Source of the DNA: Acidobacteriota bacterium
GTDB taxonomy: Bacteria > Acidobacteriota > Terriglobia > Terriglobales > Acidobacteriaceae
Direction: 5' to 3'
DNA: 64,000 nucleotides
Assembly: GCA_021792135.1 (NCBI GenBank)
Contig: JAJYVF010000031.1
Coordinates: 1-64,000 of the forward strand
In this document: positions 1-64,000 of the stretch, piece by piece
Position numbering within the stretch: position 1 is the first letter of the stretch
How the letters are laid out: the number at the start of each line of letters is the position of its first letter
Position numbers and translations under genes: made by a program
Notes under the pieces: generated by a model
Seen by the model: the letters and a program-made list of their open reading frames with translations, nothing else
Databases searched by the model: none
What the model was told of the DNA's origin: nothing

Positions 1-16
1 GCATGAGCTGACGTAG

Positions 17-853
17 TTGGTTCACAGAGAATCCTCCTTCTCTGCGAACCAAACTACCCCGGCAGCCGCAAAAGCCGGCTCAGCCGCACGCGGAAGCGTC
101 CGCCGCCGCAGCGGCTTCGTTCAAGTCAGTTATCAAACCGGCATTGCCCAGGATGGCGTCCCCTTCCTCGGATGGGGCACCGCCTTCCTCGATTACGACA
201 ATGATGGCTGGAAAGACATCATGATGATCAACGGGCATGTCTATCCCCAGGTGGACAACTACGACTGGGGAACCACCTTCGCGCAGCGTCCTCTTCTTTA
301 CCATAACCTGCACGGGAAGCGGTTTGTCCTTGTTCCGCCCGTCGAAGGCACAGGCCTGGCCGAGACTTTCCCCGGACGGGGCGCGGCCTTTGGCGATCTG
401 TTCAACGACGGCAGGATCGATGTGGTCATCAATGTGCTCGACGGCCATCCGGTATTGCTGCGCAACGTCAGCAACGACCATCACCACTGGGTAGAGCTCA
501 AGCTGATCGGCGGACCGAAGAGCCCGCGGGATGCCGTAGGCGCCACTGTCTACCTGACCGCCGATGGCATGCGCCAGCGCGGCGATGTGCTCAGCGGCGG
601 CAGTTATATTTCGTCGAACGACCCGCGCGTGCACTTCGGCCTGGGCGATGCCACCACGGTCAGCTCGGTCGAGATTCACTGGCCGAGCGGTAATGTGGAG
701 AAGCTCAGACTGCCGGCCGTCGACCGCATCTTCACGATCGAGGAAGGCAAAGGCATCGTCGGACAGCTCTGCGTCCTGTGCCGGGCAACAGCAGCGGAGC
801 ATGGCCGAGCAGCGAAGCCACATGGCGCCGAGCGAGCTTCGCGGAATCCGTAA
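17..853 (+). pseudogene. 5'-truncated CRTAC1-family (FG-GAP/ASPIC-UnbV) protein
   Basis: The reading frame keeps only the C-terminal half of a CRTAC1-type exported protein. A calcium-binding FG-GAP-like segment (DYDNDG, then NGHVYPQ) is followed by a second repeat and an ASPIC/UnbV domain ending in the usual IHWPSG and FTIEEGKG motifs. Family members are normally 500-600 residues, while about 240 homologous residues remain here. The first 33 or so residues are low-complexity and do not resemble the family, and an in-frame TAG lies at 14-16. The frame is therefore a remnant, or a gene cut by rearrangement, rather than a complete gene. The last 35 residues after the ASPIC domain also look like read-through. 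No signal peptide survives. Confidence 0.6.
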
Positions 854-870
854 GGAATGGAGCGGCTGAC

Positions 871-1698
871 GTGCTGATCGATGCGCATCACCACCTCTGG
901 GAATACAACGATCGCGATTACGGCTGGATGAGCGGGGAAATGACCGCGCTCCGCCGCAACTTCCTCGTGGCGGATCTCGCTCAGGTGATGCGCGAATCCG
1001 ATGTGGAGGGAACCGTCGCAGTACAGGCCCGGCAGACGATCGAGGAGACTGAAGTGCTGCTGGACCTCGTGTCGCAGAACGACTTCCTGCTCGGCGTGGT
1101 GGGCTGGGTTCCGCTCATCGATCCCCAGGTGGCGCGCGATCTGGAGCGACTCGTCAACAGTCCGAAGCTGAAGGGCGTGCGGCATGTCCTGCATGACGAA
1201 GCGGATGACTTCTACATGCTCCGCGAGGATTTCAACCGCGGCGTGAGCCTGCTCCGGGGCTTTGGGCTGGCGTACGACATTCTGATTTTCGAGCGTCACC
1301 TGCCCCAGACCCTCCAGTTCGTGGACCGGCACCCGGAACAGCTCTTCGTCGTCGATCACATCGCCAAGCCGCGCATCCGGCAAGGCGTCCTGTCGCCCTG
1401 GAAAGAAAACATCTCTGAGCTGGCGAAGCGGCGCAACGTGTATTGCAAGGTTTCCGGCATGGCAACCGAAGCGGACTGGCACCGCTGGACCCCGGAGCAG
1501 CTCAGGCCGTATTTCGATGCGGTGCTGGCGGCGTTCGGGCCGAAGCGTCTCATGTTCGGATCCGACTGGCCGGTGCTGACGCTGGCCGCCAGCTATCCGC
1601 GCTGGGTCGGTACCTTCCGGAGCTTCATCGCTGAGCTTTCGCAGGACGACCAGGAAGAGATCTGCCATCGGACGGCGCGCCGCGCTTACCGTCTGTGA
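871..1698 (+). CDS. Amidohydrolase of the COG3618 (sugar-lactonase-like) family
   Basis: The 275-residue protein is a TIM-barrel metal-dependent hydrolase. It opens with the metal-binding motif DAHHHLW at residues 4-10 and has a second metal site in FGSDWPV near the C-terminus. Close relatives hydrolyse sugar lactones such as L-fucono-1,5-lactone. GTG at 871 is chosen because it directly precedes the conserved first strand and has GGAG at 859-862; the frame is open further upstream but without family similarity. No signal peptide is seen, so it is probably cytoplasmic. The substrate cannot be read from the sequence. A second, exported relative lies at 56961. Confidence 0.75.
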   Translation: MLIDAHHHLWEYNDRDYGWMSGEMTALRRNFLVADLAQVMRESDVEGTVAVQARQTIEETEVLLDLVSQNDFLLGVVGWVPLIDPQVARDLERLVNSPKLKGVRHVLHDEADDFYMLREDFNRGVSLLRGFGLAYDILIFERHLPQTLQFVDRHPEQLFVVDHIAKPRIRQGVLSPWKENISELAKRRNVYCKVSGMATEADWHRWTPEQLRPYFDAVLAAFGPKRLMFGSDWPVLTLAASYPRWVGTFRSFIAELSQDDQEEICHRTARRAYRL

Positions 1699-1908
1699 AG
1701 GCTGAGGCAGCATCGGCAGGAACAGCCACTGCGGTTTCCGGGGACAGTTCGCGGGGCGTGGGTTCAGGCAATGCAGCAAACCCGCCGCCGGTGTGCAATC
1801 GAAAAGTGGAGAGGTCCGCCAGACGGCGGAGTTGCGCGGATGCCGATGGGGGCGGCATGGCTGTTTCCTTTCCAGGCCCGCAAAGCGCGGCGGCGAGCGC
1901 CGCCCCGG

Positions 1909-3180
1909 TCAGGAAGCCAGACGCAGTGGTTCGACCCTTTGCCGCACCCGGGTGATGACGAACCCGCTGTTGGGCAGGGTCGGGATGCGCGACAGATCGA
2001 TCCGCAGGTCCTGCGCCGGCAGGCTGAAGCTCATCTCGTTCACCATCAGCCGCACGATGGTCCGCATCACGTCCACCGTCATCCACTCGCCGGGGCAGCG
2101 GTGGGTGAAGCGCCGATTCCCCGCGCCGTGGGAAACAGGATCCAGGGGCGCGATTTGCCGGTTGAGGAATCGTTCCGGGCGAAACTCATCCGGCTTCTCC
2201 CACAGCCGAGGGTCATGATTGGTCCCATAGAGATCGAACAGCACCCACTCTCCCTGGCGAAAATGGTGGTTGCGCCAGGTGAACTCCGTCAGCACGCGGC
2301 CGCCAAGGGCGGGGATGAAGGGGTAAAACCGCCGGACCTCGTTTACAAAGGCTTCCAGGTCTTCATCGCTCGCCTCCACTCTGGCGCGCCACGGAGGGTA
2401 CCCGAGCAGGGCCAGCCCCGCAAATGCCACGTACCGGGCAATGGCCGCCGCGGGCCGCAGCACGTTGAGCAGCTCGACCGCGGCGGATTGCAGGTCCATC
2501 AGCCGCCCCTTCCGGTCGCGGAAGGAAAGAATGCGATCGGCGGGGCTGCCTGCCGGGACCGCCCGCCGGCCGCTTCGGATAGCGCGGATTAGTTGCCGCA
2601 TCCACAGTTCGGACCTCAATCGCATCCGGTGCCCGCGCAGACTGCGAACGCCCAGAGAGCCGATGCCCTCCACCATCGCCTCGAATTCCTCGGCTCTCTC
2701 CCGGACCTCGGCCTCGCTCAGGTGCAGGCCGGACCACTCGCAGATGGCGGCGCTCAGCGGAATATGGGCTTCACTGAAGAGCGATACTCGGTCCATGCGC
2801 TCCCACCGTCGTACCGCCGCCCTCCAGTGGCGCGTCGTGAGTTCCGACATCCGCTCCAGCGCCTCCGGCGACATCATCGCCAGGAACATCTCTTTCCTCC
2901 GCCGATGGTCTTCATCGTCGCTGGTCAACACGCTCCCGGCGCCGCCCCGGATGAAAGACAGGATCGCCTGCGGCATAGCGTCCCGCCGGGTAAAGCGGCC
3001 CGGAAAACAGAACTGCGCGGCGGCCTCACCGCCCATCATGCAGATGACTCTTTTCAGCATCAGCCGGGTTGCGAAAACGTCGGTACCCAGCCGCCGGCAG
3101 CGGTTGGAGATGAAGCAGTAGCCCTCCGCGCGCAGCAGAGCCAGGGTGCTGTCCAGGGAGCGGTCCTCGGGGATACCCAT
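1909..3180 (-). CDS. CYP152-type cytochrome P450 fatty-acid peroxygenase
   Basis: The 423-residue protein aligns from memory along its whole length with the Bacillus BS-beta/CYP152 peroxygenases (417 residues). It shares the start (IPEDRSLD), ICMMGGEAA, the helix-K EVRRFYP, and LYGTNHDPRLWEKPDEFRPERF. The heme-ligand loop HRCPGEW places Cys at residue 362. The family hallmark Arg-Pro pair, which binds the fatty-acid carboxylate next to the heme, is present in NVLRPAAA (residues 242-243). Such enzymes use hydrogen peroxide to alpha- or beta-hydroxylate, or decarboxylate, fatty acids and need no redox partner; none is encoded nearby. ATG at 3180 is preferred over a longer frame to 3273 because it matches the family N-terminus. 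Confidence 0.88.
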   Translation of the reverse strand: MGIPEDRSLDSTLALLRAEGYCFISNRCRRLGTDVFATRLMLKRVICMMGGEAAAQFCFPGRFTRRDAMPQAILSFIRGGAGSVLTSDDEDHRRRKEMFLAMMSPEALERMSELTTRHWRAAVRRWERMDRVSLFSEAHIPLSAAICEWSGLHLSEAEVRERAEEFEAMVEGIGSLGVRSLRGHRMRLRSELWMRQLIRAIRSGRRAVPAGSPADRILSFRDRKGRLMDLQSAAVELLNVLRPAAAIARYVAFAGLALLGYPPWRARVEASDEDLEAFVNEVRRFYPFIPALGGRVLTEFTWRNHHFRQGEWVLFDLYGTNHDPRLWEKPDEFRPERFLNRQIAPLDPVSHGAGNRRFTHRCPGEWMTVDVMRTIVRLMVNEMSFSLPAQDLRIDLSRIPTLPNSGFVITRVRQRVEPLRLAS

Positions 3181-3306
3181 GTACTCTGTGATGCCGCTGG
3201 TACGGGATGCGCAGGTGCGCCCCGCCGGGCCACCGGTTACCTGGGTAAGAGGACGGCTCGCTGAATTTCCCATTAGGATGAGGGGCCCCCCCGGCGTCGG
3301 AGATGG

Positions 3307-4599
3307 ATGTACCTGCGTCTGGGTAGGATGCTGCTCCGGGGGATTTGGGCCGCCCCGCCCTGCCCGGTTTCAAAGCGCAGGTTGCAGCCTCGCATCCCGG
3401 CCGCGTCCGGCGTTGACGCCGGCGCGCTTTCCTGCTCTGCTGGCCCTGTGCATCCTCTGCGCCTCATTGCCGGTATCGCCTGCCTGGTCTACGCGCTGCT
3501 CGATGCTTTCGAAACCGTCATCCTCCCGCGCCGGGCAACGGGGCGCTTTCAGCTCACGCGCCTCTTTTACCGCGCGACGTGGAGTCCCTGGGCCTTGGCC
3601 GCCAGGCATGTCCGCAATGCGCGCAAGCGCGAGACCCTGCTCAGCTTCTACGGACCGCTGTCGCTCGTCTTTCTTATCGGAGCCTGGGCCATCGCGCTGA
3701 TCTTCGGGTTCGGGCTCGTCTACTTCGCCTTTCCCTCGGCCTTCCTCGACCAGCACGGGGCAGGGCATCCGGCCCTCTCCGACCTCTATGTCAGCGGCAC
3801 CACCATCTTCACCCTCGGCCTCGGCGATGTCATCCCGCACGGCGTGTGGATCCGCGTTCTGGTTGTGGCGGAAGCCGGTATCGGGCTGGGGTTTGTCGCG
3901 CTGGTCATCGGATATTTCCCCGTCCTCTATGGCGCGTTCTCGCGCCGCGAGGTCAGCATCTCGCTCCTCGATGCCCGCGCCGGATCGCCGCCAACGGCCT
4001 TCGAACTCATCCGCCGCCACTCCTTCGAAGGCGGCGGTGCGGCGCTCATCGTCCTGCTCGAAGAGTGGGAACGCTGGTCCGCCGAGCTGCTGGAGAGCCA
4101 TATCTCTTATCCGCTGCTCTGCCTCTTTCGCTCCCAGCACACCAGCCAGAGCTGGCTCAGCGCCCTCACCGCCATCCTGGATACCTGCGCTCTGCTCATC
4201 GCCGGCGTGCAGGAAAACAGCGCGCGCCAGGCGCAGCTGACCTTTTCCATGGCCCGCCATGCTCTGGTCGATCTGTCCCAGATCTGGTCCCTTCAGCCAG
4301 CCGGCGGCTCCGCCGACCGCCTCCCGCCGGAAGCCCTCCGCACCGTCTGCGATCGGCTTTGCCAGGCCGGTGTGCGCGTCTGCCGCGACGAGCAGTCGGG
4401 CGCGCGCCTCGCCGAAATGCGGGGGTTATACGAAGGTTACGCCCAGGCGCTCAGCCGGTACCTCGCCATGCCCCTGCCGCCCTTCTTTCTCGAGCACCCA
4501 AAGAAGGACAACTGGCTCTCCGTCGCCCGCGTCCGCGCCGAGGCGGAAGCCGGCGGTTCTCTGCTCCACGACAGCGACGAGCACGGCCACATATTCTAA
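3307..4599 (+). CDS. Ion-channel domain membrane protein (two-TM potassium-channel-like)
   Basis: The protein has a hydrophobic helix near residues 52-68, another near 115-140, a pore loop with SGTTIFTLGLGD at 163-174, and a third helix near 185-210. This matches the bacterial two-transmembrane ion-channel domain. The filter reads TLGLGD instead of the usual TVGYGD. The roughly 220-residue C-terminal region is soluble, partly helical and not recognised. The N-terminus is uncertain: the first 47 residues of the longest frame look non-coding, and a GTG at 3448 would give 383 residues but lacks a clear ribosome-binding site. The gene is divergent from the P450 gene, with a short shared upstream region. 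Confidence 0.7.
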   Translation: MYLRLGRMLLRGIWAAPPCPVSKRRLQPRIPAASGVDAGALSCSAGPVHPLRLIAGIACLVYALLDAFETVILPRRATGRFQLTRLFYRATWSPWALAARHVRNARKRETLLSFYGPLSLVFLIGAWAIALIFGFGLVYFAFPSAFLDQHGAGHPALSDLYVSGTTIFTLGLGDVIPHGVWIRVLVVAEAGIGLGFVALVIGYFPVLYGAFSRREVSISLLDARAGSPPTAFELIRRHSFEGGGAALIVLLEEWERWSAELLESHISYPLLCLFRSQHTSQSWLSALTAILDTCALLIAGVQENSARQAQLTFSMARHALVDLSQIWSLQPAGGSADRLPPEALRTVCDRLCQAGVRVCRDEQSGARLAEMRGLYEGYAQALSRYLAMPLPPFFLEHPKKDNWLSVARVRAEAEAGGSLLHDSDEHGHIF

Positions 4600-4668
4600 G
4601 TACCGGCAATCACCTGGCCTGGATCAGTCATCACCTTACCAAAGTCACATTTTCCGGTGAGTAAGCCC

Positions 4669-4690
4669 CTTTCCGGCAAAGCCGGAAAAG
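4669..4690. repeat. Perfect inverted repeat after the channel gene
   Basis: TTTCCGGC (4670-4677) and GCCGGAAA (4681-4688) form an 8-bp stem with a three-base loop, 70 bases after the channel stop. No T-run follows on the + strand, so it is a weak terminator at best. Confidence 0.35.
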
Positions 4691-4755
4691 CCTCGGGATT
4701 CGTGCATGTTGCATCCTGAAAGTTGATAAATAGTTAATAACAAATCGATGCAGAC

Positions 4756-4831
4756 ATTACACCGGCGGGCTTGAATCCGTGTAATCCGGAGCGGAACTTT
4801 CTTGACACCCGCGTTTCCGGGTGCTACATAT
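4756..4831 (+). promoter_or_regulatory. Candidate promoter and operator of the TonB receptor gene
   Basis: A perfect inverted repeat ATTACAC (4756-4762)/GTGTAAT (4779-4785), separated by 16 bases, stands just upstream of a consensus -35 TTGACA (4802-4807). A weak -10, TACATA, follows after 17 bases (4825-4830). The surrounding 200 bases are AT-richer than the coding DNA. The palindrome is placed where an activator or repressor would act. This is a reading of motifs only. Confidence 0.45.
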
Positions 4832-4954
4832 CTTCCGCGTCCTGGTGCGGGCAGCGAGGCGTCAGATAAAACTATTTACTGGCCGTTTAAATAAAGAATG
4901 ACTCCCTCCGGCCGCTCGCACGGCAATGGCACAGGATCGCAGGGAGGTTGTTCA

Positions 4955-7900
4955 GTGACCCAATGGAAGCGAGCAGTTTGCCTGCTCACATTCCTCCTGT
5001 TCGCGGTGTTTTTTGCCGCCGCTCAGGAGAATGCAGAGCTGACCGGCGCTGTGACGGACCCAAGCGGCGCTGTTGTACCCAATGCAAAGGTAACCGTTAC
5101 CAACAACGCGACCGGTGAAGTTCGAACCACCGCCACCAACGGCGCAGGGCTGTACGATTTGCCGGCCCTGAGCAACGGAACCTATTCGCTGAAGGTGGAT
5201 GCCCCCGGCTTCAGCATCTACCAGAAAACCGGCATCGTCATGAACGTGGCCGCCACGGTCAGGGAGGATGTTTCCCTGGTGGTCGGCGGCGCCAACCAGA
5301 CGGTGACCGTCCAGGCCAATGCGCTGCACCTGCAGACGGAAACCAACGAAGTCAGCAATCTGATCTCCGGACGACAGCTCAACCAGATCGCCACCAACGG
5401 GCGCAACATGGTTTCTCTCACCACACTCGGCACGGGCGTTTCCGCCAACATTCCCGCCTTTGAGGGAGTCACGGCACAGGGCAGCAACTTCACCATCAGC
5501 TTCAACGGCATGCGTCCCGGCCATAACAACTGGCTCATCGACGGCGGCGAAGTCTACGACCGCGGCAGCGGCGGCAAGGCAGACGTCATGGTTTCGCCCG
5601 ACGCCCTGGCCGAGTTCCAGACGCTCGACAGCAACTACGCTCCCGACTACGGCATCAGCTCGGGCGGCACGATCGTCATGGTGCTCAAGTCCGGCACCAG
5701 GCAGTTCCATGGCGGCCTGTGGGAGTTCAATCGCAACGACGCTTTCGACGCCAACACCTACTTCGCGAAGCTCGCCAATCAGGCCAAGCCGGAACTGCGC
5801 CTGAACATCTACGGCGGTGATATAGGGGGTCCGCTGTTCATTCCCGGAATCTACCCCAAGGACAAGAGCAGGACCTTCTTCTTCTGGACCGAGGAATGGC
5901 GCAAGTACATCCAGGGCGCCAATCCCAGCTTCGTGAATGCCGTTCCCTCCTATGACATTCCCACCGCCGGAGCCGCTCTGAAATACATCGTGCCGCCCGG
6001 CTTCACGGAAAGCCCGAACCCGGGCGTGTGCGCAGGGAATGTGGCTCCGTGCGTGCCGGCCACCAGCGATCCGGCGAAACTCGAGCTCTACGCCCAGGAT
6101 GGTCTGACCGCCGGCCAGCCTTTTCCAGGCGGCGTGATTCCGGCCAACCTCATCGATCCCAACGCAATCCTGTTCATGAAGACGGGCGCGATCCCGGCGG
6201 CGAATACCACAGCCGCCAACGGGGCACCGCAGTTTACGTCCTCGCCTCGGCAGCCGACCTACGTGCGGGAAGATGTGGTGCGCATCGATCACGACATCAC
6301 CGACCGCCTGCACCTGATGGGCCACTGGATCCACGATCAGATGTCGCAGACCTACTACCCGGATATGTGGAGCAACGACAGCTATCCGACCACCGGCGAC
6401 GTCTTCGGCAATCCGACCTGGGGCTCGGTGATCAAGCTGACCCAGACCATCTCCCCGACGCTGCTCAACGAAACCTCGTTCAACGTCAACGGCAACACTA
6501 TCAGCATCACGCCGGTCGGCATCTATGCTCAGCCCTCCGGATGGAGCCAGACCGGGTACTTCCCGGCTGCCAACAACCTCCTCAGCCGCATGCCGTCCGT
6601 CGACCTGGGCGCGCCCTACGGCACCAACTGGACCATCAACTACTGGCCGTGGCGCAACGCTTTCCTCGACTACGAGCCGCGCGACGACATTTCGTGGACG
6701 AAGGGCAACCACGTGCTCAAGTTCGGCTTTTCGTACATGCGCGCCGACAAGAACCAGCAGCAGCAGGCCGACACGCAGGGCGATTACACCTTCGGCACCG
6801 ACTTCTCCGGAGATTCCTACCTGAACTTCCTCCTGGGCTTTGCCGACAGCTTCCAGCAGCTCCAGAGCATGGACATGTTCCACTGGCTGAACAATACCTA
6901 CTCGTTCTACGGGATGGACAACTGGCACCTGTTGCCGCGGCTGACCCTCAATCTGGGACTGCGCTATGACGGGTTACCGCACGTCTATGAGAAGTTCAAC
7001 CGGACCGCGAATTTTGTAGCCGCCGATTACAATCCCGCACTGGCTGCGGCCTTCAACTCGGATGGCAGCCTCAACTCCTCCGGGCCGGGTTTTGCCAACC
7101 CCCTGAATGGGCCTGCTTCTTTCTATCTCAACGGCATCCAGCGCCCGGGAGTGAATGGCTTCCCGCGCGGGCTGGTCAAGAACGACTACTTTACCTGGCA
7201 GCCGCGTCTCGGCTTTGCCTATGACCTGTTTGGCAACGGCAGAACGGTGCTCCGCGGCGGCCTGGGAATCTTCTACGAGCGCGTCCAGGGCAACGACGTT
7301 TACGGGACGGATACCAACCCGCCCTTCGCCTACCAGCCCCGGGCGCAGCAGATCTATTTTTCCAGGCCCAGCGTGAGTGCTCTGACCGGGCAAACTGCTT
7401 CGACACCGGTTTTCCCGGCCAACGTGGGCGTTCTCTCCTACTACTATCCCAATCCCGCCACGGCGCAGTTCAGCTTTGGCGTTCAGCACCAGATCGCGCC
7501 CGCCATCGTGGCGGCCGTCCAGTACGTTGGATCGAATGGATGGAATCAGAACGATCAGCGCATGATCAACACCCTGCCGCTCGGCGCTGTTGCCAATCGT
7601 GAAGCGGTCAGCAAAGGAGCCAACGCGAACCCCTACAGGATCTTCCCGGGTTACAGCACCATGACCCAGGACGAGAATGCCAGCAACTTCAACTACAACT
7701 CGCTGCAGACGGCCCTGCGTATGGAAAACAAGCATGGACTGACCCTGCAGCTGGCCTACACCTGGGCGCACGAGATCGACATCGAAAGCGACGATCTCGC
7801 GGGCGACGTCAGTGATCCCTTCAACCTGAAGTACGACCGCGCCTCGGGCACGCTCGACCGGCGCAACATCTTCAACGCCAACTACGTCTACAACCTCCCC

Positions 7901-8413
7901 TTCTTCCTGCATTCCAGCAACGCGCTCGAGCGCAGCACGGTAGGCGGCTGGACCATCTCCGGTGTGACCACGGCCGAGAGCGGGTATCCGAACAACGTCA
8001 CCTATTCGACTGACACGCTGGGGCTGGGCGGTGGCACCAACAACCGTCCGGACAAGGTAGCCGCGCTGCAGCTGACCAAAACCCGCGCCCAGTGGTTCAA
8101 CGGCAAGGCCGCCTTCGCCGCTCCGCTTGCTCCATGGAACGGCGGCACCAACCAGGGCTTCGGCACCGCGGGCCGGGATGCTGTGGTCGGTCCTGGCCTC
8201 TTCAACTGGAACCTCAGCATGTTCAAGACGTTCAACCTGACCGCGCATGAAGGACCGCGCTTCGAGCTGCGCGTCGAGTCGTTCAACACCTTCAACCACA
8301 CCGAATTCCAGGGCATCGACACCGGCTTCACCGATGGGAACTTCGGGCAGGTCACGAGCACCTACGCTTACAGTGAACGTGAACTGCAGTTTGGAGGAAA
8401 ATTCCTCTTCTAA
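4955..8413 (+). CDS. Oar-like TonB-dependent outer-membrane receptor
   Basis: The protein has about 1152 residues. It begins with a signal peptide (hydrophobic stretch ending FAAAQ), followed by a carboxypeptidase-regulatory-like beta-sandwich (ELTGAVTDPSGAVVPNAKVTV to about residue 110), a plug domain (about 120-260, LIDGGEVYD and SGGTIVMVLKSGT), and a long beta-barrel that ends in an aromatic residue (GGKFLF), as outer-membrane proteins do. Members of this large acidobacterial family take up oligosaccharides or other bulky ligands with TonB energy; the ligand is not evident. GTG at 4955 is chosen because GGGAGG lies seven bases upstream and the signal peptide follows directly; the frame stays open for 19 more codons upstream. 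It has its own promoter and terminator, so it is probably a single-gene unit. Confidence 0.9.
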   Translation: MTQWKRAVCLLTFLLFAVFFAAAQENAELTGAVTDPSGAVVPNAKVTVTNNATGEVRTTATNGAGLYDLPALSNGTYSLKVDAPGFSIYQKTGIVMNVAATVREDVSLVVGGANQTVTVQANALHLQTETNEVSNLISGRQLNQIATNGRNMVSLTTLGTGVSANIPAFEGVTAQGSNFTISFNGMRPGHNNWLIDGGEVYDRGSGGKADVMVSPDALAEFQTLDSNYAPDYGISSGGTIVMVLKSGTRQFHGGLWEFNRNDAFDANTYFAKLANQAKPELRLNIYGGDIGGPLFIPGIYPKDKSRTFFFWTEEWRKYIQGANPSFVNAVPSYDIPTAGAALKYIVPPGFTESPNPGVCAGNVAPCVPATSDPAKLELYAQDGLTAGQPFPGGVIPANLIDPNAILFMKTGAIPAANTTAANGAPQFTSSPRQPTYVREDVVRIDHDITDRLHLMGHWIHDQMSQTYYPDMWSNDSYPTTGDVFGNPTWGSVIKLTQTISPTLLNETSFNVNGNTISITPVGIYAQPSGWSQTGYFPAANNLLSRMPSVDLGAPYGTNWTINYWPWRNAFLDYEPRDDISWTKGNHVLKFGFSYMRADKNQQQQADTQGDYTFGTDFSGDSYLNFLLGFADSFQQLQSMDMFHWLNNTYSFYGMDNWHLLPRLTLNLGLRYDGLPHVYEKFNRTANFVAADYNPALAAAFNSDGSLNSSGPGFANPLNGPASFYLNGIQRPGVNGFPRGLVKNDYFTWQPRLGFAYDLFGNGRTVLRGGLGIFYERVQGNDVYGTDTNPPFAYQPRAQQIYFSRPSVSALTGQTASTPVFPANVGVLSYYYPNPATAQFSFGVQHQIAPAIVAAVQYVGSNGWNQNDQRMINTLPLGAVANREAVSKGANANPYRIFPGYSTMTQDENASNFNYNSLQTALRMENKHGLTLQLAYTWAHEIDIESDDLAGDVSDPFNLKYDRASGTLDRRNIFNANYVYNLPFFLHSSNALERSTVGGWTISGVTTAESGYPNNVTYSTDTLGLGGGTNNRPDKVAALQLTKTRAQWFNGKAAFAAPLAPWNGGTNQGFGTAGRDAVVGPGLFNWNLSMFKTFNLTAHEGPRFELRVESFNTFNHTEFQGIDTGFTDGNFGQVTSTYAYSERELQFGGKFLF

Positions 8414-8436
8414 CCGGGTTGCAGTGCCCTCGCGGC

Positions 8437-8470
8437 GCAGTGGAGCTTCGGCTCCACTGCGCTTTTTGTT
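8437..8470 (+). terminator. Rho-independent terminator with TTCG loop
   Basis: A perfect 10-bp stem (8437-8446 with 8451-8460) closes on the very stable TTCG tetraloop. Two more flanking pairs extend it, and TTTTTGTT follows. It lies 24 bases after the TonB receptor stop. Confidence 0.85.
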
Positions 8471-8538
8471 GTACGGCGATTTTCGCCCGCCCCCGGGGCG
8501 GAATGGTCTAATAAACGTGAGTTGTAACCGAGGGTTCG

Positions 8539-9687
8539 ATGTCGGGGTTTTCGCGATGGGCGATGGTGCTGGCGGCGGCGGTGCTCTGCGCGCAGCCCCT
8601 CAGCATGGCTGCGCAGTCGGCGGCTGCGCAGCAGGCGCTCTCTTTCGAACGCCAGGGGCTCTGGCATGAGGCGGAATCAGCCTGGCGGCAGGTTCTCGAG
8701 CAGAACCCGCGCGATGCCGCGGCCAGCGCGCATCTCGGCCTGGTGCTCGCACGCGAAGGCCAGTATCCCGGCGCCGTCGATGCCTATCGCGCCGCGCTGA
8801 AGCTCGATCCCCATATCCCGGGTCTGCAGCTGGATCTTGGACTGGCGCTGTTCAAGCAGGGCAAACTGGACGAAGCCGTCGCTCCGCTCAGGGCTGCTGC
8901 CGTGGCTTCTCCCGGTGAACTGCAGCCCCGCCTTCTGCTGGCCATGAGCTACTACGGCACAGCCAGATATGCTGAAGCGATTCCCGACCTGCGCTTCGCG
9001 CTCTCGAAATCGCCCGATAACCTGGAATTGCGCGGCGTACTGGCCCAGAGCTGTCTCTATGCGAAGCAGTACAACTGCACGCTGGAGCAGTACCGGCAGA
9101 TCCTGGCGGCCAATCCCAACTCGGCGCAGGCGCACATGCTGGCTGGCGAGGCTCTGGACGGCCTCAATCGCAGCGCCGATGCCATTGCGGAATTTCAGGC
9201 AGCGGAGAAGGTGGCTCCCTCCGAGCCTGATGTCCACTTCGGCCTCGGTTATCTGCTCTGGAAGCAGAGCCGCTATCGGGAGGCGGAGCGTGAATTTGAG
9301 CTGGAGCTGAAGAATGTGCCCAATCAGCCCCAGGCGCTCGCTTATCTGGGGGACACGGAGATGAAACTCGAGCAGCAGAGCCAGGCGCAGACTCATCTGC
9401 AACAGGCCCTGCGTCTGCCCGGAGCGCCGCGCCTGGCGTGGGTCGACCTCGGCATTCTGCTCGCCGCGCAGGGAAAGAACGACCAGGCGGCTACTGAATT
9501 TCAGCACGCCATCGCCATGGATCCGACGGAAGTGGATGCCCACTGGCGGCTCGCGCGTCTTTATCAGGCCGAAGGGAAGAGAGCCGAAGCCCAGGCCGAG
9601 TTTGCCCGCGCCAGCGCGCTGCATCAGAAGCAGGACGAGAGCCTGGTGCGGCAGATCAGCGGACCGCAGGCAGCACCGAATCACTAG
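8539..9687 (+). CDS. Exported tetratricopeptide-repeat protein
   Basis: The 382-residue protein starts with a signal peptide (about residues 1-25, ending MAAQS). The rest is about nine tandem TPR units, recognisable by repeating patterns such as AHLGLVLAREGQYPGAVDAYRAALKLDP and LGYLLWKQSRYREAEREFELEL read in 34-residue steps. TPR arrays are scaffolds for protein-protein contacts. No catalytic domain is fused, so the partner and role are unknown. It follows the TonB receptor and its terminator and is probably transcribed separately. It is presumably periplasmic. Confidence 0.8.
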   Translation: MSGFSRWAMVLAAAVLCAQPLSMAAQSAAAQQALSFERQGLWHEAESAWRQVLEQNPRDAAASAHLGLVLAREGQYPGAVDAYRAALKLDPHIPGLQLDLGLALFKQGKLDEAVAPLRAAAVASPGELQPRLLLAMSYYGTARYAEAIPDLRFALSKSPDNLELRGVLAQSCLYAKQYNCTLEQYRQILAANPNSAQAHMLAGEALDGLNRSADAIAEFQAAEKVAPSEPDVHFGLGYLLWKQSRYREAEREFELELKNVPNQPQALAYLGDTEMKLEQQSQAQTHLQQALRLPGAPRLAWVDLGILLAAQGKNDQAATEFQHAIAMDPTEVDAHWRLARLYQAEGKRAEAQAEFARASALHQKQDESLVRQISGPQAAPNH

Positions 9688-9932
9688 CAGGCGCAGCCTG
9701 TCGCAGCGGCCTCGCCGGGCGTGCCCTGTGCGTGCTCGATTTGTGACGCGACCCAGCGCCTTGCCTGATCCTGCCGAATTCAGTTTTCCGCTGGATCTGC
9801 CGGCTGCGTGAACAGCGATGGGCGGTGCGCAGGATGGCGCGCCACCTGTAACGCGAAATTCCAACTTTCGATGGAGGCATCCTCGGTTCCTGTGAATTAG
9901 GCTCGCTTGTTCCCCAGAGAAGTGGAGCGGAG

Positions 9933-10796
9933 GTGAGCGGAAACTGGGAGGCCCAGTTCGCGGACGCACCGGACATTCTGAAAAGCGCGCCTGACCAGAA
10001 GACCGTGGTGCAGGCAGGCCCTGTCGTCATCGGCAACGGCGGATTCGTCACCATGGCCGGACCCTGCTCGGTCGAGACCGAGCGGCAGCTGATGGAAACC
10101 GCCGAATGCGTGGCCGCAGCGGGAGCAAGGATCCTCCGCGGCGGCGCATTCAAACCTCGAAGCTCACCCTACGCCTTTCAGGGGCTGGGCCTCGATGGTC
10201 TTCGCCTCCTGGCCCGCGCGCGGGCGGCCACCGGCCTGGCGGTTGTCACCGAGGTCATGGCGGCGGCCGATGCACCCGTGGTCGCCGAATACGCCGACAT
10301 CCTGCAGATCGGCTCGCGCAGCATGGAGAACTATGCTCTGCTCGAAGCCGCCGCGCACACGGGCCGTCCCATCCTGCTCAAGCGAGGCATGGTGGCGACC
10401 GTCGCCGATCTGCTGCGCTCCGCGCAGTGCATCGTCAGCCACGGTAATCCCAACGTCATCCTCTGCGAGCGCGGCATCCGCACCTTCGACACGGCCACAC
10501 GGAATACCTTCGATGTCGCCGCCATCGTCGTCCTCCAGCAGATTGCGCGCCTCCCCGTGATCGCCGATCCCAGCCACGCGGCGGGTCGGCGTCAGTTCGT
10601 TCCGGCACTGGCGCGCACCGCCGTCGCCGCCGGAGCCGATGGCCTCATCGTCGAGGTGCATCCCCACCCGGACCAGGCATGGAGCGATGGCGAACAATCC
10701 CTCTCCTTTGCCGAGTTCGATACGATGATGGCCGATCTGGCGCCCTGGTGTGAGCTGCGGGCCTGTTGTGGCTGTGCGCTGGAGACTGTGGCGTGA
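9933..10796 (+). CDS. aroF: 3-deoxy-7-phosphoheptulonate (DAHP) synthase, type I beta
   Basis: This 287-residue enzyme would condense phosphoenolpyruvate and erythrose 4-phosphate in the first step of aromatic amino-acid synthesis. Family motifs are intact: MAGPCSVE (metal Cys45), [46 protein letters not shown] and [13 protein letters not shown]. It matches the short type I beta class and has neither a chorismate-mutase domain nor a clear N-terminal ACT-like regulatory domain, so feedback control is not obvious. GTG at 9933 follows GGAG. KDO-8-phosphate synthase is related but lacks this [12 protein letters not shown] pattern. Its stop overlaps the start of the next gene. Confidence 0.87.
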
Positions 10797-12193
10797 GAGC
10801 TCGCGCCGCGGCGGCCATCGCAATTCTCACCACGTTGCCGCTGCTGCTCACCTGGGCATTTCCCCCGGTCCGCGCCAACGCCGGAAATCGTGGGGCCTCT
10901 CCCGCCGCGTACCCGCTGCCTCCCGGTGTTGCGCTGATCTATACCGCTGCCCCGGTCTATGAATCCCTCGCCGCCCTGCGTGGCGACGAACGCTTCCCCG
11001 GCGGCGCCCGGCTGATGCTGATGCGCGATGGGCAAACCAAACCCCTCGTGCCGGGATTCGCTGCCAGCGCCGACGCCAGTGTTTCGTTCGACGCCCAAAC
11101 GGTCCTGTTCGCCGGGAAGAGGGAGTCGGGCGAGCCGTGGCAGATCTGGAAAGTGCCTCTCGGCGGAGGCGTGCCGCAGCCTGTTCTTGCCGCGGAAACG
11201 GATTTGATCCGGCCTCTGTGGATGCCGGACGGCCGCCTGGTTTACGCGCGCAGGGATACAGGCCGCTTCGTGCTGGAAACGGCGGCGCTGGACGGGTCGG
11301 GTCGTCTGCAGCTGAGCTATGCCCCGGGAAGCTACATTCCCGACGACGTTCTCCATGACGGCCGCATCCTCTTCGAGTCGGGCTTTCCGCTCGGCTCCGG
11401 AGAGACTCCCGAAATGTACCTGGTTTACGCGGATGGCAGCGGCGTGGAGTCGGTGCGCTGCGACCACGGCTCGGCGCGCGAGCATGGACGCCAGATGCGT
11501 TCCGGCGACATCGTCTTCACGCATGCGCGCCGCCTGGCGCGCTTCACCTCCGCGCGGGCAGACGAAGGCCGAATCGCCGCTCCCGCCGGCGAATACGCCG
11601 GCGATGTGGCCGAGATGCCCGACGGCCGCTGGATTCTCTCTCTGCGGATGCGCTGGCAAAAGCATTATTCCCTCTCCGCCTGGAAACCTGGTGCCTCGAT
11701 CACCGTGCCGCTGGCCATGGACAGCGGGCACGACCTGGTGGAGCCCGCTGTGGTCGCGCCGCGAGCGGTTCCCAACCGCCACCCCTCCGCGCTCCACGAC
11801 TGGATGACCGGCAATCTGCTCGCGCTCGATGCGCGCCTCTCGCGCAATCACGATCTGGCCACGGCGCCCGCCGCCGTGCGCGTGGAAACCATCGATGCAG
11901 CCGGCAATCCGATCGCGCTGGGAACAGCTCCCGTCGAGAAGGACGGATCCTTCTTCGTCAAAACGGCCGCTGATCAGCCCGTGCGCGTGATTCTCCTCGA
12001 TGCCTCCGGCAGAACGGTGCGCGAAGAGCATGGCTGGTTCTGGATACGGCGCGGTGAGCAGCGTGTCTGCGTCGGCTGCCACGCCGGGCCGGAGCGTGCT
12101 CCGGACAATCGCGTGCCTGAGGTCCTCCTGCGTACCACGACTCCGGTCGATCTCACCGGCGCTGCGCCGGACCTCCGTTCGGAAGGACACTGA
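10793..12193 (+). CDS. Exported HzsA-like beta-propeller protein with one heme c motif
   Basis: The protein has 466 residues, with a signal sequence (hydrophobic to about residue 25). PD40/TolB-like propeller blades follow at about 40-320 (for example [16 protein letters not shown] and [14 protein letters not shown]), then a small beta domain and a C-terminal CVGCH heme c site at 426-430. This order matches the family related to the hydrazine synthase alpha subunit, which is common in acidobacteria and planctomycetes without hydrazine metabolism. The exact activity is unknown. GTG at 10793 overlaps the DAHP synthase stop by four bases, implying translational coupling. Heme attachment would need the Ccm proteins encoded at 14.5-18.7 kb. 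Confidence 0.72.
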
Positions 12194-12263
12194 AACGCGT
12201 CCGCAGCCGGGGGCCGCCGCGCCCGCCTTCGGCAATGGCGTGAGGAATCGGAGCCGAAATTAT

Positions 12264-12519
12264 CCGCATTGGCCAGGCTCAGCAGTGCGTTGCTCTGGTA
12301 TTCCGTTCCCAGCGCCTGCTCGGCCTCTGCCGGCAGAGAAACGGCGGCAGCGTTGAGCGCCGCGGAGAGCGCCGCGGCCATGCGGTGCTCGCGGGCAAGA
12401 CCGCACAGCGAATCCCAGTCGCGGATCCCCGCCGCCAGGCGCGCCAGGTTCCGCGGATCGGGATTGCGCCGGGCGCTGGCGAACAGAAGTGCTGCCGCCC
12501 CAGGCTCGACGGATGCCAT
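12264..12519 (-). pseudogene. Remnant of a nucleotidyltransferase-family (NTP_transf_5-like) gene
   Basis: On the minus strand about 85 residues resemble the N-terminal helical part of the uncharacterised nucleotidyltransferase family PF14907: RNPDPRNLARLAAGIRDWDS, LAREHRMAAALSAALNAA and SNALLSLANAD. The similarity stops abruptly near 12264. The frame then runs antisense into the HzsA-like gene, so the catalytic part is missing. Such genes often sit beside PqqD and HPr-kinase-like genes, as here, which supports the identification. It is divergent from the PqqD-like gene. Confidence 0.5.
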
Positions 12520-13025
12520 CCTGTGGATCCCGGTCATGTGGCCGCGAAAATGCGGACTGCCTCCCTGCCGCGGTTTGAAACTCCCGATCCCTGCACGCCC
12601 CGGAATCTCATTTTCATTGTGCCCCTGGCTGAGCATCGTCGTATAGGCCACCGAGGTGGGGTCAGGCCCGCGGGCCGGATCGGTCCGGTGTGGCATGCCG
12701 CGCATCGTGTCGCAGCACCGGCGCCCCTGGTGAGGATCTTCGAACCGGCACCCGGAGCGCACGCCGAGCGTTCCTGACCGCGATGGGTGGGACCGCGTTA
12801 CCACGGGTCGTCTGCCTGACGAACGACACCAGAAGGCTTAGCCCTGATGGGCTATTACCGGGGCCCGGGCTGCCCGCTGCAATCACCCGCCGGACCGCGT
12901 TACTAAAAAATTACGCCCACGGTTACGAACTAGTGATGCGGCCTTGGTAACGGCCTTTGTACACTGGGCCAATCGAGCAGTTGCGACATCACTGCCCTGC
13001 TGAGTTCGTTGAGAAAAGAGGTCGC
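12520..13025. other. Intergenic stretch between remnant and PqqD-like gene
   Basis: About 500 bases hold no convincing gene. A small perfect hairpin TAGCCC-TGAT-GGGCTA lies at 12839-12854, and an AT-rich patch near 12900-12960 could carry the promoter of the PqqD-like gene, though no clear -35/-10 pair was found. Confidence 0.4.
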
Positions 13026-13544
13026 ATGCCAATTGTACGCAGTCATTCTGATGCCCTGGTCGTGAAGGAATTGCCGGATGGTTCCAGACTCGTTGTGGAT
13101 TCCGGCAGGGAGACGGTTTTTGCTTTGAATGCGACGGCCGGAGCGGCCTGGGATGCGTGCAGCAGTCCAACCACGCTGCCCGAGGTCGCGAAGAAGATGC
13201 AGATTTCGCTCCAGGCCGAGGTACCGGAGGAGCTTGCCGAGCAGACCATTCTGGAACTGCAGGAGCGGAACCTGGTAAACACTGCGGGAATGCCCAGCCA
13301 ACTTTCGCGGCGCAGCTTCGTGGCCAAAGTCGGTATGGCGGCCCTGCCGCTGGTGGCTGTCCTGTCTATGTCGGATCAGCGCGCCTATGCACAATGGGCG
13401 AAATCGGGTGCCAATCCCCAGGGGAACGACAGCGGATTCGACTGGGACAGGGATCGGGACAACGGCCATCAACGTGACCGTCACCACGATGCCCCCCCGC
13501 CCCACCGTGAACATCCCTGGGATTTCCAGGATCCAAACCGCTGA
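13026..13544 (+). CDS. PqqD-like domain fused to a twin-arginine membrane segment
   Basis: The 172-residue protein has two parts. Residues 1-88 form a PqqD-like small winged-helix domain (VVDSGRETVFALNATAGAAWDA), the fold that presents leader peptides in RiPP pathways. From residue 94 comes SRRSFVAKVG followed by a hydrophobic run to about 115 and AYAQ, which looks like a Tat signal placed in the middle of the chain. The tail (about 125-172) is rich in Asp, His, Pro and Arg. ATG at 13026 follows AGAGG at suitable spacing. The HPr-kinase-like gene lies 104 bases downstream. The function is unknown. Confidence 0.65.
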   Translation: MPIVRSHSDALVVKELPDGSRLVVDSGRETVFALNATAGAAWDACSSPTTLPEVAKKMQISLQAEVPEELAEQTILELQERNLVNTAGMPSQLSRRSFVAKVGMAALPLVAVLSMSDQRAYAQWAKSGANPQGNDSGFDWDRDRDNGHQRDRHHDAPPPHREHPWDFQDPNR

Positions 13545-13647
13545 GAGAGCGGTTTGACTGCGGAGCTACCGGCCAGGCGGCCGCCTGGCCAGCGCCCTGA
13601 GTGGGCGTCTGCTCCGGCTCCTGCTGAAGGCAGATCGCAAGCCCCCA

Positions 13648-14439
13648 ATGCTCATTTCTCCTCGTCACACCTTTGGAATCCGGCTTTTCGGCTGTTCCGT
13701 TCAGGTGGGCTCTTCGTCCGCCGAAGCGCTGGCCGCCGTCGAGCCCTGGGTTTTCCCCGCGCTGCCCAGGCTGGCAGATTTCGCTGAGGAGCCGGAGATT
13801 CTTGCCCAGGTCGAGCCGTCCGGCGATCGAGTCCGCCTCTCTGTCCATGGGAAAGAAGTGGCCGCGGTCGCCACTCCGCTCAATCCCGTGCTGGACCTCA
13901 TCCGGCGGCTGGATGAGGCGGTCATTCCACGAGTGAAAGGCGTGTGCGCCGTCCACGCCGGCTGCGTTCTCTGGCAGGGGCGCGTGCTGCTGCTTCCGGG
14001 GGGCAGCCATGCGGGCAAATCCTCCCTGGTGGCGGAGTTGTTGCGGCGCGGGCCGAGTTGTTTCTCCGACGAGTACGCCCTGGTCGATGTCGAGGGACTG
14101 GTGCACCCGTATCCGCGGCCTCTTCTCCTGCGGAACGGCGGGGAGGAGCAGGTTCCGGTCCTGCCGCAGGACTTTGGTGTTTCGGCCGCAACTGCTCCAG
14201 CACCCCTCGGATGGGTGCTGGCCCTGGAGTATCGCGCCGGGGCCCGCCTGGATGTGGCTCCGATCCAGCAGAGCGAAGCGGCGATGGTGCTGCTGCGAAA
14301 CACGCCGCACATCTGGGCCGAAAACCCGCAATTGCCCGCCCTTTTCACGCGGGCGGCGGCCGGAGCGCGGTGCTGGGCGGGCGTCCGGGGCGAGGCCGGC
14401 GAGGCAGCGGATCAGATTCTGGCGCTGATCGGCGCCTGA
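13648..14439 (+). CDS. HPr-kinase-like P-loop ATPase
   Basis: The 263-residue protein resembles the C-terminal catalytic half of HPr serine kinase. VHAGCVLWQG and LLLPGG lead into a P-loop GGSHAGKS at 118-125, followed by CFSDEYALVD, the acidic segment typical of these HprK-related proteins. Relatives cluster with PqqD-like and nucleotidyltransferase genes, the same trio seen here (the latter as a remnant), in loci tied to peptide modification or surface polysaccharide. It is not the genuine HprK/P, since the N-terminal domain and the PTS context are absent. The target is unknown. Confidence 0.68.
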   Translation: MLISPRHTFGIRLFGCSVQVGSSSAEALAAVEPWVFPALPRLADFAEEPEILAQVEPSGDRVRLSVHGKEVAAVATPLNPVLDLIRRLDEAVIPRVKGVCAVHAGCVLWQGRVLLLPGGSHAGKSSLVAELLRRGPSCFSDEYALVDVEGLVHPYPRPLLLRNGGEEQVPVLPQDFGVSAATAPAPLGWVLALEYRAGARLDVAPIQQSEAAMVLLRNTPHIWAENPQLPALFTRAAAGARCWAGVRGEAGEAADQILALIGA

Positions 14440-14517
14440 GTCCCGGGGGAGGTTTTTGGGCCGGGTGATATTTGTCACATGCGCATTGCAGCGCGGACTG
14501 CTTACAATAGAGCCATC

Positions 14518-14982
14518 ATGAAGAGCGGCAACAGCCAGTCGGTACGGATCGTCCTGGCGGTCCTGGTGATTGTGGGCGCGATCGCGTACCTCGCGGTGAC
14601 CGGCGTGGAGTCCAACAAGAGCTACTACGTCACCATCCAGGAACTGCAGGCGATGGGCAACAAGGCCTACACGCGCCACCTGCGGGTAGCGGGGAGCGTG
14701 GCGCCCGGAACCATCGAGCGCAGCGGCAGTCACGCCCATTTCGTGCTGGTGGAAAACAAACGCAGGCTCACCGTGAACTATACGGGCGACGAGCCGCCGC
14801 CGGACACCTTTAAGGACAACAGCCAGGCACTGGCCATCGGGACCTTCGGGCGCGACGGGGTCTTCCACGCCACCCAGCTGCAGGCCAAGTGCGCCTCGAA
14901 ATACGCGCCGGCTCAGCAGAAAGCGGGGGCCGCGCAGACCACCGCGATGGCCACGCCCGCAACCACCGGCGGCGGGCAATAA
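14518..14982 (+). CDS. ccmE: Cytochrome c maturation heme chaperone CcmE, Cys type
   Basis: The 154-residue protein has one N-terminal membrane anchor (residues 8-28) and a periplasmic OB-fold (HLRVAGSVAPGTIERSG, FVLVENKRRLTVNYTGDEPPDTF-like strand order). CcmE carries heme from the CcmABCD complex to the ligation module. The usual heme-binding motif HxxxY is replaced by CxxxY, with Cys125 and Tyr129 in KCASKY. This is the variant described for Desulfovibrio and archaea. ATG at 14518 is the first that directly precedes the anchor. A possible -10 TACAAT lies at 14503-14508, only ten bases upstream. It is the first gene of the ccm run. Confidence 0.88.
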   Translation: MKSGNSQSVRIVLAVLVIVGAIAYLAVTGVESNKSYYVTIQELQAMGNKAYTRHLRVAGSVAPGTIERSGSHAHFVLVENKRRLTVNYTGDEPPPDTFKDNSQALAIGTFGRDGVFHATQLQAKCASKYAPAQQKAGAAQTTAMATPATTGGGQ

Positions 14983-15060
14983 CGCAGGATCCAGGCAGGA
15001 CAGAGGAAGCCGCGGATGGAGTTGGTCCGCGCAGGGCGGCGGACTGCCCGGGAACCCATC

Positions 15061-15771
15061 ATGGCCAGCAAGATCATCGCCGAGGTCGACCAGGTTTCCA
15101 AGCTCTATGGGGCCTTTGCGGCTCTCCGTAAAGTCTCGGCCAAGTTCGAGCGCGGGCGGTGCTACCTGGTGCTGGGGCCGAACGGCGCAGGAAAATCGAC
15201 GCTGCTGCGAACCCTGGCGGGGCTGCTGAAGCCAAGCTACGGAACCGTGCGGATCTTCACCGCCGAGGGCGTGGCCGAGGAGCCGATGCAGGCCCGGGAG
15301 CGGATCGGCTACATGAGCCACGCGACCATGCTTTACGACGAATATTCGGGCGTCGAGAATCTGCGCTACTTTGCCAGCCTGTACCGGGGCCGGGACTGTG
15401 TGGCTCCGGAAGAAGCGCTCGGGAGCGTGGGCCTCGATCCGGCGCTGGCGCGTCCCGTGGGGCAGTATTCCCAGGGGATGAAGCAGCGGGCCTCGCTGGC
15501 GCGGGTGCTGATTTCGCGGCCGGAACTGCTGCTGCTCGACGAGCCTTTCTCCAATATGGATATCCAGAGCGCGCACCAGATGCTGCGCCTGCTGGACACC
15601 TTCCGGACCGAGCACCGGACGATTCTGCTGACCACCCATCAGCGCGAGCTGGCCGAGCCGCTGGCCGATTTTGTGCTGACGCTGCAGGCGGGCGCGGTCG
15701 AGTCGCTGGTCGAGGGACCATATGCCAGGACAGGCGTGCTGACCTTTGCGGGCGGAGATCCGGAGCGATGA
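15061..15771 (+). CDS. ccmA: ABC transporter ATPase CcmA (heme handling)
   Basis: The 236-residue ATPase has Walker A GPNGAGKST at 39-47, signature QYSQGMKQR, Walker B ELLLLDEP and the switch His in LTTHQRE. With CcmB and CcmC it forms the inner-membrane complex that releases holo-CcmE. Assignment to CcmA rather than a generic ABC ATPase rests on its place between ccmE and ccmB. ATG at 15061 is preferred to one at 15016 because the family N-terminus begins here. Its stop overlaps the start of ybaK by four bases. Confidence 0.85.
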   Translation: MASKIIAEVDQVSKLYGAFAALRKVSAKFERGRCYLVLGPNGAGKSTLLRTLAGLLKPSYGTVRIFTAEGVAEEPMQARERIGYMSHATMLYDEYSGVENLRYFASLYRGRDCVAPEEALGSVGLDPALARPVGQYSQGMKQRASLARVLISRPELLLLDEPFSNMDIQSAHQMLRLLDTFRTEHRTILLTTHQRELAEPLADFVLTLQAGAVESLVEGPYARTGVLTFAGGDPER

Positions 15772-16292
15772 GGACGCACACGAAGACCAATGCGGCACGT
15801 TTCCTGGATTCGCTCGGCATTCATTACGAAATCCGCGAATACTCCGTCGATCCGGAGGAGTTTTCGGCGATTCTGGTGGCCGAGAAGATCGGGCTGCCGG
15901 CAGAACAGGTTTTCAAAACGCTGCTGTGCGTGACCTCCGATAAGGAACATGTCTTTGCCGTTGTGCCCGGCGATGCCGAGCTGGATTTCAGGAAGCTGGC
16001 CGCGGCGGCGGGCGTACGGCGGGCGGAGATGGTTTCGCTCAGGGACGTGCAGCCGCTGACCGGATATGTGCGCGGCGGCGTGACGGTTTTCGGGGCAAAG
16101 AAGGACTTTCCGGTCTTTGTGGACGAGACGCTGGAGCTGTTCGATGTCATTTCGGTCTCGGCCGGATTGCGCGGTGTGCAGGTGGTGCTGGCTCCGCAGG
16201 ATTATCTGCGGGCCGCGAAGGCGACGGTGGCGGACCTGACCAAAGAGCTGCGGCCAGCAGTCTCTGCGGGCGGCAGGGAGAGGATCGCATGA
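15768..16292 (+). CDS. ybaK: YbaK-type aminoacyl-tRNA deacylase (Cys-tRNA(Pro) editing)
   Basis: The 174-residue protein matches the YbaK family: KTNAARFLDSLGIHYEIREY, EKIGLPAEQVFKTLL with the catalytic Lys, and FGAKKDFPVFVDETL. These free-standing domains hydrolyse mischarged Cys-tRNA(Pro). ATG at 15768 overlaps the ccmA stop (ATGA), so the two are translationally coupled. That is an unusual partnership for an editing enzyme. It may simply be an operon passenger, or may link cysteine handling to cytochrome c assembly; the sequence does not decide. Confidence 0.82.
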   Translation: MRTHTKTNAARFLDSLGIHYEIREYSVDPEEFSAILVAEKIGLPAEQVFKTLLCVTSDKEHVFAVVPGDAELDFRKLAAAAGVRRAEMVSLRDVQPLTGYVRGGVTVFGAKKDFPVFVDETLELFDVISVSAGLRGVQVVLAPQDYLRAAKATVADLTKELRPAVSAGGRERIA

Positions 16293-16338
16293 AGGTCCCG
16301 CAGACGGCGGAGTTGTCGGCGGCTGCGAGGAGGACGCT

Positions 16339-17010
16339 GTGAAAGCGGCGTATTTTCTGACCCATCTCGCCAAGGACCTGCGGCTGGAGTGGCGTTCGAA
16401 GGATGCCATCAATTCCATGCTGTTCTTTGCGCTCCTGGTGGTGGTGCTGTTCAGCCTGGCCTTCGATCCGACGCGGGCGGTTTCGCGGCAGATCGCCGGC
16501 GGGATCCTGTGCGTGGCGACGATGTTCGCGGCGGTCAGCGCGCTGAATCAGGCCTGGGCGCGGGAACTGCGGAATCAGGTGCTGGACGCGCTGCGGATGA
16601 CGCCGGCTCCGGGAGCCTCGCTGTTCCTCGGCAAGGCGCTGGCGAATTTCCTGTTCGTTACGGTTGTCGAGCTGGTGCTGGCGCCGGTGTTTGTCGTGTT
16701 TTACAACCTGCAGGTCATTGGCAACGGATGGCTGCTGCTGTTGGTTCTGCCGCTGGGAACCTGGGCGCTGATCGTCAACGGAGTCTTCTTTGCGGCGCTC
16801 TCGATGCGGACCCGGAACCGGGAACTGCTGCTGCCGCTGATCCTGTTCCCCATCTTTATCCCGGCGCTGCTGGGCATGGTGATGTCGGCCTCGGCGATCC
16901 TGACGGGCGAGTCGGACCCGGTTCTGTGGATCAAGATGCTGGCGGCCTACGATGTGATTTTTACGACGGCGTGCATGATGATGTTCGAGGTGATTCTGCA
17001 CGCAGAGTAG
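16339..17010 (+). CDS. ccmB: Heme exporter membrane subunit CcmB
   Basis: The 223-residue protein has six hydrophobic helices, and the family pattern is complete: KDLRLEWRSKDAINSMLFFALLVVVLF at the start, then LNQAWARELRNQVLDALRMTP and LPLILFPIFIPALL. It partners CcmA in the inner membrane. GTG at 16339 has GGAGG six bases upstream. The ccm series breaks off after it and resumes with ccmC at 17872. Confidence 0.87.
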   Translation: MKAAYFLTHLAKDLRLEWRSKDAINSMLFFALLVVVLFSLAFDPTRAVSRQIAGGILCVATMFAAVSALNQAWARELRNQVLDALRMTPAPGASLFLGKALANFLFVTVVELVLAPVFVVFYNLQVIGNGWLLLLVLPLGTWALIVNGVFFAALSMRTRNRELLLPLILFPIFIPALLGMVMSASAILTGESDPVLWIKMLAAYDVIFTTACMMMFEVILHAE

Positions 17011-17025
17011 CGGCAATCTCGGGTC

Positions 17026-17228
17026 ATGAAGCTTGCGAATGGGAACAGCGCATTCGTGGATATTCGTAAACTGCGGGACTCCCGCCTGAGCCCGACGCAT
17101 CCGCGAGGGAGGCACAAGGCACGGGTCCTGGTTCTGTTCTGGGTGTCACGGAGAAAGACGCGAGCGTGCTGCATCGAGCCTTGCTGGATGCGGCAGGGGG
17201 AATGGACGCGGAACCCGGAGCGCGTTGA
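17026..17228 (+). pseudogene. Frameshifted remnant of a DUF6883 gene
   Basis: ATG at 17026 opens a clear DUF6883 N-terminus (MKLANGNSAFVDIRKLRD, then SPTHPRGRHKARV). After that the family sequence continues in another frame as SVLGVTEKDASVLHRALLDAA until TGA at 17226-17228. The C-terminal third of the family is absent. One shift and one deletion have therefore inactivated it. DUF6883 genes commonly stand directly before DUF4926 genes in what look like toxin-antitoxin-like pairs. Confidence 0.6.
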
Positions 17229-17406
17229 TTGAGGAAGCACGGAATCTGCACCTGGTCCGGGGACAGGTGGCACAATTGTGGAAGAGCTGAGTGGAGGAGC
17301 CTTCGAGATCGAATTCAGCGACAACGCCGGGCGTACGTATGCGACGGCGGCGCTGCGGCCCGAGTCATTTCTGGTGCTTCGACGTGAAGCCATCGCGGGT
17401 GCCTGA
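17225..17406 (+). pseudogene. Frameshifted remnant of a DUF4926 gene
   Basis: The family segment EEARNLHLVRGQV is read from 17225. It then jumps frame within GTGGCACA near 17270 to GTIVEELSGGAFEIEFSD and NAGRTYATAALRPESFLVL, ending at TGA 17404-17406. Adding one base at the jump restores a good DUF4926 sequence. The 5' third of the gene is missing, so a deletion appears to have fused it to the DUF6883 remnant. Confidence 0.6.
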
Positions 17407-17454
17407 CCTCGGGTACTGCCGATGATTGCCAGGCCGGGGCCGGGAGGCTGATCT

Positions 17455-17667
17455 CTACCAGTGGCCGGAGTGGTGGAGATGGAGGACGTGGGCGGCGGAG
17501 AAAGCCACGATCCAGAGGCCGACCACGAGGCTCCCCACGGTGATGATGTATTTGCGGACGGGGCGGTCGTGGGCGGCGAGGGCGTTGAATTTACGGGTGC
17601 CGAAGATCTGGCCGCCGATACCGATGGCCATCAGGAGAGCGCCGAAAATAAGGGTGAACCATGCCAT
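17455..17667 (-). CDS. Small two-helix membrane protein
   Basis: The 70-residue protein on the strand opposite to the ccm genes has hydrophobic helices at about 3-22 (FTLIFGALLMAIGIGG) and 43-65. A basic loop lies between them, and the tail is His-rich (HVLHLHHSGHW). Start and stop fit a free-standing gene with an AT-rich upstream region. It is not recognised. Its position between ccmB and ccmC breaks the expected operon. The frame is open much further upstream, but that part is antisense to other genes. Confidence 0.5.
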   Translation of the reverse strand: MAWFTLIFGALLMAIGIGGQIFGTRKFNALAAHDRPVRKYIITVGSLVVGLWIVAFSAAHVLHLHHSGHW

Positions 17668-17871
17668 GGCTATCCTTTGTACCCTATTTGTGGTAGATGC
17701 GGGAAGTGGCAGCGAGGCGTACGGGGGAGTCAGGTCGCGGGTCAATGCCGGGCAGCAGGACGGAGACGACTTATCTCCTTTGTTTGAGCGGGGTTGCGAG
17801 TTGGGTTGGGCAGTGGTGCGGGTTGGCGCGGGGCACCGGTTGGGGCCGAGATTTCGGCAGAGGCAGAGGTT

Positions 17872-18594
17872 ATGAAGCTTTGGCGATGGATTTGGCTGCT
17901 GGTCACGCTGGGCGTGCTGGCCAACGGGTTCCGGGTGGCGATGTTCGTGGTGCCGCCCGATGCGCAGCAGGGCGATGTCGGGCGGATCTTCTACTACCAC
18001 GTCCCCTCCTGGGCGGGAATGGGGCTGTTCTTCGCGATCAACCTGGTCTGCTCGCTGGTTTACCTGGGCGTGCGCAACCGCAACCACGAGCTGGCGATGA
18101 AAGCCGACTCGCTGGCGGTGACCTCGGCGGAGATGGGCGTGGTCTTCTGCCTGATCGGACTGGTGACCGGTTCGCTGTGGGGCCGGGCGGTGTGGGGGAT
18201 CTGGTGGACCTGGGATGCGCGGCTGACCTCGACGCTGGTTCTGTGGCTGATTTACGTGGCGTATCTGCTGCTGCGGCGGTTTGCGGCGGGGCCGCAGATG
18301 CGGACGCTGGCCGCGGTGATGGCCATCTTCGGCTATCTGGATGTCCCACTGGTCTACATGTCGACGCGCTGGTGGCGGACCCAGCACCCGGCGCCGGTCT
18401 TCGGGGGCGCTCCCGGGAACGGTGTGGCTCCGAGCATGATGCCGGCGATCTGGTGGAACCTGGCCGGATGGCTGATGTGGGGCATCTTTGTGGCGAGCCT
18501 GCGCTATGTGGCCGAATACCGGACGCAGCGGGCCGAACAGCAGGAGGCGCTGAAGGCGCTGGACATGGAACATGTCATCGAGGCAGGGAGGTAG
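17872..18594 (+). CDS. ccmC: Heme-handling membrane protein CcmC
   Basis: The 240-residue protein has six membrane helices. It contains the tryptophan-rich heme-handling WWD segment WGIWWTWDARLTS, preceded by IFYYHVPSWAG with the conserved periplasmic His, and a later HP region. CcmC loads heme onto CcmE. ATG at 17872 is preceded by GAGG and starts right at the first helix. The ccmD-like gene follows after two bases. Confidence 0.87.
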   Translation: MKLWRWIWLLVTLGVLANGFRVAMFVVPPDAQQGDVGRIFYYHVPSWAGMGLFFAINLVCSLVYLGVRNRNHELAMKADSLAVTSAEMGVVFCLIGLVTGSLWGRAVWGIWWTWDARLTSTLVLWLIYVAYLLLRRFAAGPQMRTLAAVMAIFGYLDVPLVYMSTRWWRTQHPAPVFGGAPGNGVAPSMMPAIWWNLAGWLMWGIFVASLRYVAEYRTQRAEQQEALKALDMEHVIEAGR

Positions 18595-18596
18595 GT

Positions 18597-18713
18597 ATGG
18601 AACATCGGCATCTGGTGCTGGCATACGCGGCGACCATCGGGATCCATCTGATCTATGTGACCTATGTCGCGGTTCGCTATCGGCTCTCCGGACGGGGCGT
18701 GAAGCAGGGCTGA
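18597..18713 (+). CDS. ccmD: CcmD-like mini membrane protein
   Basis: This 38-residue reading frame starts two bases after the ccmC stop. It has one hydrophobic helix (LVLAYAATIGIHLIYVTYVAV) followed by a basic tail, the size and form of CcmD, which holds CcmE on the CcmABC complex. CcmD sequences are poorly conserved, so the call rests mainly on size, topology and place. Confidence 0.6.
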   Translation: MEHRHLVLAYAATIGIHLIYVTYVAVRYRLSGRGVKQG

Positions 18714-18822
18714 GGCCCCTGGGGCTTTCCCCCGAATTCCGAGGCACCGCCAGTTCGATTTCCCGGGCCAGACCCAAAGCGGGGCTTTTGCCATCCAGCG
18801 CGGAGACGATAGAGTAGCAAAT

Positions 18823-19428
18823 ATGGCAATTCACAGGTTGTTTGTCTTTGCCGCTGCCGCTCTGATCGCCCTGGCTGCGCCGGCGCAGGAACCGGCGATC
18901 CACCCAAAAGATACGTCGGCCCTCAGGCCCCCGCCGGGAACGAAGGTGGCCATCGTGGAGTTTGCCGACATGGAGTGCCCGATGTGCGCGCGGGAGAACC
19001 CGGTGATCCAGCAGGCCGTGAATCAATATCATGTGCCGTGGCTCCGTTACGACTTCCCGCTGCCGATGCACAACTGGAGCTTCCAGGCGGCGGTAAATGG
19101 GCGCTGGTTCGATACCAAATCGAAGAATCTGGGCGACGAGTACCGGAACGCGGTCTTTGCCAATCAGCCGAGCATTGAGACGCGCGCCGACCTGCAGAAC
19201 TTTACGCAGAAATTCGCGGAGCAGCATGGCGTGGCCCTGCCGTTCGTGATGGATCCGCAGGGCAAGCTGGCGGCCGAAGTGAAAGCCGATGTGGCGCTCG
19301 GAAACCGGATCGGGGTGAACGCGACGCCCACGGCCTGGGTGGTGACGGATCACGGATACAAGCAGGTGCTGGACTTCAACAAGCTGTACCAGATGCTGGA
19401 CGAAGCGCAAGCGCAGACGAAGTCGTAG
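18823..19428 (+). CDS. Exported DsbA-like thioredoxin-fold oxidoreductase
   Basis: The 201-residue protein has a signal peptide (about residues 1-22, ending APAQE), a thioredoxin fold with active site C52-P-M-C55 in EFADMECPMC, and the cis-Pro loop VNATPTAW. It is closest to the DsbA/Thioredoxin_4 family. In the periplasm it could oxidise or reduce protein thiols. Directly after ccmC and ccmD, keeping apocytochrome cysteines in the right state is the likely task, which is inference from place. ATG 18823 follows a purine-rich stretch. Confidence 0.8.
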   Translation: MAIHRLFVFAAAALIALAAPAQEPAIHPKDTSALRPPPGTKVAIVEFADMECPMCARENPVIQQAVNQYHVPWLRYDFPLPMHNWSFQAAVNGRWFDTKSKNLGDEYRNAVFANQPSIETRADLQNFTQKFAEQHGVALPFVMDPQGKLAAEVKADVALGNRIGVNATPTAWVVTDHGYKQVLDFNKLYQMLDEAQAQTKS

Positions 19429-19608
19429 ACGGCTGCGAACCTTCCGGAAAGACTTGAGTCTTCGGAATCCTGGCGGATGCGGCGTTGTTCGCTTCCGCCT
19501 TGCGGCGCACGGCCGCCAGGCCCTGCGATTTACATTTCCCGGAGCCATGAGTGCAGAGCCCGCCGGGTCGCGGGCCGCTGCCTCCCAAATCGACGAAGAG
19601 AGAGAACG

Positions 19609-21693
19609 ATGACTGAAAGCACCGTCCAGACGCAGCCGCCGGTGGCTGCGCGGAAGCTTACGGAACGAGCGGTTCACGGGCACACGCTGGTGGACGATTA
19701 TGCGTGGCTGCGGGAGAAGGAAAATCTCGAGGTGCTCCAGTACCTGGAGGCGGAGAACGCGTATTGCGACGCGGTATTTTCCGGGACCGAAGAGCTGCAG
19801 GAGCAGCTCTACGACGAGATGCTGAGCCACATCCAGGAGACGGATGTGTCGGTGCCGTTCCGCGATGGGGATTACTGGTATTACTCGCGGACGGAGAAGG
19901 GGAAGCAGTACGAGTACTTCTGCCGCAAGCGGGGCAATGAGCAGGGGCCGCAGGGCGAGGAAGAGATCCTGCTGGACGTGAATGCGCTGGCCGAGGGCGA
20001 GAGCTTCATGGCGGTGGGCGCGATGACGGTTTCCGACGACGCCAACCTGCTGGCGTACACCTTCGACAACCGGGGATTCCGGCAGTACACGCTGCGGGTG
20101 AAGGATCTGCGGACGGGAGAGCTGCTGCCGGAGCGCATGGAGCGGGTGGGCTCGGTGGTGTGGGCGAAGGATCACCGGACGCTCTTCTACACGGTGGAAG
20201 ACGAGGCGCAGAAGCGGCAGTTTCAACTCTACCGGCATGTGCTGGGCGCTCCGGTGACCGACGATGAGCTGGTCTTCGAGGAGGAGGACGAGCGGTTCAA
20301 CATCGGCGCGGGGCGGACGCGCGATGACCGCTACATCATTCTGGAGTGCTCGAGCCATACGACGACGGAGGAGCGATTTCTGCCGGCGGACCAGCCGCGC
20401 GGCGCGTGGACGCTGATCGAGCCGCGGCGCGAGGAGATCGAATATTCCGCAGATCATCGCAACGGCCGGCTGTACATCCGGGTGAACGACACGGGGCGGA
20501 ATTTCCGGGTGGTGACGACGCCGGTCGAGGCTCCGGGGCGGGAGAACTGGGTGGAGCTGATCCCGCACCGGCCGGAGGTGATGCTGGAGGGGGTCGACCT
20601 GTTTGCCGGGTTCTGCACGATCTGGGAGCGGCGGCAGGGGCTGCAGCATGTACGGGCCGCGGACTTCAGCGGCACAGGACCGGAGCTGGGCAGGGAGAGG
20701 GAGATTGCGTTTCCGGAGCCGGTATACAGCGTGCATCCGCACGCGAACCGGATGTTCGAGACGAGGAAGTACCGGTACGCGTACCAGTCGCTGGTGACGC
20801 CGAGTTCGGTCTTCGAATACGACGTGGAGACGGACGCGTCGGCGCTGCTGAAGCAGGTGGAGATTCCGGGGGGATTCGACCGGACGCAGTATGCATCGGA
20901 GCGGATTTTTGTGACGGCTCCGGATGGGGTGGAGGTGCCGGTCTCGCTGGTGTGGCGCAAAGATAAGCGCGAGCCGGGGAAGAACCCGCTGTGGGTGTAT
21001 GGGTATGGGGCCTATGGATATTCGCTGCCGCTGGGGTTCAGCAGCCCGCGGCTGACGCTGCTGGATCGCGGGCTGGTGCTGGCGTACGCGCATGTTCGTG
21101 GTGGCGGCGAGATGGGTAAGCCGTGGCACGATGCCGGGCGGCTGATGGAGAAGCGGAACACGTTCACCGATTTTGTTGCCGTAACGGAGGCTCTGGTGGC
21201 GCGGGGGTACGGCGATCCGGCGCGAGTGGCGGCGGAAGGCGGGAGCGCCGGCGGTCTGCTGATGGGCGCGGTTGCCAACATGCGGCCGGAGCTGTACCGG
21301 GCGATTGTGTCGCATGTGCCGTTCGTGGACGTAATGAATACCATGCTCGATCCGACCCTGCCGCTGACGGTTCCGGAATACGAGGAGTGGGGTGATCCGA
21401 ACGAGAAGGCCGCGTTCGAGTACATGCTGAGCTACTCGCCGTACGACAATCTCGCGGCGAAGCAGTATCCCGCAATGCTGGTGAAGACTTCGCTGCACGA
21501 CAGCCAGGTGATGTACTGGGAACCGGCAAAGTATGTGGCGAAGCTGAGGGCTCTCCATGCTGGCGGGCGGGTGCTGGTGCTGCATACGAACCTGACGGCT
21601 GGGCATGGCGGGGCCTCGGGGCGGTACGACTACCTGAAGGAGATTGCCATGGACTACACGTTCCTGCTGCGGGAGCTGGGCGTCGTTTGCTGA
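19609..21693 (+). CDS. ptrB: Oligopeptidase B (prolyl oligopeptidase family, S9A)
   Basis: The 694-residue serine peptidase has an N-terminal seven-bladed propeller (about 75-410) and a C-terminal alpha/beta-hydrolase domain. The triad is Ser546 (GGSAGG), Asp631 (SLHDSQV) and His666 (TAGHGGASGRYD). Oligopeptidase B cuts short peptides after Arg or Lys. The motif DYAWLREKENLEVLQYLEAEN at the N-terminus is typical. No signal peptide is seen, so it is cytoplasmic. ATG 19609 is preceded by AAGAGAGAG. The last 530 bases overlap an open frame on the other strand. Confidence 0.88.
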   Translation: MTESTVQTQPPVAARKLTERAVHGHTLVDDYAWLREKENLEVLQYLEAENAYCDAVFSGTEELQEQLYDEMLSHIQETDVSVPFRDGDYWYYSRTEKGKQYEYFCRKRGNEQGPQGEEEILLDVNALAEGESFMAVGAMTVSDDANLLAYTFDNRGFRQYTLRVKDLRTGELLPERMERVGSVVWAKDHRTLFYTVEDEAQKRQFQLYRHVLGAPVTDDELVFEEEDERFNIGAGRTRDDRYIILECSSHTTTEERFLPADQPRGAWTLIEPRREEIEYSADHRNGRLYIRVNDTGRNFRVVTTPVEAPGRENWVELIPHRPEVMLEGVDLFAGFCTIWERRQGLQHVRAADFSGTGPELGREREIAFPEPVYSVHPHANRMFETRKYRYAYQSLVTPSSVFEYDVETDASALLKQVEIPGGFDRTQYASERIFVTAPDGVEVPVSLVWRKDKREPGKNPLWVYGYGAYGYSLPLGFSSPRLTLLDRGLVLAYAHVRGGGEMGKPWHDAGRLMEKRNTFTDFVAVTEALVARGYGDPARVAAEGGSAGGLLMGAVANMRPELYRAIVSHVPFVDVMNTMLDPTLPLTVPEYEEWGDPNEKAAFEYMLSYSPYDNLAAKQYPAMLVKTSLHDSQVMYWEPAKYVAKLRALHAGGRVLVLHTNLTAGHGGASGRYDYLKEIAMDYTFLLRELGVVC

Positions 21694-22786
21694 GCGGGAT
21701 TTTTTCCTTCCGATTGCACAAGTGTTGAAAGCAAAGAGTTTGTGTTGGGGGCAAGGGGGGAAGTGTGGGAGACAGGGGAGTTAGCGAGGTTGAGGGCGCA
21801 AGTATTGGTGACGAAAGAGGTTGTGGGCGAGGGCAGTCCCGGGGTTGGGTGGGGAAGAGCTGCGGCGGGAGTGGTGAAGGACGCGACGCCGGGGTTTTGC
21901 GCGCCGCGGCGCGGGGCGCAGGATGGCGAGCCGGTTCGACTTCGCGGCATGCGCTTCGTTCCCGATGAGCGCACTGCGTTCGCGGAGAGGGACGAGAGGT
22001 TGGGTGGGGAGAGGCTGAGGCGGGAAGGCTGGGGGACGCGAGGCCGGGATTCTGCGCGAGGCTTGCTCGCTCAGGATGACGGACGGGGCGGGATTCGGCG
22101 GCGGCGTTGAGGGAGAGGGATTGCGGGTCGGGTGGGGGAACTGCGCCGGAGGGGGCCGGTTCGAGGCCGTAGCGGCGGAGACCCTCGGGGTCGTTTTTGA
22201 AGTAGTCGCGGAGTTTGTCTTCCCAGCTGCTGGTTTGTGGCGGGGGTGGGACGGCGGAGAAGGCTTCGGGGCCGAGCGGCAGGTTGGGGGAGTGGGCGGG
22301 GGCGGGGTTGTCGGGAACGGCGAGAGCCTGCTGGGCCTCTTCGTCGAAGATGAAATCGCGGACGGGCTCATCCTCGCCCCGGCTGCAGGCGGCCTGGGTT
22401 TCTCCGGAGGGAGGCTGTTCGGTGGCGGCGGCGGATCGGGCCTGGCCGCGGGGGCGGTCGAGGGCGTGCATCTGGTAGAGGGCTTTCAGGCAGGTGCGCA
22501 TGACGGAGTTCATGGCGCCGGCCTGGCGGGAATCGATGACGGAGTTGGCGAGGGCGTCGGCGATGTTGTTGAGGTTGAAGAGGATGTCGGAATAATCGCT
22601 GACCCAGGCGAAGCTGACCAGGGGGACGGTGGCGGCGGTGCCGGGGAGGGCGTGGCGGATGCGTTTGCGGTGGATCAGGGCGCGGTAGTGGTGGCTGAAA
22701 CAGAGTTCGCGTTCGTGGAGCGCGGGCATGGTGCAGCGGGCGCCGTTGGTTTTGACGAAGCGGCAGCGGTGGTCGGTGGGCAGCAT
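21164..22786 (-). CDS. Acidobacterial C-C-C-H protein with long low-complexity tail
   Basis: The first 110 residues or so look genuine. A zinc-binding-like pattern C8-x9-C18-x10-C29-x2-H32 is followed by a helical domain (SDYSDILFNLNNIADALANSVIDSRQAGAMNSVMRTCLKALYQMHAL) that I know from several acidobacterial hypothetical proteins. From about residue 240 the frame becomes Pro/Ser/Arg-rich and crosses intergenic repeat-like DNA. It then runs about 530 bases antisense into oligopeptidase B. The true protein probably ends earlier in a normal genome, so the stop here may reflect loss of the original end. ATG 22786 is at the conserved start. Confidence 0.5.
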   Translation of the reverse strand: MLPTDHRCRFVKTNGARCTMPALHERELCFSHHYRALIHRKRIRHALPGTAATVPLVSFAWVSDYSDILFNLNNIADALANSVIDSRQAGAMNSVMRTCLKALYQMHALDRPRGQARSAAATEQPPSGETQAACSRGEDEPVRDFIFDEEAQQALAVPDNPAPAHSPNLPLGPEAFSAVPPPPQTSSWEDKLRDYFKNDPEGLRRYGLEPAPSGAVPPPDPQSLSLNAAAESRPVRHPERASLAQNPGLASPSLPASASPHPTSRPSPRTQCAHRERSACREVEPARHPAPRAAARKTPASRPSPLPPQLFPTQPRDCPRPQPLSSPILAPSTSLTPLSPTLPPLPPTQTLCFQHLCNRKEKIPLSKRRPAPAAGTCSPWQSPSGSRTAPRPRHAQPSGSYAAPAPARQHGEPSASPHTLPVPSTSPGCRAAKSSPALRDTASPRDCRTASSSACTRTRPSRSDHPTPRIPEPSAAGSDRAWYSLRPRTAHATQSPGTAPAACWQPRPSADRRRSRLPPPLAPDRRTPAPPEPPLRQQNR

Positions 22787-22809
22787 GGGATCCCCTCCCG
22801 GGGGCAAAG

Positions 22810-22842
22810 AAAAAGGCCGCTCGGATGGAGAGCGGCCTTTTT
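22810..22842. terminator. Bidirectional hairpin terminator
   Basis: GGCCGCTC (22815-22822) pairs with GAGCGGCC (22830-22837), flanked by five A on the left and five T on the right, so it can work in both directions. It lies between the VOC gene (minus strand) and the C-C-C-H gene and probably ends VOC transcription. Confidence 0.7.
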
Positions 22843-23046
22843 CATCTCTTAAGTTCAGTATAGCAGGCTGGGGCAGCAGGGCGGCCAGATTTGATGGCAG
22901 AGAAGTGCCGTGGAATGAGCGAGGACACGAAAGTAACGGGGGCGAAAAGCTTGACAGTTTTTCGGGGGGGACCTGAGGCGGCGGCGGTGAACGACAGCTC
23001 GCCGGGGCTCTGCGCGCTTTCGCCTGCTCCGAATGACGGCTCCCGA

Positions 23047-23997
23047 TCAGGGCTGACTGTCGGGGGAGGGGTTGGCGGCGGTGAAGCTGGAGCAGCAGGG
23101 CTTCTCGACGGCGGAGAACTCCATCAGCTCGACGCGGACGTCGTCGGGGTCAAAGAGATTGAACTGCCATTTGCCGTCCTTGCCCATCTGGGGGCGGGCG
23201 GGGGTGTCGCCGAGACGGTCCTGGGCGGAGAGGGTGGTGACGGCTTTCTCCATGTTGACCACGCCGAGGGAGAAATGGTCGAGGACGCCCAGGGATTTCT
23301 GCAAGATGTGCGCGGGGATGCCGCTGCCGGAGGGTCCGCTGGTGAGCATGTATTCGAGCCAGTCGTGGCCGTCAGGGACCTGCTGCGAAACCCAGTCAAG
23401 CTTGCCGGGCTGCATGCCTCCGTACCAGTAGGGCCGGAAGTTGAGGAGGCCGCGGTAGAAGGTGTCCTCCTTTTCGCGGCTGCGGATGAGCATGCCGACG
23501 TGGATGATGCGGCGGCCGATGGGGTCGGCTCCGGGAAGGTCATAGAGGGTGTTCAGGTCGCTGACGCTGAGGAGCTTTGCCGGCGGCTGGACGAACTGGA
23601 CCTTGTTGCCCTCGGGGTCCCTGACCTCGAACCACTGGCTGCCGTCGGAGGCGTGCTCGACGGATGAGGGAACCGAAACGTGGTGGGCGCCGAGATACCG
23701 GCGGAGCTGGTCGGCATTGGCGGTGATGTAGCCGATGTGGTCGAGGCGGTTCACGCCGGCATCGGCGGGCAGGGGCAGGACCTCGATGAACTGTTCCTGA
23801 TTGACGTAGTAGCGGGCGCCCTGGGAGTTTTCGGGATCGGAGGCTCTTTTGAGGCCGAGCTGATGGACGTAGAAGCGCTCGGTCTGGGCCGCGTTGCCGG
23901 TGTAGACGGCCATGTGGGAGACGCCGAGGATCCGGGGGCGATTTTGCGCAGTGCAGGAAAGCGCCGTGAGAAGCAGAGCCAGAATGGAAACACGCAT
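23047..23997 (-). CDS. Exported two-domain VOC (glyoxalase/extradiol-like) protein
   Basis: The 316-residue protein has a short signal peptide (MRVSILALLLTALSCTAQ) and two vicinal-oxygen-chelate halves: SHMAVYTGNAAQTERFYVHQLGL with VRDPEGNKVQFV, and IHVGMLIRSREKEDTFYRGLL with LDHFSLGV and LFDPDDVRVELME. Metal-ligand positions (His and Glu) look preserved. VOC proteins include glyoxalases, extradiol dioxygenases and resistance proteins; the reaction here cannot be named. ATG 23997 is chosen because the signal peptide begins there. Confidence 0.72.
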   Translation of the reverse strand: MRVSILALLLTALSCTAQNRPRILGVSHMAVYTGNAAQTERFYVHQLGLKRASDPENSQGARYYVNQEQFIEVLPLPADAGVNRLDHIGYITANADQLRRYLGAHHVSVPSSVEHASDGSQWFEVRDPEGNKVQFVQPPAKLLSVSDLNTLYDLPGADPIGRRIIHVGMLIRSREKEDTFYRGLLNFRPYWYGGMQPGKLDWVSQQVPDGHDWLEYMLTSGPSGSGIPAHILQKSLGVLDHFSLGVVNMEKAVTTLSAQDRLGDTPARPQMGKDGKWQFNLFDPDDVRVELMEFSAVEKPCCSSFTAANPSPDSQP

Positions 23998-24085
23998 TGA
24001 GCCGGAGCCCTCCAGTTTGCGTAACGAGGATACAGCATTTTCCGGGGAGAACGCCGGGCTGCGGAGGGCAGCGGCGCGGGATAGT

Positions 24086-26704
24086 ATGTCCCCACGGATG
24101 AAACAGCGGAAGAAGACGGCTTCTCTGAATCTGCTGCGGACGCTGGCGGCGGTGTGGGTGCTGGCGAGCCTGGGATACTGGATCGCGGGCACGGCCGATC
24201 TGTGGCAGGAAACGGTGCACCGCGACCAGCGGGTGAATACGCCGTTCCGGTTCGATTCCGACACGCGGGAGATTCACGCGGGGGGGCTGGAGGCAGAGGC
24301 AAGAACGGCGGGGCTCAGGGCCGGGGACCACGTGGAGGAGCTGAACGGGGAATCGTATTCGGGGACGGCGCAGTGGTCGTCGATCCTGGCGGAGAGCCAT
24401 CCGGGCGATGTTCTGGAAGTGGGGTACACCGATCCGAAAGGCAGGCGTTCGACAGCAATGCTGACGCTGGTGCCGCCGGTGTCCACGGGACGCCGGTCGC
24501 CGCTGGCGTCGTTCTGGCAGGGATTTTTTGTTGGAGGATTGCTGCCGCTGTTCTGTCTGGTGATTGGCTACTGGGTGGTGTTTGCGCGGCCCGCGGACCG
24601 GAATGCGTGGCTGCTGCTGGTGCTGCTGACCTTCCCCAGCGTGGTGTTCATCGATGCGGGGCTGGCGACCGGGGCGGGGCGGCTGCTGCGAACGGTGTGG
24701 TTCCAGACGCTGCAGATTGCGGGCGCACCGGCGCTGCTGCTCTTCGGGGTGTATTTTCCGGAGCGGTCGCGGCTGGATGCGCGGGCGCAATGGGTGAAGT
24801 GGGTGCTGCTGGGGATTCTGGGGGCGTGCCTGTGCGTGCTTTATCCCTCGATCTTCATCAAGTCCTACGGCGGCGGGAACGGGCCGCTGCTGAAGCAGGC
24901 CAGCGACGCGGCGGGGCACACGGTGAACGCGCTGAACCTGCTGTTTGTGGCCCTGTACCTGGTGCTGACCCTGGACAAGCTGCGTTCGGCATCCAGGGAA
25001 GACGCGCGGCGGCGGCTGCGGGTGCTGACGGCAGGGATGGTGGTGGGGACGGGCTCCCTGGTGATCGTCTTCGTGCTGCTGCCGCACCTGGGGATTCGGG
25101 GGCAGGAGCCGCGAACCTACTGGATCCGCTACCTGGGTGCCCTGCTGTTCATGGTGGCGCCGCTGACGCTGGCCTATGTGGTGATGGTGCAGCGGGCGCT
25201 GGATGTGCGGGTGCTGCTGCGGATGGGCACGCGGTATGCGCTGGCGAAGGCGTCGCTGTGGGTTCTTCAGGGACTACTGCTGATCGTGATCGCACTGCGC
25301 CTGCTCCTGCCAGCTCTGCGCAACCGCGAGCCGCAGGCCTCGGATATCGCGGGGGCGTTTGTGCTGCTGGCGGTGATGATCGCCCTCCAGTTGGGGATCG
25401 GGACGCGCATGCAGCGCTGGCTGGACCGGCGGTTCTTCCGCGAGGCCTACAACGCGGAGGTGATGCTGAGCGAGCTGTCCGACGAGGTGCGGCGGTTCAC
25501 GGAGACCCGGCCGCTGCTGGAGACGGTGGCGCGGCGGATCTGCGAGACGCTGCACGTTTCCCAGATTGCGCTGCTGCTGCGGAGAGGGGACGTGTTCTGG
25601 ACAGAGCAGGCGGTGGGGATTCCCGCCGATGGCGCGGTGGCGCTGCCGGCGCACGCTTCTCTGATCCGGTACCTGGCAAATTCGAATGAGCCGGCGCGGC
25701 TGTATCGGGATGATCCGGATGCGTGGTATCTGATGGCGGGGACGGCGGAGCGGCGCGCGCTGGAACAGCTGAATGCAGAACTGCTGCTGCCGCTGCCCGG
25801 GCGCAACCGGCTGATGGGGGTGATGGCGCTGGGTCCGAAGCTTTCAGAGGCGGCGTGGTCGCGGACGGATCTGCAGGTGCTGCAGACGGTGGCGCGGCAG
25901 ACGGGACTGGCGCTGGAGGTGAGCGAGCTGGCGCATTCGCTGGCGGCGGAAGCGGCGCAGCGGGAGCGGGTGAACCGGGAGCTGGAAATTGCGCGGGAGG
26001 TGCAGGAGCGGCTGTTTCCGCAGCAGATGCCGAAGCTGGAGCGGGCATCGCTGGCGGGGGCATGCCGTCCGGCGCAGGGGGTGGGCGGCGATTATTACGA
26101 CGTGATCGAGCTGGACGAGGGGCGGGTGGGGCTGGCGGTCGGGGATGTCTCGGGGAAAGGGATCTCGGCGGCGCTGCTGATGGCGAGCCTGCGCGCTTCG
26201 CTGCGGGGCGTGGCTCTGGATAATCCTCGGGATTTTGCGCGGCTGATGCACAAGGTGAACCGGCTGGTGTACGAGGCGTCGGCTTCGAACCGGTATGCGA
26301 CGTTCTTCTTTGCGGCCTTCGATGCGCAGACGAGGCGGCTGGAGTGCGTGAACGCGGGGCATAATCCGCCGGTGCTGCTGCGGGGGAGCGAAGTGATCCG
26401 GCTGGAGGCGGACGGCCCGGTGGTAGGGCTGCTGCCGTCGGCTCCCTACACGGAGCAAACGCTGACGCTGGAGCCGGGGGATCTGCTGATTCTGTACACG
26501 GACGGGATCAGCGAGGCGATGACGCGGGATGAGGAGGAGTGGGGCGAGGAGCGGATGATCGCAGCAGCGCGGGCGGTGCAGCATCGGTGTGCCGAAGAGG
26601 TGCTGGGGGCGATCATGGCGGCGGCGGACGCGTTTACGGCGGGGGCTCCGCAGCATGATGACATGACGCTGCTGGTGCTGAAGATGGAGGGGGGGAGCTG
26701 GTAG
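24086..26704 (+). CDS. Membrane SpoIIE/PP2C-type phosphatase with PDZ-like and GAF domains
   Basis: The protein has 872 residues. A first membrane helix (about 17-35) is followed by a PDZ-like extracytoplasmic domain (about 60-125, GLRAGDHVEELNG). Then come several membrane helices (about 130-440), a GAF-like domain (about 455-610), a short coiled linker (AAQRERVNRELEIAREVQERLFPQQMP) and a SpoIIE-type phosphatase domain with metal-binding GGDYYDV, VGDVSGKG and DDMTLLVLKM. Such proteins dephosphorylate anti-sigma antagonists and tune stress responses. A second in-frame ATG lies at 24098. No antagonist or anti-sigma gene is adjacent. The gene is divergent from the VOC gene. Confidence 0.83.
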   Translation: MSPRMKQRKKTASLNLLRTLAAVWVLASLGYWIAGTADLWQETVHRDQRVNTPFRFDSDTREIHAGGLEAEARTAGLRAGDHVEELNGESYSGTAQWSSILAESHPGDVLEVGYTDPKGRRSTAMLTLVPPVSTGRRSPLASFWQGFFVGGLLPLFCLVIGYWVVFARPADRNAWLLLVLLTFPSVVFIDAGLATGAGRLLRTVWFQTLQIAGAPALLLFGVYFPERSRLDARAQWVKWVLLGILGACLCVLYPSIFIKSYGGGNGPLLKQASDAAGHTVNALNLLFVALYLVLTLDKLRSASREDARRRLRVLTAGMVVGTGSLVIVFVLLPHLGIRGQEPRTYWIRYLGALLFMVAPLTLAYVVMVQRALDVRVLLRMGTRYALAKASLWVLQGLLLIVIALRLLLPALRNREPQASDIAGAFVLLAVMIALQLGIGTRMQRWLDRRFFREAYNAEVMLSELSDEVRRFTETRPLLETVARRICETLHVSQIALLLRRGDVFWTEQAVGIPADGAVALPAHASLIRYLANSNEPARLYRDDPDAWYLMAGTAERRALEQLNAELLLPLPGRNRLMGVMALGPKLSEAAWSRTDLQVLQTVARQTGLALEVSELAHSLAAEAAQRERVNRELEIAREVQERLFPQQMPKLERASLAGACRPAQGVGGDYYDVIELDEGRVGLAVGDVSGKGISAALLMASLRASLRGVALDNPRDFARLMHKVNRLVYEASASNRYATFFFAAFDAQTRRLECVNAGHNPPVLLRGSEVIRLEADGPVVGLLPSAPYTEQTLTLEPGDLLILYTDGISEAMTRDEEEWGEERMIAAARAVQHRCAEEVLGAIMAAADAFTAGAPQHDDMTLLVLKMEGGSW

Positions 26705-26760
26705 CGGGTCCGCAGGCCGGCAGGTCAGACATCGGCGAGAGATGTCCCCGGACGCAAGAA

Positions 26761-26785
26761 GGGTGCCGCAGAAGAAGCGGCACCC
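26761..26785 (-). terminator. Hairpin after the aminotransferase gene
   Basis: GGGTGCCGC (26761-26769) and GCGGCACCC (26777-26785) form a perfect 9-bp stem. On the minus strand it follows the aminotransferase stop by ten bases and is trailed by TTCTT, a short U-tract. Confidence 0.65.
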
Positions 26786-26795
26786 CGATCCAGAC

Positions 26796-27986
26796 TCAGA
26801 GCTTCGCGAAGAAATTCTTCATGCGGGTGAAGCCTTCTTCGACGTCCTCGTGGGAGGTGGCGTAGGAGAGGCGGATGTGCTGGCTGGTGCCGAAGGCTTC
26901 TCCGGGGACGGTGACGAGATGGGCTTCGTGGAGGAGGCGCTTCGACAATTCCATGGCCGTGGGCACGCCGTCTTTGCCGAGGTAGGCGGAGATGTTGGGG
27001 TAGACGTAGAAGGCGCCTTCGGGTTGGGTGCAGGTGACGCCGGGGATTTCCGCCAGGCGGCCGAGGATGCGGTCGCGCAGGCGCAGGAAGTCGGCGCGCA
27101 TTTCGGCGACACAGTCCTGGGAGCTGCTCAGGGCGGCGATGGCGGCCTTCTGCACAAAGGAGGCCGTTGACGATGTGGACTGGCTCTGGAGCTTGGTCAT
27201 GGCGGCGATAACGGGTTTCGGGGCGAGGGCAAAGCCGGCGCGCCAGCCGGTCATGGCGTAGGTCTTGGAAAGCGAGCCGAGGACGACCAGGTGGTCCCTG
27301 CACTCGGTGAAGGAGCCTCCGCTGACCAGCGCCCCGGTGTACTGCAGGTAGACGTAGCACTCGTCGAGGAGGAGCCAGATGCCGCGCTCATGGGCGAGGC
27401 GGACGATGCGCTCGAGATCGGCGGGCGAGACGACAGCGCCGGAGGGGTTCGAAGGCGAGTTCAGGATGATGGCTTTCGTCTTCGGCGTGATGGCGTCTTC
27501 GATGGCGTCGGCGGTGACGCGGAAGTTCTCGGCCTCGCTGGTCTCGAGGCAGACGACCTTGCCGCCGGCGTACTGGACGATGTCCTTGAAGGAGACCCAG
27601 TAGGGGACGGGCAGGATGACTTCGTCGCCGTGATCGATGAGGACCTGGATCGCGTTGAAGAGCGCCAGCTTGCCGCCTGTGGTGAAGATCGCCTCTTCGG
27701 GCGTGTAGCTGGAGCCGAAGTCTTCGGCATGGCGCTGCACGATGGCCTTGCGCAATTCGGGGATACCGGAGACCACGGTGTAGCGGGTGAAGTTGGACTG
27801 GATGGCGGCGATGGCCGCATCCTTGATGTGCTGGGGGGTGGCGAAGTGGGGCTCGCCGGCCCCGAAGTCCACGAGCTTTGCGCCCTGCGCGCGCAGTTTG
27901 GCGGCCTCGGCGGTGACGGCCATGGTGGCGGAAATCTCAATGCGGCCAATGCGATCGGAGAAAAGCGCAGCAGCGGTCGTGGTCAT
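26796..27986 (-). CDS. aspC: Aspartate aminotransferase, class I (subgroup Ib)
   Basis: The 396-residue PLP enzyme shows AGEPHFATP, TTGGKLALFNA, NSPSNPSGAV (substrate/PLP Asn), DECYVYL and the PLP Lys241 in SLSKTYAMTGWRAGF, with a C-terminal Arg in HIRLSYATS. It would interconvert aspartate and 2-oxoglutarate with oxaloacetate and glutamate. That would supply the aspartate used by lysC and asd at 38-40 kb. Some members act on prephenate as well. A short reading frame of unknown nature ends 13 bases upstream. Confidence 0.86.
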   Translation of the reverse strand: MTTTAAALFSDRIGRIEISATMAVTAEAAKLRAQGAKLVDFGAGEPHFATPQHIKDAAIAAIQSNFTRYTVVSGIPELRKAIVQRHAEDFGSSYTPEEAIFTTGGKLALFNAIQVLIDHGDEVILPVPYWVSFKDIVQYAGGKVVCLETSEAENFRVTADAIEDAITPKTKAIILNSPSNPSGAVVSPADLERIVRLAHERGIWLLLDECYVYLQYTGALVSGGSFTECRDHLVVLGSLSKTYAMTGWRAGFALAPKPVIAAMTKLQSQSTSSTASFVQKAAIAALSSSQDCVAEMRADFLRLRDRILGRLAEIPGVTCTQPEGAFYVYPNISAYLGKDGVPTAMELSKRLLHEAHLVTVPGEAFGTSQHIRLSYATSHEDVEEGFTRMKNFFAKL

Positions 27987-27998
27987 GCTGATATTTTT

Positions 27999-28262
27999 TC
28001 AGATTTTTGGCGAGGGCGGAAAAGAATTAGCTCTGGCGGGCGAGGACGGCCGCTCGGGCCGGACCTGGAGCACAACGTCGCCATCGTGGAAGAGCGCCGC
28101 GAAGCGCTCCGATAGGTGCCAGATCACGTCGAGCATGCGGTAACGCTTCTTTTCTCCGCTGCTGTCCAGATCAAGAGCATCGCCGATCAGAGGAATGCGG
28201 GCCAGGCGGCGCTCCTGCCAGCGAATCTCGTGGAGGACGGAACCGCCGAGCCGAGGGTTCCG
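27999..28262 (-). other. Unrecognised coding-like frame between vapC and the aminotransferase gene
   Basis: Directly after the vapC stop, the same frame stays open for 87 codons with a protein-like composition (GGSVLHEIRWQERRL, then GEKKRYRMLDVIWHLSERF). It ends 13 bases before the aminotransferase start. The first ATG (28136) would give only 45 residues. It could be a gene remnant that lost its 5' end when the toxin-antitoxin pair arrived. I do not recognise the family. Confidence 0.3.
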
Positions 28263-28664
28263 CTAGCGCCTCGATTTCTTCAGGCGCCGGACGCCAAAGA
28301 CATCGAGCCTGGGATCTGTGCTGAGAAGGGGCAGGTTGTTCTGGATCGCCTGCGCTGCAATCATGCGATCAAAAGGATCGGCATGAGAGTCCCCGAAACG
28401 CGCGGCGCGCATCATCGATTCCGGTTCCAGGGGGAGAAGCGTGTATCCAAGGCGGCTCTCTATGTTGGTAATCAGGTCACTCTCAAACTCAACCGCTTCG
28501 GGGAGCTTGCCGCACCTCACCTTCAAACTGATCTCGTACACCGACGCGGCGGATACCAGGATCTCGTTGTCCAGGTTGGCGATTAATTTCCTGGCCCAGC
28601 TTTCCATCCGTTTCGAATTGATCGCCGCCCAAAGCACATAATGCGTGTCGATGAGGATTCTCAA
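28263..28664 (-). CDS. PIN-domain toxin, VapC type
   Basis: The 133-residue PIN nuclease keeps the acidic residues of the family: Asp6 (LIDTHYVLW), Glu44 (SVYEISLK), Asp96/Asp99 (HADPFDRMIAAQA) and Asp117 (LLSTDPRL). Such toxins cleave RNA and are held in check by the paired antitoxin. Its ATG overlaps the antitoxin stop by four bases. Confidence 0.85.
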   Translation of the reverse strand: MRILIDTHYVLWAAINSKRMESWARKLIANLDNEILVSAASVYEISLKVRCGKLPEAVEFESDLITNIESRLGYTLLPLEPESMMRAARFGDSHADPFDRMIAAQAIQNNLPLLSTDPRLDVFGVRRLKKSRR

Positions 28665-28906
28665 TGGCCTTGCCCGCTCCAGCCTTTCTGTTCGGATTCG
28701 GGAAGTTCATCGAAATCGGCGGGCACATCGAAATCGCCGTGATGAAACAGGTCGAAGACGCGCTCCTTCACCGGCTTCAGGGCAACAAGCATCGCTACAG
28801 GTGTTCTTTTCCGCCCTTTGGTCAGAACGACCTTTTCTCCCCGTTGAGCCCGCTTTACCAGTGCGGAAAGCTGTGTTTTCGCCTCGAACATGGTGGCCTC
28901 GGCCAT
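28661..28906 (-). CDS. Phd/YefM-type antitoxin
   Basis: The 81-residue protein has the Phd/YefM DNA-binding fold: EAKTQLSALVKRAQRGEKVVLTKGRKRTPVAML, followed by an acidic C-terminal tail (FDVPADFDELPESEQ) that would wrap the toxin. It stands upstream of the PIN toxin gene with a four-base overlap. The antitoxin probably represses the shared promoter. The frame is open upstream, but the family start is the ATG at 28906, preceded by GGAGGAG. Confidence 0.82.
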   Translation of the reverse strand: MAEATMFEAKTQLSALVKRAQRGEKVVLTKGRKRTPVAMLVALKPVKERVFDLFHHGDFDVPADFDELPESEQKGWSGQGH

Positions 28907-29162
28907 CCTGCTCCTCCTCGAACCTGCCAGGAATAGATTAGCTAATTTGCGGCGCGATGAACAGCGGGGAGCCGGCCTGGAAGTGGACCCGGCCTTGAAT
29001 GCGTACCGCGTAAGCAGCGTGCAGTTTAGGCGCCGGGACAGGAACAGGACTCGAACATGGGCAGCATCTCCCTGCACATGGGTTCTACGCGCAGAGGCCC
29101 CGGCGCACGTGCGGAAGACGCATGGCAGGGGCCGGTGCGGAGATGCTGGTTTCGGGAAAGCT

Positions 29163-29435
29163 CTATGTGAAGGCGACGACCTTCTTCGCTTTGTCGACGA
29201 CGTTCTGGGCGGACTCGACGGCATCGCCCACGGCTTCCTTACTGCGCTGGAAGCATTTGCCAGCCTGTTCGCCGATGGTGCTGGCCTGGTCGCGGATGTA
29301 GTCGCCCGCATCTTCCCAGTTGCGGCGGAGTTGACGGCGGGTGCGTTCGCCGGATTGCGGCGCATAAATGAGGGCGAGGGCTGCTCCCGCGGCAAGTCCT
29401 ACGCCAAAGGCTGCCCAAAATTTCCAGGTGCTCAT
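29163..29435 (-). CDS. YtxH-domain membrane-anchored small protein
   Basis: The 90-residue protein has an N-terminal helix with small residues (WAAFGVGLAAGAALALIYAPQSG) and a charged helical tail, the YtxH pattern. YtxH proteins are linked to general stress in other bacteria, with no known activity. ATG 29435 is preceded by AGGAG. Upstream, 28907-29162 on the other side holds no gene I can support. Confidence 0.75.
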   Translation of the reverse strand: MSTWKFWAAFGVGLAAGAALALIYAPQSGERTRRQLRRNWEDAGDYIRDQASTIGEQAGKCFQRSKEAVGDAVESAQNVVDKAKKVVAFT

Positions 29436-29521
29436 AATCCTGCTCCTGTTGGTAGTGGCTGCACTCTATTGTCTGATACGACGGCGGCGGGGAGGGTTGC
29501 GTAATCCGGCGTTTTGACCAG

Positions 29522-29557
29522 GAGAAAACAAAGAAGCCGCCCGGACTGAGCGGCTTC
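29522..29557 (-). terminator. Rho-independent terminator of thiC
   Basis: GAAGCCGC (29533-29540) pairs with GCGGCTTC (29550-29557). On the minus strand the hairpin is followed by TTTGTTTTC and lies 18 bases after the thiC stop. Confidence 0.8.
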
Positions 29558-29575
29558 GCGGCGCAACGGCGGGGG

Positions 29576-31036
<1,461 letters not shown>

Positions 31037-31064
31037 TCACCTCGCCTGGACTTCTCCGTCGGAG

Positions 31065-31095
31065 ATCCCGTCATGGGATCGTTTCGAGACGGGAT
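31065..31095 (-). other. Hairpin in the thiC leader
   Basis: ATCCCGTC (31065-31072) and GACGGGAT (31088-31095) form an 8-bp stem with a 15-base loop, followed towards thiC by a second small palindrome CTCCGTCGGAG. The conserved TPP-riboswitch segments (CUGAGA and the GAUC-UGGAUAAUGCCAGCG region) are not found. Confidence 0.4.
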
Positions 31096-31207
31096 GAAGA
31101 CAGATTTACTGCCTCGGATTATAAATTGGACGGCGGATGGTGCGTTGGCGCTGCACAGAGCGACAAGGCGGGCGCGGGGGGTGCAGAGGCCACGGGAGGA
31201 AAGCGGA

Positions 31208-32185
31208 TCAGGCGGGTACGAGGCGTGGCGTGCGTGCGGGCGCGGTTTTGGTTTTGGGTTTTTCGGGGGCGAGGGTGACGAGTTCCCAGGCGGCGCGGTC
31301 GCGCAGCAGGCGCGAAACCAGGGCGGTGTGCATGGCGTGGCCGGCGCGTTCGGCGACGACATGGCCGAGGATGTGGTGGCCAGCCAGGGCCAGGTCGCCG
31401 ATGAGATCGAGGACCTTGTGGCGGACGAACTCGTCGTGGAAACGCAGGGAGCCATTCTGCACACCCTGACGGGTGAGGACGATGACGCTCTCCTCGCTGG
31501 CACCCCGGATGAGGCCCATGTCGCGCAGTTTCTGCTCGTCTTCGCGGAAGCCGAAGGTGCGGGCGGGGGCGATTTCGCGTTCGTAAGCGCTGGTGGCGAG
31601 GTCGACGGTAAAGTCCTGACAACCGATCGGCGTGGGAAAGTGGATCTGGTAGGAAACCGAGTATCCCTCACCGGGATAGACGCCGATGAACTTGTCGCCC
31701 TCGCGGACCTCGACGTTGCGGAGGATGCGGAGGTATTCGCGGCGGCGGCGCTGCGTTTTGAGTCCAACCCGGCGGAAGGCCTCGATGTAGGGCAGCGAAC
31801 TGCCGTCGAGGATGGGCAGTTCGAGGTTGTCCAGCTCCACGACGACGTTGTCGACACCCATGCCGAGCAGGGCAGAGAGCAGGTGTTCGGTGGTGGAGAT
31901 GAGGACGCCCTGGCGCATCAGGCTGGTGGCATAGCTGACGCGGGCGACGTTGCGGCTGGTGGCGGAGATTTCAAAGCCGTCCAGATCGCTGCGCCGGAAG
32001 ACAACGCCGGAACCGCCGGTGGCGGGCAGGAGCCGCATGCGCACGGGAACGCCGCTGTGGAGGCCGATGCCGGAGAACTCAATGGGGGAACAAATGGTGT
32101 GCTCGAGATGCGCTGGGTCGCTCAACAGTCTCGCCTCGCTGAAGAGATAGACTAACGCGGGGCGGGGAACGTTGGTGTGTTGCAT
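31208..32185 (-). CDS. lpxC: UDP-3-O-acyl-N-acetylglucosamine deacetylase LpxC
   Basis: The 325-residue enzyme makes the committed step of lipid A synthesis. Zinc ligands are His101 (STTEHLLSAL), His256 and Asp260 (RHKVLDLIGDL); the catalytic His283 lies in ERAGHAMH, with the same spacing as in E. coli. ATG 32185 precedes the family start (HTICSPIEFSGIGLHSG) by 28 residues. A longer frame exists but is unlikely. Its presence shows a Gram-negative outer membrane with lipid A. It is divergent from the M20 peptidase gene. Confidence 0.92.
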   Translation of the reverse strand: MQHTNVPRPALVYLFSEARLLSDPAHLEHTICSPIEFSGIGLHSGVPVRMRLLPATGGSGVVFRRSDLDGFEISATSRNVARVSYATSLMRQGVLISTTEHLLSALLGMGVDNVVVELDNLELPILDGSSLPYIEAFRRVGLKTQRRRREYLRILRNVEVREGDKFIGVYPGEGYSVSYQIHFPTPIGCQDFTVDLATSAYEREIAPARTFGFREDEQKLRDMGLIRGASEESVIVLTRQGVQNGSLRFHDEFVRHKVLDLIGDLALAGHHILGHVVAERAGHAMHTALVSRLLRDRAAWELVTLAPEKPKTKTAPARTPRLVPA

Positions 32186-32236
32186 ATTTGCCACACAGCG
32201 ATACCAAAAGTCACAGTACCGGGACGGGTTACTTTT

Positions 32237-33412
32237 ATGGCAAAAGCTCTGAAATCCGCAGCTTACGGCGCGCATCCGGTGATAAGCTCAGTTGCCACTC
32301 TGGAGACAAAACTGCATGAGCGCCTGCGTCGGCTGGTGGAGATCGAGTCCCCCAGCGACGAGAAACGGGCCGTGGACCTCTGCGTGGATGCAGTGGCGGA
32401 AATGGGGGTTGCACTGGGTGGACGGGTGAGGCGGCACCGGCAGCGGGAGTTCGGCGATGTGCTGGAGGTGCGCTTCGGGAAGGGGCGGAAATCCCCTCCG
32501 CTGATGCTGTTGGGACACCTGGACACGGTGTGGCCTCTGGGGACACTGGCGCAGATGCCGTTCCGGATGGCGGATGGGCGGGTGTGGGGGCCGGGCGTGC
32601 TGGACATGAAGGCGGGAGTGGCGATGGCGCTGACGGCGCTCGAATTTCTCCGGGAGGAGGATGCGCTGAACCGGCCGGTGGTGCTGCTGCTGAACGGCGA
32701 TGAGGAAGTGGGCAGCGCGGTGTCGCGTCCCATAACGGAACGGCTGGCGCGGGAGTGCGCGGCGGTTTTCGTGCTGGAGCCGGCGCAGGGTCTGGAGGGC
32801 GCCTATAAGACGGCCCGCAAAGGAGTGGGCGATTACACGCTGCGGGTGAAGGGGCGGGCGGCGCATGCCGGGGTCGATTTCGAGGGGGGGCACAGCGCGG
32901 TCCACGAGCTGGCGTATCAAGTGGAGAAGGTGCGCGGCTTCACGGAGCTGGATCGGGGACTGACGGTGAATGCGGGTGTCATCCGCGGAGGGACGCGGAC
33001 CAATGTGGTGGCGGCCGAGGCTGTGGCGGAGATCGATGTGCGGATTGCGCGGGCGGGGGACGCGGCGCGGATCGAGCGGCGGTTCCGATCGCTGCGCGTT
33101 CGGGACCGCGGCTGCGTCCTTACGATCGAAGGCGGCATGAACCGTCCGCCGATGGAGCGGACACGGGCGACGGCAGCACTTTACCGCAGGGCCGCGACTC
33201 TGGCTGCGGAGATGGGTTTTGGGCTGACAGAGGCATCCACCGGCGGCGGTTCGGACGGGAATTTCACGGCGGCGCTGGGAATTCCGACGCTGGACGGAAT
33301 GGGTGGAGTCGGCGAGGGGGCTCATGCATCGAATGAATCGGTAGTGGTCAGAGATCTGGTACCCAGGACGGCGTTGCTGGCCGGGATGATGAGCAGGACC
33401 GAATCCGCCTGA
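32237..33412 (+). CDS. M20-family metallopeptidase (carboxypeptidase G2-like)
   Basis: The 391-residue protein has the two-zinc site of the M20 family: GHLDTVWP, the bridging Asp in GVLDMKAGVA, the general base and ligand in NGDEEVGS, EPAQG, and a final His in GEGAHASNE. The dimerisation domain is at about 200-310. Glutamate carboxypeptidase G2-like enzymes remove C-terminal Glu or similar groups; the substrate is not evident. ATG 32237 is chosen. A tiny membrane-protein gene follows. Confidence 0.83.
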   Translation: MAKALKSAAYGAHPVISSVATLETKLHERLRRLVEIESPSDEKRAVDLCVDAVAEMGVALGGRVRRHRQREFGDVLEVRFGKGRKSPPLMLLGHLDTVWPLGTLAQMPFRMADGRVWGPGVLDMKAGVAMALTALEFLREEDALNRPVVLLLNGDEEVGSAVSRPITERLARECAAVFVLEPAQGLEGAYKTARKGVGDYTLRVKGRAAHAGVDFEGGHSAVHELAYQVEKVRGFTELDRGLTVNAGVIRGGTRTNVVAAEAVAEIDVRIARAGDAARIERRFRSLRVRDRGCVLTIEGGMNRPPMERTRATAALYRRAATLAAEMGFGLTEASTGGGSDGNFTAALGIPTLDGMGGVGEGAHASNESVVVRDLVPRTALLAGMMSRTESA

Positions 33413-33434
33413 ACCGCGGGGAAGGGATGATCGG

Positions 33435-33584
33435 ATGCTGAAACTGGTGGAGTTTGGGCTTCTGGCGGTGACGCTGATCATCATTCTCGGACTGGTGGCG
33501 GCGGGCCCGCCCGAGGCTCCGCCGGTCGAGGAGCACCCGATCGGAGCGCGAGAGACGCCTGAGGAGCATCCGGGAGCGAGCTGA
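33435..33584 (+). CDS. 49-residue single-helix membrane protein
   Basis: ATG at 33435 lies 22 bases after the peptidase stop and has GAAGGGA upstream. One hydrophobic helix (FGLLAVTLIIILGLVAAG) is followed by a Pro/Glu-rich tail. It is probably co-transcribed with the peptidase. It is not recognised. Confidence 0.4.
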   Translation: MLKLVEFGLLAVTLIIILGLVAAGPPEAPPVEEHPIGARETPEEHPGAS

Positions 33585-33645
33585 CGGCCAATCGGATGCG
33601 AGATGCGCTGCTCTTCGAGTTAAACCGGGGGACAGAACCCGGCAC

Positions 33646-34275
33646 TTATAGCGAAGACAGAGAGGCGGGCGTTGTGCTGCGAAGACTGCGGCGCTGCTCC
33701 ATGGCCTCGATCATGCCGGCGACCAGCGCCAGCGGCAGTCCCACCACATTGAAATAGCAGCCGTGGATACGGGGTATCCAGCGGGCGGCGCGGCCCTGGA
33801 TGGCGTAGGCGCCGGCCTTACCGCGGTGCTCGCCGCTGGCGAGGTAGGCGGCGATATCGGCATCGGAAAGGGTCTGCACGGTGACGTGGGTGACTTCCGC
33901 GGCCATGTCGAGGGTCTGGCCGGCGAGCAGGGCGACCCCGGTGATGACCTGGTGGGTGGCGCCGGAGAGCAGGCGCAGCATGCGGGCGGCGTCGGCATCG
34001 TCTCCGGGCTTGGCCAGGAGCTCGCCGGTGGGCGCGAGGACGGTGGTGTCGGCGCCGAGAATGAGGGGCGGCCGGCGGTGGTGCGCGAGGGAGGCCAGTT
34101 CGCGGGAAGCGGCGACGGCCTGGGCCTTCTCGCGGGCGAGACGCAGCACGTAAGGGATGGGCGATTCGCCGGGGCGGAGATCTTCCGGCACTTCGGCGGG
34201 AAGGACTTCGAACTCGTAGCCCGCCTGCACGAGGAGATCGCGGCGCCGCGGGGAAGCGGAGGCAAGTACCAGCAT
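33646..34275 (-). CDS. maf: Maf-family nucleotide pyrophosphatase
   Basis: The 209-residue protein opens with LASASPRRRDLL (substrate-binding SASPRR at 6-11) and has GADTTVL, LLSGATHQVITGVAL and GKAGAYAIQG. Maf proteins hydrolyse dTTP/UTP or modified nucleotides and can affect septation. The last 20 residues are an unconserved extension. On the minus strand it is followed upstream by the YagU-like gene. Confidence 0.87.
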   Translation of the reverse strand: MLVLASASPRRRDLLVQAGYEFEVLPAEVPEDLRPGESPIPYVLRLAREKAQAVAASRELASLAHHRRPPLILGADTTVLAPTGELLAKPGDDADAARMLRLLSGATHQVITGVALLAGQTLDMAAEVTHVTVQTLSDADIAAYLASGEHRGKAGAYAIQGRAARWIPRIHGCYFNVVGLPLALVAGMIEAMEQRRSLRSTTPASLSSL

Positions 34276-34362
34276 AAGCGGATTATTTCAGAGGGGAAGC
34301 GGAGGATTCAGCGGGGCCAGCGGCTGAGCCTGCGCCAGTTCCGGTTTTGTAACGCTGTGGTA

Positions 34363-34830
34363 TTAGCGGTCTTTGCGGACTTTTCTCCTGACCAGGTCGG
34401 TGGCTACGCCGTACGCGGCGTGGGTCACCCATTCGCTGATGCGCTCCTGAGCGGGCTGATCCCGGGGCGATGCTGCCAGGCCCATGCGCGGCAGGATGGA
34501 CTCGTGGGTTATGCGGTTGAGGGTGATGCCGAAGGCGGCGCCGCGCCAGGCGGCAAGGGATGGCTCGTACTCCACGATGGCTCCGTAGACCGCGCCAGCG
34601 AGGGCTCCGAAGACCCAGTGCAGGGTCTGGGCGGCGATGCGGCGCTGGGCCGGCGGTAAATCGTGGCCGGCGATCTGTTCGACGAGCACCACCGGAGGGG
34701 GAAGCTGACCCGGGCGGCGGGGTGGCAGAAAATATTCGGCAAGGATTTTGGCGCCGGAGCCAGCGAGGCCGCCGATGAGTCCGGCGAGGGCGCCTTTCGA
34801 AAGACTGCGATGGGAATTTGTATCCGTCAT
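34363..34830 (-). CDS. YagU/DUF1440-like membrane protein
   Basis: The 155-residue protein has an N-terminal glycine-rich hydrophobic segment (KGALAGLIGGLAGSGAKILAEYFLPPR), a second helix (HWVFGALAGAVYGAIVEY) and a C-terminal helix (EWVTHAAYGVATDLVRR). This matches the YagU/DUF1440 family, inner-membrane proteins tied to acid resistance in E. coli. The reaction is unknown. Confidence 0.65.
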   Translation of the reverse strand: MTDTNSHRSLSKGALAGLIGGLAGSGAKILAEYFLPPRRPGQLPPPVVLVEQIAGHDLPPAQRRIAAQTLHWVFGALAGAVYGAIVEYEPSLAAWRGAAFGITLNRITHESILPRMGLAASPRDQPAQERISEWVTHAAYGVATDLVRRKVRKDR

Positions 34831-34955
34831 GATGGGATGTAAGAAGTGCCGCCCCTACGTTAGCTCGAATGCGACGCGCTGACAATCAGGCCGGGTGATG
34901 CGGTCGAAGCGGCCGAGGGGGGTCGACTGCGGACTGCTAAAATCGAGGGAGCCCG

Positions 34956-35441
34956 ATGAAATGTCCTTACTGCGGCTTTGCCCAGGACCGCGTGATCGAT
35001 TCGCGCGAGAGCAGGGAAGCCGACTCCATCCGCAGACGGCGCGAGTGCGAACGGTGCAACCGCCGCTTCACGACGTACGAGCGCATCGACGAAATCCCGT
35101 ACATGGTGGTGAAGAAGGATGGGCGGCGGGAGAAGTTCGAGCGGCAGAAGGTGCTGAGCGGGCTGCTGCATGCCTGCGAGAAGCGGCCCATTTCGGCGGC
35201 CAAACTGGAACAGCTGGTGGACGAGACGGAGGCGTTCGTTACCGAGGCCACGGAGCGTGAGCGCACGACGGCGGAGATCGGCGAGCTGATCATGGATCGG
35301 CTGAAGGCGCTGGATACGGTGGCCTATATCCGCTTTGCCAGCGTGTACCGGGATTTCAAGGACGTACGCGAGTTCAAGGAAGAGCTGGAACAGCTGCTGA
35401 GCAATCACAGCGACAAGCAGCAAAAGAAGAACAAGGCCTGA
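34956..35441 (+). CDS. nrdR: Transcriptional repressor NrdR
   Basis: The 161-residue protein has a zinc ribbon (C3-x2-C6, C31-x2-C34) followed by an ATP-cone domain (YMVVKKDGRREKFERQKVLSGL). It represses ribonucleotide reductase genes by sensing dATP/ATP. The Lys-rich tail (KQQKKNKA) is beyond the usual end. It lies 25 bases before the dehydrogenase gene and is probably in one unit with it. No nrd gene is in the window. Confidence 0.92.
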   Translation: MKCPYCGFAQDRVIDSRESREADSIRRRRECERCNRRFTTYERIDEIPYMVVKKDGRREKFERQKVLSGLLHACEKRPISAAKLEQLVDETEAFVTEATERERTTAEIGELIMDRLKALDTVAYIRFASVYRDFKDVREFKEELEQLLSNHSDKQQKKNKA

Positions 35442-35466
35442 ATCAGGCGGTCCCCGAAGGAGAAAC

Positions 35467-36483
<1,017 letters not shown>

Positions 36484-36533
36484 AAGATCCGTCAGGCCGT
36501 GGCGAGGCAAAGAATCAGGGGGAAAACACCGCA

Positions 36534-37295
36534 ATGAAGAAGGCGAGGATCTTTGCCGCCGCGGCCTGCGTTCTGCTGCTGGTTGCGGGCTGCAAAAAGC
36601 AGGGCACGGGACCGCAGGGTACGTACACCACGATCGACTGGAACACCGCAGGGACGATCGAGGGGACGATTCATTACGCGGGGACCCCGCCCAGGCCGAT
36701 CCGGATCGACATGGCGCAGGATCCTGCCTGCACGCAGGGTCCGCCGCTGTACACGGAACAGTATGGGGTGAACAAGGACGGCGGATTCGCCAATGTATTT
36801 GTCTATGTGAGGAGTGGGCTGGGGAACCGTCTCTACGCCGCGCCCTCCGAGCCGGTGGCCATGGACCAGAAGGGCTGCCGCTACATCCCGCACGTTCTGG
36901 GGGTGATGGTGGGCCAGCCGGTGCGCTTCACCAACAGCGATCCCACGATGCACAACGTGCATATGATGCCGACGGTGGCGGGGAACCAGACGGTGGATAT
37001 TTCGCAGGGTCCGCACCAGGGCGGGGATGAGCGCGTCTTCCGGGCGCCGGAGCTGATGATGCCGGTGCGCTGCAACAATCATCCGTGGATGCAGGCCTTC
37101 ATCAATGTGGTGTCGAATCCCTTCTATGCGGTGAGCGATGCCGATGGGCACTACGTGATTCGCGGGCTTCCGCCGGGGACGTATACGGTGGTGGCCGACC
37201 AGGAGCAGATGGGGCAGAAGACGTCTACGGTGAAGGTGGGCGCGAAACAGACGGCGACGCTGGACTTCACGTACTCAGGAACGGCGCAGCAGTAG
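36534..37295 (+). CDS. Lipoprotein with cupredoxin-like and carboxypeptidase-regulatory domains
   Basis: The 253-residue protein has a lipoprotein signal (LLLVAGC, lipidated Cys20). A plastocyanin-like region carries possible copper ligands (PTMHNVHMMP and VRCNNHPWM). The C-terminal carboxypeptidase-regulatory fold (DADGHYVIRGLPPGTYTVVAD) spans about 195-250. Related acidobacterial proteins are uncharacterised, and electron transfer or copper binding is possible but not shown. ATG 36534 follows GGGGGAAAA. A repeat element begins 21 bases after its stop. Confidence 0.68.
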   Translation: MKKARIFAAAACVLLLVAGCKKQGTGPQGTYTTIDWNTAGTIEGTIHYAGTPPRPIRIDMAQDPACTQGPPLYTEQYGVNKDGGFANVFVYVRSGLGNRLYAAPSEPVAMDQKGCRYIPHVLGVMVGQPVRFTNSDPTMHNVHMMPTVAGNQTVDISQGPHQGGDERVFRAPELMMPVRCNNHPWMQAFINVVSNPFYAVSDADGHYVIRGLPPGTYTVVADQEQMGQKTSTVKVGAKQTATLDFTYSGTAQQ

Positions 37296-37316
37296 CTGTG
37301 CGGGACGGCGCATAAG

Positions 37317-37425
37317 AGCCTGTGGCAGAAATCGAAAGTTCGTAAAATGCGTGTCTCGGGGGCTGAAGCCCCATCGATCTTGCGGACCTTTTGGCACGGC
37401 TAAAGCCGTGCCCTTTCAAGAGGAG
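37317..37425. repeat. MITE-like repeat, copy 1
   Basis: The sequence starts AGCCTGTGGCAGA and shares with 49058-49181 the ordered blocks TCGAAAGTTCGTAAAA, GGCTGAAGCCCCA, TTGCGG and a strong hairpin. Hairpins are GGGGC-TGAA-GCCCC (37359-37372) and GGCACGGC-TAAA-GCCGTGCC (37393-37412). The right terminal repeat seen in copy 2 is missing here, so this copy is truncated. Confidence 0.75.
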
Positions 37426-37455
37426 AACTACTTCTCCGCTGGGAGTAAGGCCGGG

Positions 37456-37860
37456 CTAGCCCCAACAGCCGTCGGGAAGGTTGACGACGATGGGCTCGGG
37501 AGTGCTGCGGACGACGATCCAGCGAAAGGGGCGGTCCGCGGATGGATTGATCTCCATGTGCGGCGTCCAGGCGGGGACGTGCAGGAAGTCTCCGGCGCGG
37601 ACGAGGGCTTCGGACTTCCCATGTTGGCCCCAGCGAACCAGCGACTCGCCTTCGAGAACGTAGACGATGGTCTCCTGTTCGCCGTGATGGTGGATGCCGG
37701 TGCGGGCACCGGGCTCGACCTGGAAGGTTCCGCCCCACAGGCCGGATGAAATGTTGTGGCCGCGCGAAATGGCGGCGAGGCGGAGCGAGCCGGGAGTTTG
37801 CGCCGTGCCGGGATCGAAATCTTCGGGGCGCACGATGGAGAGCGGGAGATACTGAGCCAA
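37456..37860 (-). CDS. Cupin-domain protein
   Basis: The 134-residue single-cupin protein has motif 1 HHHGEQETIVYVLEGE (metal ligands His and Glu) and motif 2 AGDFLHVPAWTPHME. Such proteins bind metal ions and include isomerases, dioxygenases and sensors; nothing in the context points to a role. It is divergent from the asd-lysC-dapB genes. Confidence 0.75.
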   Translation of the reverse strand: MAQYLPLSIVRPEDFDPGTAQTPGSLRLAAISRGHNISSGLWGGTFQVEPGARTGIHHHGEQETIVYVLEGESLVRWGQHGKSEALVRAGDFLHVPAWTPHMEINPSADRPFRWIVVRSTPEPIVVNLPDGCWG

Positions 37861-38006
37861 AGCGATTCCTCTTTTCGTGCAGGATGATACGGGCTGCGCG
37901 GGGGATGCAAATGGCGAAGCGGGAACATTTACACTACGGTCATAACGATCAGCAGGCCGGAGGTTCAGGAACGCCCTGCCTGCGGTGTACCCAAAAAGGC
38001 GAGAAC

Positions 38007-39068
38007 ATGCGGCAGAAAGTTGGCATTCTTGGCGCGACCGGAATGGTCGGGCAGCGTTTCATTCAGCTTCTGGAGAACCATCCGTGGTTCGAGGTGACGT
38101 GGCTGGCGGCCAGCGACCGCTCCAGCGGCAAGACCTATGGGGAGGCGGCGCGCTGGAAGCTGGATACTCCGCTGCCGGCACGGGTGGCGGCGATGCCCGT
38201 TTCTCCAGCGACGCCGGAAGGCGCGCCGCGGGTGATCTTCGCGGCGCTGGATGCCGATATTGCCAGGGATCTGGAGCCGAAGTTTGCCGCGGCCGGCTGT
38301 GCCGTGATATCGAATTCGAGCGCCTTTCGCATGCAGCAGGATGTTCCGCTGGTGATCCCGGAGGTGAATGCGGATCACCTGGCGCTGGTGGAGAGCCAGA
38401 GCTGGCGGAGGGAATCGGGCGGGTACATTGTGACGAATCCGAACTGCTCGGCGATCGGGCTGGTGCTGGCGCTGAAGCCGCTGGAGGAGCGGTTCGGGAT
38501 CGAGGGTATCTTTGTGAGCACGATGCAGGCGGTGAGCGGAGCGGGATATCCCGGCGTGCCGTCGCTGGATATTCTCGGCAACGTGGTGCCGTATATCAAG
38601 AACGAAGAAGAGAAGATGCAGGAAGAGACACTCAAGCTGCTGGGGCGGCTGAACGGGCGCGCGGTTGAGCCGCTGGCGGCGAAGATGACGGCGCATTGCA
38701 ACCGCGTGCCTGTCGAGGACGGGCACACAGAAAGCGTGAGCATCAAGCTGGGGAAGAAGGCGAGGCGCGAAGAGCTGATCGCGGCGTGGGCGGAGTTTGC
38801 GCCGCTGCGGGGCAAGGATCTGCCAACGGCTCCGGCGCAGCCTGTGGAGTTCACGACGGCGGAAGACCGGCCACAGCCGCGCCTCGACCGGATGCGGGGC
38901 GCGGGCATGGCGGCCACGGTGGGACGGCTGCGCCCGTGCGGGCTGCTGGACTGGAAGTTCACCGTGCTTTCGCACAACACGATTCGCGGGGCGGCGGGCG
39001 CGGCGCTGCTCAATGCGGAGATGCTGGTTTCGCTGGGCAGACTCGATCCGGTGGCTGTGCCCGCATGA
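38007..39068 (+). CDS. asd: Aspartate-semialdehyde dehydrogenase
   Basis: The 353-residue enzyme reduces aspartyl phosphate to the semialdehyde for lysine, threonine and methionine. It belongs to the archaeal/fungal-type subfamily: GILGATGMVGQRFI (NADP site), active Cys in TNPNCSAIGL, the His region AHCNRVPVEDGH, and LSHNTIRGAAGAALLNAE at the end. ATG 38007 sits at the family start. Its stop overlaps the lysC start by four bases (ATGA), so they form an operon. Confidence 0.9.
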   Translation: MRQKVGILGATGMVGQRFIQLLENHPWFEVTWLAASDRSSGKTYGEAARWKLDTPLPARVAAMPVSPATPEGAPRVIFAALDADIARDLEPKFAAAGCAVISNSSAFRMQQDVPLVIPEVNADHLALVESQSWRRESGGYIVTNPNCSAIGLVLALKPLEERFGIEGIFVSTMQAVSGAGYPGVPSLDILGNVVPYIKNEEEKMQEETLKLLGRLNGRAVEPLAAKMTAHCNRVPVEDGHTESVSIKLGKKARREELIAAWAEFAPLRGKDLPTAPAQPVEFTTAEDRPQPRLDRMRGAGMAATVGRLRPCGLLDWKFTVLSHNTIRGAAGAALLNAEMLVSLGRLDPVAVPA

Positions 39069-40522
39069 ACCGGCTCGTGGTGATGAAGTTCGGCGGGACG
39101 TCGGTCGAGGACGCGACGGCGATTCTGCGCACCGGGAAAATCGTCGCGGGACGCCTGAGTAAGGGACTGCAGCCGGTGGTTGTGGTCAGCGCGATGGCCA
39201 AAGTCACGGACCTGCTGATCTCGGCGGCGACGACGGCCGCGGCCGGGGATCGCGCCGGGGCACTGGCCATAACGGAGCGGCTGCGCATCCGGCATCGCGA
39301 CACGGCAGCGCAACTGGCGGCCGCGTCCGGAGCGCAGGGAGACGGCGCCGCGGTGGCGGCGACGCATGCCTGGATGGATGCCCAGTTCGACAGCCTGGAT
39401 GAGATTCTGCGCGGGCTGGCGGCGGTGGGCGAGCTGACGCCGCGCATCTCCGACATGGTGGCGTCGTACGGGGAGCGGATCTCCAGCCGCATGATCGCCG
39501 AGGCGTTTGCGCAAACGGGGCTGAACGCCGTGCATGTCGATGCGCGGCAATGCGTGGTGACGGACGCGCAGCACGGAAAGGCGGTCCCGCAGGATGCGGC
39601 GATCGAACTGCAGCTGCGGAAGCAGGTCCTTCCGCATCTGGCGGAGGGGCGGTTGCCCGTTATGGGGGGATTTATCGGCGCCACCGAGCAGGGGGTGACG
39701 ACGACGCTGGGCCGCGGAGGGTCGGATTTCACGGCGGCACTGGTGGGCGGCGGCATCGATGCGGGAGCGATTGAAATCTGGACCGATGTGAACGGCATCA
39801 TGACGGCCGATCCGCGGGTGTGCCCGGATGCGCTGCGGGTAAAGACGATCAGCTTCGAGGAGGCGGCGGAGCTGGCTTATTTCGGCGCGAAGGTGCTGCA
39901 TCCGGCAACGATCCTGCCGGCGGTGAGGAAGAACATTCCGGTCTTCGTGCTGAATTCGCGCAACCCGGAGAACGGCGGGACGCGCATCACCGCGCTGGCC
40001 CCGCATTGCCGGAGCCCGTTCAAATCGATTGCGGTGAAGAAGCGGCTGACCATCATGGACGTGGTGGCGAGCCGGATGCTGATGTCGCATGGCTATCTGA
40101 AGGCGATCTTCGACGTTTTCGACCGGCACAAGTGCCCGGTGGATATGGTTTCCACCTCAGAGGTGAGCGTGTCGCTGAGCCTCGATTCCAACGAGAAGCT
40201 GCCAGCCGTAGCAGCCGACCTCAGCAAGCTGGCCGATGTGAAGTACGAAGGGCGGAAGGCGCTGGTCTGCATGGTAGGGGAGAATATCCGCGGCCAGAAC
40301 GGCATTGCGGCGCGGGTGTTTCAGACCATCCGCCACATCAACGTGCGCATGATCTCGCAGGGGGCGTCGGAGATCAATATGAGCTTCATGATCGAAGAAG
40401 ATGACGCCGACGAGGCGGTGCGGTCGCTGCACGCGGAGTTTTTCAGTGATCCGGACCCGGCGATCTTCGATGTGGAAGCGGCCCGGCAGACTGTGCAAGA
40501 ACAGGGAAGAGCGGGGAGGTAG
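39065..40522 (+). CDS. lysC: Aspartate kinase
   Basis: The 485-residue kinase has MKFGGTSVEDA at its N-terminus, VVVSAMAKVTD, the substrate segment GRGGSDFTAALVG and WTDVNGIMTADPR, then two C-terminal ACT domains (about 330-475) that usually give feedback inhibition by lysine or threonine. It is a single-function form without homoserine dehydrogenase. It overlaps asd and is followed three bases later by dapB. Confidence 0.92.
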   Translation: MNRLVVMKFGGTSVEDATAILRTGKIVAGRLSKGLQPVVVVSAMAKVTDLLISAATTAAAGDRAGALAITERLRIRHRDTAAQLAAASGAQGDGAAVAATHAWMDAQFDSLDEILRGLAAVGELTPRISDMVASYGERISSRMIAEAFAQTGLNAVHVDARQCVVTDAQHGKAVPQDAAIELQLRKQVLPHLAEGRLPVMGGFIGATEQGVTTTLGRGGSDFTAALVGGGIDAGAIEIWTDVNGIMTADPRVCPDALRVKTISFEEAAELAYFGAKVLHPATILPAVRKNIPVFVLNSRNPENGGTRITALAPHCRSPFKSIAVKKRLTIMDVVASRMLMSHGYLKAIFDVFDRHKCPVDMVSTSEVSVSLSLDSNEKLPAVAADLSKLADVKYEGRKALVCMVGENIRGQNGIAARVFQTIRHINVRMISQGASEINMSFMIEEDDADEAVRSLHAEFFSDPDPAIFDVEAARQTVQEQGRAGR

Positions 40523-40525
40523 AGG

Positions 40526-41206
40526 ATGCTGTTGCTGGTGCTGGGACGCGGCAGGACGGGCAGCGTGGTGGCCGAAGTGGCGCACGAACGCGGCCACGGG
40601 GTGCGAGTGGTGGGCGAAGAGGAAAACCGCCAGGCCGCGGCGCTGACGGGGCCATTTCTGGCGGGCTTCGATGCCGTGATCGACTTCACCACGCCCGAGG
40701 CGGCGGTGCAGAATATTCGCGCGTGCCTGGCCAATGGGGCGCGGGTGGTGGTGGGCACCACAGGCTGGTACCAACACCTGCCGGATCTGCGCGAGCTGTG
40801 TGAGCGCAAAGGCGCGGCGCTGCTCTACAGCACAAATTTTTCCGTGGGTGTGCAGGCGCTCTTCCGCCTGGCGCGTGAACTGGCGGTCGCGGCTCAGAAC
40901 TATCAGTTCCGGATCAGCGAGACGCACCACACGGGCAAGAAGGATGCGCCTTCGGGCACAGCGCTGTCGCTGAAGCGGATCATCGAGTCGGTGCAGCCTG
41001 GGGTGAGCGCGGAAATCGAGTCGAAGCGGGAAGGGGAAGTCGCGGGGATCCACGTCATCGAGGCGCGCTCCGCGAACGACCGCATCGAACTGATGCACGA
41101 GGCTTATTCGCGGCGCGGATTCGCGGAGGGCGCGGTGCGCGCGGCGGAATGGATTGCGGGCCGCGCGGGCTGCTGGGATTTCCAGGATATCGTTGCGCAG
41201 CTATAA
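40526..41206 (+). CDS. dapB: 4-Hydroxy-tetrahydrodipicolinate reductase
   Basis: The 226-residue enzyme is a short DapB. The nucleotide loop reads GRGRTGS instead of the usual GxxGxMG form. DFTTPEA and GTTGW are present, and the catalytic segment is ETHHTGKKDAPSGTA with His134/His135 and Lys138/Lys139. It reduces the DapA product in the diaminopimelate/lysine pathway. The last six bases overlap the convergent acyltransferase gene. Confidence 0.87.
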   Translation: MLLLVLGRGRTGSVVAEVAHERGHGVRVVGEEENRQAAALTGPFLAGFDAVIDFTTPEAAVQNIRACLANGARVVVGTTGWYQHLPDLRELCERKGAALLYSTNFSVGVQALFRLARELAVAAQNYQFRISETHHTGKKDAPSGTALSLKRIIESVQPGVSAEIESKREGEVAGIHVIEARSANDRIELMHEAYSRRGFAEGAVRAAEWIAGRAGCWDFQDIVAQL

Positions 41207-41797
41207 CGCCGGCGTTTCGGCTGCGCCTGCAGACGCGCTCCACGCAACCGGCCGCTCGCGCAGGACGCGGGCGGGATTGCCGGCGCAGATCATCATCGGC
41301 GGCACATCCCTGAGCACAACGCTGCATGCGCCGACGACGGCTCCTCGTCCGACGGTGACGCCCGGCGCAACAAAGACCCGGGTGGCGAGCCAGACCTCGG
41401 GCTCAATGGTAATTTTCTTCGCTTCCATGTCGAAGGTGGGGCGGGTGTAGTCGTGTGCGGCGGCCGCGAGGTAGCAATGCTGCGAGACGCAGGCGTTGTC
41501 GCGGATTTCGATCTCACCCAGGGTGTAGAGGCTGGCGTAGTCGCCGATCCAGCAGTAGTCGCCGATGGTGAGCTTCCAGGGATAGGTGATTTCGGCGGTG
41601 GGGCGAATGATGACGCCTCGCCCGATCTTTGCGCCGAAGAGGCGCAGCAGGAAGTTGCGCCAGCCGTACACGAACTGTGGAGACCAGCGGAAGAGCGTTG
41701 CCTGCACGATCCACCAGAGCTGGACGAACCACGCGGGACGGCCGCGAAAATTCGGGGGGAGCACGAAGCTCTTCAGATCCTGGACGCGTGGGGTCAT
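41201..41797 (-). CDS. WcaF-like hexapeptide-repeat acetyltransferase
   Basis: The 198-residue protein has a left-handed beta-helix built from hexapeptide turns (IGRGVIIRPTAEITYP, IGDYCWIGDYASLYTLGEIEI, VGRGAVVGACSVV) and the catalytic His in AAHDYTRP. It resembles the colanic-acid acetyltransferase WcaF, which acetylates sugars of surface polysaccharides. It lies between dapB and dapA on the opposite strand, so it interrupts the lysine genes. Confidence 0.8.
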   Translation of the reverse strand: MTPRVQDLKSFVLPPNFRGRPAWFVQLWWIVQATLFRWSPQFVYGWRNFLLRLFGAKIGRGVIIRPTAEITYPWKLTIGDYCWIGDYASLYTLGEIEIRDNACVSQHCYLAAAAHDYTRPTFDMEAKKITIEPEVWLATRVFVAPGVTVGRGAVVGACSVVLRDVPPMMICAGNPARVLRERPVAWSASAGAAETPAL

Positions 41798-41908
41798 CCT
41801 TTCGGGTAGTGTATACGGCTCTCGTTACTATGGACTGCGCCGGCGGAGGCAAACGATTCATCCGGTGTACCGGAAATCGCGGGTGTCCAGGTGTAGACTC
41901 AACTTGTT

Positions 41909-42832
41909 ATGGACCTGCAAGGCTGCGGAACGGCGCTGGTGACGCCCTTCCGCGCAGACGGAAGCATCGATGAGCGGGCATTGTATGACTTTGCCCGCTG
42001 GCAGGTGGAGAGCGGGATCGACTGGCTGCTGGCGTGCGGCACGACCGCCGAAACCCCAACGCTGGACGACGGCGAGTGGCTGCAGGTGATTCGCATTGTG
42101 GCCGAAGCTGCCGCCGGACGCGTGCCGGTGTGGGCGGGATGTTCGCACAACGCGACGCGCGTGGCCGTGGCGCGGGCCAGGGCCGCCGCGCAAATACCGG
42201 GCGTCAAGGCGCTGCTTACAGCGAATCCCTGGTACAACAAGCCCACGCAGGAAGGCCAGTTCCAGCACTTCAGGGCTGTGGCCCAGGCAGTGAAGCTGCC
42301 GGTGGTGCTGTACAACATCCCGGGGCGTTCGGCCGCCAACCTGGAACCGGCCACCGTTCTTCGGCTGATCGAGGCTGCGCCGAATATCGCGGGCATCAAG
42401 GAATCCAGCGGAAACCTGGTGCAGGTCACGGAGTTGATTACCGAGGCTCCGCGCAGCTTCCGGATCTATTCCGGCGATGACATGATGGCGCTGGGGGTGC
42501 TGGGAGTCGGTGGCTCAGGACTGATTTCGGTGATTTCGAATATTATTCCGGGGGAAATGGCGCATATGATTCGCTCGGCCCTCAGGAATGACTGGCCGAC
42601 GGCGCGCCGCATCAATCGGAAGTATTTTCGGCTCATGCAGGGGCTGTTCAGGGAGACGAGCCCGGGTCCGGTCAAGGCTGTTCTCGCGATGATGGGAAAG
42701 ATGGGGGAGAATTACCGGCTGCCGATGGTGCCGGTGAGCGCGGGGACGCATGCCTATCTCGAAAGGCTGGCCGGGGAGCTGGGCCTGCTGGTGCATGGGC
42801 CGCGAATCGAGGGCGAGGTGAGGATGTTTTAG
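41909..42832 (+). CDS. dapA: 4-Hydroxy-tetrahydrodipicolinate synthase
   Basis: The 307-residue class I aldolase has the Schiff-base Lys164 in AGIKESSGN, Tyr135 in LYNIPGR and the GTTAE loop at 44-48 (GTTGE in most). It condenses pyruvate with aspartate semialdehyde. Place beside asd, lysC and dapB supports DapA rather than a sugar-acid aldolase of the same fold. ATG 41909. Confidence 0.85.
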   Translation: MDLQGCGTALVTPFRADGSIDERALYDFARWQVESGIDWLLACGTTAETPTLDDGEWLQVIRIVAEAAAGRVPVWAGCSHNATRVAVARARAAAQIPGVKALLTANPWYNKPTQEGQFQHFRAVAQAVKLPVVLYNIPGRSAANLEPATVLRLIEAAPNIAGIKESSGNLVQVTELITEAPRSFRIYSGDDMMALGVLGVGGSGLISVISNIIPGEMAHMIRSALRNDWPTARRINRKYFRLMQGLFRETSPGPVKAVLAMMGKMGENYRLPMVPVSAGTHAYLERLAGELGLLVHGPRIEGEVRMF

Positions 42833-43087
42833 AACGGGTCTGAGCTCCGCTTCGACCACCCCAGCGGGCAGAGCGGGCTCGCCGGGATCCCGGGGGCGGG
42901 TATCATCGGCGGTCCGGGCGAGTGGGTTGGGCTGATGAGACCGTTCGAGGGCGTCATCACCTGCGGTGTTGCGATTCCTATGAGTGAAGCGGAATCCATG
43001 GCGGAGCGGCGGCGCGGAGCATCGGCCTGGTGGACTCATCCAGGCCCGGCGGATGCGAGCGGTCCTTATCCTTCCGCGGAGAAATCC

Positions 43088-44170
43088 ATGAAGGCAACGA
43101 AGGCAATACTTCTGTCGGGCGCGGCTCTGGCCGGAGCTGGCATCGTGGGGGCCAGCGCCACCGCTGCGCTCGTTTACTGGGGTGTGAGCCGCAGATGGCA
43201 GAGCGCGGGACGCAGGGCGCCGCAGCATCTGCGCGGCAAAGTGGTCCTCATCGCGGGCTCCTCGCGGGGCCTGGGCCTGGCGATGGCTGAGGAATTCGGC
43301 CGTCTGGGAGCGCATCTGGTACTGACGGCGCGCGATCCCGGGGAACTGGAACGCGCCCGCGCGCAATTGCTGCGGGGAGGACACGTTGAAGACGGCGACC
43401 GCGTTTTGCTTATCCCCGCCGATCTGCGCAGGCGGGAGGAGGCGGAGCAGCTGATCGAGCGCGCCACGCAGCACTTCGGCCGCGTGGATGTGCTGGTGAA
43501 CAGCGCGGGAGCGATTACGGTGGGGCCGGTCGAAAACCAGAGGATCGAGGATTTCCACGATGCGATGGATTCGAACTTCTTCACCGGCGTTCACTGCACG
43601 ATGGCGGTGCTCCCGCAGATGCTGCAGCGGGGCAGCGGGACGATTGTGAATATCACGTCCGTCGGGGGCAAGGTTGCAGTCCCGCACATGCTGCCGTATA
43701 CGGCCAGTAAGTTTGCAGCGGTGGGATTCTCGGAAGGGCTGCACGCGGAGCTGCGTACGAAGGGAGTGCACGTACTGACGGTGACGCCAGGGCTGATGCG
43801 CACCGGATCGCACCTGAACGCGCAGTTTACGGGGGACGCCGCCCGCGAGTATCGGTGGTTCAGCCTTTCGGCCAGCCTGCCGGGAGTTGCAGCGACCGCC
43901 AGGCATGCCGCGCGGAAGATTGTGCGCGCGGCGATTGGGGGAGAAACGGAGATTGCCATCACGCCGCAGGCCTTGCTGGCATCGCGGCTGGCGCATGTCG
44001 CACCGGGCCTGGTGGCCAGCGCAATGAGCGCCGTGAATCGATTCCTGCCCGCGCCGGCCGCGGGCGCGTCCGAGCCGCATCGGGGCGCCGACGTTCGCCA
44101 GCTGGAGCTGCGCCCGGCAAAACGCTGCGGAGCCAAAGCCGCGCGGCGATTCAACCAGACGACGGTCTAA
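43088..44170 (+). CDS. Membrane-anchored short-chain dehydrogenase/reductase
   Basis: The 360-residue protein has an N-terminal membrane helix (residues 6-30) and a Rossmann domain with GSSRGLG, NSAGAITVGP, the catalytic ITSVGG Ser and YTASK Tyr-Lys. A basic C-terminal tail of about 60 residues is unconserved. The substrate is unknown. ATG 43088 is preceded by GGAGAAA; the frame is open upstream without family sequence. The gap 42833-43087 shows no gene. Confidence 0.78.
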   Translation: MKATKAILLSGAALAGAGIVGASATAALVYWGVSRRWQSAGRRAPQHLRGKVVLIAGSSRGLGLAMAEEFGRLGAHLVLTARDPGELERARAQLLRGGHVEDGDRVLLIPADLRRREEAEQLIERATQHFGRVDVLVNSAGAITVGPVENQRIEDFHDAMDSNFFTGVHCTMAVLPQMLQRGSGTIVNITSVGGKVAVPHMLPYTASKFAAVGFSEGLHAELRTKGVHVLTVTPGLMRTGSHLNAQFTGDAAREYRWFSLSASLPGVAATARHAARKIVRAAIGGETEIAITPQALLASRLAHVAPGLVASAMSAVNRFLPAPAAGASEPHRGADVRQLELRPAKRCGAKAARRFNQTTV

Positions 44171-44417
44171 CGCCGGCGCCTCATCTGCTGAAGGCTCCCA
44201 GGTGTCCTGAGCGTACAACTCATATTCGTTCGGGCGGTAGTCGCGCTTAATGTGCTCCGGGTCATGGAGATTGCGGGTGACGGCGGGACGCGGCGATTCA
44301 GGATTCCCGTCACGCTGAGGAACCCGCATGAGGCGGATGCGATCACCCCGCAGAAGCTGGATGCCGATGCCAGGCTCTGGGATCGATTCGGTGGTAAGAG
44401 CCGGAACGGGAGGAGCT

Positions 44418-45917
44418 GTGAGGATTCGTACGCTGATTTCGGCAGGGATTATCACGATCGGCCTGCTTGCGGCGGGGGCTGCTTTCGGGCAGACGCCCGA
44501 GGCGATCTCGATTGACTGGAACAAGACGATTCTGATTTCGAAATCGACGCCGACGCTGCAGGTGGTGACGAATCCGATGCTGAACCCGGGCTCGCCGATC
44601 CACGACGGGGCCTTCGCCGCGCTGAAGGGGCTGGGCGCGGACTATGTGCGGTATGTGCCGTGGCTGCCTTATCCGAAGATTGCCGTTGCCGAGCTGCAGC
44701 CGCCGACGCCGGATCATACCTCGTGGGACTTCACTTACATCGATCCGGTCACGACGGACTTTCTCGCGGCGACCGAGGGGCATTCGACCATCATTAACTT
44801 CAGCACGATTCCCGCGTGGATGTTTAAGACGAAGAAGCCGGTCACCTATCCGGCAGATCCTGACCAGGTGTTCTGGAACTACACCCAGGGGACGGAGCTG
44901 CGCGATCCCAGCGGTAAGGAGGTCGCCGATTACTATGCGCGGCTGGTGAGCTGGTTCACGAAAGGGGGATTTACGGATGAGGATGGGAAGTATCACCACT
45001 CCGGGTACCACTATCATTTTCCTTACTGGGAAGTGCTGAACGAGGTGGACTTCGAACATCACACCACGCCGGAGCAATACACGCGGCGCTACGACGCCAT
45101 TGTCTCGGCGATTCACAAGGTTAGCCCGGAGACTAAGTTTGTGGGGCTGGCGCTCGCTGAAGCCGGGGGCAATCCGCAGTATTACGAGTATTTTCTGAAT
45201 CCAGGGAATCACAAGCCGGGGACTCCGCTCGACTATATCTCGTTTCACTTCTATGCCACGCCAGCGATGGATGAAGGTCCGGATAACTGGCAGCACACGT
45301 TCTTCGATCAGGCCAATGGGTTTCTGAACACGACGCGGTTCATTCTGGCGATCCGGGACCGGCTGTCTCCGGAAACGAAGATCGATACAGATGAGCTGGG
45401 TGTGATCCTGCCTACGGATAATAAGCCGCTGCCGGATCATATTCCGCATATTTACTGGAATGCCGCGGGCGCTCTGTACGGGTACCTGTTCGTTGAGTTG
45501 TCAAAGTCAGGGGTTGATGTTATCGGTGAGTCGCAGTTAGTGGGCTACCCCTCGCAGTTCCCCAGTGTTTCGATGATCGACTACCACAACGGCAAGCCGA
45601 ATGCGCGCTACTGGGTGCTGAAGCTGATCCACGATAACTGTCATCCGGGAGACCGGCTGGTCGCTCCCTCGCAGAGCGATTTCGGGGGCGATCAGGACCT
45701 GGTGATCCAGGGATTCGTTACGCCGCGAGGGCGCAGGATCCTGCTGGTGAACAAGACCGACAGGGAGAGGACAGTCACGCTGCCGGAGGATTTTGCTCAT
45801 GCGCAGTCGCTGACGGTGGATGAGGCGACCGGAGATAATCCTCCGCGCGAGGCGACGCTCAGGGGTACGCAGCTGACACTGGCGCCCTTTGCGGTAACGG
45901 TTCTCAGGGCGGAGTAG
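44418..45917 (+). CDS. Exported GH39-like glycoside hydrolase
   Basis: The 499-residue protein has a signal peptide (residues 1-25, ending AAFGQ), a TIM-barrel with probable acid/base Glu209 in WEVLNEVD and probable nucleophile Glu326 in DTDELGV, and a small C-terminal beta domain. The arrangement fits clan GH-A, close to GH39 (beta-xylosidases, alpha-iduronidases and related enzymes). Exact family and substrate are not certain. GTG 44418 has GGGAGGAG upstream. The sugar-isomerase gene follows after 10 bases. Confidence 0.72.
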   Translation: MRIRTLISAGIITIGLLAAGAAFGQTPEAISIDWNKTILISKSTPTLQVVTNPMLNPGSPIHDGAFAALKGLGADYVRYVPWLPYPKIAVAELQPPTPDHTSWDFTYIDPVTTDFLAATEGHSTIINFSTIPAWMFKTKKPVTYPADPDQVFWNYTQGTELRDPSGKEVADYYARLVSWFTKGGFTDEDGKYHHSGYHYHFPYWEVLNEVDFEHHTTPEQYTRRYDAIVSAIHKVSPETKFVGLALAEAGGNPQYYEYFLNPGNHKPGTPLDYISFHFYATPAMDEGPDNWQHTFFDQANGFLNTTRFILAIRDRLSPETKIDTDELGVILPTDNKPLPDHIPHIYWNAAGALYGYLFVELSKSGVDVIGESQLVGYPSQFPSVSMIDYHNGKPNARYWVLKLIHDNCHPGDRLVAPSQSDFGGDQDLVIQGFVTPRGRRILLVNKTDRERTVTLPEDFAHAQSLTVDEATGDNPPREATLRGTQLTLAPFAVTVLRAE

Positions 45918-45927
45918 CGAGGCGCGG

Positions 45928-47355
45928 ATGACAGGCGGCGGGCTGCGGGTGGGACTGTGCGGAATTGGACTGGATGCATACTGGCCGCAGTTCGCCGGTC
46001 TGCGCGAGCAACTGGAAGGGTATTTGCGCGAAGCCGCCGAACGGCTGGAAGGTATGGGCGTGGAGGTTGCGGCGCTGGGCCTGGTGGATACTCCGCAACG
46101 CGGGGTGGAAGCCGGCCATGCGTGCCGGCGCGCGGATGTCGACCTGCTCCTTCTTTATGTGATGACCTATGCGCTTTCGAGCACGGTGCTGCCGCTGGTG
46201 CAGCGTGCGCGGGTTCCGGTGATGGTGCTGAACCTGCAGCCAGGCGCAGCCATCGATTATGAGGCGTTCAACCGGCTTCCGGATCGCACGGCGATGACGG
46301 GAGCCTGGCTGGCCTGGTGTTCGGCGTGTCCGGTTCCGGAAATTGCCAATGTGCTGCGGAGGGCGGGGATCCCGTTTCATCCGGTGACGGGCGCGCTGAA
46401 CGATGCGGCGACATGGCAGGAGATCGAGGAGTGGATGGCCGCGGCCAGGGTGAAAGCTGCGCTGGCGGCCAATCGCCTGGGGCTGCTGGGGCACTACTAC
46501 GGCGGAATGCTGGATGTGGCGACGGATATCACGCAGGTTTCGATCACCTTCGGAAGCCACATCGAAATGCTGGAGGCGGACGAACTGAGCGCGCTGCGTT
46601 CGGAGGCCGGCGAGGGGGAAATCGCGGGGCGCGTCCGGGATTTCGAGCGGCACTTCGAGATTCAGCCGGATTGCCCGCGGAGCGAACTGGAACGGGCGGC
46701 ACGGACGTCGGTGGCGCTGGACCGGCTGGTTGGCCGGCACGATCTGCAGTCGCTCGCGTACTACTACAAGGGGTCGGGCGTGGATGCGAACGAGGACACG
46801 ATGAGCTCGATCATCCTCGGCACGTCGCTGCTGACGGCCCGGCACATCCCGGTGGCCGGAGAGTACGAGGTGAAGAACGCGCTGGCGATGAAGATCATGG
46901 ATCTGTTTGGCGCCGGCGGCTCGTTCACGGAGTATTACGCGCTCGATCTGAACGAGGATATCGTCCTGATGGGGCACGATGGCCCGGGACACATCGCCAT
47001 TGCCGAGGGCCGGCCGCGCGTCCGGCCGCTGGATGTTTACCACGGCAAGGTGGGGCGGGGGCTTTCGGTGGAGATGTCCGTGAAGCATGGGCCGGTGACG
47101 CTGCTCTCTGTGGTGGAGGACCGGGAGCGCGGGTTCCGGCTGCTGGTGGCAGAAGGAGCCTCGGAGGCGGGGCCGATGCTGGCGATCGGAAATACCAATA
47201 CGCGGTACCGATTCTCTATTGGAGCGCGGCAGTTCGTGGAGCGGTGGAACGAGCAGGGACCGGCGCACCACTGTGCGGTGGGGGTGGGACACAGCGCAGG
47301 ATGGATTCGCAAGCTGGCGGCGCTGCTGGAGATTCCGGTGGCGCAGGTCTGCTGA
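45928..47355 (+). CDS. Sugar isomerase of the L-fucose/L-arabinose isomerase fold
   Basis: The 475-residue protein resembles the isomerase superfamily of FucI/AraA. It has GLVDTPQRGVEAGHACRRADVDLLLLYVMTYALSST, GHYYGGMLDVATD, an acidic metal-ligand region (VAGEYEVKNALAMKIMD, AGGSFTEYYALDL), and HDGPGHIAIAEG near the end with the expected His. It is probably cytoplasmic, converting an aldose freed by the neighbouring hydrolase to a ketose. Which aldose is not evident; it is distinct from the L-rhamnose isomerase gene at 47872. Confidence 0.65.
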   Translation: MTGGGLRVGLCGIGLDAYWPQFAGLREQLEGYLREAAERLEGMGVEVAALGLVDTPQRGVEAGHACRRADVDLLLLYVMTYALSSTVLPLVQRARVPVMVLNLQPGAAIDYEAFNRLPDRTAMTGAWLAWCSACPVPEIANVLRRAGIPFHPVTGALNDAATWQEIEEWMAAARVKAALAANRLGLLGHYYGGMLDVATDITQVSITFGSHIEMLEADELSALRSEAGEGEIAGRVRDFERHFEIQPDCPRSELERAARTSVALDRLVGRHDLQSLAYYYKGSGVDANEDTMSSIILGTSLLTARHIPVAGEYEVKNALAMKIMDLFGAGGSFTEYYALDLNEDIVLMGHDGPGHIAIAEGRPRVRPLDVYHGKVGRGLSVEMSVKHGPVTLLSVVEDRERGFRLLVAEGASEAGPMLAIGNTNTRYRFSIGARQFVERWNEQGPAHHCAVGVGHSAGWIRKLAALLEIPVAQVC

Positions 47356-47376
47356 CTCGGTGGAGGATCGGTCCGG

Positions 47377-47697
47377 TCAGGGAAGGTAAAAGACCTCCTG
47401 GAGCATGGGAAACCGTTCGCCGGGCCGTGTTGTTTCGGCAGGCGCGAAATAAGCGCTCATGGCCTGCTGCCATCGGGAGTTCACGGGATCCCTTTCGATC
47501 CTGCTCCATGTGGAATCGAAATCGTCTTCGACGCGCATGACGAGGACGAGAAGTTCGTCGCGGCGGAAGATCGAATATTCGGAAACTCCGGCGCTTTTGA
47601 GCAGTTCGAGCATTTCCGGCCAGACATGCCGGTGGGCTTGGTCATAGGCCGGGGCGGCGCCGGGGCTGAGCCGCAACAGGAAAGCAACTCTCTGCAT
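47377..47697 (-). CDS. rhaM: L-rhamnose mutarotase
   Basis: The 106-residue protein matches RhaM: an RVAFLLRLSPGAAPAYDQAH start, the catalytic His22 in QAHRHVWPEM, and YSIFRRDELLVLVMRVED. It interconverts alpha and beta L-rhamnose before isomerisation. The ATG at 47697 matches the usual length of about 104 residues. It is divergent from rhaI; the 174-base gap probably holds promoters for both. Confidence 0.88.
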   Translation of the reverse strand: MQRVAFLLRLSPGAAPAYDQAHRHVWPEMLELLKSAGVSEYSIFRRDELLVLVMRVEDDFDSTWSRIERDPVNSRWQQAMSAYFAPAETTRPGERFPMLQEVFYLP

Positions 47698-47814
47698 ATC
47701 GTTCTCCTCCCGGCATCCCTGCAGGCTTCCATAGGATGAAGAGGATCCGCGGGAAAGAGCCGGGTCCAGAGGATCATAAGCGCAGGTTGTTGCTAAAAGG
47801 AAATGCAATTTCTA

Positions 47815-47844
47815 TTGAAAATCGGGCGGGAATGCGGCTAGACT
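47815..47844 (+). promoter_or_regulatory. Candidate promoter of rhaI
   Basis: TTGAAA (47815-47820) and TAGACT (47839-47844) are 18 bases apart, 28 bases before the rhaI start. Upstream lies a small palindrome GAAAT-GCA-ATTTC (47800-47812) and the hexamer CTATTG (47812-47817), a candidate regulator site. Confidence 0.5.
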
Positions 47845-47871
47845 CGGGTTTTGGCCCGGCAGGAGACCCCC

Positions 47872-49056
47872 ATGAGCACCATGTATGCGAGATGTGAGAG
47901 CAAGCTGGATGAGTTTCGCGTGGAAATTCCCTCGTGGGGCTTCGCCAACACCGGAACGCGCTTCGGGAAATTCGCGCAGCCGGGAGCGGCAACGAGTCTG
48001 GAGGAGAAGTTTGCCGATGCGGCGGAGGTGCATGCTCTGACGGGCGTGACGCCGCAACTGGCGCTGCATGTGCTGTGGGATCTGCCGGGTGGACGCGCGG
48101 ATGTGGCGGGGGTGAAACAGCTGACGGAGCGCTACGGGATCCAGGCGGGCTCGATCAATCCCAATCTGTTTCAGAACCAGGAGTACAAGTTTGGTTCGCT
48201 GTGCAATCCGGATGCCGGTATTCGGCGGATGGCGCTCGACCACCTGCTGGGGTGCGCGGATATCGCGAAAGATCTGAGTTCGGCGGATGTTTCGCTGTGG
48301 CTGGCGGACGGATCGAATTATCCGGGAACGCAGAGCATTCGCAAACGGATCGTGTGGCTGGAGGAGGCGCTGGGCGCGACGCACGACCGGCTGAGCGCGG
48401 GGCAGAGACTGCTGGTGGAGTACAAGCCCTTCGAACCGGCGTTCTATCACACGGATATTGCCGACTGGGGGATGGCCGGGCATCTGGCCCAAAGCGCGGG
48501 GCCGCAGGCGCGGGTGCTGGTGGATACGGGCCATCATTATCAGGCGCAGAACATCGAGCAGATTGTGGCGTGGCTGCTGCACCTGCGGCTGCTGGGCGGT
48601 TTCCATTTCAACGACCGGCGCTACGCCGATGACGATCTCACCATTGGATCGATCGATCCGTACCAGGTCTTCCGGATCTTCCATGAGATCTTCAACGAAG
48701 AGGACGAATCCCTGGTAGCCGGCATCGCCTACATGATCGACCAGAGCCACAACATCAAGGGCAAGGTGGAAGCGATGGTGCAGACGGTGGTGACCGCGCA
48801 GGAGCTGTTTTTCAAAGCCGGACTGGTCGATCGGGAACGGCTGGCGGAATTGCAGGCAGCCGGCAGGACGGTGGAGGCGGAAGAATGCCTCCGGGACGCC
48901 TTCTGGACCGATGTGCGCCCCGCTCTGGAAGAATGGAGGGTGAGGCGGGGTCTGCCGCCGAATCCGCTGACCGCGCTGCACGAGAGCGGATATGTGGAAC
49001 GTATCGAAAGGGAGCGGGCCGAGCGGAACGCGGTTCGCACCAGCACCTATGCATAG
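47872..49056 (+). CDS. rhaI: L-rhamnose isomerase, RhaI type
   Basis: The 394-residue TIM-barrel isomerase is of the Pseudomonas stutzeri/Rhizobium type, distinct from E. coli RhaA. Motifs include LALHVLWDLPGG, GSINPNLFQ, VEYKPFEPAFYHTD, VLVDTGHHYQAQNIEQIVA and GGFHFNDRRYADDDL, which carry the metal-binding Glu, Asp and His residues. It converts L-rhamnose to L-rhamnulose. ATG 47872 has AGGAG six bases upstream. A repeat element begins one base after its stop. Confidence 0.92.
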   Translation: MSTMYARCESKLDEFRVEIPSWGFANTGTRFGKFAQPGAATSLEEKFADAAEVHALTGVTPQLALHVLWDLPGGRADVAGVKQLTERYGIQAGSINPNLFQNQEYKFGSLCNPDAGIRRMALDHLLGCADIAKDLSSADVSLWLADGSNYPGTQSIRKRIVWLEEALGATHDRLSAGQRLLVEYKPFEPAFYHTDIADWGMAGHLAQSAGPQARVLVDTGHHYQAQNIEQIVAWLLHLRLLGGFHFNDRRYADDDLTIGSIDPYQVFRIFHEIFNEEDESLVAGIAYMIDQSHNIKGKVEAMVQTVVTAQELFFKAGLVDRERLAELQAAGRTVEAEECLRDAFWTDVRPALEEWRVRRGLPPNPLTALHESGYVERIERERAERNAVRTSTYA

Positions 49057-49057
49057 G

Positions 49058-49181
49058 AGCCTGTGGCAGAGGTCGAAAGTTCGTAAAATACGTCCCCGAG
49101 GGCTGAAGCCCCATTGATTTTGCGGCGTTCGTGGCACGACTAAAGTCGTGCCCTTTCAAAACACGACCTTTACCACAGGCT
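49058..49181. repeat. MITE-like repeat, copy 2 with terminal inverted repeats
   Basis: AGCCTGTGG (49058-49066) at the left end is matched by CCACAGGCT (49173-49181) at the right, giving 9-bp perfect terminal inverted repeats on a 124-base element. Inside, GGCACGAC-TAAA-GTCGTGCC (49133-49152) is a perfect hairpin. Compared with copy 1, one stem pair has changed on both sides (G-C to A-T). It lies between rhaI and rhaD. Confidence 0.78.
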
Positions 49182-49297
49182 GCTGGAGATCCCGTCGTGA
49201 GCCGGCCCGCGCGCGGTTGGGAATGCGGGGAGGCGGCTCCTTCGGGGATGATCGGGATTGCCACGGGCCGGCGCCGGCCGGCCAGAAATGAGGAGTT

Positions 49298-51517
49298 ATG
49301 TCTGCAACGGTCGTTCATTCAGGAAAGCTGTCTCATCTGGAAGATCGCTGGGACGATAACGTGGCCCGGGGCATGGACGAGCCGGAACTGCTGCGCTATC
49401 GCTCCAATCTGCTGGGTTCGGATCTGCGCATTACGAACTTCGGCGGCGGGAACACGAGTTCGAAGATCGAGATGACCGATCCGCTGACGCGCGGCAGGGT
49501 GGAAGTGCTGTGGGTGAAAGGAAGCGGCGGCGATCTGGGGAGTATCAGGCGTTCGGGATTTGCCACGCTCTACCTGGATAAGCTGCGCGCGCTCGAATCG
49601 CTCTACGGCGGCGCGGAGCGCGAGGATGAGATGGTGGGCTACTATCCGCTGTGCACGTTTGGGCTGAACCCCGTGGCGGCCTCCATTGATACGCCGCTGC
49701 ATGGGTTTCTGCCCTTCGCGCATGTCGACCACCTGCACCCGGACTGCGGAATCGCGCTGGCCGCGGCGGCGAACGGGCGCGACAAAATGGAGGAGTTCAA
49801 CCGGGCCTGGGGTCATAAGCTGGTATGGCTGCCGTGGCAGCGGCCGGGCTTCGAACTGGCCATGATGCTGCGGAAGGCGGTCGCGGCGGCTCCGGACTGC
49901 GACGGCGTTGTGCTGGGCGGGCACGGATTGTTCACGTGGGGGCAGACGCAGCGGGACTGCTACCTGAACACCATCACCATCATCGATCACCTGACCAGCT
50001 TCATTGAGGAGCACCTGGGGAAGAAGGGCGGGCGCGTCTTTGGGGGGCGGAAGTGCGAGCCGCTGGCCAACAGGAGAGATATTGCGCTGGAGATCATGCC
50101 GTATCTGCGGGGGCGGGTGGCGGAGCAGAAGCGGCTGATCGGGACATACACCGACGCGGAGGATGTGCTGGAGCTGGTCTGCTCGGCGCAGGCGGAGAAG
50201 CTCGCGTATCTGGGCACGAGCTGCCCGGACCACTTTGTGCGGACCAAGATTCGGCCGATGTATGTGCCGTGGGATCCGGCGAGCGGCACGAGCGGGCTGC
50301 GAAAGCAGATCGCGGAACGGATTGCCACCTACCGCGAAGAGTATGCGGAGTATTACAGGAAATTTGTGGAGCCGGGTTCGCCGGCGATGCGCGATCCGAA
50401 TCCGACGGTGGTTCTGATTCCGGGGATCGGAATGTTCAGCTTCGGCAGGAACAAGCCGGAATCACGGGTGACGGGCGAGTTCTACGTCAATGCTATCCAC
50501 GTGATGAAGGGAGCGGGCGCGCTGGAGAATGGAGCCGTTGCATCGCGCGTGCCGCAGTGCGGGTCGGACGCGCTGGCGCAGGCTTTTGAGGTGTACAGCA
50601 ACTATGTGGCGCTGCCCGCGGCCGAGGCATTTCGCATCGAGTACTGGGCGCTGGAGGAAGCCAAGCTGCGCCGCCAGCCGGCGGAGAAGGAGCTGAGCCG
50701 ACAGATTGCGCTGGTGGTCGGCGGAGGCAGCGGGATTGGCCGCGAGGTGGCGCTGCTGGCCGCAGAACGCGGGGCGCATGTGGTGGTGGCGGACCGCGAT
50801 CATGCGAGCGCGGTGAAGGTCGCGGAGGAGCTGAAGCCGCTGGCGGGCAAAGAAGGAGCCGTCGCCCTGCCGGTGGATATCCGCAGCCGGGACTCCATTC
50901 GCGAGGCGGTGCGGCTGACAGTGGAACAGTTTGGCGGACTGGATATGCTGATCAATACGGCCGCGCTGTTTCCTTCTTCGCCGACCGGTGTGATCTCCGA
51001 TGCGCAGTGGGCGCTGACGCTGGAGGTGAACGTCACGGCGAATTTCCTGCTGGTGGAGGAGATTGGGAAGCTTCTTCGCGAACAGGGGCTGACGGGCAGC
51101 ATCGTGCTGACCAGTTCGGCCAACGCGGTGGTGCCGAAGCGCGGATCGGAAGCCTATGACGTGAGCAAAGCGGCCCTGAGTCACCTGATCCGCGAGCTGG
51201 CTGTTTCCCAGGCGCCCAAGGTGCGGGTGAACGGGATCAGTCCGGCGACGGTGGTGAAGGGTTCGACGATGTTTCCGCGGGACCGGGTGATGGCTTCGCT
51301 GCGCAAGTACGGCATCGCTTCCGAGGAGACGATGAGCGATGAAGATCTGCGGTCGCGGCTTGCGGCGTTCTACGCGGAGCGCACGCTGACGCATCAGCCG
51401 ATCGACCCGCGGACCTGCGCGGAGGCGATCCTCTTCCTTGCCGGACCGAAGGCGCCATGCACGACGGGACATTTGATTCCTGTGGATGGCGGGCTGACCG
51501 AGGCATTCCTGCGGTAG
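49298..51517 (+). CDS. rhaD: Bifunctional rhamnulose-1-phosphate aldolase/lactaldehyde (SDR) dehydrogenase
   Basis: The 739-residue fusion has a class II aldolase part (about 20-440). The metal-binding His residues are in HGFLPFAHVDHLHPD and LGGHGLFTWG. It is followed by a short-chain dehydrogenase (about 465-739) with VGGGSGIGRE, TSSANA and the catalytic YDVSK. The first half splits L-rhamnulose 1-phosphate into DHAP and L-lactaldehyde, and the second would oxidise the lactaldehyde. This fusion is known from Rhizobium and other bacteria. rhaB follows after 15 bases. Confidence 0.9.
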   Translation: MSATVVHSGKLSHLEDRWDDNVARGMDEPELLRYRSNLLGSDLRITNFGGGNTSSKIEMTDPLTRGRVEVLWVKGSGGDLGSIRRSGFATLYLDKLRALESLYGGAEREDEMVGYYPLCTFGLNPVAASIDTPLHGFLPFAHVDHLHPDCGIALAAAANGRDKMEEFNRAWGHKLVWLPWQRPGFELAMMLRKAVAAAPDCDGVVLGGHGLFTWGQTQRDCYLNTITIIDHLTSFIEEHLGKKGGRVFGGRKCEPLANRRDIALEIMPYLRGRVAEQKRLIGTYTDAEDVLELVCSAQAEKLAYLGTSCPDHFVRTKIRPMYVPWDPASGTSGLRKQIAERIATYREEYAEYYRKFVEPGSPAMRDPNPTVVLIPGIGMFSFGRNKPESRVTGEFYVNAIHVMKGAGALENGAVASRVPQCGSDALAQAFEVYSNYVALPAAEAFRIEYWALEEAKLRRQPAEKELSRQIALVVGGGSGIGREVALLAAERGAHVVVADRDHASAVKVAEELKPLAGKEGAVALPVDIRSRDSIREAVRLTVEQFGGLDMLINTAALFPSSPTGVISDAQWALTLEVNVTANFLLVEEIGKLLREQGLTGSIVLTSSANAVVPKRGSEAYDVSKAALSHLIRELAVSQAPKVRVNGISPATVVKGSTMFPRDRVMASLRKYGIASEETMSDEDLRSRLAAFYAERTLTHQPIDPRTCAEAILFLAGPKAPCTTGHLIPVDGGLTEAFLR

Positions 51518-51532
51518 ACGAAGGATACGGTC

Positions 51533-52963
51533 ATGGCCGCCAGCTCTCTGCCCAACATCATCGCCATCGATCTGGGAGCGGAAAGCTGCCGTGTTTCGCT
51601 GCTGCGCCGGGAACAGGGGACGGCGCGGATCGATCTGATCCACCGCTTCAGCAATGCTCCGCTGGAGAGAAATGGATCGCTGGCATGGGATCTGGATCGC
51701 ATTCTCGCCGAGCTGGAGAAGGGGATGCTGCGATGCGCCGACCTGTGCGGCGGGCCGATTGCGTCGATCGGCGTGGATGGATGGGCGGTGGACTATGTTC
51801 GCATCGACGGGCAGGGCATGCCGCTGGGTGCGCCGTACTGCTATCGGGATCCGCGGACGGAAGCTACGCTCGAGGAGTTGCACCAGCGCTGCTCCGCGCA
51901 GGAACTGTATGCGGAGAGTGGAGCCTGGCCGCTGCGGATCAATACCGTTTACCAGCTGCTGGCGGACAAGAAGGCAGGCATTCCGGATGCGACGCGATGG
52001 GTCAATCTGCCGGAATATGTGCTGGGGAGGATGGGGGGACGATTCGTCGCCGAGTTCACCAACGCAACCCATACGGGGCTGGTCGACATCAGGGAACGGG
52101 TCTGGAGTCAACGGCTCTTCGAGCGCTGCGGGCTGGATATAGCGGCAGCGCCGGAGCTGGTGTCCACCGGGACGGATATCGGGATGCTGCAGGGATCGCT
52201 GAGCGAGCGTACCTGCTTCCGAGATACGCGTCTGATTGCGACAGCCTGCCACGATACGGCGTCGGCGGTGGCCGGTATTCCGCTCGATGGGGATAACTGG
52301 GCCTACATCAGCTCCGGCACCTGGTCGCTGGTGGGCACGCTGCTCGATGCTCCGGTGACAACGGCTGAGGCCTGCGCGGCCGGGTTCACCAATCAGGGAG
52401 CGGCCGGGAACCGGGTCTGCTTTCACAAGAACGTCAACGGCATGTGGCTGCTGAAGCAGACGCTGGAGCAGCTTTGCCCGAACGAGGATGCGTGGACGGT
52501 GCCGGATCTGGTGGCTGCCGCGGAAACGCTGCCGGCTTCGGACCATCCGCTCGACGTGGATGATCCAGAACTGCTGCTGGCCGGAGGGATGGCATCGCGC
52601 ATCAACGCGCAGAGAGCCGCGCATGGATTACCGCCGATCCCGGAGCATGGCTCGGCGATGCCGCAGTTTGCCAACCTTATCTTTCACAGCCTCGCTGCGC
52701 GCTATGCCGAGGTGCTGGGGAATGCGCAGCGGCTGACCGGCAAGACTTTCGCGAAGGTAGCCATCGTCGGAGGAGGCAGCCGGAACAGGTTTCTGAACCG
52801 GCTGACGGCGGAGGCGACGGGGCTGGAGGTTTACCGTGGGGTGGCGGAGAGCTCCACGATCGGGAACTTTGCCATTCAGCTTGCGACCCTCGAAGGGTGC
52901 CGGAATTCCCGCACAAGGATTGCGCACTGGGCGCGCGTGCTCACCGAGCCGCATGCGTGCTGA
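51533..52963 (+). CDS. rhaB: L-rhamnulokinase
   Basis: The 476-residue FGGY-type sugar kinase has the phosphate-1 loop AIDLGAESCRVSL, SIGVDGWAVDYV, the phosphate-2 region YISSGTWSLVGT, NQGAAGNRVCFHKNVNGMWLL and the adenosine motif VAIVGGGSRNRFLNRLTA. It phosphorylates L-rhamnulose at O-1. Place after rhaD confirms the sugar. Start ATG 51533. Confidence 0.9.
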   Translation: MAASSLPNIIAIDLGAESCRVSLLRREQGTARIDLIHRFSNAPLERNGSLAWDLDRILAELEKGMLRCADLCGGPIASIGVDGWAVDYVRIDGQGMPLGAPYCYRDPRTEATLEELHQRCSAQELYAESGAWPLRINTVYQLLADKKAGIPDATRWVNLPEYVLGRMGGRFVAEFTNATHTGLVDIRERVWSQRLFERCGLDIAAAPELVSTGTDIGMLQGSLSERTCFRDTRLIATACHDTASAVAGIPLDGDNWAYISSGTWSLVGTLLDAPVTTAEACAAGFTNQGAAGNRVCFHKNVNGMWLLKQTLEQLCPNEDAWTVPDLVAAAETLPASDHPLDVDDPELLLAGGMASRINAQRAAHGLPPIPEHGSAMPQFANLIFHSLAARYAEVLGNAQRLTGKTFAKVAIVGGGSRNRFLNRLTAEATGLEVYRGVAESSTIGNFAIQLATLEGCRNSRTRIAHWARVLTEPHAC

Positions 52964-52970
52964 GCGGTCA

Positions 52971-52999
52971 TTCCAATAGGGGAAATGCGTTGCTATACT
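52971..52999 (+). promoter_or_regulatory. Candidate promoter of the rhamnose regulator
   Basis: TTCCAA (52971-52976), 17 bases, then a near-consensus -10 TATACT (52994-52999). The hexamer CAATAG overlaps the -35, and CTAT starts 13 bases after it, echoing the arrangement at the TonB receptor promoter (61580). Confidence 0.5.
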
Positions 53000-53024
53000 G
53001 GTGCATCCTCAGCGAGGTGGCGCG

Positions 53025-54116
53025 TTGCCGCAGCAGCGAATCAAGCGTTTGTACCTGATCCCTATCCTTTCCAAGGCCCTCGATATTTTCGAGTTACTGG
53101 AATCGGAGAACAAACCCTTTACGCTGGAAGCTATCTTCCAGCGGTCGCAGATATCGAAGACGAGCATTTACCGGATCCTGAAGACTTTTGTTCATCGCGG
53201 CTATGTCGCGCAGACTTCGGATGGGTCGTACCGGCTTGTCTCGCGGCCGCGGAAGATACGATTTGGGTTTGCGGCAGAGAGCGCGGAGATGCCCTTCTCC
53301 GAGGAGGTGACCAGCAGCCTGAAAGCCGCGGCGGCGTCGTCGGGCGTCGAACTGCTGATTCGCGACAACCGCTACGATGCCGAGACGGCGCTCAGGAACG
53401 CGAAGGAGTTCGTCTCCGAGGGTGTGGATCTGGTGATTGAATTCCAGATTGAGGAGCGGGTCGCGCCGCTGATCGCGCACACGATCGCGACGGCCGGGAT
53501 TCCGCTGATTGCGGTGGATATTCCGCATCCCAGCTCGGTGTATTTCGGGGTGGATAACTTCCAGGTGGGTTTTGAAGCCGGAGAGCTGCTCGCGCGGCAT
53601 GCGATCCATAACTGGAAGGGAAGAGCCGACTGGGTGCTTGGGCTGGATGTGGCCGAAGCGGGCACCTTTGTGCAGAGCCGGATCTCCGGCGCCTTTGAGG
53701 GCGTGCGCTCGCTGCTGCCGGAGCTTAGCCAGAGCGCCTATCTGCGTCTGGACGGCCGAGGAATGCGGCAGACGAGCGCACAGGTCATTGGCGATTTTCT
53801 GCAGCGGCATGCCCGGACGGATCGCATCCTGATTGCGGCGGCCACCGACACGAGCGCACTGGGAGCCCTGCAGAGCATTCGTGAAGCGAATCGGGAGAAG
53901 TACGTGGCGATTGTCGGGCAGGACTGCATACCGGAGGTGCTGGAGGAACTGCGCCAGGGGAAGGGGCCGCTGATCGGATCGGTTTCCCACCAGGCGGAGA
54001 CTTATGGGCCGCGGCTGATCCAGTTAGGCGTGACGCTGCTGCGCGGACATACGGTGCCTCCCTATAACTATGTTCAGCACAAGGTGATCACCCGGGGGAC
54101 GGTGCCCGAGCAGTAA
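53025..54116 (+). CDS. Transcriptional regulator: IclR-type HTH fused to a PBP1 sugar-binding domain
   Basis: The protein has 363 residues. Residues 10-75 match an IclR winged helix (LSKALDIFELLESENKPFTLEAI, then SKTSIYRILKTFVHRGYV). From about 85 to the end is a type I periplasmic-binding-protein fold as in LacI family or ABC sugar receptors (GVDLVIEFQIEERVAPLIA, GIPLIAVDIPHPSSVYFGVDN, AATDTSALGAL, VGQDCIP). The normal IclR effector domain is absent. TTG 53025 is preferred because it has GAGGTGG upstream and lies after the predicted promoter; GTG 53001 is an alternative. It probably senses rhamnose or a derivative and controls the surrounding genes. Confidence 0.78.
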   Translation: MPQQRIKRLYLIPILSKALDIFELLESENKPFTLEAIFQRSQISKTSIYRILKTFVHRGYVAQTSDGSYRLVSRPRKIRFGFAAESAEMPFSEEVTSSLKAAAASSGVELLIRDNRYDAETALRNAKEFVSEGVDLVIEFQIEERVAPLIAHTIATAGIPLIAVDIPHPSSVYFGVDNFQVGFEAGELLARHAIHNWKGRADWVLGLDVAEAGTFVQSRISGAFEGVRSLLPELSQSAYLRLDGRGMRQTSAQVIGDFLQRHARTDRILIAAATDTSALGALQSIREANREKYVAIVGQDCIPEVLEELRQGKGPLIGSVSHQAETYGPRLIQLGVTLLRGHTVPPYNYVQHKVITRGTVPEQ

Positions 54117-54147
54117 TCAGCTTCGTTGCGGGATGCGGCCGAGGGGT

Positions 54148-55320
54148 TCAGCTCACCCGGCGCAGGATACAGTCCGGATTCAGGGTGACTCCAAAGCCGG
54201 GTGCATCCGGCAGCTTCATGGCGCCGTTCTGCGGGATGGGTTCGTCGAGCAGCAGAGGCGAAAACATGGGAATGACGCGGTCGGCCTGCGGCGCCATCAT
54301 GAGGAATTCCGCGAATGGGCTGTTGTGGCGGGTGATGGAGAAATGGTAGCTGTAAACGCTGGAGCCATGCGGCACGACCATGACACCCTGAGCGTCGGCC
54401 AGGGCAGAGATTTTGATAAGTTCGGTGAGGCCGCCGCACCAGCCCACATCGGGCTGCAGGATATCGGCGCAATGCATATCGAGAAGCATGCGAAAGCCCC
54501 AGCGCGTGGCTTCGTGTTCTCCGGTGGTGAGCAGCATGCCGGGAGGCAGACCGCGGCGTAATTCCGCATAGCCCCAGTAGTCGTCCGGGGGCAGAGGCTC
54601 CTCGATCCACTTCAGGTCGAACTGGGCCGCAGCGCGGGCCAGGCGCCGGGCGTACTCCGGTGTCAGGCTCATCCAGCAGTCGTACATGAGCCAGAAATCG
54701 GGGGTGGTGCGGGAGCGCATCTGCCCGAGCAGGGAGAGGTTTTTCCTGAGTCCCTCGTCGCCTTCGGCGGGCGCGTGATGGAGGGGCAGCTTGCCGCCGA
54801 TGAAGCCCAGTTCGCGGGCCAGGTCGGGTCGGGCACCGGTCGCGTAGAAGACGATCTGATCGCGGACGGCTCCGCCCAGCAGATGATAGACAGGCTCCTG
54901 GCGCAGCTTACCGAGGAGATCCCAGAGGGCGAGATCGACGCAGCTGATGGCGTTGAGCACCAGCCCCTTGCGGCCGTAGAAAAGCGAAGACAGGTACATC
55001 TGGTCCCAGAGCAGTTCCACATTCGCGGGATCGGCGCCGACGAGAAAGCGGGAAAGATGCCGTTCGACAATCCAGGCTGCGGGCTCTCCTCCGGTGCTGA
55101 CCGCAAAGCCGACGACGCCGTTGTCGGCTTCCAGCTCAACGACCAGAGTGCCGAGCACATTCAGGCCGAAAGACTGGCGGCTGGCGCGGTAGCGCGGATA
55201 CTTTGCCATAGGCGTGGCGATATGGTCATCAATCCAGTGATCCGGAGCCTGGTCGTGATAGTCGGCTCCGCCACCCTGTACGAAGCAGGCGCGCACCTCG
55301 CGAATCTTTGTGCTCTTCAT
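54148..55320 (-). CDS. rhmD: L-rhamnonate dehydratase (enolase superfamily)
   Basis: The 390-residue protein shows the rhamnonate dehydratase signature [17 protein letters not shown] and [13 protein letters not shown]. Metal ligands are in [18 protein letters not shown] and TTGEHE, and the catalytic Asp/His region is [10 protein letters not shown] and VPHGSS. It dehydrates L-rhamnonate to 2-keto-3-deoxy-L-rhamnonate. ATG 55320 sits at the family start. It forms a minus-strand unit with the MFS transporter gene, 11 bases away. Confidence 0.88.
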
Positions 55321-55331
55321 GCATGAACCTT

Positions 55332-56678
55332 TCAGCTTTGAACAGGGGAGACCGGGGCTAAGGTGGCCCTGGGTTTTCTGATAGCCACGGTGACCAGCGC
55401 AGCCAGCACGCTGATTGCGGCGAGGAGAAATAATCCTGCGCGCTGCGATGCGAAGGCCGAGTCGGCCCATGCCCGCAGATTGGGGGCGAAGAAGCCGCCC
55501 AGATTGCCGACCGCATTGATGAGGGCAAGCCCTGCGGCCGCGGCGCGGTCTGTCAGGTAATTCGAGGGAAAGGTCCAGAAGATGGGCTGCGCGGCAAAGA
55601 AGCCGGAGGCCGCGATGCACAGGGCGATGAAGCCAATGTAAGGACCGGCGCTGGCGAGCAGGAATCCGGCAAGCCCGGCGAGCAGCAGCGTGATGGCCGC
55701 GAGAGCGCGATGGGTGCGGCGGCGGTCGGCGAGGCGGGGAATCGCGAGGGCGGCGAAAAAGGCACACACCCAGGGGATGGCGGCTGCGATGCCGATGGTC
55801 CAGACGCCGGAATGGGGAAACATGGAGGAGATTTCGCTGGGCAGATAAAAGACTACGCCGTAGACGCCGATCTGGATGAGGAAATAGAGGAGCGTGTAGT
55901 GGAGAACCCGCCAATCGCGCAGCATGGGCATGATCTCCGAGGGCCGGTGAAACGAATCGCTGTCCTTCTCCCTGGCGAGGGCGTGGAGGAGAGCCTGCTT
56001 TTCGTCCGCGCTGAGCCACGAGGCCTCAGAGGGGCCGTTATCCAGATACCAGAAGGACCAGACGCCGACACCAACCGCCACCAGGCCTTCGAGGAGGAAC
56101 ATCCATTGCCAGTTCCGGAGACCGCCGCTGAAACGCATGTGGAGCAGCCAGGTGGAAACAGGGCCGCCGATGCTCAGGGCCAGCGGAGCGCCGAAGTAGA
56201 AGATTCCGAGCACCTGTCCGCGAACACGGTGGGGAAACCAGTAGGTCAGATAGAGGATGACGCCTGGGAAGAAACCCGCCTCAGCGGCGCCGAGCATAAG
56301 CCGCGCGAAGTAAAAGGACCGGCTGCCATGGACGAAGAGAGTGGCGGTGGAGATCAGCCCCCAGGTGACCATGATGCGTGCCAGCCATCGCTTTGCGCCG
56401 ACTTTGTGGAGCATGAGATTACTGGGGATTTCGAGCACGCCGTAGCTGATGAAGAACAGGCCCGCCGCCAGCGCGTAGGTGTGCGCGGAGATGCCGAGAT
56501 TCGCCTCAAGCGCATTTCTCGCGAACGCAATGTTGGAGCGATCGAGGAAGGCGATGATGTACATCAGCAGGAGGAAGGGCATCAGCCGCCGGCGGGCGCG
56601 CACCAGCGCCTGGTCCAGCGTGGATGGCTGGGGCGTCTCATCGGAAAACTGCAAGGGCTCGCCCTTTCTGGATTGCAT
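55332..56678 (-). CDS. MFS transporter, anion:cation symporter (RhmT-like) family
   Basis: The 448-residue transporter has twelve predicted helices. The first is [22 protein letters not shown], which carries the ACS-family DRSNI motif, and [20 protein letters not shown] is the loop 4-5 signature. ACS members carry organic and sugar acids. Beside rhamnonate dehydratase, uptake of L-rhamnonate or a similar acid is the best guess. ATG 56678 is chosen; the frame is open 26 codons further without hydrophobic or conserved content. Confidence 0.82.
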
Positions 56679-56915
56679 TCGTTTCGATTTTCGGCGGCAC
56701 GCGCCCCTCGGGATCAGCCACGGCCGGGTTTTCAGGCAACAGGCAAACTGTATCACCCGGGGACAGCGGCTGGGCGAGGGAGGGCGACAGGCGCGAATGT
56801 GCGAACCCGGGCAGCGACGGACATTCGAACCGGGGCAGCCATTTTGCGGGGAGAACGTCTTGACAGCGAAGGAAGCCGTTAAGTAGGCTTGCGGGGATTA
56901 AATTATTCCCCAATA

Positions 56916-56930
56916 GAAACATGATGTTTC
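56916..56930. promoter_or_regulatory. Perfect palindrome between the MFS and lactonase genes
   Basis: GAAACATGATGTTTC has 7-bp arms around one central base and sits 30 bases before the amidohydrolase start in an AT-rich patch. CAATAG overlaps its left edge (56911-56916). It looks like an operator for the divergent genes. No regulator has been shown to bind. Confidence 0.45.
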
Positions 56931-56960
56931 GGGAAAACCGACCCCGCCGCCGGAGGGCCA

Positions 56961-57923
56961 ATGAATCGACGCGAGGCGCTGAAGTTCGGAGTGGGAGCCG
57001 CCCTGGGCTGTGCGATGGACGGTCTGGCGATGAACCGCGACTCGATGCCGATCATCGACAGCCATATTCACCTGTTTGACACGTCCCGTCCGGGCGGGGT
57101 TCCCTGGCCTGAAAAGACCGATGTTGCCATTTACAAGCCGGCGCTTCCGGACCGCTACGCGCGCATTGCCGAGCCGCTCGGGGTGGTGGGGGCGATTGCA
57201 ATCGAGGCATCGCCGCTGAAGAGCGACAACGACTGGGTGCTGCGCCAGGCGGCGGATCACCCCATTCTTGTGGGCTTTATCGGGGATCTGATTCCGGGCA
57301 CGCCGTCCTTCCCGCGAGACCTGGACCGGCTGAGGCAGAATCCGATCTTTCTGGGAATTCGGTACGGGAATTTGTGGAACCGGGATTTGCTGACCGATCT
57401 GAAGAAACCGGGCTTTCTCGAGGATGTGCGGAGGCTTGCGGCCGAGGGGCTGACGATGGACAGCGCCAACCCCGATCCGGCGCTGATCCGAGCAATCCTC
57501 GAGGTTTCGCAGAGCGTGCCGGAATTGCGGATCGTCATCGACCATCTGCCGAATGCAACGTTGCCGAACGACGCGGGGGTTCTGAAGGAATACCGGGCGA
57601 ATCTGCAGAAGTTAGCACAGAATTCCGCAATTTATATGAAGTTATCGGAGATTCCGGAGAGGCACGGCAGCCGGGTGCCTGCGGATGTGGGTTTTTATCA
57701 GCATAAGCTCGATGTGCTCTGGGACATCTTCGGAGAAGACCACATTCTGTACGGAAGCGACTGGCCGAACAGCGACCACCTGCTGAGCTATGCGGCGACG
57801 CTGAGAATCGCTCGCGGTTATGCAGAGGAGAAAGGAAAGGCCGCCACGGAGAAGGTCTTCTGGAAAAACTCCATCGCAGCATACCGCTGGCGCCCGCGCA
57901 GGGCCGACCAGCGCAATCTCTAG
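56961..57923 (+). CDS. Exported amidohydrolase, sugar-lactonase-like
   Basis: The 320-residue protein starts with NRREALKFGVGAALG, a Tat-like signal, then the TIM-barrel hydrolase with metal site DSHIHLFD, ARIAEPLGVVGAIAIEA, the ligand His in IDHLPNA and YGSDWPNSD. It belongs to COG3618, which includes L-rhamnono- and L-fuconolactonases. In this cluster hydrolysis of L-rhamnono-1,4-lactone is likely, giving the substrate of the dehydratase. Export to the periplasm would be unusual for that job. Confidence 0.75.
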   Translation: MNRREALKFGVGAALGCAMDGLAMNRDSMPIIDSHIHLFDTSRPGGVPWPEKTDVAIYKPALPDRYARIAEPLGVVGAIAIEASPLKSDNDWVLRQAADHPILVGFIGDLIPGTPSFPRDLDRLRQNPIFLGIRYGNLWNRDLLTDLKKPGFLEDVRRLAAEGLTMDSANPDPALIRAILEVSQSVPELRIVIDHLPNATLPNDAGVLKEYRANLQKLAQNSAIYMKLSEIPERHGSRVPADVGFYQHKLDVLWDIFGEDHILYGSDWPNSDHLLSYAATLRIARGYAEEKGKAATEKVFWKNSIAAYRWRPRRADQRNL

Positions 57924-57993
57924 CCAGTTCATGTCCAGTTCAGACATCGGGCAACAATTCAGAGGCCAGCAGTCCGGAACGGGAGGGAGCACG

Positions 57994-60900
57994 ATGAAAG
58001 AGCAGGGGCGTATCGCGGCAGTCATTCAGGGCCGAGCGCTTGTTTCGGCACTTACTGTGCTGCTAATGGGAGCCTGCGTGGCGACGGCACAAACCTCGCC
58101 CGATCCACTGCTGAGAGGGTTCGAGAACCCTCCTAACAGCGCGCGGCCGCGGGTGTGGTGGCACTGGATGAACGGGAACATTACCGAGGAGGGTATCAAG
58201 CTCGATCTCCAATGGATGCACAACGCCGGTCTGGGGGGATTCCAGAATTTCGACGCGGCGCTGGCTACGCCGCAGGTGGTGAAGAAGCGGCTCGTCTACA
58301 TGACTCCCGCCTGGCAGGATGCCTTCCGGTATGCGACCAATCTGGCCCAGCAGTACGGCTTCGAAGAGGCAATTGCGGGCTCGCCGGGATGGAGCGAAAC
58401 CGGCGGGCCCTGGGTGCCTCCTTCGCAGGGAATGAAGAAGTATGTGTGGAGCGAAACCTACGTTGAGGGCGGGAAGCCGTTTACGGGTACGCTCGCGCAT
58501 CCTCCATCGAATACCGGCGCCTTTCAGGACCTGGGCATACACGATGCTCTCTCCGCGCCCAGAGGCGCGAAGCCCGTTCCGCAGTACTTTGCCGATTCGG
58601 TGGTCGTCGCCTATCGGAGACCGGCAGACGATGTTTCGACTGAGTCTCTTCATCCGACGATGACAGCCAGCGGCGGCTCGCCGGATTTTGCCATGCTGGC
58701 GGATGGCGATCTGGAGAAGACGACGGAGTTACCGATCCCGCCGAAGGGGCAGAGCTCGTGGATTCAATATGAGTTTGCGAAGCCAGAGACGATCCGCGCC
58801 TTCACGATCGTGACGACCCGGCTGAGCACTCTGATCACCGCTATTACCGGCGTGACGAATCCGGAGGAGTCGCTCGAAGCCAGCGACGACGGGCAGAATT
58901 TTCGAAAGGTTGTCACGGTACCCGAGGGAGGAGATCCCGAGTACACGCTATCTTTCGCGCCGGTGACAGCAAAATACTTTCGAGTGGTGTTTACGCCCAC
59001 GCCGCCTCCCCCGCTGCCGGCATGGGCGCGCAACATCAATCCGCATTCTCTCGGCATTCCCGTTCCGCCCACTCCGAAGAGCTACAAGATCGCGGAGATG
59101 GTGCTGCATCCGGGCGCGCGCGTGAACCGCTTTGAGGAGAAGGCAGCCTTCGTGCCGGTGCCCGATCTTTACGAGTTCGCGACTCCGGAAGTGCCGGCAT
59201 CGGAGGCCATACGGAAGCAGGACGTTATCAATCTCACCAGCAGGATGCGCCCCGACGGAAGCCTCGACTGGACGCCGCCGCCCGGCCACTGGGTGGTGCT
59301 GCGTTTCGGCTATTCGCTGCTGGGGATCACCAATCATCCGGCCACGGCGGAGGCGACCGGTCTGGAAGTGGATAAGCTGAACCGGACCTATGTCAGGAAC
59401 TACATGAATAACTACCTCGACAGCTATAAGAACACCGTCGGGGCCAACATGATGGGCGCGCATGGAATCGAGTATGTCATCACCGACAGCTGGGAGGCGG
59501 GCTCGCAGAACTGGACCGACGATATGATCGCGCAGTTCCGCAGGAGACGCGGTTACGATCCTGTGCCGTGGATGCCCGTGCTGACCGGCGAAATCGTGCA
59601 GAGCGCAGCTGCCAGCGACCGCTTCCTGTGGGATTTCCGGAAGACGATTGCCGATCTGATCGCCGATGAACACTACGGTCAGTTGGAAGCTTCGCTGAAA
59701 GAGCGCGGAATGGGCCACTACGGCGAGTCGCATGAAAGCGGGCGGGCCTTCGTCGGGGACGGCATGGAAGTGAAGAAGATGGACGATGTGCCGATGGGGG
59801 CCATGTGGACCCAGATGCCTGGTGTCAATCACGTCCAGTACGATTACAACGCAGACGATCGCGAATCTGCCGCAGTGGCCCATATTTATGGGCAGAACCT
59901 GGCCGCGGCGGAGTCGATGACCGCGGCGGGCGGTGCCTGGATGTGGTCGCCGGCGACGCTGAAGCCGACTGCCGATCAGGAGTTCATCAACGGCATCAAT
60001 CGCTTCGTGATCCACGAGTCGGCGCATCAGCCGCTTGTCGGGCCGCACACCGCGCCGGGGCTGACGCTGGGGCCTTTCGGGCAGTGGTTCAATCGCAATG
60101 AGACCTGGGCGGATGAAGCCAGGCCGTGGGTCGATTATCTGGCTCGTACCAGCTATCTCCTGCAGGAGGGGCGGTTTGCCGCGGACCTGGTCTACTTCTA
60201 TGGCGAGGATTCCAATCTGACGGCCATTTTTCATGAGAAGGCGCCCAATGTTCCGGCGACCTATGGGTTCGATTACATCAACGCCGATGCTCTGATCCAC
60301 GAGTTATCGGTGCGGGACGGCCGCATTACCACAAAGAGCGGCATGAGTTATCGCGTACTGGGGCTCGATCCGTACAGCGAACATATGTCGCTGCCCGTGC
60401 TGCGGGCGATCCGCCAGCTTGTGGAGGACGGGGCGGTGGTCGCAGGGCCGAAGCCGATCGATGACCCGAGTCTTGCCGACGACCAGGCGGAGTTTCACAG
60501 GCTGGACAATGAACTCTTCGGTCAGGGGACCGGCGTACATAAAGTGGGGAAGGGCACGGTGTATGCGGGAGAGGATCTGAACAGCGTCTTCCAGCAGCTG
60601 CAGATTCCTCCGGACTTCGACTATCCCGGACCGAGGCAGGGCCAGGGGATTCAGTTTGTCCACCGGATCCTGCCGGATGGCGGCCTCTATTTCCTCGATA
60701 ACCGGAGCGATCAGGGGGTATCTGTCGATGCCAGCTTCCGGGTAACCGGAAAAGCTCCGGAATTCTGGCATGCGGAGACGGGGAAATCCGAGCCCGCTTC
60801 GTACACAATTTCCAGCGGCAGAACCACGGTGCCGATCCACCTCGAAGCGTGGGGGACTGTATTTGTGGTGTTCCGCAAGCCGGCATCGGGGCAGTCGCGC

Positions 60901-61413
60901 GAGCTGCCGAAGGTGACGGAACGCGATCTGAAGACGGTTGAGGGACCCTGGGAGGTCAGCTTCCAGCCAGACCGGGGCGCACCTGCCTCGATCACCTTCG
61001 ATCACCTGATTTCGTGGCCGGACAGCTCCGATGCCGGCGTGAAGTATTTCTCGGGAACGGGGACCTATCAGAAGACTGTCCAGGCGCCGTCAGACTGGTT
61101 CAGCAACGGCAGCCATATCTGGATCGACCTCGGGGAGGTGAAGAACCTGGCCGATGTGACGGTCAATGGCAAGGACCTCGGCGTCGTCTGGCACGCTCCC
61201 TACAGGGTCGATGTCACCTCGGCTCTCAAACCAGGAACCAATGAGGTGACGATTGCCGTGACCAATGCCTGGGTGAACCGGCTGATCGGCGATCAGCAGC
61301 CGGGAGCGACGAAGTATACCTATGCGGACGTGAAACCGTACCGTGCAGACTCACCGCTGTTGCCGTCCGGCCTGATCGGTCCAGTGCGGTTCACGATGAC
61401 CTCCACGCAATAG
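57994..61413 (+). CDS. GH106 alpha-L-rhamnosidase
   Basis: The protein has 1139 residues, with a signal sequence (hydrophobic to MGACVATAQ, possibly lipidated at the Cys). The GH106 core begins RPRVWWHWMNGNITEEGIKLDLQWM and has AIAGSPGWSETGGPW, a likely active-site region VITDSWEAGSQNW and GHYGESHESG. It includes an F5/8-type insert (about 220-360) and ends in a galactosidase-like jelly-roll (DLGEVKNLADVTVNGKDLGVVW). It would free L-rhamnose from plant or pectic glycans in the periplasm or at the surface. ATG 57994 follows GGGAGGGAG. Confidence 0.87.
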   Translation: MKEQGRIAAVIQGRALVSALTVLLMGACVATAQTSPDPLLRGFENPPNSARPRVWWHWMNGNITEEGIKLDLQWMHNAGLGGFQNFDAALATPQVVKKRLVYMTPAWQDAFRYATNLAQQYGFEEAIAGSPGWSETGGPWVPPSQGMKKYVWSETYVEGGKPFTGTLAHPPSNTGAFQDLGIHDALSAPRGAKPVPQYFADSVVVAYRRPADDVSTESLHPTMTASGGSPDFAMLADGDLEKTTELPIPPKGQSSWIQYEFAKPETIRAFTIVTTRLSTLITAITGVTNPEESLEASDDGQNFRKVVTVPEGGDPEYTLSFAPVTAKYFRVVFTPTPPPPLPAWARNINPHSLGIPVPPTPKSYKIAEMVLHPGARVNRFEEKAAFVPVPDLYEFATPEVPASEAIRKQDVINLTSRMRPDGSLDWTPPPGHWVVLRFGYSLLGITNHPATAEATGLEVDKLNRTYVRNYMNNYLDSYKNTVGANMMGAHGIEYVITDSWEAGSQNWTDDMIAQFRRRRGYDPVPWMPVLTGEIVQSAAASDRFLWDFRKTIADLIADEHYGQLEASLKERGMGHYGESHESGRAFVGDGMEVKKMDDVPMGAMWTQMPGVNHVQYDYNADDRESAAVAHIYGQNLAAAESMTAAGGAWMWSPATLKPTADQEFINGINRFVIHESAHQPLVGPHTAPGLTLGPFGQWFNRNETWADEARPWVDYLARTSYLLQEGRFAADLVYFYGEDSNLTAIFHEKAPNVPATYGFDYINADALIHELSVRDGRITTKSGMSYRVLGLDPYSEHMSLPVLRAIRQLVEDGAVVAGPKPIDDPSLADDQAEFHRLDNELFGQGTGVHKVGKGTVYAGEDLNSVFQQLQIPPDFDYPGPRQGQGIQFVHRILPDGGLYFLDNRSDQGVSVDASFRVTGKAPEFWHAETGKSEPASYTISSGRTTVPIHLEAWGTVFVVFRKPASGQSRELPKVTERDLKTVEGPWEVSFQPDRGAPASITFDHLISWPDSSDAGVKYFSGTGTYQKTVQAPSDWFSNGSHIWIDLGEVKNLADVTVNGKDLGVVWHAPYRVDVTSALKPGTNEVTIAVTNAWVNRLIGDQQPGATKYTYADVKPYRADSPLLPSGLIGPVRFTMTSTQ

Positions 61414-61579
61414 AGGCGGGTGCGACCGGGCGGATACGGTGCCGGATCCGTCGGGCGATCCCCGGCGGAAGAGCGGCGGGCCGCTGATTCGCCGCCCCTG
61501 GCGGATTCGAGAGGCTGCGGCTCAGCAGCCCGCACCGCAGCGGGGCAGCCCCGGTATCTATACCTGGATATTAGCCGAC

Positions 61580-61609
61580 TTGACAATAGCTCTCTCGGGC
61601 CTCTATTGT
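61580..61609 (+). promoter_or_regulatory. Promoter of the second TonB receptor with inverted repeat
   Basis: Consensus -35 TTGACA (61580-61585), 18 bases, and -10 TATTGT (61604-61609). The same DNA holds a perfect inverted repeat ACAATAG (61583-61589)/CTATTGT (61603-61609) with 13 bases between, so a protein bound there would cover both promoter boxes. Confidence 0.6.
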
Positions 61610-61664
61610 GTCCCACTGGTAAAGCTTTTCAATACCGAATAGTGGATCTGAGGAGGAGGGCAGC

Positions 61665-64000
61665 CATGTCCCTCAGAAGAATGAGGTCAGCAGCTCTGGG
61701 ACTTCTGATCGTTTTGGGTCTCAGCAGCCCGGCTCTTTACGGTCAATTTAACCTGGGAGCTATTAGTGGAACGGTAACGGACACTTCGGGGGCCGCCGTG
61801 GCAAACGCTACGGTCATAATTACCAATGAGGCAACCGGGGTTGCGCGCACCATCAAGACAGACACCGACGGCTTCTACTCGGCTGAGGGCCTGGGCGTGG
61901 GGTCCTACAGGGTCGAAGTAGCTGACCCGGGCTTCAAGATCAGTGTGGTGCGGGACATTCAGCTGAATCCCGGTCAGCGCCGGGCGAACAACGTTGTACT
62001 GCAGGTCGGCAGCGTGTCCTCGCAGGTGCTGGTGACGGCGAACGCGGAGCAGGTGAATACGGAGACTTCGGAGAGCGGCGGCACGATCAGCAGCAAGCAG
62101 ATCACGAATCTGATGCTGAACGGGAGAAATTTCCAGACGCTCGGAATTGCCATTCCCGGAGTGGCGAGCACCTCCGGGGCGGATGCGCTGAACGGCGGCG
62201 GCCTGGAAGGTGGAACCACTCTCATCGTCAATGGGCAGTCGACCGAATACACGACCTACACCATCGACGGCCTGTACGACATGAATTCAGGGAACCTCAG
62301 CAACATCAATATTCTTCCGGTTGTCGATGCCATCTCGGAATTCAGCGTACTGAAGGACAATTACAGCGCCAAGTATGGCTTTGCGGGGTCGGGACAGGTG
62401 GTGGTGGAGACGAAGAGCGGCACCAATACATACCATGGCGAGGCCTGGGACTACCTGCGCAACAACGCATTCGATGCCAACAACTACTTCACCACCACGA
62501 CGCAGGCACTGCACCAGAACATCTATGGGTTTACGCTCGGCGGTCCGTTGATTATTCCCGGGGTTTATAACACGCATCGCAACCGCAAGACATTCTTCTT
62601 CGCATCGAACCAGTGGTATGCGATTACGGCAGGCCAGGTGGCCCGCGGCTCGGTTTTCAACGCGGCGATGCGGACCGGAAATCTCAGCTCTGATCCGACC
62701 CTGACAACTCCACTGACCCTGGATGCGCACAGCCAGGCATTGCTTGCCTCGGAGGGGAGGACAGGCTGCATCACCGGCCCGAGGACCCTGAATTCATCGT
62801 GTCTGGATCCGATAGCCCTGGCCCTGATCAATACGTACAGCCCGCTGCCCAACAATCCGGGGGGTGGCTTTCTTAACTATCTCAATCAGGGGCCGCTGAT
62901 CACCCAGCAGATTGATTATGTGGACCGCATCGATCACAACATCAACCAGAACAATATCCTGACGGGCCGGCTGATGTACGAGCAGGTGACGAACCGGTTC
63001 CCCTATGACACGTGGGGCGGCTTGCCCTACAACACGACAACGGATTCCTTCTATACACCCGCGCTGAATGCGCTGGTCCGGCTGGCTTCCAACATCACAC
63101 CCGACCTTCTGAACACGATCAGCGTCGGCGAGACCTACGACAAGCCGCGCATCAATACTCTGACGGGAGGAACGCTGCCGGCCGGTCTGCACATCGTGCA
63201 GGAGTTCCCGGCGGCCCCCACGCTGAACCGCATGCCAAATGTGAGCCTTTCCGACGGATGGTCCGGTTTTGGTGTGGGAGCCGAGCCGATTACGGCGTCC
63301 GACGGGGAAGGCATCCTTCAGGATGATGTCAGCTGGGTTCACGGTAACCACGTTCTGCAGGGTGGCGTGCTCTATATGTTTGGTATCAAGCGCCAGAATG
63401 TCTTTACAAACCCACAGGGCTCCTTCACTTTTACAGGCGTGCACACCGGCGACCCGGCCGCGGATTTCCTTCTCGGACTCGACAGCACCTATTCCCAGGC
63501 CAGTTCGCAGAAGCTGGGCAGTTATCACTACCGGGAAGGTGACTGGTATGTGCAGGATGACTGGAGGGTCAGGCCGCGTCTGACGCTGAATCTGGGGCTG
63601 CGGTGGGTGTATTTCTCGAACGACACCGTAAGCGGCGATCAGGTGACGAGCTTTAACCCGGCTCTTTATAACGCTGCCGACGCGCCCATGGTGAATGTTA
63701 ACGGCTCACTGGTGGTGAACAGTGCGAACCAGCCCGTCACGGCAACGGGAGCGATTGCGAATACTCTGAATGGCCTGGAGTTCGCCGGCCGCAAGGGGGT
63801 GCTCAGCGGCTTCTTCGTGCCCAGCAAGACTAACTTTGCTCCGCGCGTGGGATTTGCCTACGATGTGTTCGGGAATGGCAAGACGTCTCTCCGGGGCGGG
63901 TACGGTATCGGCTACTCCCGGATCCCGCTGGAGCAGGTCTATAACGCCTTCGGGCAGAATCCCCCCTTCAATCTGAGCGCCAACATCCTCAACAGCCTGC
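61665..64000 (+). CDS. Oar-like TonB-dependent receptor, 3' end outside the window
   Basis: An open frame of 778 codons runs off the end. Signal peptide MRSAALGLLIVLGLSSPALYGQ is followed by a carboxypeptidase-regulatory domain (GAISGTVTDTSGAAVANATV), then a plug with TLIVNGQSTEY, YTIDGLYDMNSG and GSGQVVVETKSGTN, and the first barrel strands (FLLGLDSTYSQ, DDWRVRPRLTLNLGLRW). ATG 61665 has GGAGGAGG upstream. Directly downstream of the rhamnosidase and with its own promoter, it probably imports rhamnose-containing oligosaccharides. It is a different paralogue from the receptor at 4955. Confidence 0.9.

Follow-up and report, generated by a model that had tools for sequence, protein, structure and literature searches.

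Results

Two copies of a short repeat

The analysed stretch of DNA, termed the window here, comprises 64,000 nucleotides and corresponds to positions 1-64000 of contig C48 in a 5.1 Mb draft genome of 77 contigs (the host), which belongs to the family Acidobacteriaceae. It holds two copies of a short repeat at 37316-37422 (copy 1) and 49057-49182 (copy 2), in agreement with the positions proposed for both in a first-pass annotation. Copy 1 has a carboxypeptidase-regulatory-like gene on one side and a cupin gene on the other. A sugar-isomerase-like gene (AP_endonuc_2) has its stop codon at 49054-49056, and copy 2 adjoins it without a gap; downstream follows a gene for a 739-aa fusion of a class II aldolase domain and a short-chain dehydrogenase (49298-51517), which together with the isomerase-like gene presumably serves the use of rhamnose. 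Elsewhere in the window, a perfect 12-bp stem with a TTCG loop (8435-8462) is stronger than the hairpins of either copy.

The features of both copies are given below, where R1 denotes a covariance model of the two-hairpin core (70 positions, 13 pairs) built from 70 cores; the underlying alignment A1 uses 70 of 76 full-length cores, six having been left out by hand.

37316-37334, plus strand: left terminal inverted repeat of copy 1, GAGCCTGTGGCAGAAATCG, one mismatch to GAGCCTGTGGCANAAGTCG
37353-37422, plus strand: two-hairpin core of copy 1 (R1, 77.5 bits, E = 1.3e-21)
37359-37372, plus strand: hairpin 1 of copy 1, GGGGCTGAAGCCCC (sequence)
37393-37412, plus strand: hairpin 2 of copy 1, GGCACGGC-TAAA-GCCGTGCC (sequence)
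49057-49182, plus strand: whole element of copy 2, 126 bp (sequence, blastn, end search, shorter interval in relatives)
49057-49075, plus strand: left terminal inverted repeat of copy 2 (end search)
49093-49162, plus strand: two-hairpin core of copy 2 (R1, 81.8 bits, E = 4.7e-23)
49100-49111, plus strand: hairpin 1 of copy 2, GGGCTGAAGCCC (sequence)
49133-49152, plus strand: hairpin 2 of copy 2, GGCACGAC-TAAA-GTCGTGCC (sequence)
49164-49182, minus strand: right terminal inverted repeat of copy 2, inward CAGCCTGTGGTAAAGGTCG (end search)

Aligned without gaps, the copies agree to 91% over 43 bases and to 84% over 63 bases. The blocks they were said to have in common indeed keep their order, with nearly equal offsets (11,741 and 11,740), and hairpin 2 shows the described TAAA loop in both copies together with a matching change on both arms. 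Chance likeness is ruled out, as copy 2 retrieves copy 1 from the whole genome at E = 6.7e-26 (blastn). The annotated extent was right in placing copy 2 but too short, missing the right inverted repeat at 49164-49182; the two ends of this copy are near-identical (GAGCCTGTGGCAGAGGTCG at 49057 and CAGCCTGTGGTAAAGGTCG inward from 49182). Copy 1 has no right end, its sequence leaving the family after TTTCAA. The two hairpins are accompanied by another stem, CGTAAAAT/ATTTTGCG, the third and not as well kept. None of 200 dinucleotide shuffles folds as well as one strand of copy 2, with z values of -5.5 (DNA) and of -6.8 and -6.6 (RNA of the two strands).

The repeat family of the host

Copy 2 finds 34 matches in the 5.1 Mb host genome at E ≤ 1 (blastn), and R1 finds 50 core matches at E ≤ 0.01. 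Among 52 host core instances, taken from HMM matches, at least one family end (GAGCCTGTGG-like, 9-nt anchor, at most two mismatches, at the expected place) is present in 24, both ends in 12 and neither in 28. The composite of core and ends is the commonest well-kept form among the host's best blastn matches. Being 126 bp long, non-coding and bounded by terminal inverted repeats, copy 2 has the make-up of an IS5-type MITE.

Identical 4-bp flanks were found in 4 of 18 host copies paired automatically via the 9-nt anchor, some anchors being poor, compared to 0.78 by re-pairing (P = 0.0033). These are TTAA at L176, TCAG at L151 and ATAA at both L027 and L159, and the flank consensus is YTAR-like; the flank of L165 (CTAA) matches only after a one-base shift. 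With stricter 17-nt anchors, two of ten target pairs are identical (P = 0.11). The flanks of copy 2 itself are unlike (ATAG/CTGG). The interval between its neighbouring genes measures 241 bp in the host, or 115 bp minus the element, and 122 bp and 120 bp in the two nearest relatives, the same-genus genomes G001 and G003, where flank identity is 73-76% and the exact junction not alignable. Across the 12 genomes with both flanking genes on one locus, the core model detected no core in this interval.

For the family, inverted repeats, YTAR-like targets, a repeat-free interval in relatives and the lack of room for a gene thus bear out the earlier label 'MITE-like'. A transposase with the family's own ends, which the annotation had proposed to look for, was not found among the candidates examined (see below). 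Inverted repeats, YTAR-like targets and solitary host cores with decayed pairing are also what an ordinary IS5-derived MITE would offer, whose palindromes play no role of their own in transposition, whose endless cores are old copies and whose cores beside RAYT genes (described below) reflect chance or hot spots. We consider this reading unlikely, among other things as the interior is better kept here than the ends, the reverse of a usual MITE.

In two host copies, C58:121554-121648 (L306) and C41:56188-56278 (L027), a palindrome-like insert (CCCTTCGACTTTGCTCAGGGCAAGCTGTCGAAG and a relative) interrupts hairpin 2, which looks like the insertion of one repeat into another.

Pairing and covariation

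Following the suggestion of the first-pass annotation, genome copies were collected and a covariance model was built, and the compensatory change proved to be real and recurrent in the 70 cores. Standard pairs make up 91.1% of their cells. Two-sided changes affect 9 of 13 pairs and 36 cells, compared to 10.7 ± 2.4 in shuffles and at most 6 in slid controls, scores of a kind that relatedness inflates. At the pair highlighted originally, A-U occurs in 41 cores, G-C in 18, G-U in three and C-G in one, and seven are unpaired. Even without selection, matching changes can be produced by template switching from one arm of a palindrome to the other.

Stem changes were counted in the host group alone, because many of the other loci had been fetched by a pattern demanding perfect stems and are biased in this respect. 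The 39 distinct full-length host cores comprise 498 cells, of which 432 are Watson-Crick (including 20 two-sided changes) and 66 are not (16 G-T, 24 A-C, 26 other). The earlier inference of selection on pairing, whether of a DNA hairpin or of RNA, went further than two copies allow: in the host, 66 non-Watson-Crick cells stand against 20 two-sided ones, and unpaired stem changes in further copies were precisely what had been named as speaking against it. Since the family covaries while host copies carry these 66 cells, pairing is kept between spreading lineages and lost after insertion. RNAalifold recovered hairpin 2 from 15 host copies, and neither hairpin 1 nor the outer inverted repeats. 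Counted on a preset structure rather than on the RNAalifold output, the end stem is paired to 78.9% and the third stem to 78.3% in the same 15 copies, a weaker support than for the hairpins.

Could the repeat instead be an RNA structure that spread, be it a terminator, a small RNA or a stabiliser of mRNA, with its pairing selected in transcripts? The strong fold of both strands and the covariation are compatible with this, as is the location of copies 1 and 2, both just 3' of a same-strand gene. However, there is no pointer to the RNA strand, because G-T does not exceed A-C among the one-sided changes; Rfam 15 gives no match at gathering score in the window; no U-run stands behind hairpin 2; and 38 host instances show no orientation preference on rough gene calls (9 co-oriented, 6 anti-oriented, 4 flanked by divergent genes and 2 by convergent ones, 7 within ORFs as called, and 10 that allowed no call). 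An RNA element thus appears very improbable to us.

The core as a separate module

When copy 2 is used as blastn query in relatives, alignments mostly cover query positions 46-108, that is, the two hairpins, and every one of the 25 genomes searched within the family yields 15 or more cores with R1 (counts above about 120 per genome being lower bounds). The two internal hairpins are therefore a module separate from these ends. In a sister family of the same order, one or two weak cores occur in 5 of 14 genomes; a single genome from a third family has 99 R1 matches, and R1 found no core in a fourth family. A strict pattern run on 84,980 species genomes yielded at least 114 stretches, and all matches listed come from Acidobacteria or members of the phylum. 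Both hairpins have CAGG and a CTRAAG centre in common, while their stems differ. In a bog MAG, three composite units are arranged in a tandem array with 144-bp steps (L209, 7242-7600).

Association with RAYT genes

Genes of the Y1_Tnp type (PF01797) are present in 22 of 25 relatives. We examined 30 Y1 loci, 24 of which are covered by the tree; L091, L093, L104, L105, L107 and L112, in which the transposase frame was not picked, were left out, and weak core matches were seen at L105 (one) and L112 (three). In one RAYT clade, 12 of the 13 loci have R1 cores, compared to 1 of the 11 other tree loci (Fisher P = 9e-5), a count not independent of these loci because R1 was partly trained on their cores. 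An HMM seeded without any RAYT locus places cores at 10 of the 30 Y1 loci. The clade is composed as follows:

RAYT clade A: loci L096, L097, L099, L100, L114, L117, L118
RAYT clade B: loci L101, L102, L103, L113, L115
Also in the 13-locus clade: L106

Locus L100 has no core match and a run of N beside the gene, and at L111, the one core-bearing locus among the 11 others, the core is more than 900 bases away from the gene. Eight clade A and B proteins were checked and all pass NF047646, the model of REP-associated tyrosine transposases, which L116 and the RAYT of the host itself (clade C) pass as well. Beside the RAYT gene of L114, four cores form a tandem array with 117-bp steps (2009-2429).

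Several of these observations are difficult to reconcile with an ordinary MITE. The loci of the RAYT clade carry 28 core matches with scores of 24.2 bits or higher within 38.7 kb, where the density in the same genomes would predict 0.64, an expectation slightly low as two of the genome counts are lower bounds; cores are thus about 40 times denser there. They are often inverted on both sides of the RAYT gene (L096, L097, L106), and sub-clade B owns a related core with another hairpin 2, CCACGGCCTGAAGGCCGTGG.

The single Y1 gene of the host (L031) is a RAYT of another clade (C), and no core was found within the 2.5 kb examined around it. Hence, the core has no cognate RAYT partner in the host assembly, from which that gene has been lost or in which it was never present. 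Around L031, the only RAYT gene in the host, lies a different palindromic repeat (GGGTGGGGCACCC, GGGTGGGCCACCC; contig C23, about 290-420 and 1060-1210 of L031), and a relative's locus L071 shows a similar repeat in alternation with the core. A plasmid collection contained no match to core DNA or to a clade A RAYT.

The same core within other ends

The flanks of non-host cores were compared as inverted repeats in 151 cleaned of 288 cores, an uncleaned first test having contained tandem artefacts. Scores of at least 13 were reached by 27 of the 151 compared to 1.9 by re-pairing, and scores of at least 16 by 13 compared to 0.6. The following end types were assigned to loci:

AGCCTGTGGCAAAAGTC: L266, L209
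CCTCTGATTAAGTC: L183, L068
GGTTGCATAAATGG: L207, L210, L258, L290
TGTTTCAAAAAT: L196
AGCTTGCGGAAA: L132, L226
GTGGGTCAGTTTG: L227
GAGCCACTTGCAAAATTCA: L182

Five end types place their anchors 33-37 bases to the left and 15-21 bases to the right of the core, namely AGCCTGTGGCA, CCTCTGATTAAGTC, GGTTGCATAAATGG, TGTTTCAAAAAT and, apart from L279 and L194, AGCTTGCGGAAA. This geometry is broken by GCTGCGGAAAAA (44-48 left, 18-39 right), GTGGGTCAGTTTG and GCTTGTTGAAA. Conserved geometry across end types would also be expected from the common descent of one ordinary MITE. Flanking 4-bp repeats, with the offset freely chosen, are TTAG at L183, TTAA at L068, CTAG at L210 and TTAC at L209.

Autonomous IS5-family elements are present for two sister end types. 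A host element (L335/L365) has GGAACCTCTGATCAAG ends with TTAG on both sides, and G005 and G011 contain elements with GGAACTTGTTGAAAT ends (L342, L351), all of these being above the NF033581 cut-off; the latter type pairs with the element in G013 (L062/L135). The proposed search for a transposase with matching ends was successful for these sister ends, then, and unsuccessful for those of copies 1 and 2: no insertion sequence bearing them was found in the 77-contig host assembly, whose DDE matches were examined in part. With two mismatches allowed, the TIR pattern has two matches in 24 relatives, no more than its reversed control. A 17-nt TIR pattern with one mismatch matches in 5 of 150 family genomes; a core adjoins in the host, G078 and G109 and a decayed core in G140, and the matches L308 and L313 are inside coding sequence.

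Two host genes were considered as partners and rejected. The IS5-like gene on contig C6 adjoins a truncated element copy (L013/L360) but has no matching right end, and its 3' side resembles the ends of L316, so it was taken as an independent insertion; this transposase gene is broken (C6:32998-33930, L360) and lies about 150 bases behind the truncated copy. The IS5_3 gene on contig C38 (L361) has AGAGGCTGTTATTAAC ends, of which only the first bases are common with those of copies 1 and 2.

Alternatively, palindrome and ends together might represent the 'TIR' repeats of RAYT-like genes ('TIRYT'), the outer inverted repeats then being made by the RAYT without any DDE transposase. TIRs, some of them 'double palindromic', are described on both sides of RAYT-like genes in four acidobacteria in the accessible part of PMC3733652, which also mentions composites of degenerate REPs and unrelated stem-loops in Pseudomonas. 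We nevertheless regard this as improbable: the 4-bp target sites of the outer ends are YTAR-like, two end types have matching partners in the IS5 family, and cores at RAYT loci are mostly without outer inverted repeats, flagged cases there being tandem artefacts.

Discussion

We consider it probable that an IS5-type MITE and a REPIN-like double palindrome are joined in this repeat, which would make it a composite miniature transposon of Acidobacteriaceae. On the outside, a DDE transposase supplied in trans would act on the short inverted repeats and duplicate a YTAR-like target of 4 bp; the ends, the targets and the shorter intervals in relatives are why we think of the IS5 type. The inside would be a REPIN-like double palindrome, on which a clade of RAYTs (HUH tyrosine enzymes) presumably acts when its hairpins are single-stranded DNA; the association with RAYT genes assigns the core to another system than the ends. 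Accordingly worded for the window, copy 2 would be a complete composite that inserted right behind the stop codon of the sugar-isomerase-like gene, and copy 1 a composite that probably lost its right end. We infer from these sequences the transposase that moved copies 1 and 2, the action of a RAYT on the core and mobility itself. Following this argumentation, we propose that the hairpins covary because spreading lineages needed them as DNA, and that resident copies decay afterwards. The unlike flanks of copy 2, the end types that break the geometry and the lack of an insertion sequence with the family's own ends among those examined speak against the composite, as do the result with 17-nt anchors (P = 0.11), the host RAYT of another clade with no core nearby, the missing GTAG tag and the unlike stems of the two hairpins.

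Near-fixed geometry combined with varying ends suggests one fusion, after which the ends may have diverged or been swapped; the alternative would be independent captures. More speculatively, and with rather less confidence than in the composite as such, we consider that the RAYT-type double palindrome might be a conserved cargo of changing IS5-type ends, in a lineage served by several DDE transposases and a RAYT. If so, the element would outlive the loss of one transposase, such as the cognate RAYT absent from the host, by switching to another. REPINs and MITEs are usually separate classes with unrelated chemistries (HUH tyrosine and DDE, respectively), and here the inside would come from one and the ends from the other. 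From a family with a constant inside and changing ends one would learn by what route short non-autonomous DNA persists beyond its transposase, and the many sequenced Acidobacteriaceae offer a ready comparative test. No case of a REP or REPIN located within a MITE of IS5 type appeared in the literature listings searched.

How does the element compare with known systems? REPINs and BIMEs with their RAYT (TnpA-REP) genes are described in PMC3116915 and PMC2817692. Like these, the core is a short double palindrome with many copies and tandem arrays, resides beside RAYT genes of one clade and occurs as orphan copies in genomes without the cognate RAYT. In contrast to them, its hairpins are preceded by CAGG or relatives instead of a GTAG (GTRG) tag, the two hairpins do not appear to be a single REP repeated in inverted form, and many copies are enclosed by IS5-type inverted repeats. 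Closer in taxonomy are the TIRYT/TIRtron systems, in which, according to the accessible text of PMC3733652, non-GTAG repeats bracket RAYT-like genes in Terriglobus, Koribacter, Acidobacterium and Granulicella. The likeness (non-GTAG, some double palindromic) is one of description, and that text, as far as available, does not mention IS5-type ends. Class 3 TnpA-Y1 repeats, as portrayed in the available part of PMC6006769, likewise occur in Acidobacteria in high copy number (about 600 in Solibacter usitatus) and with atypical hairpins; their foot is given there as CnGA, whereas CAGG precedes the hairpins here and the RAYTs pass NF047646. With IS5-family MITEs, finally, the element shares a size of about 126 bp, near-perfect inverted repeats of 18-19 bp, YTAR-like targets and related end types that match IS5_4 elements, but differs from them in that its interior is a conserved RAYT-type module.
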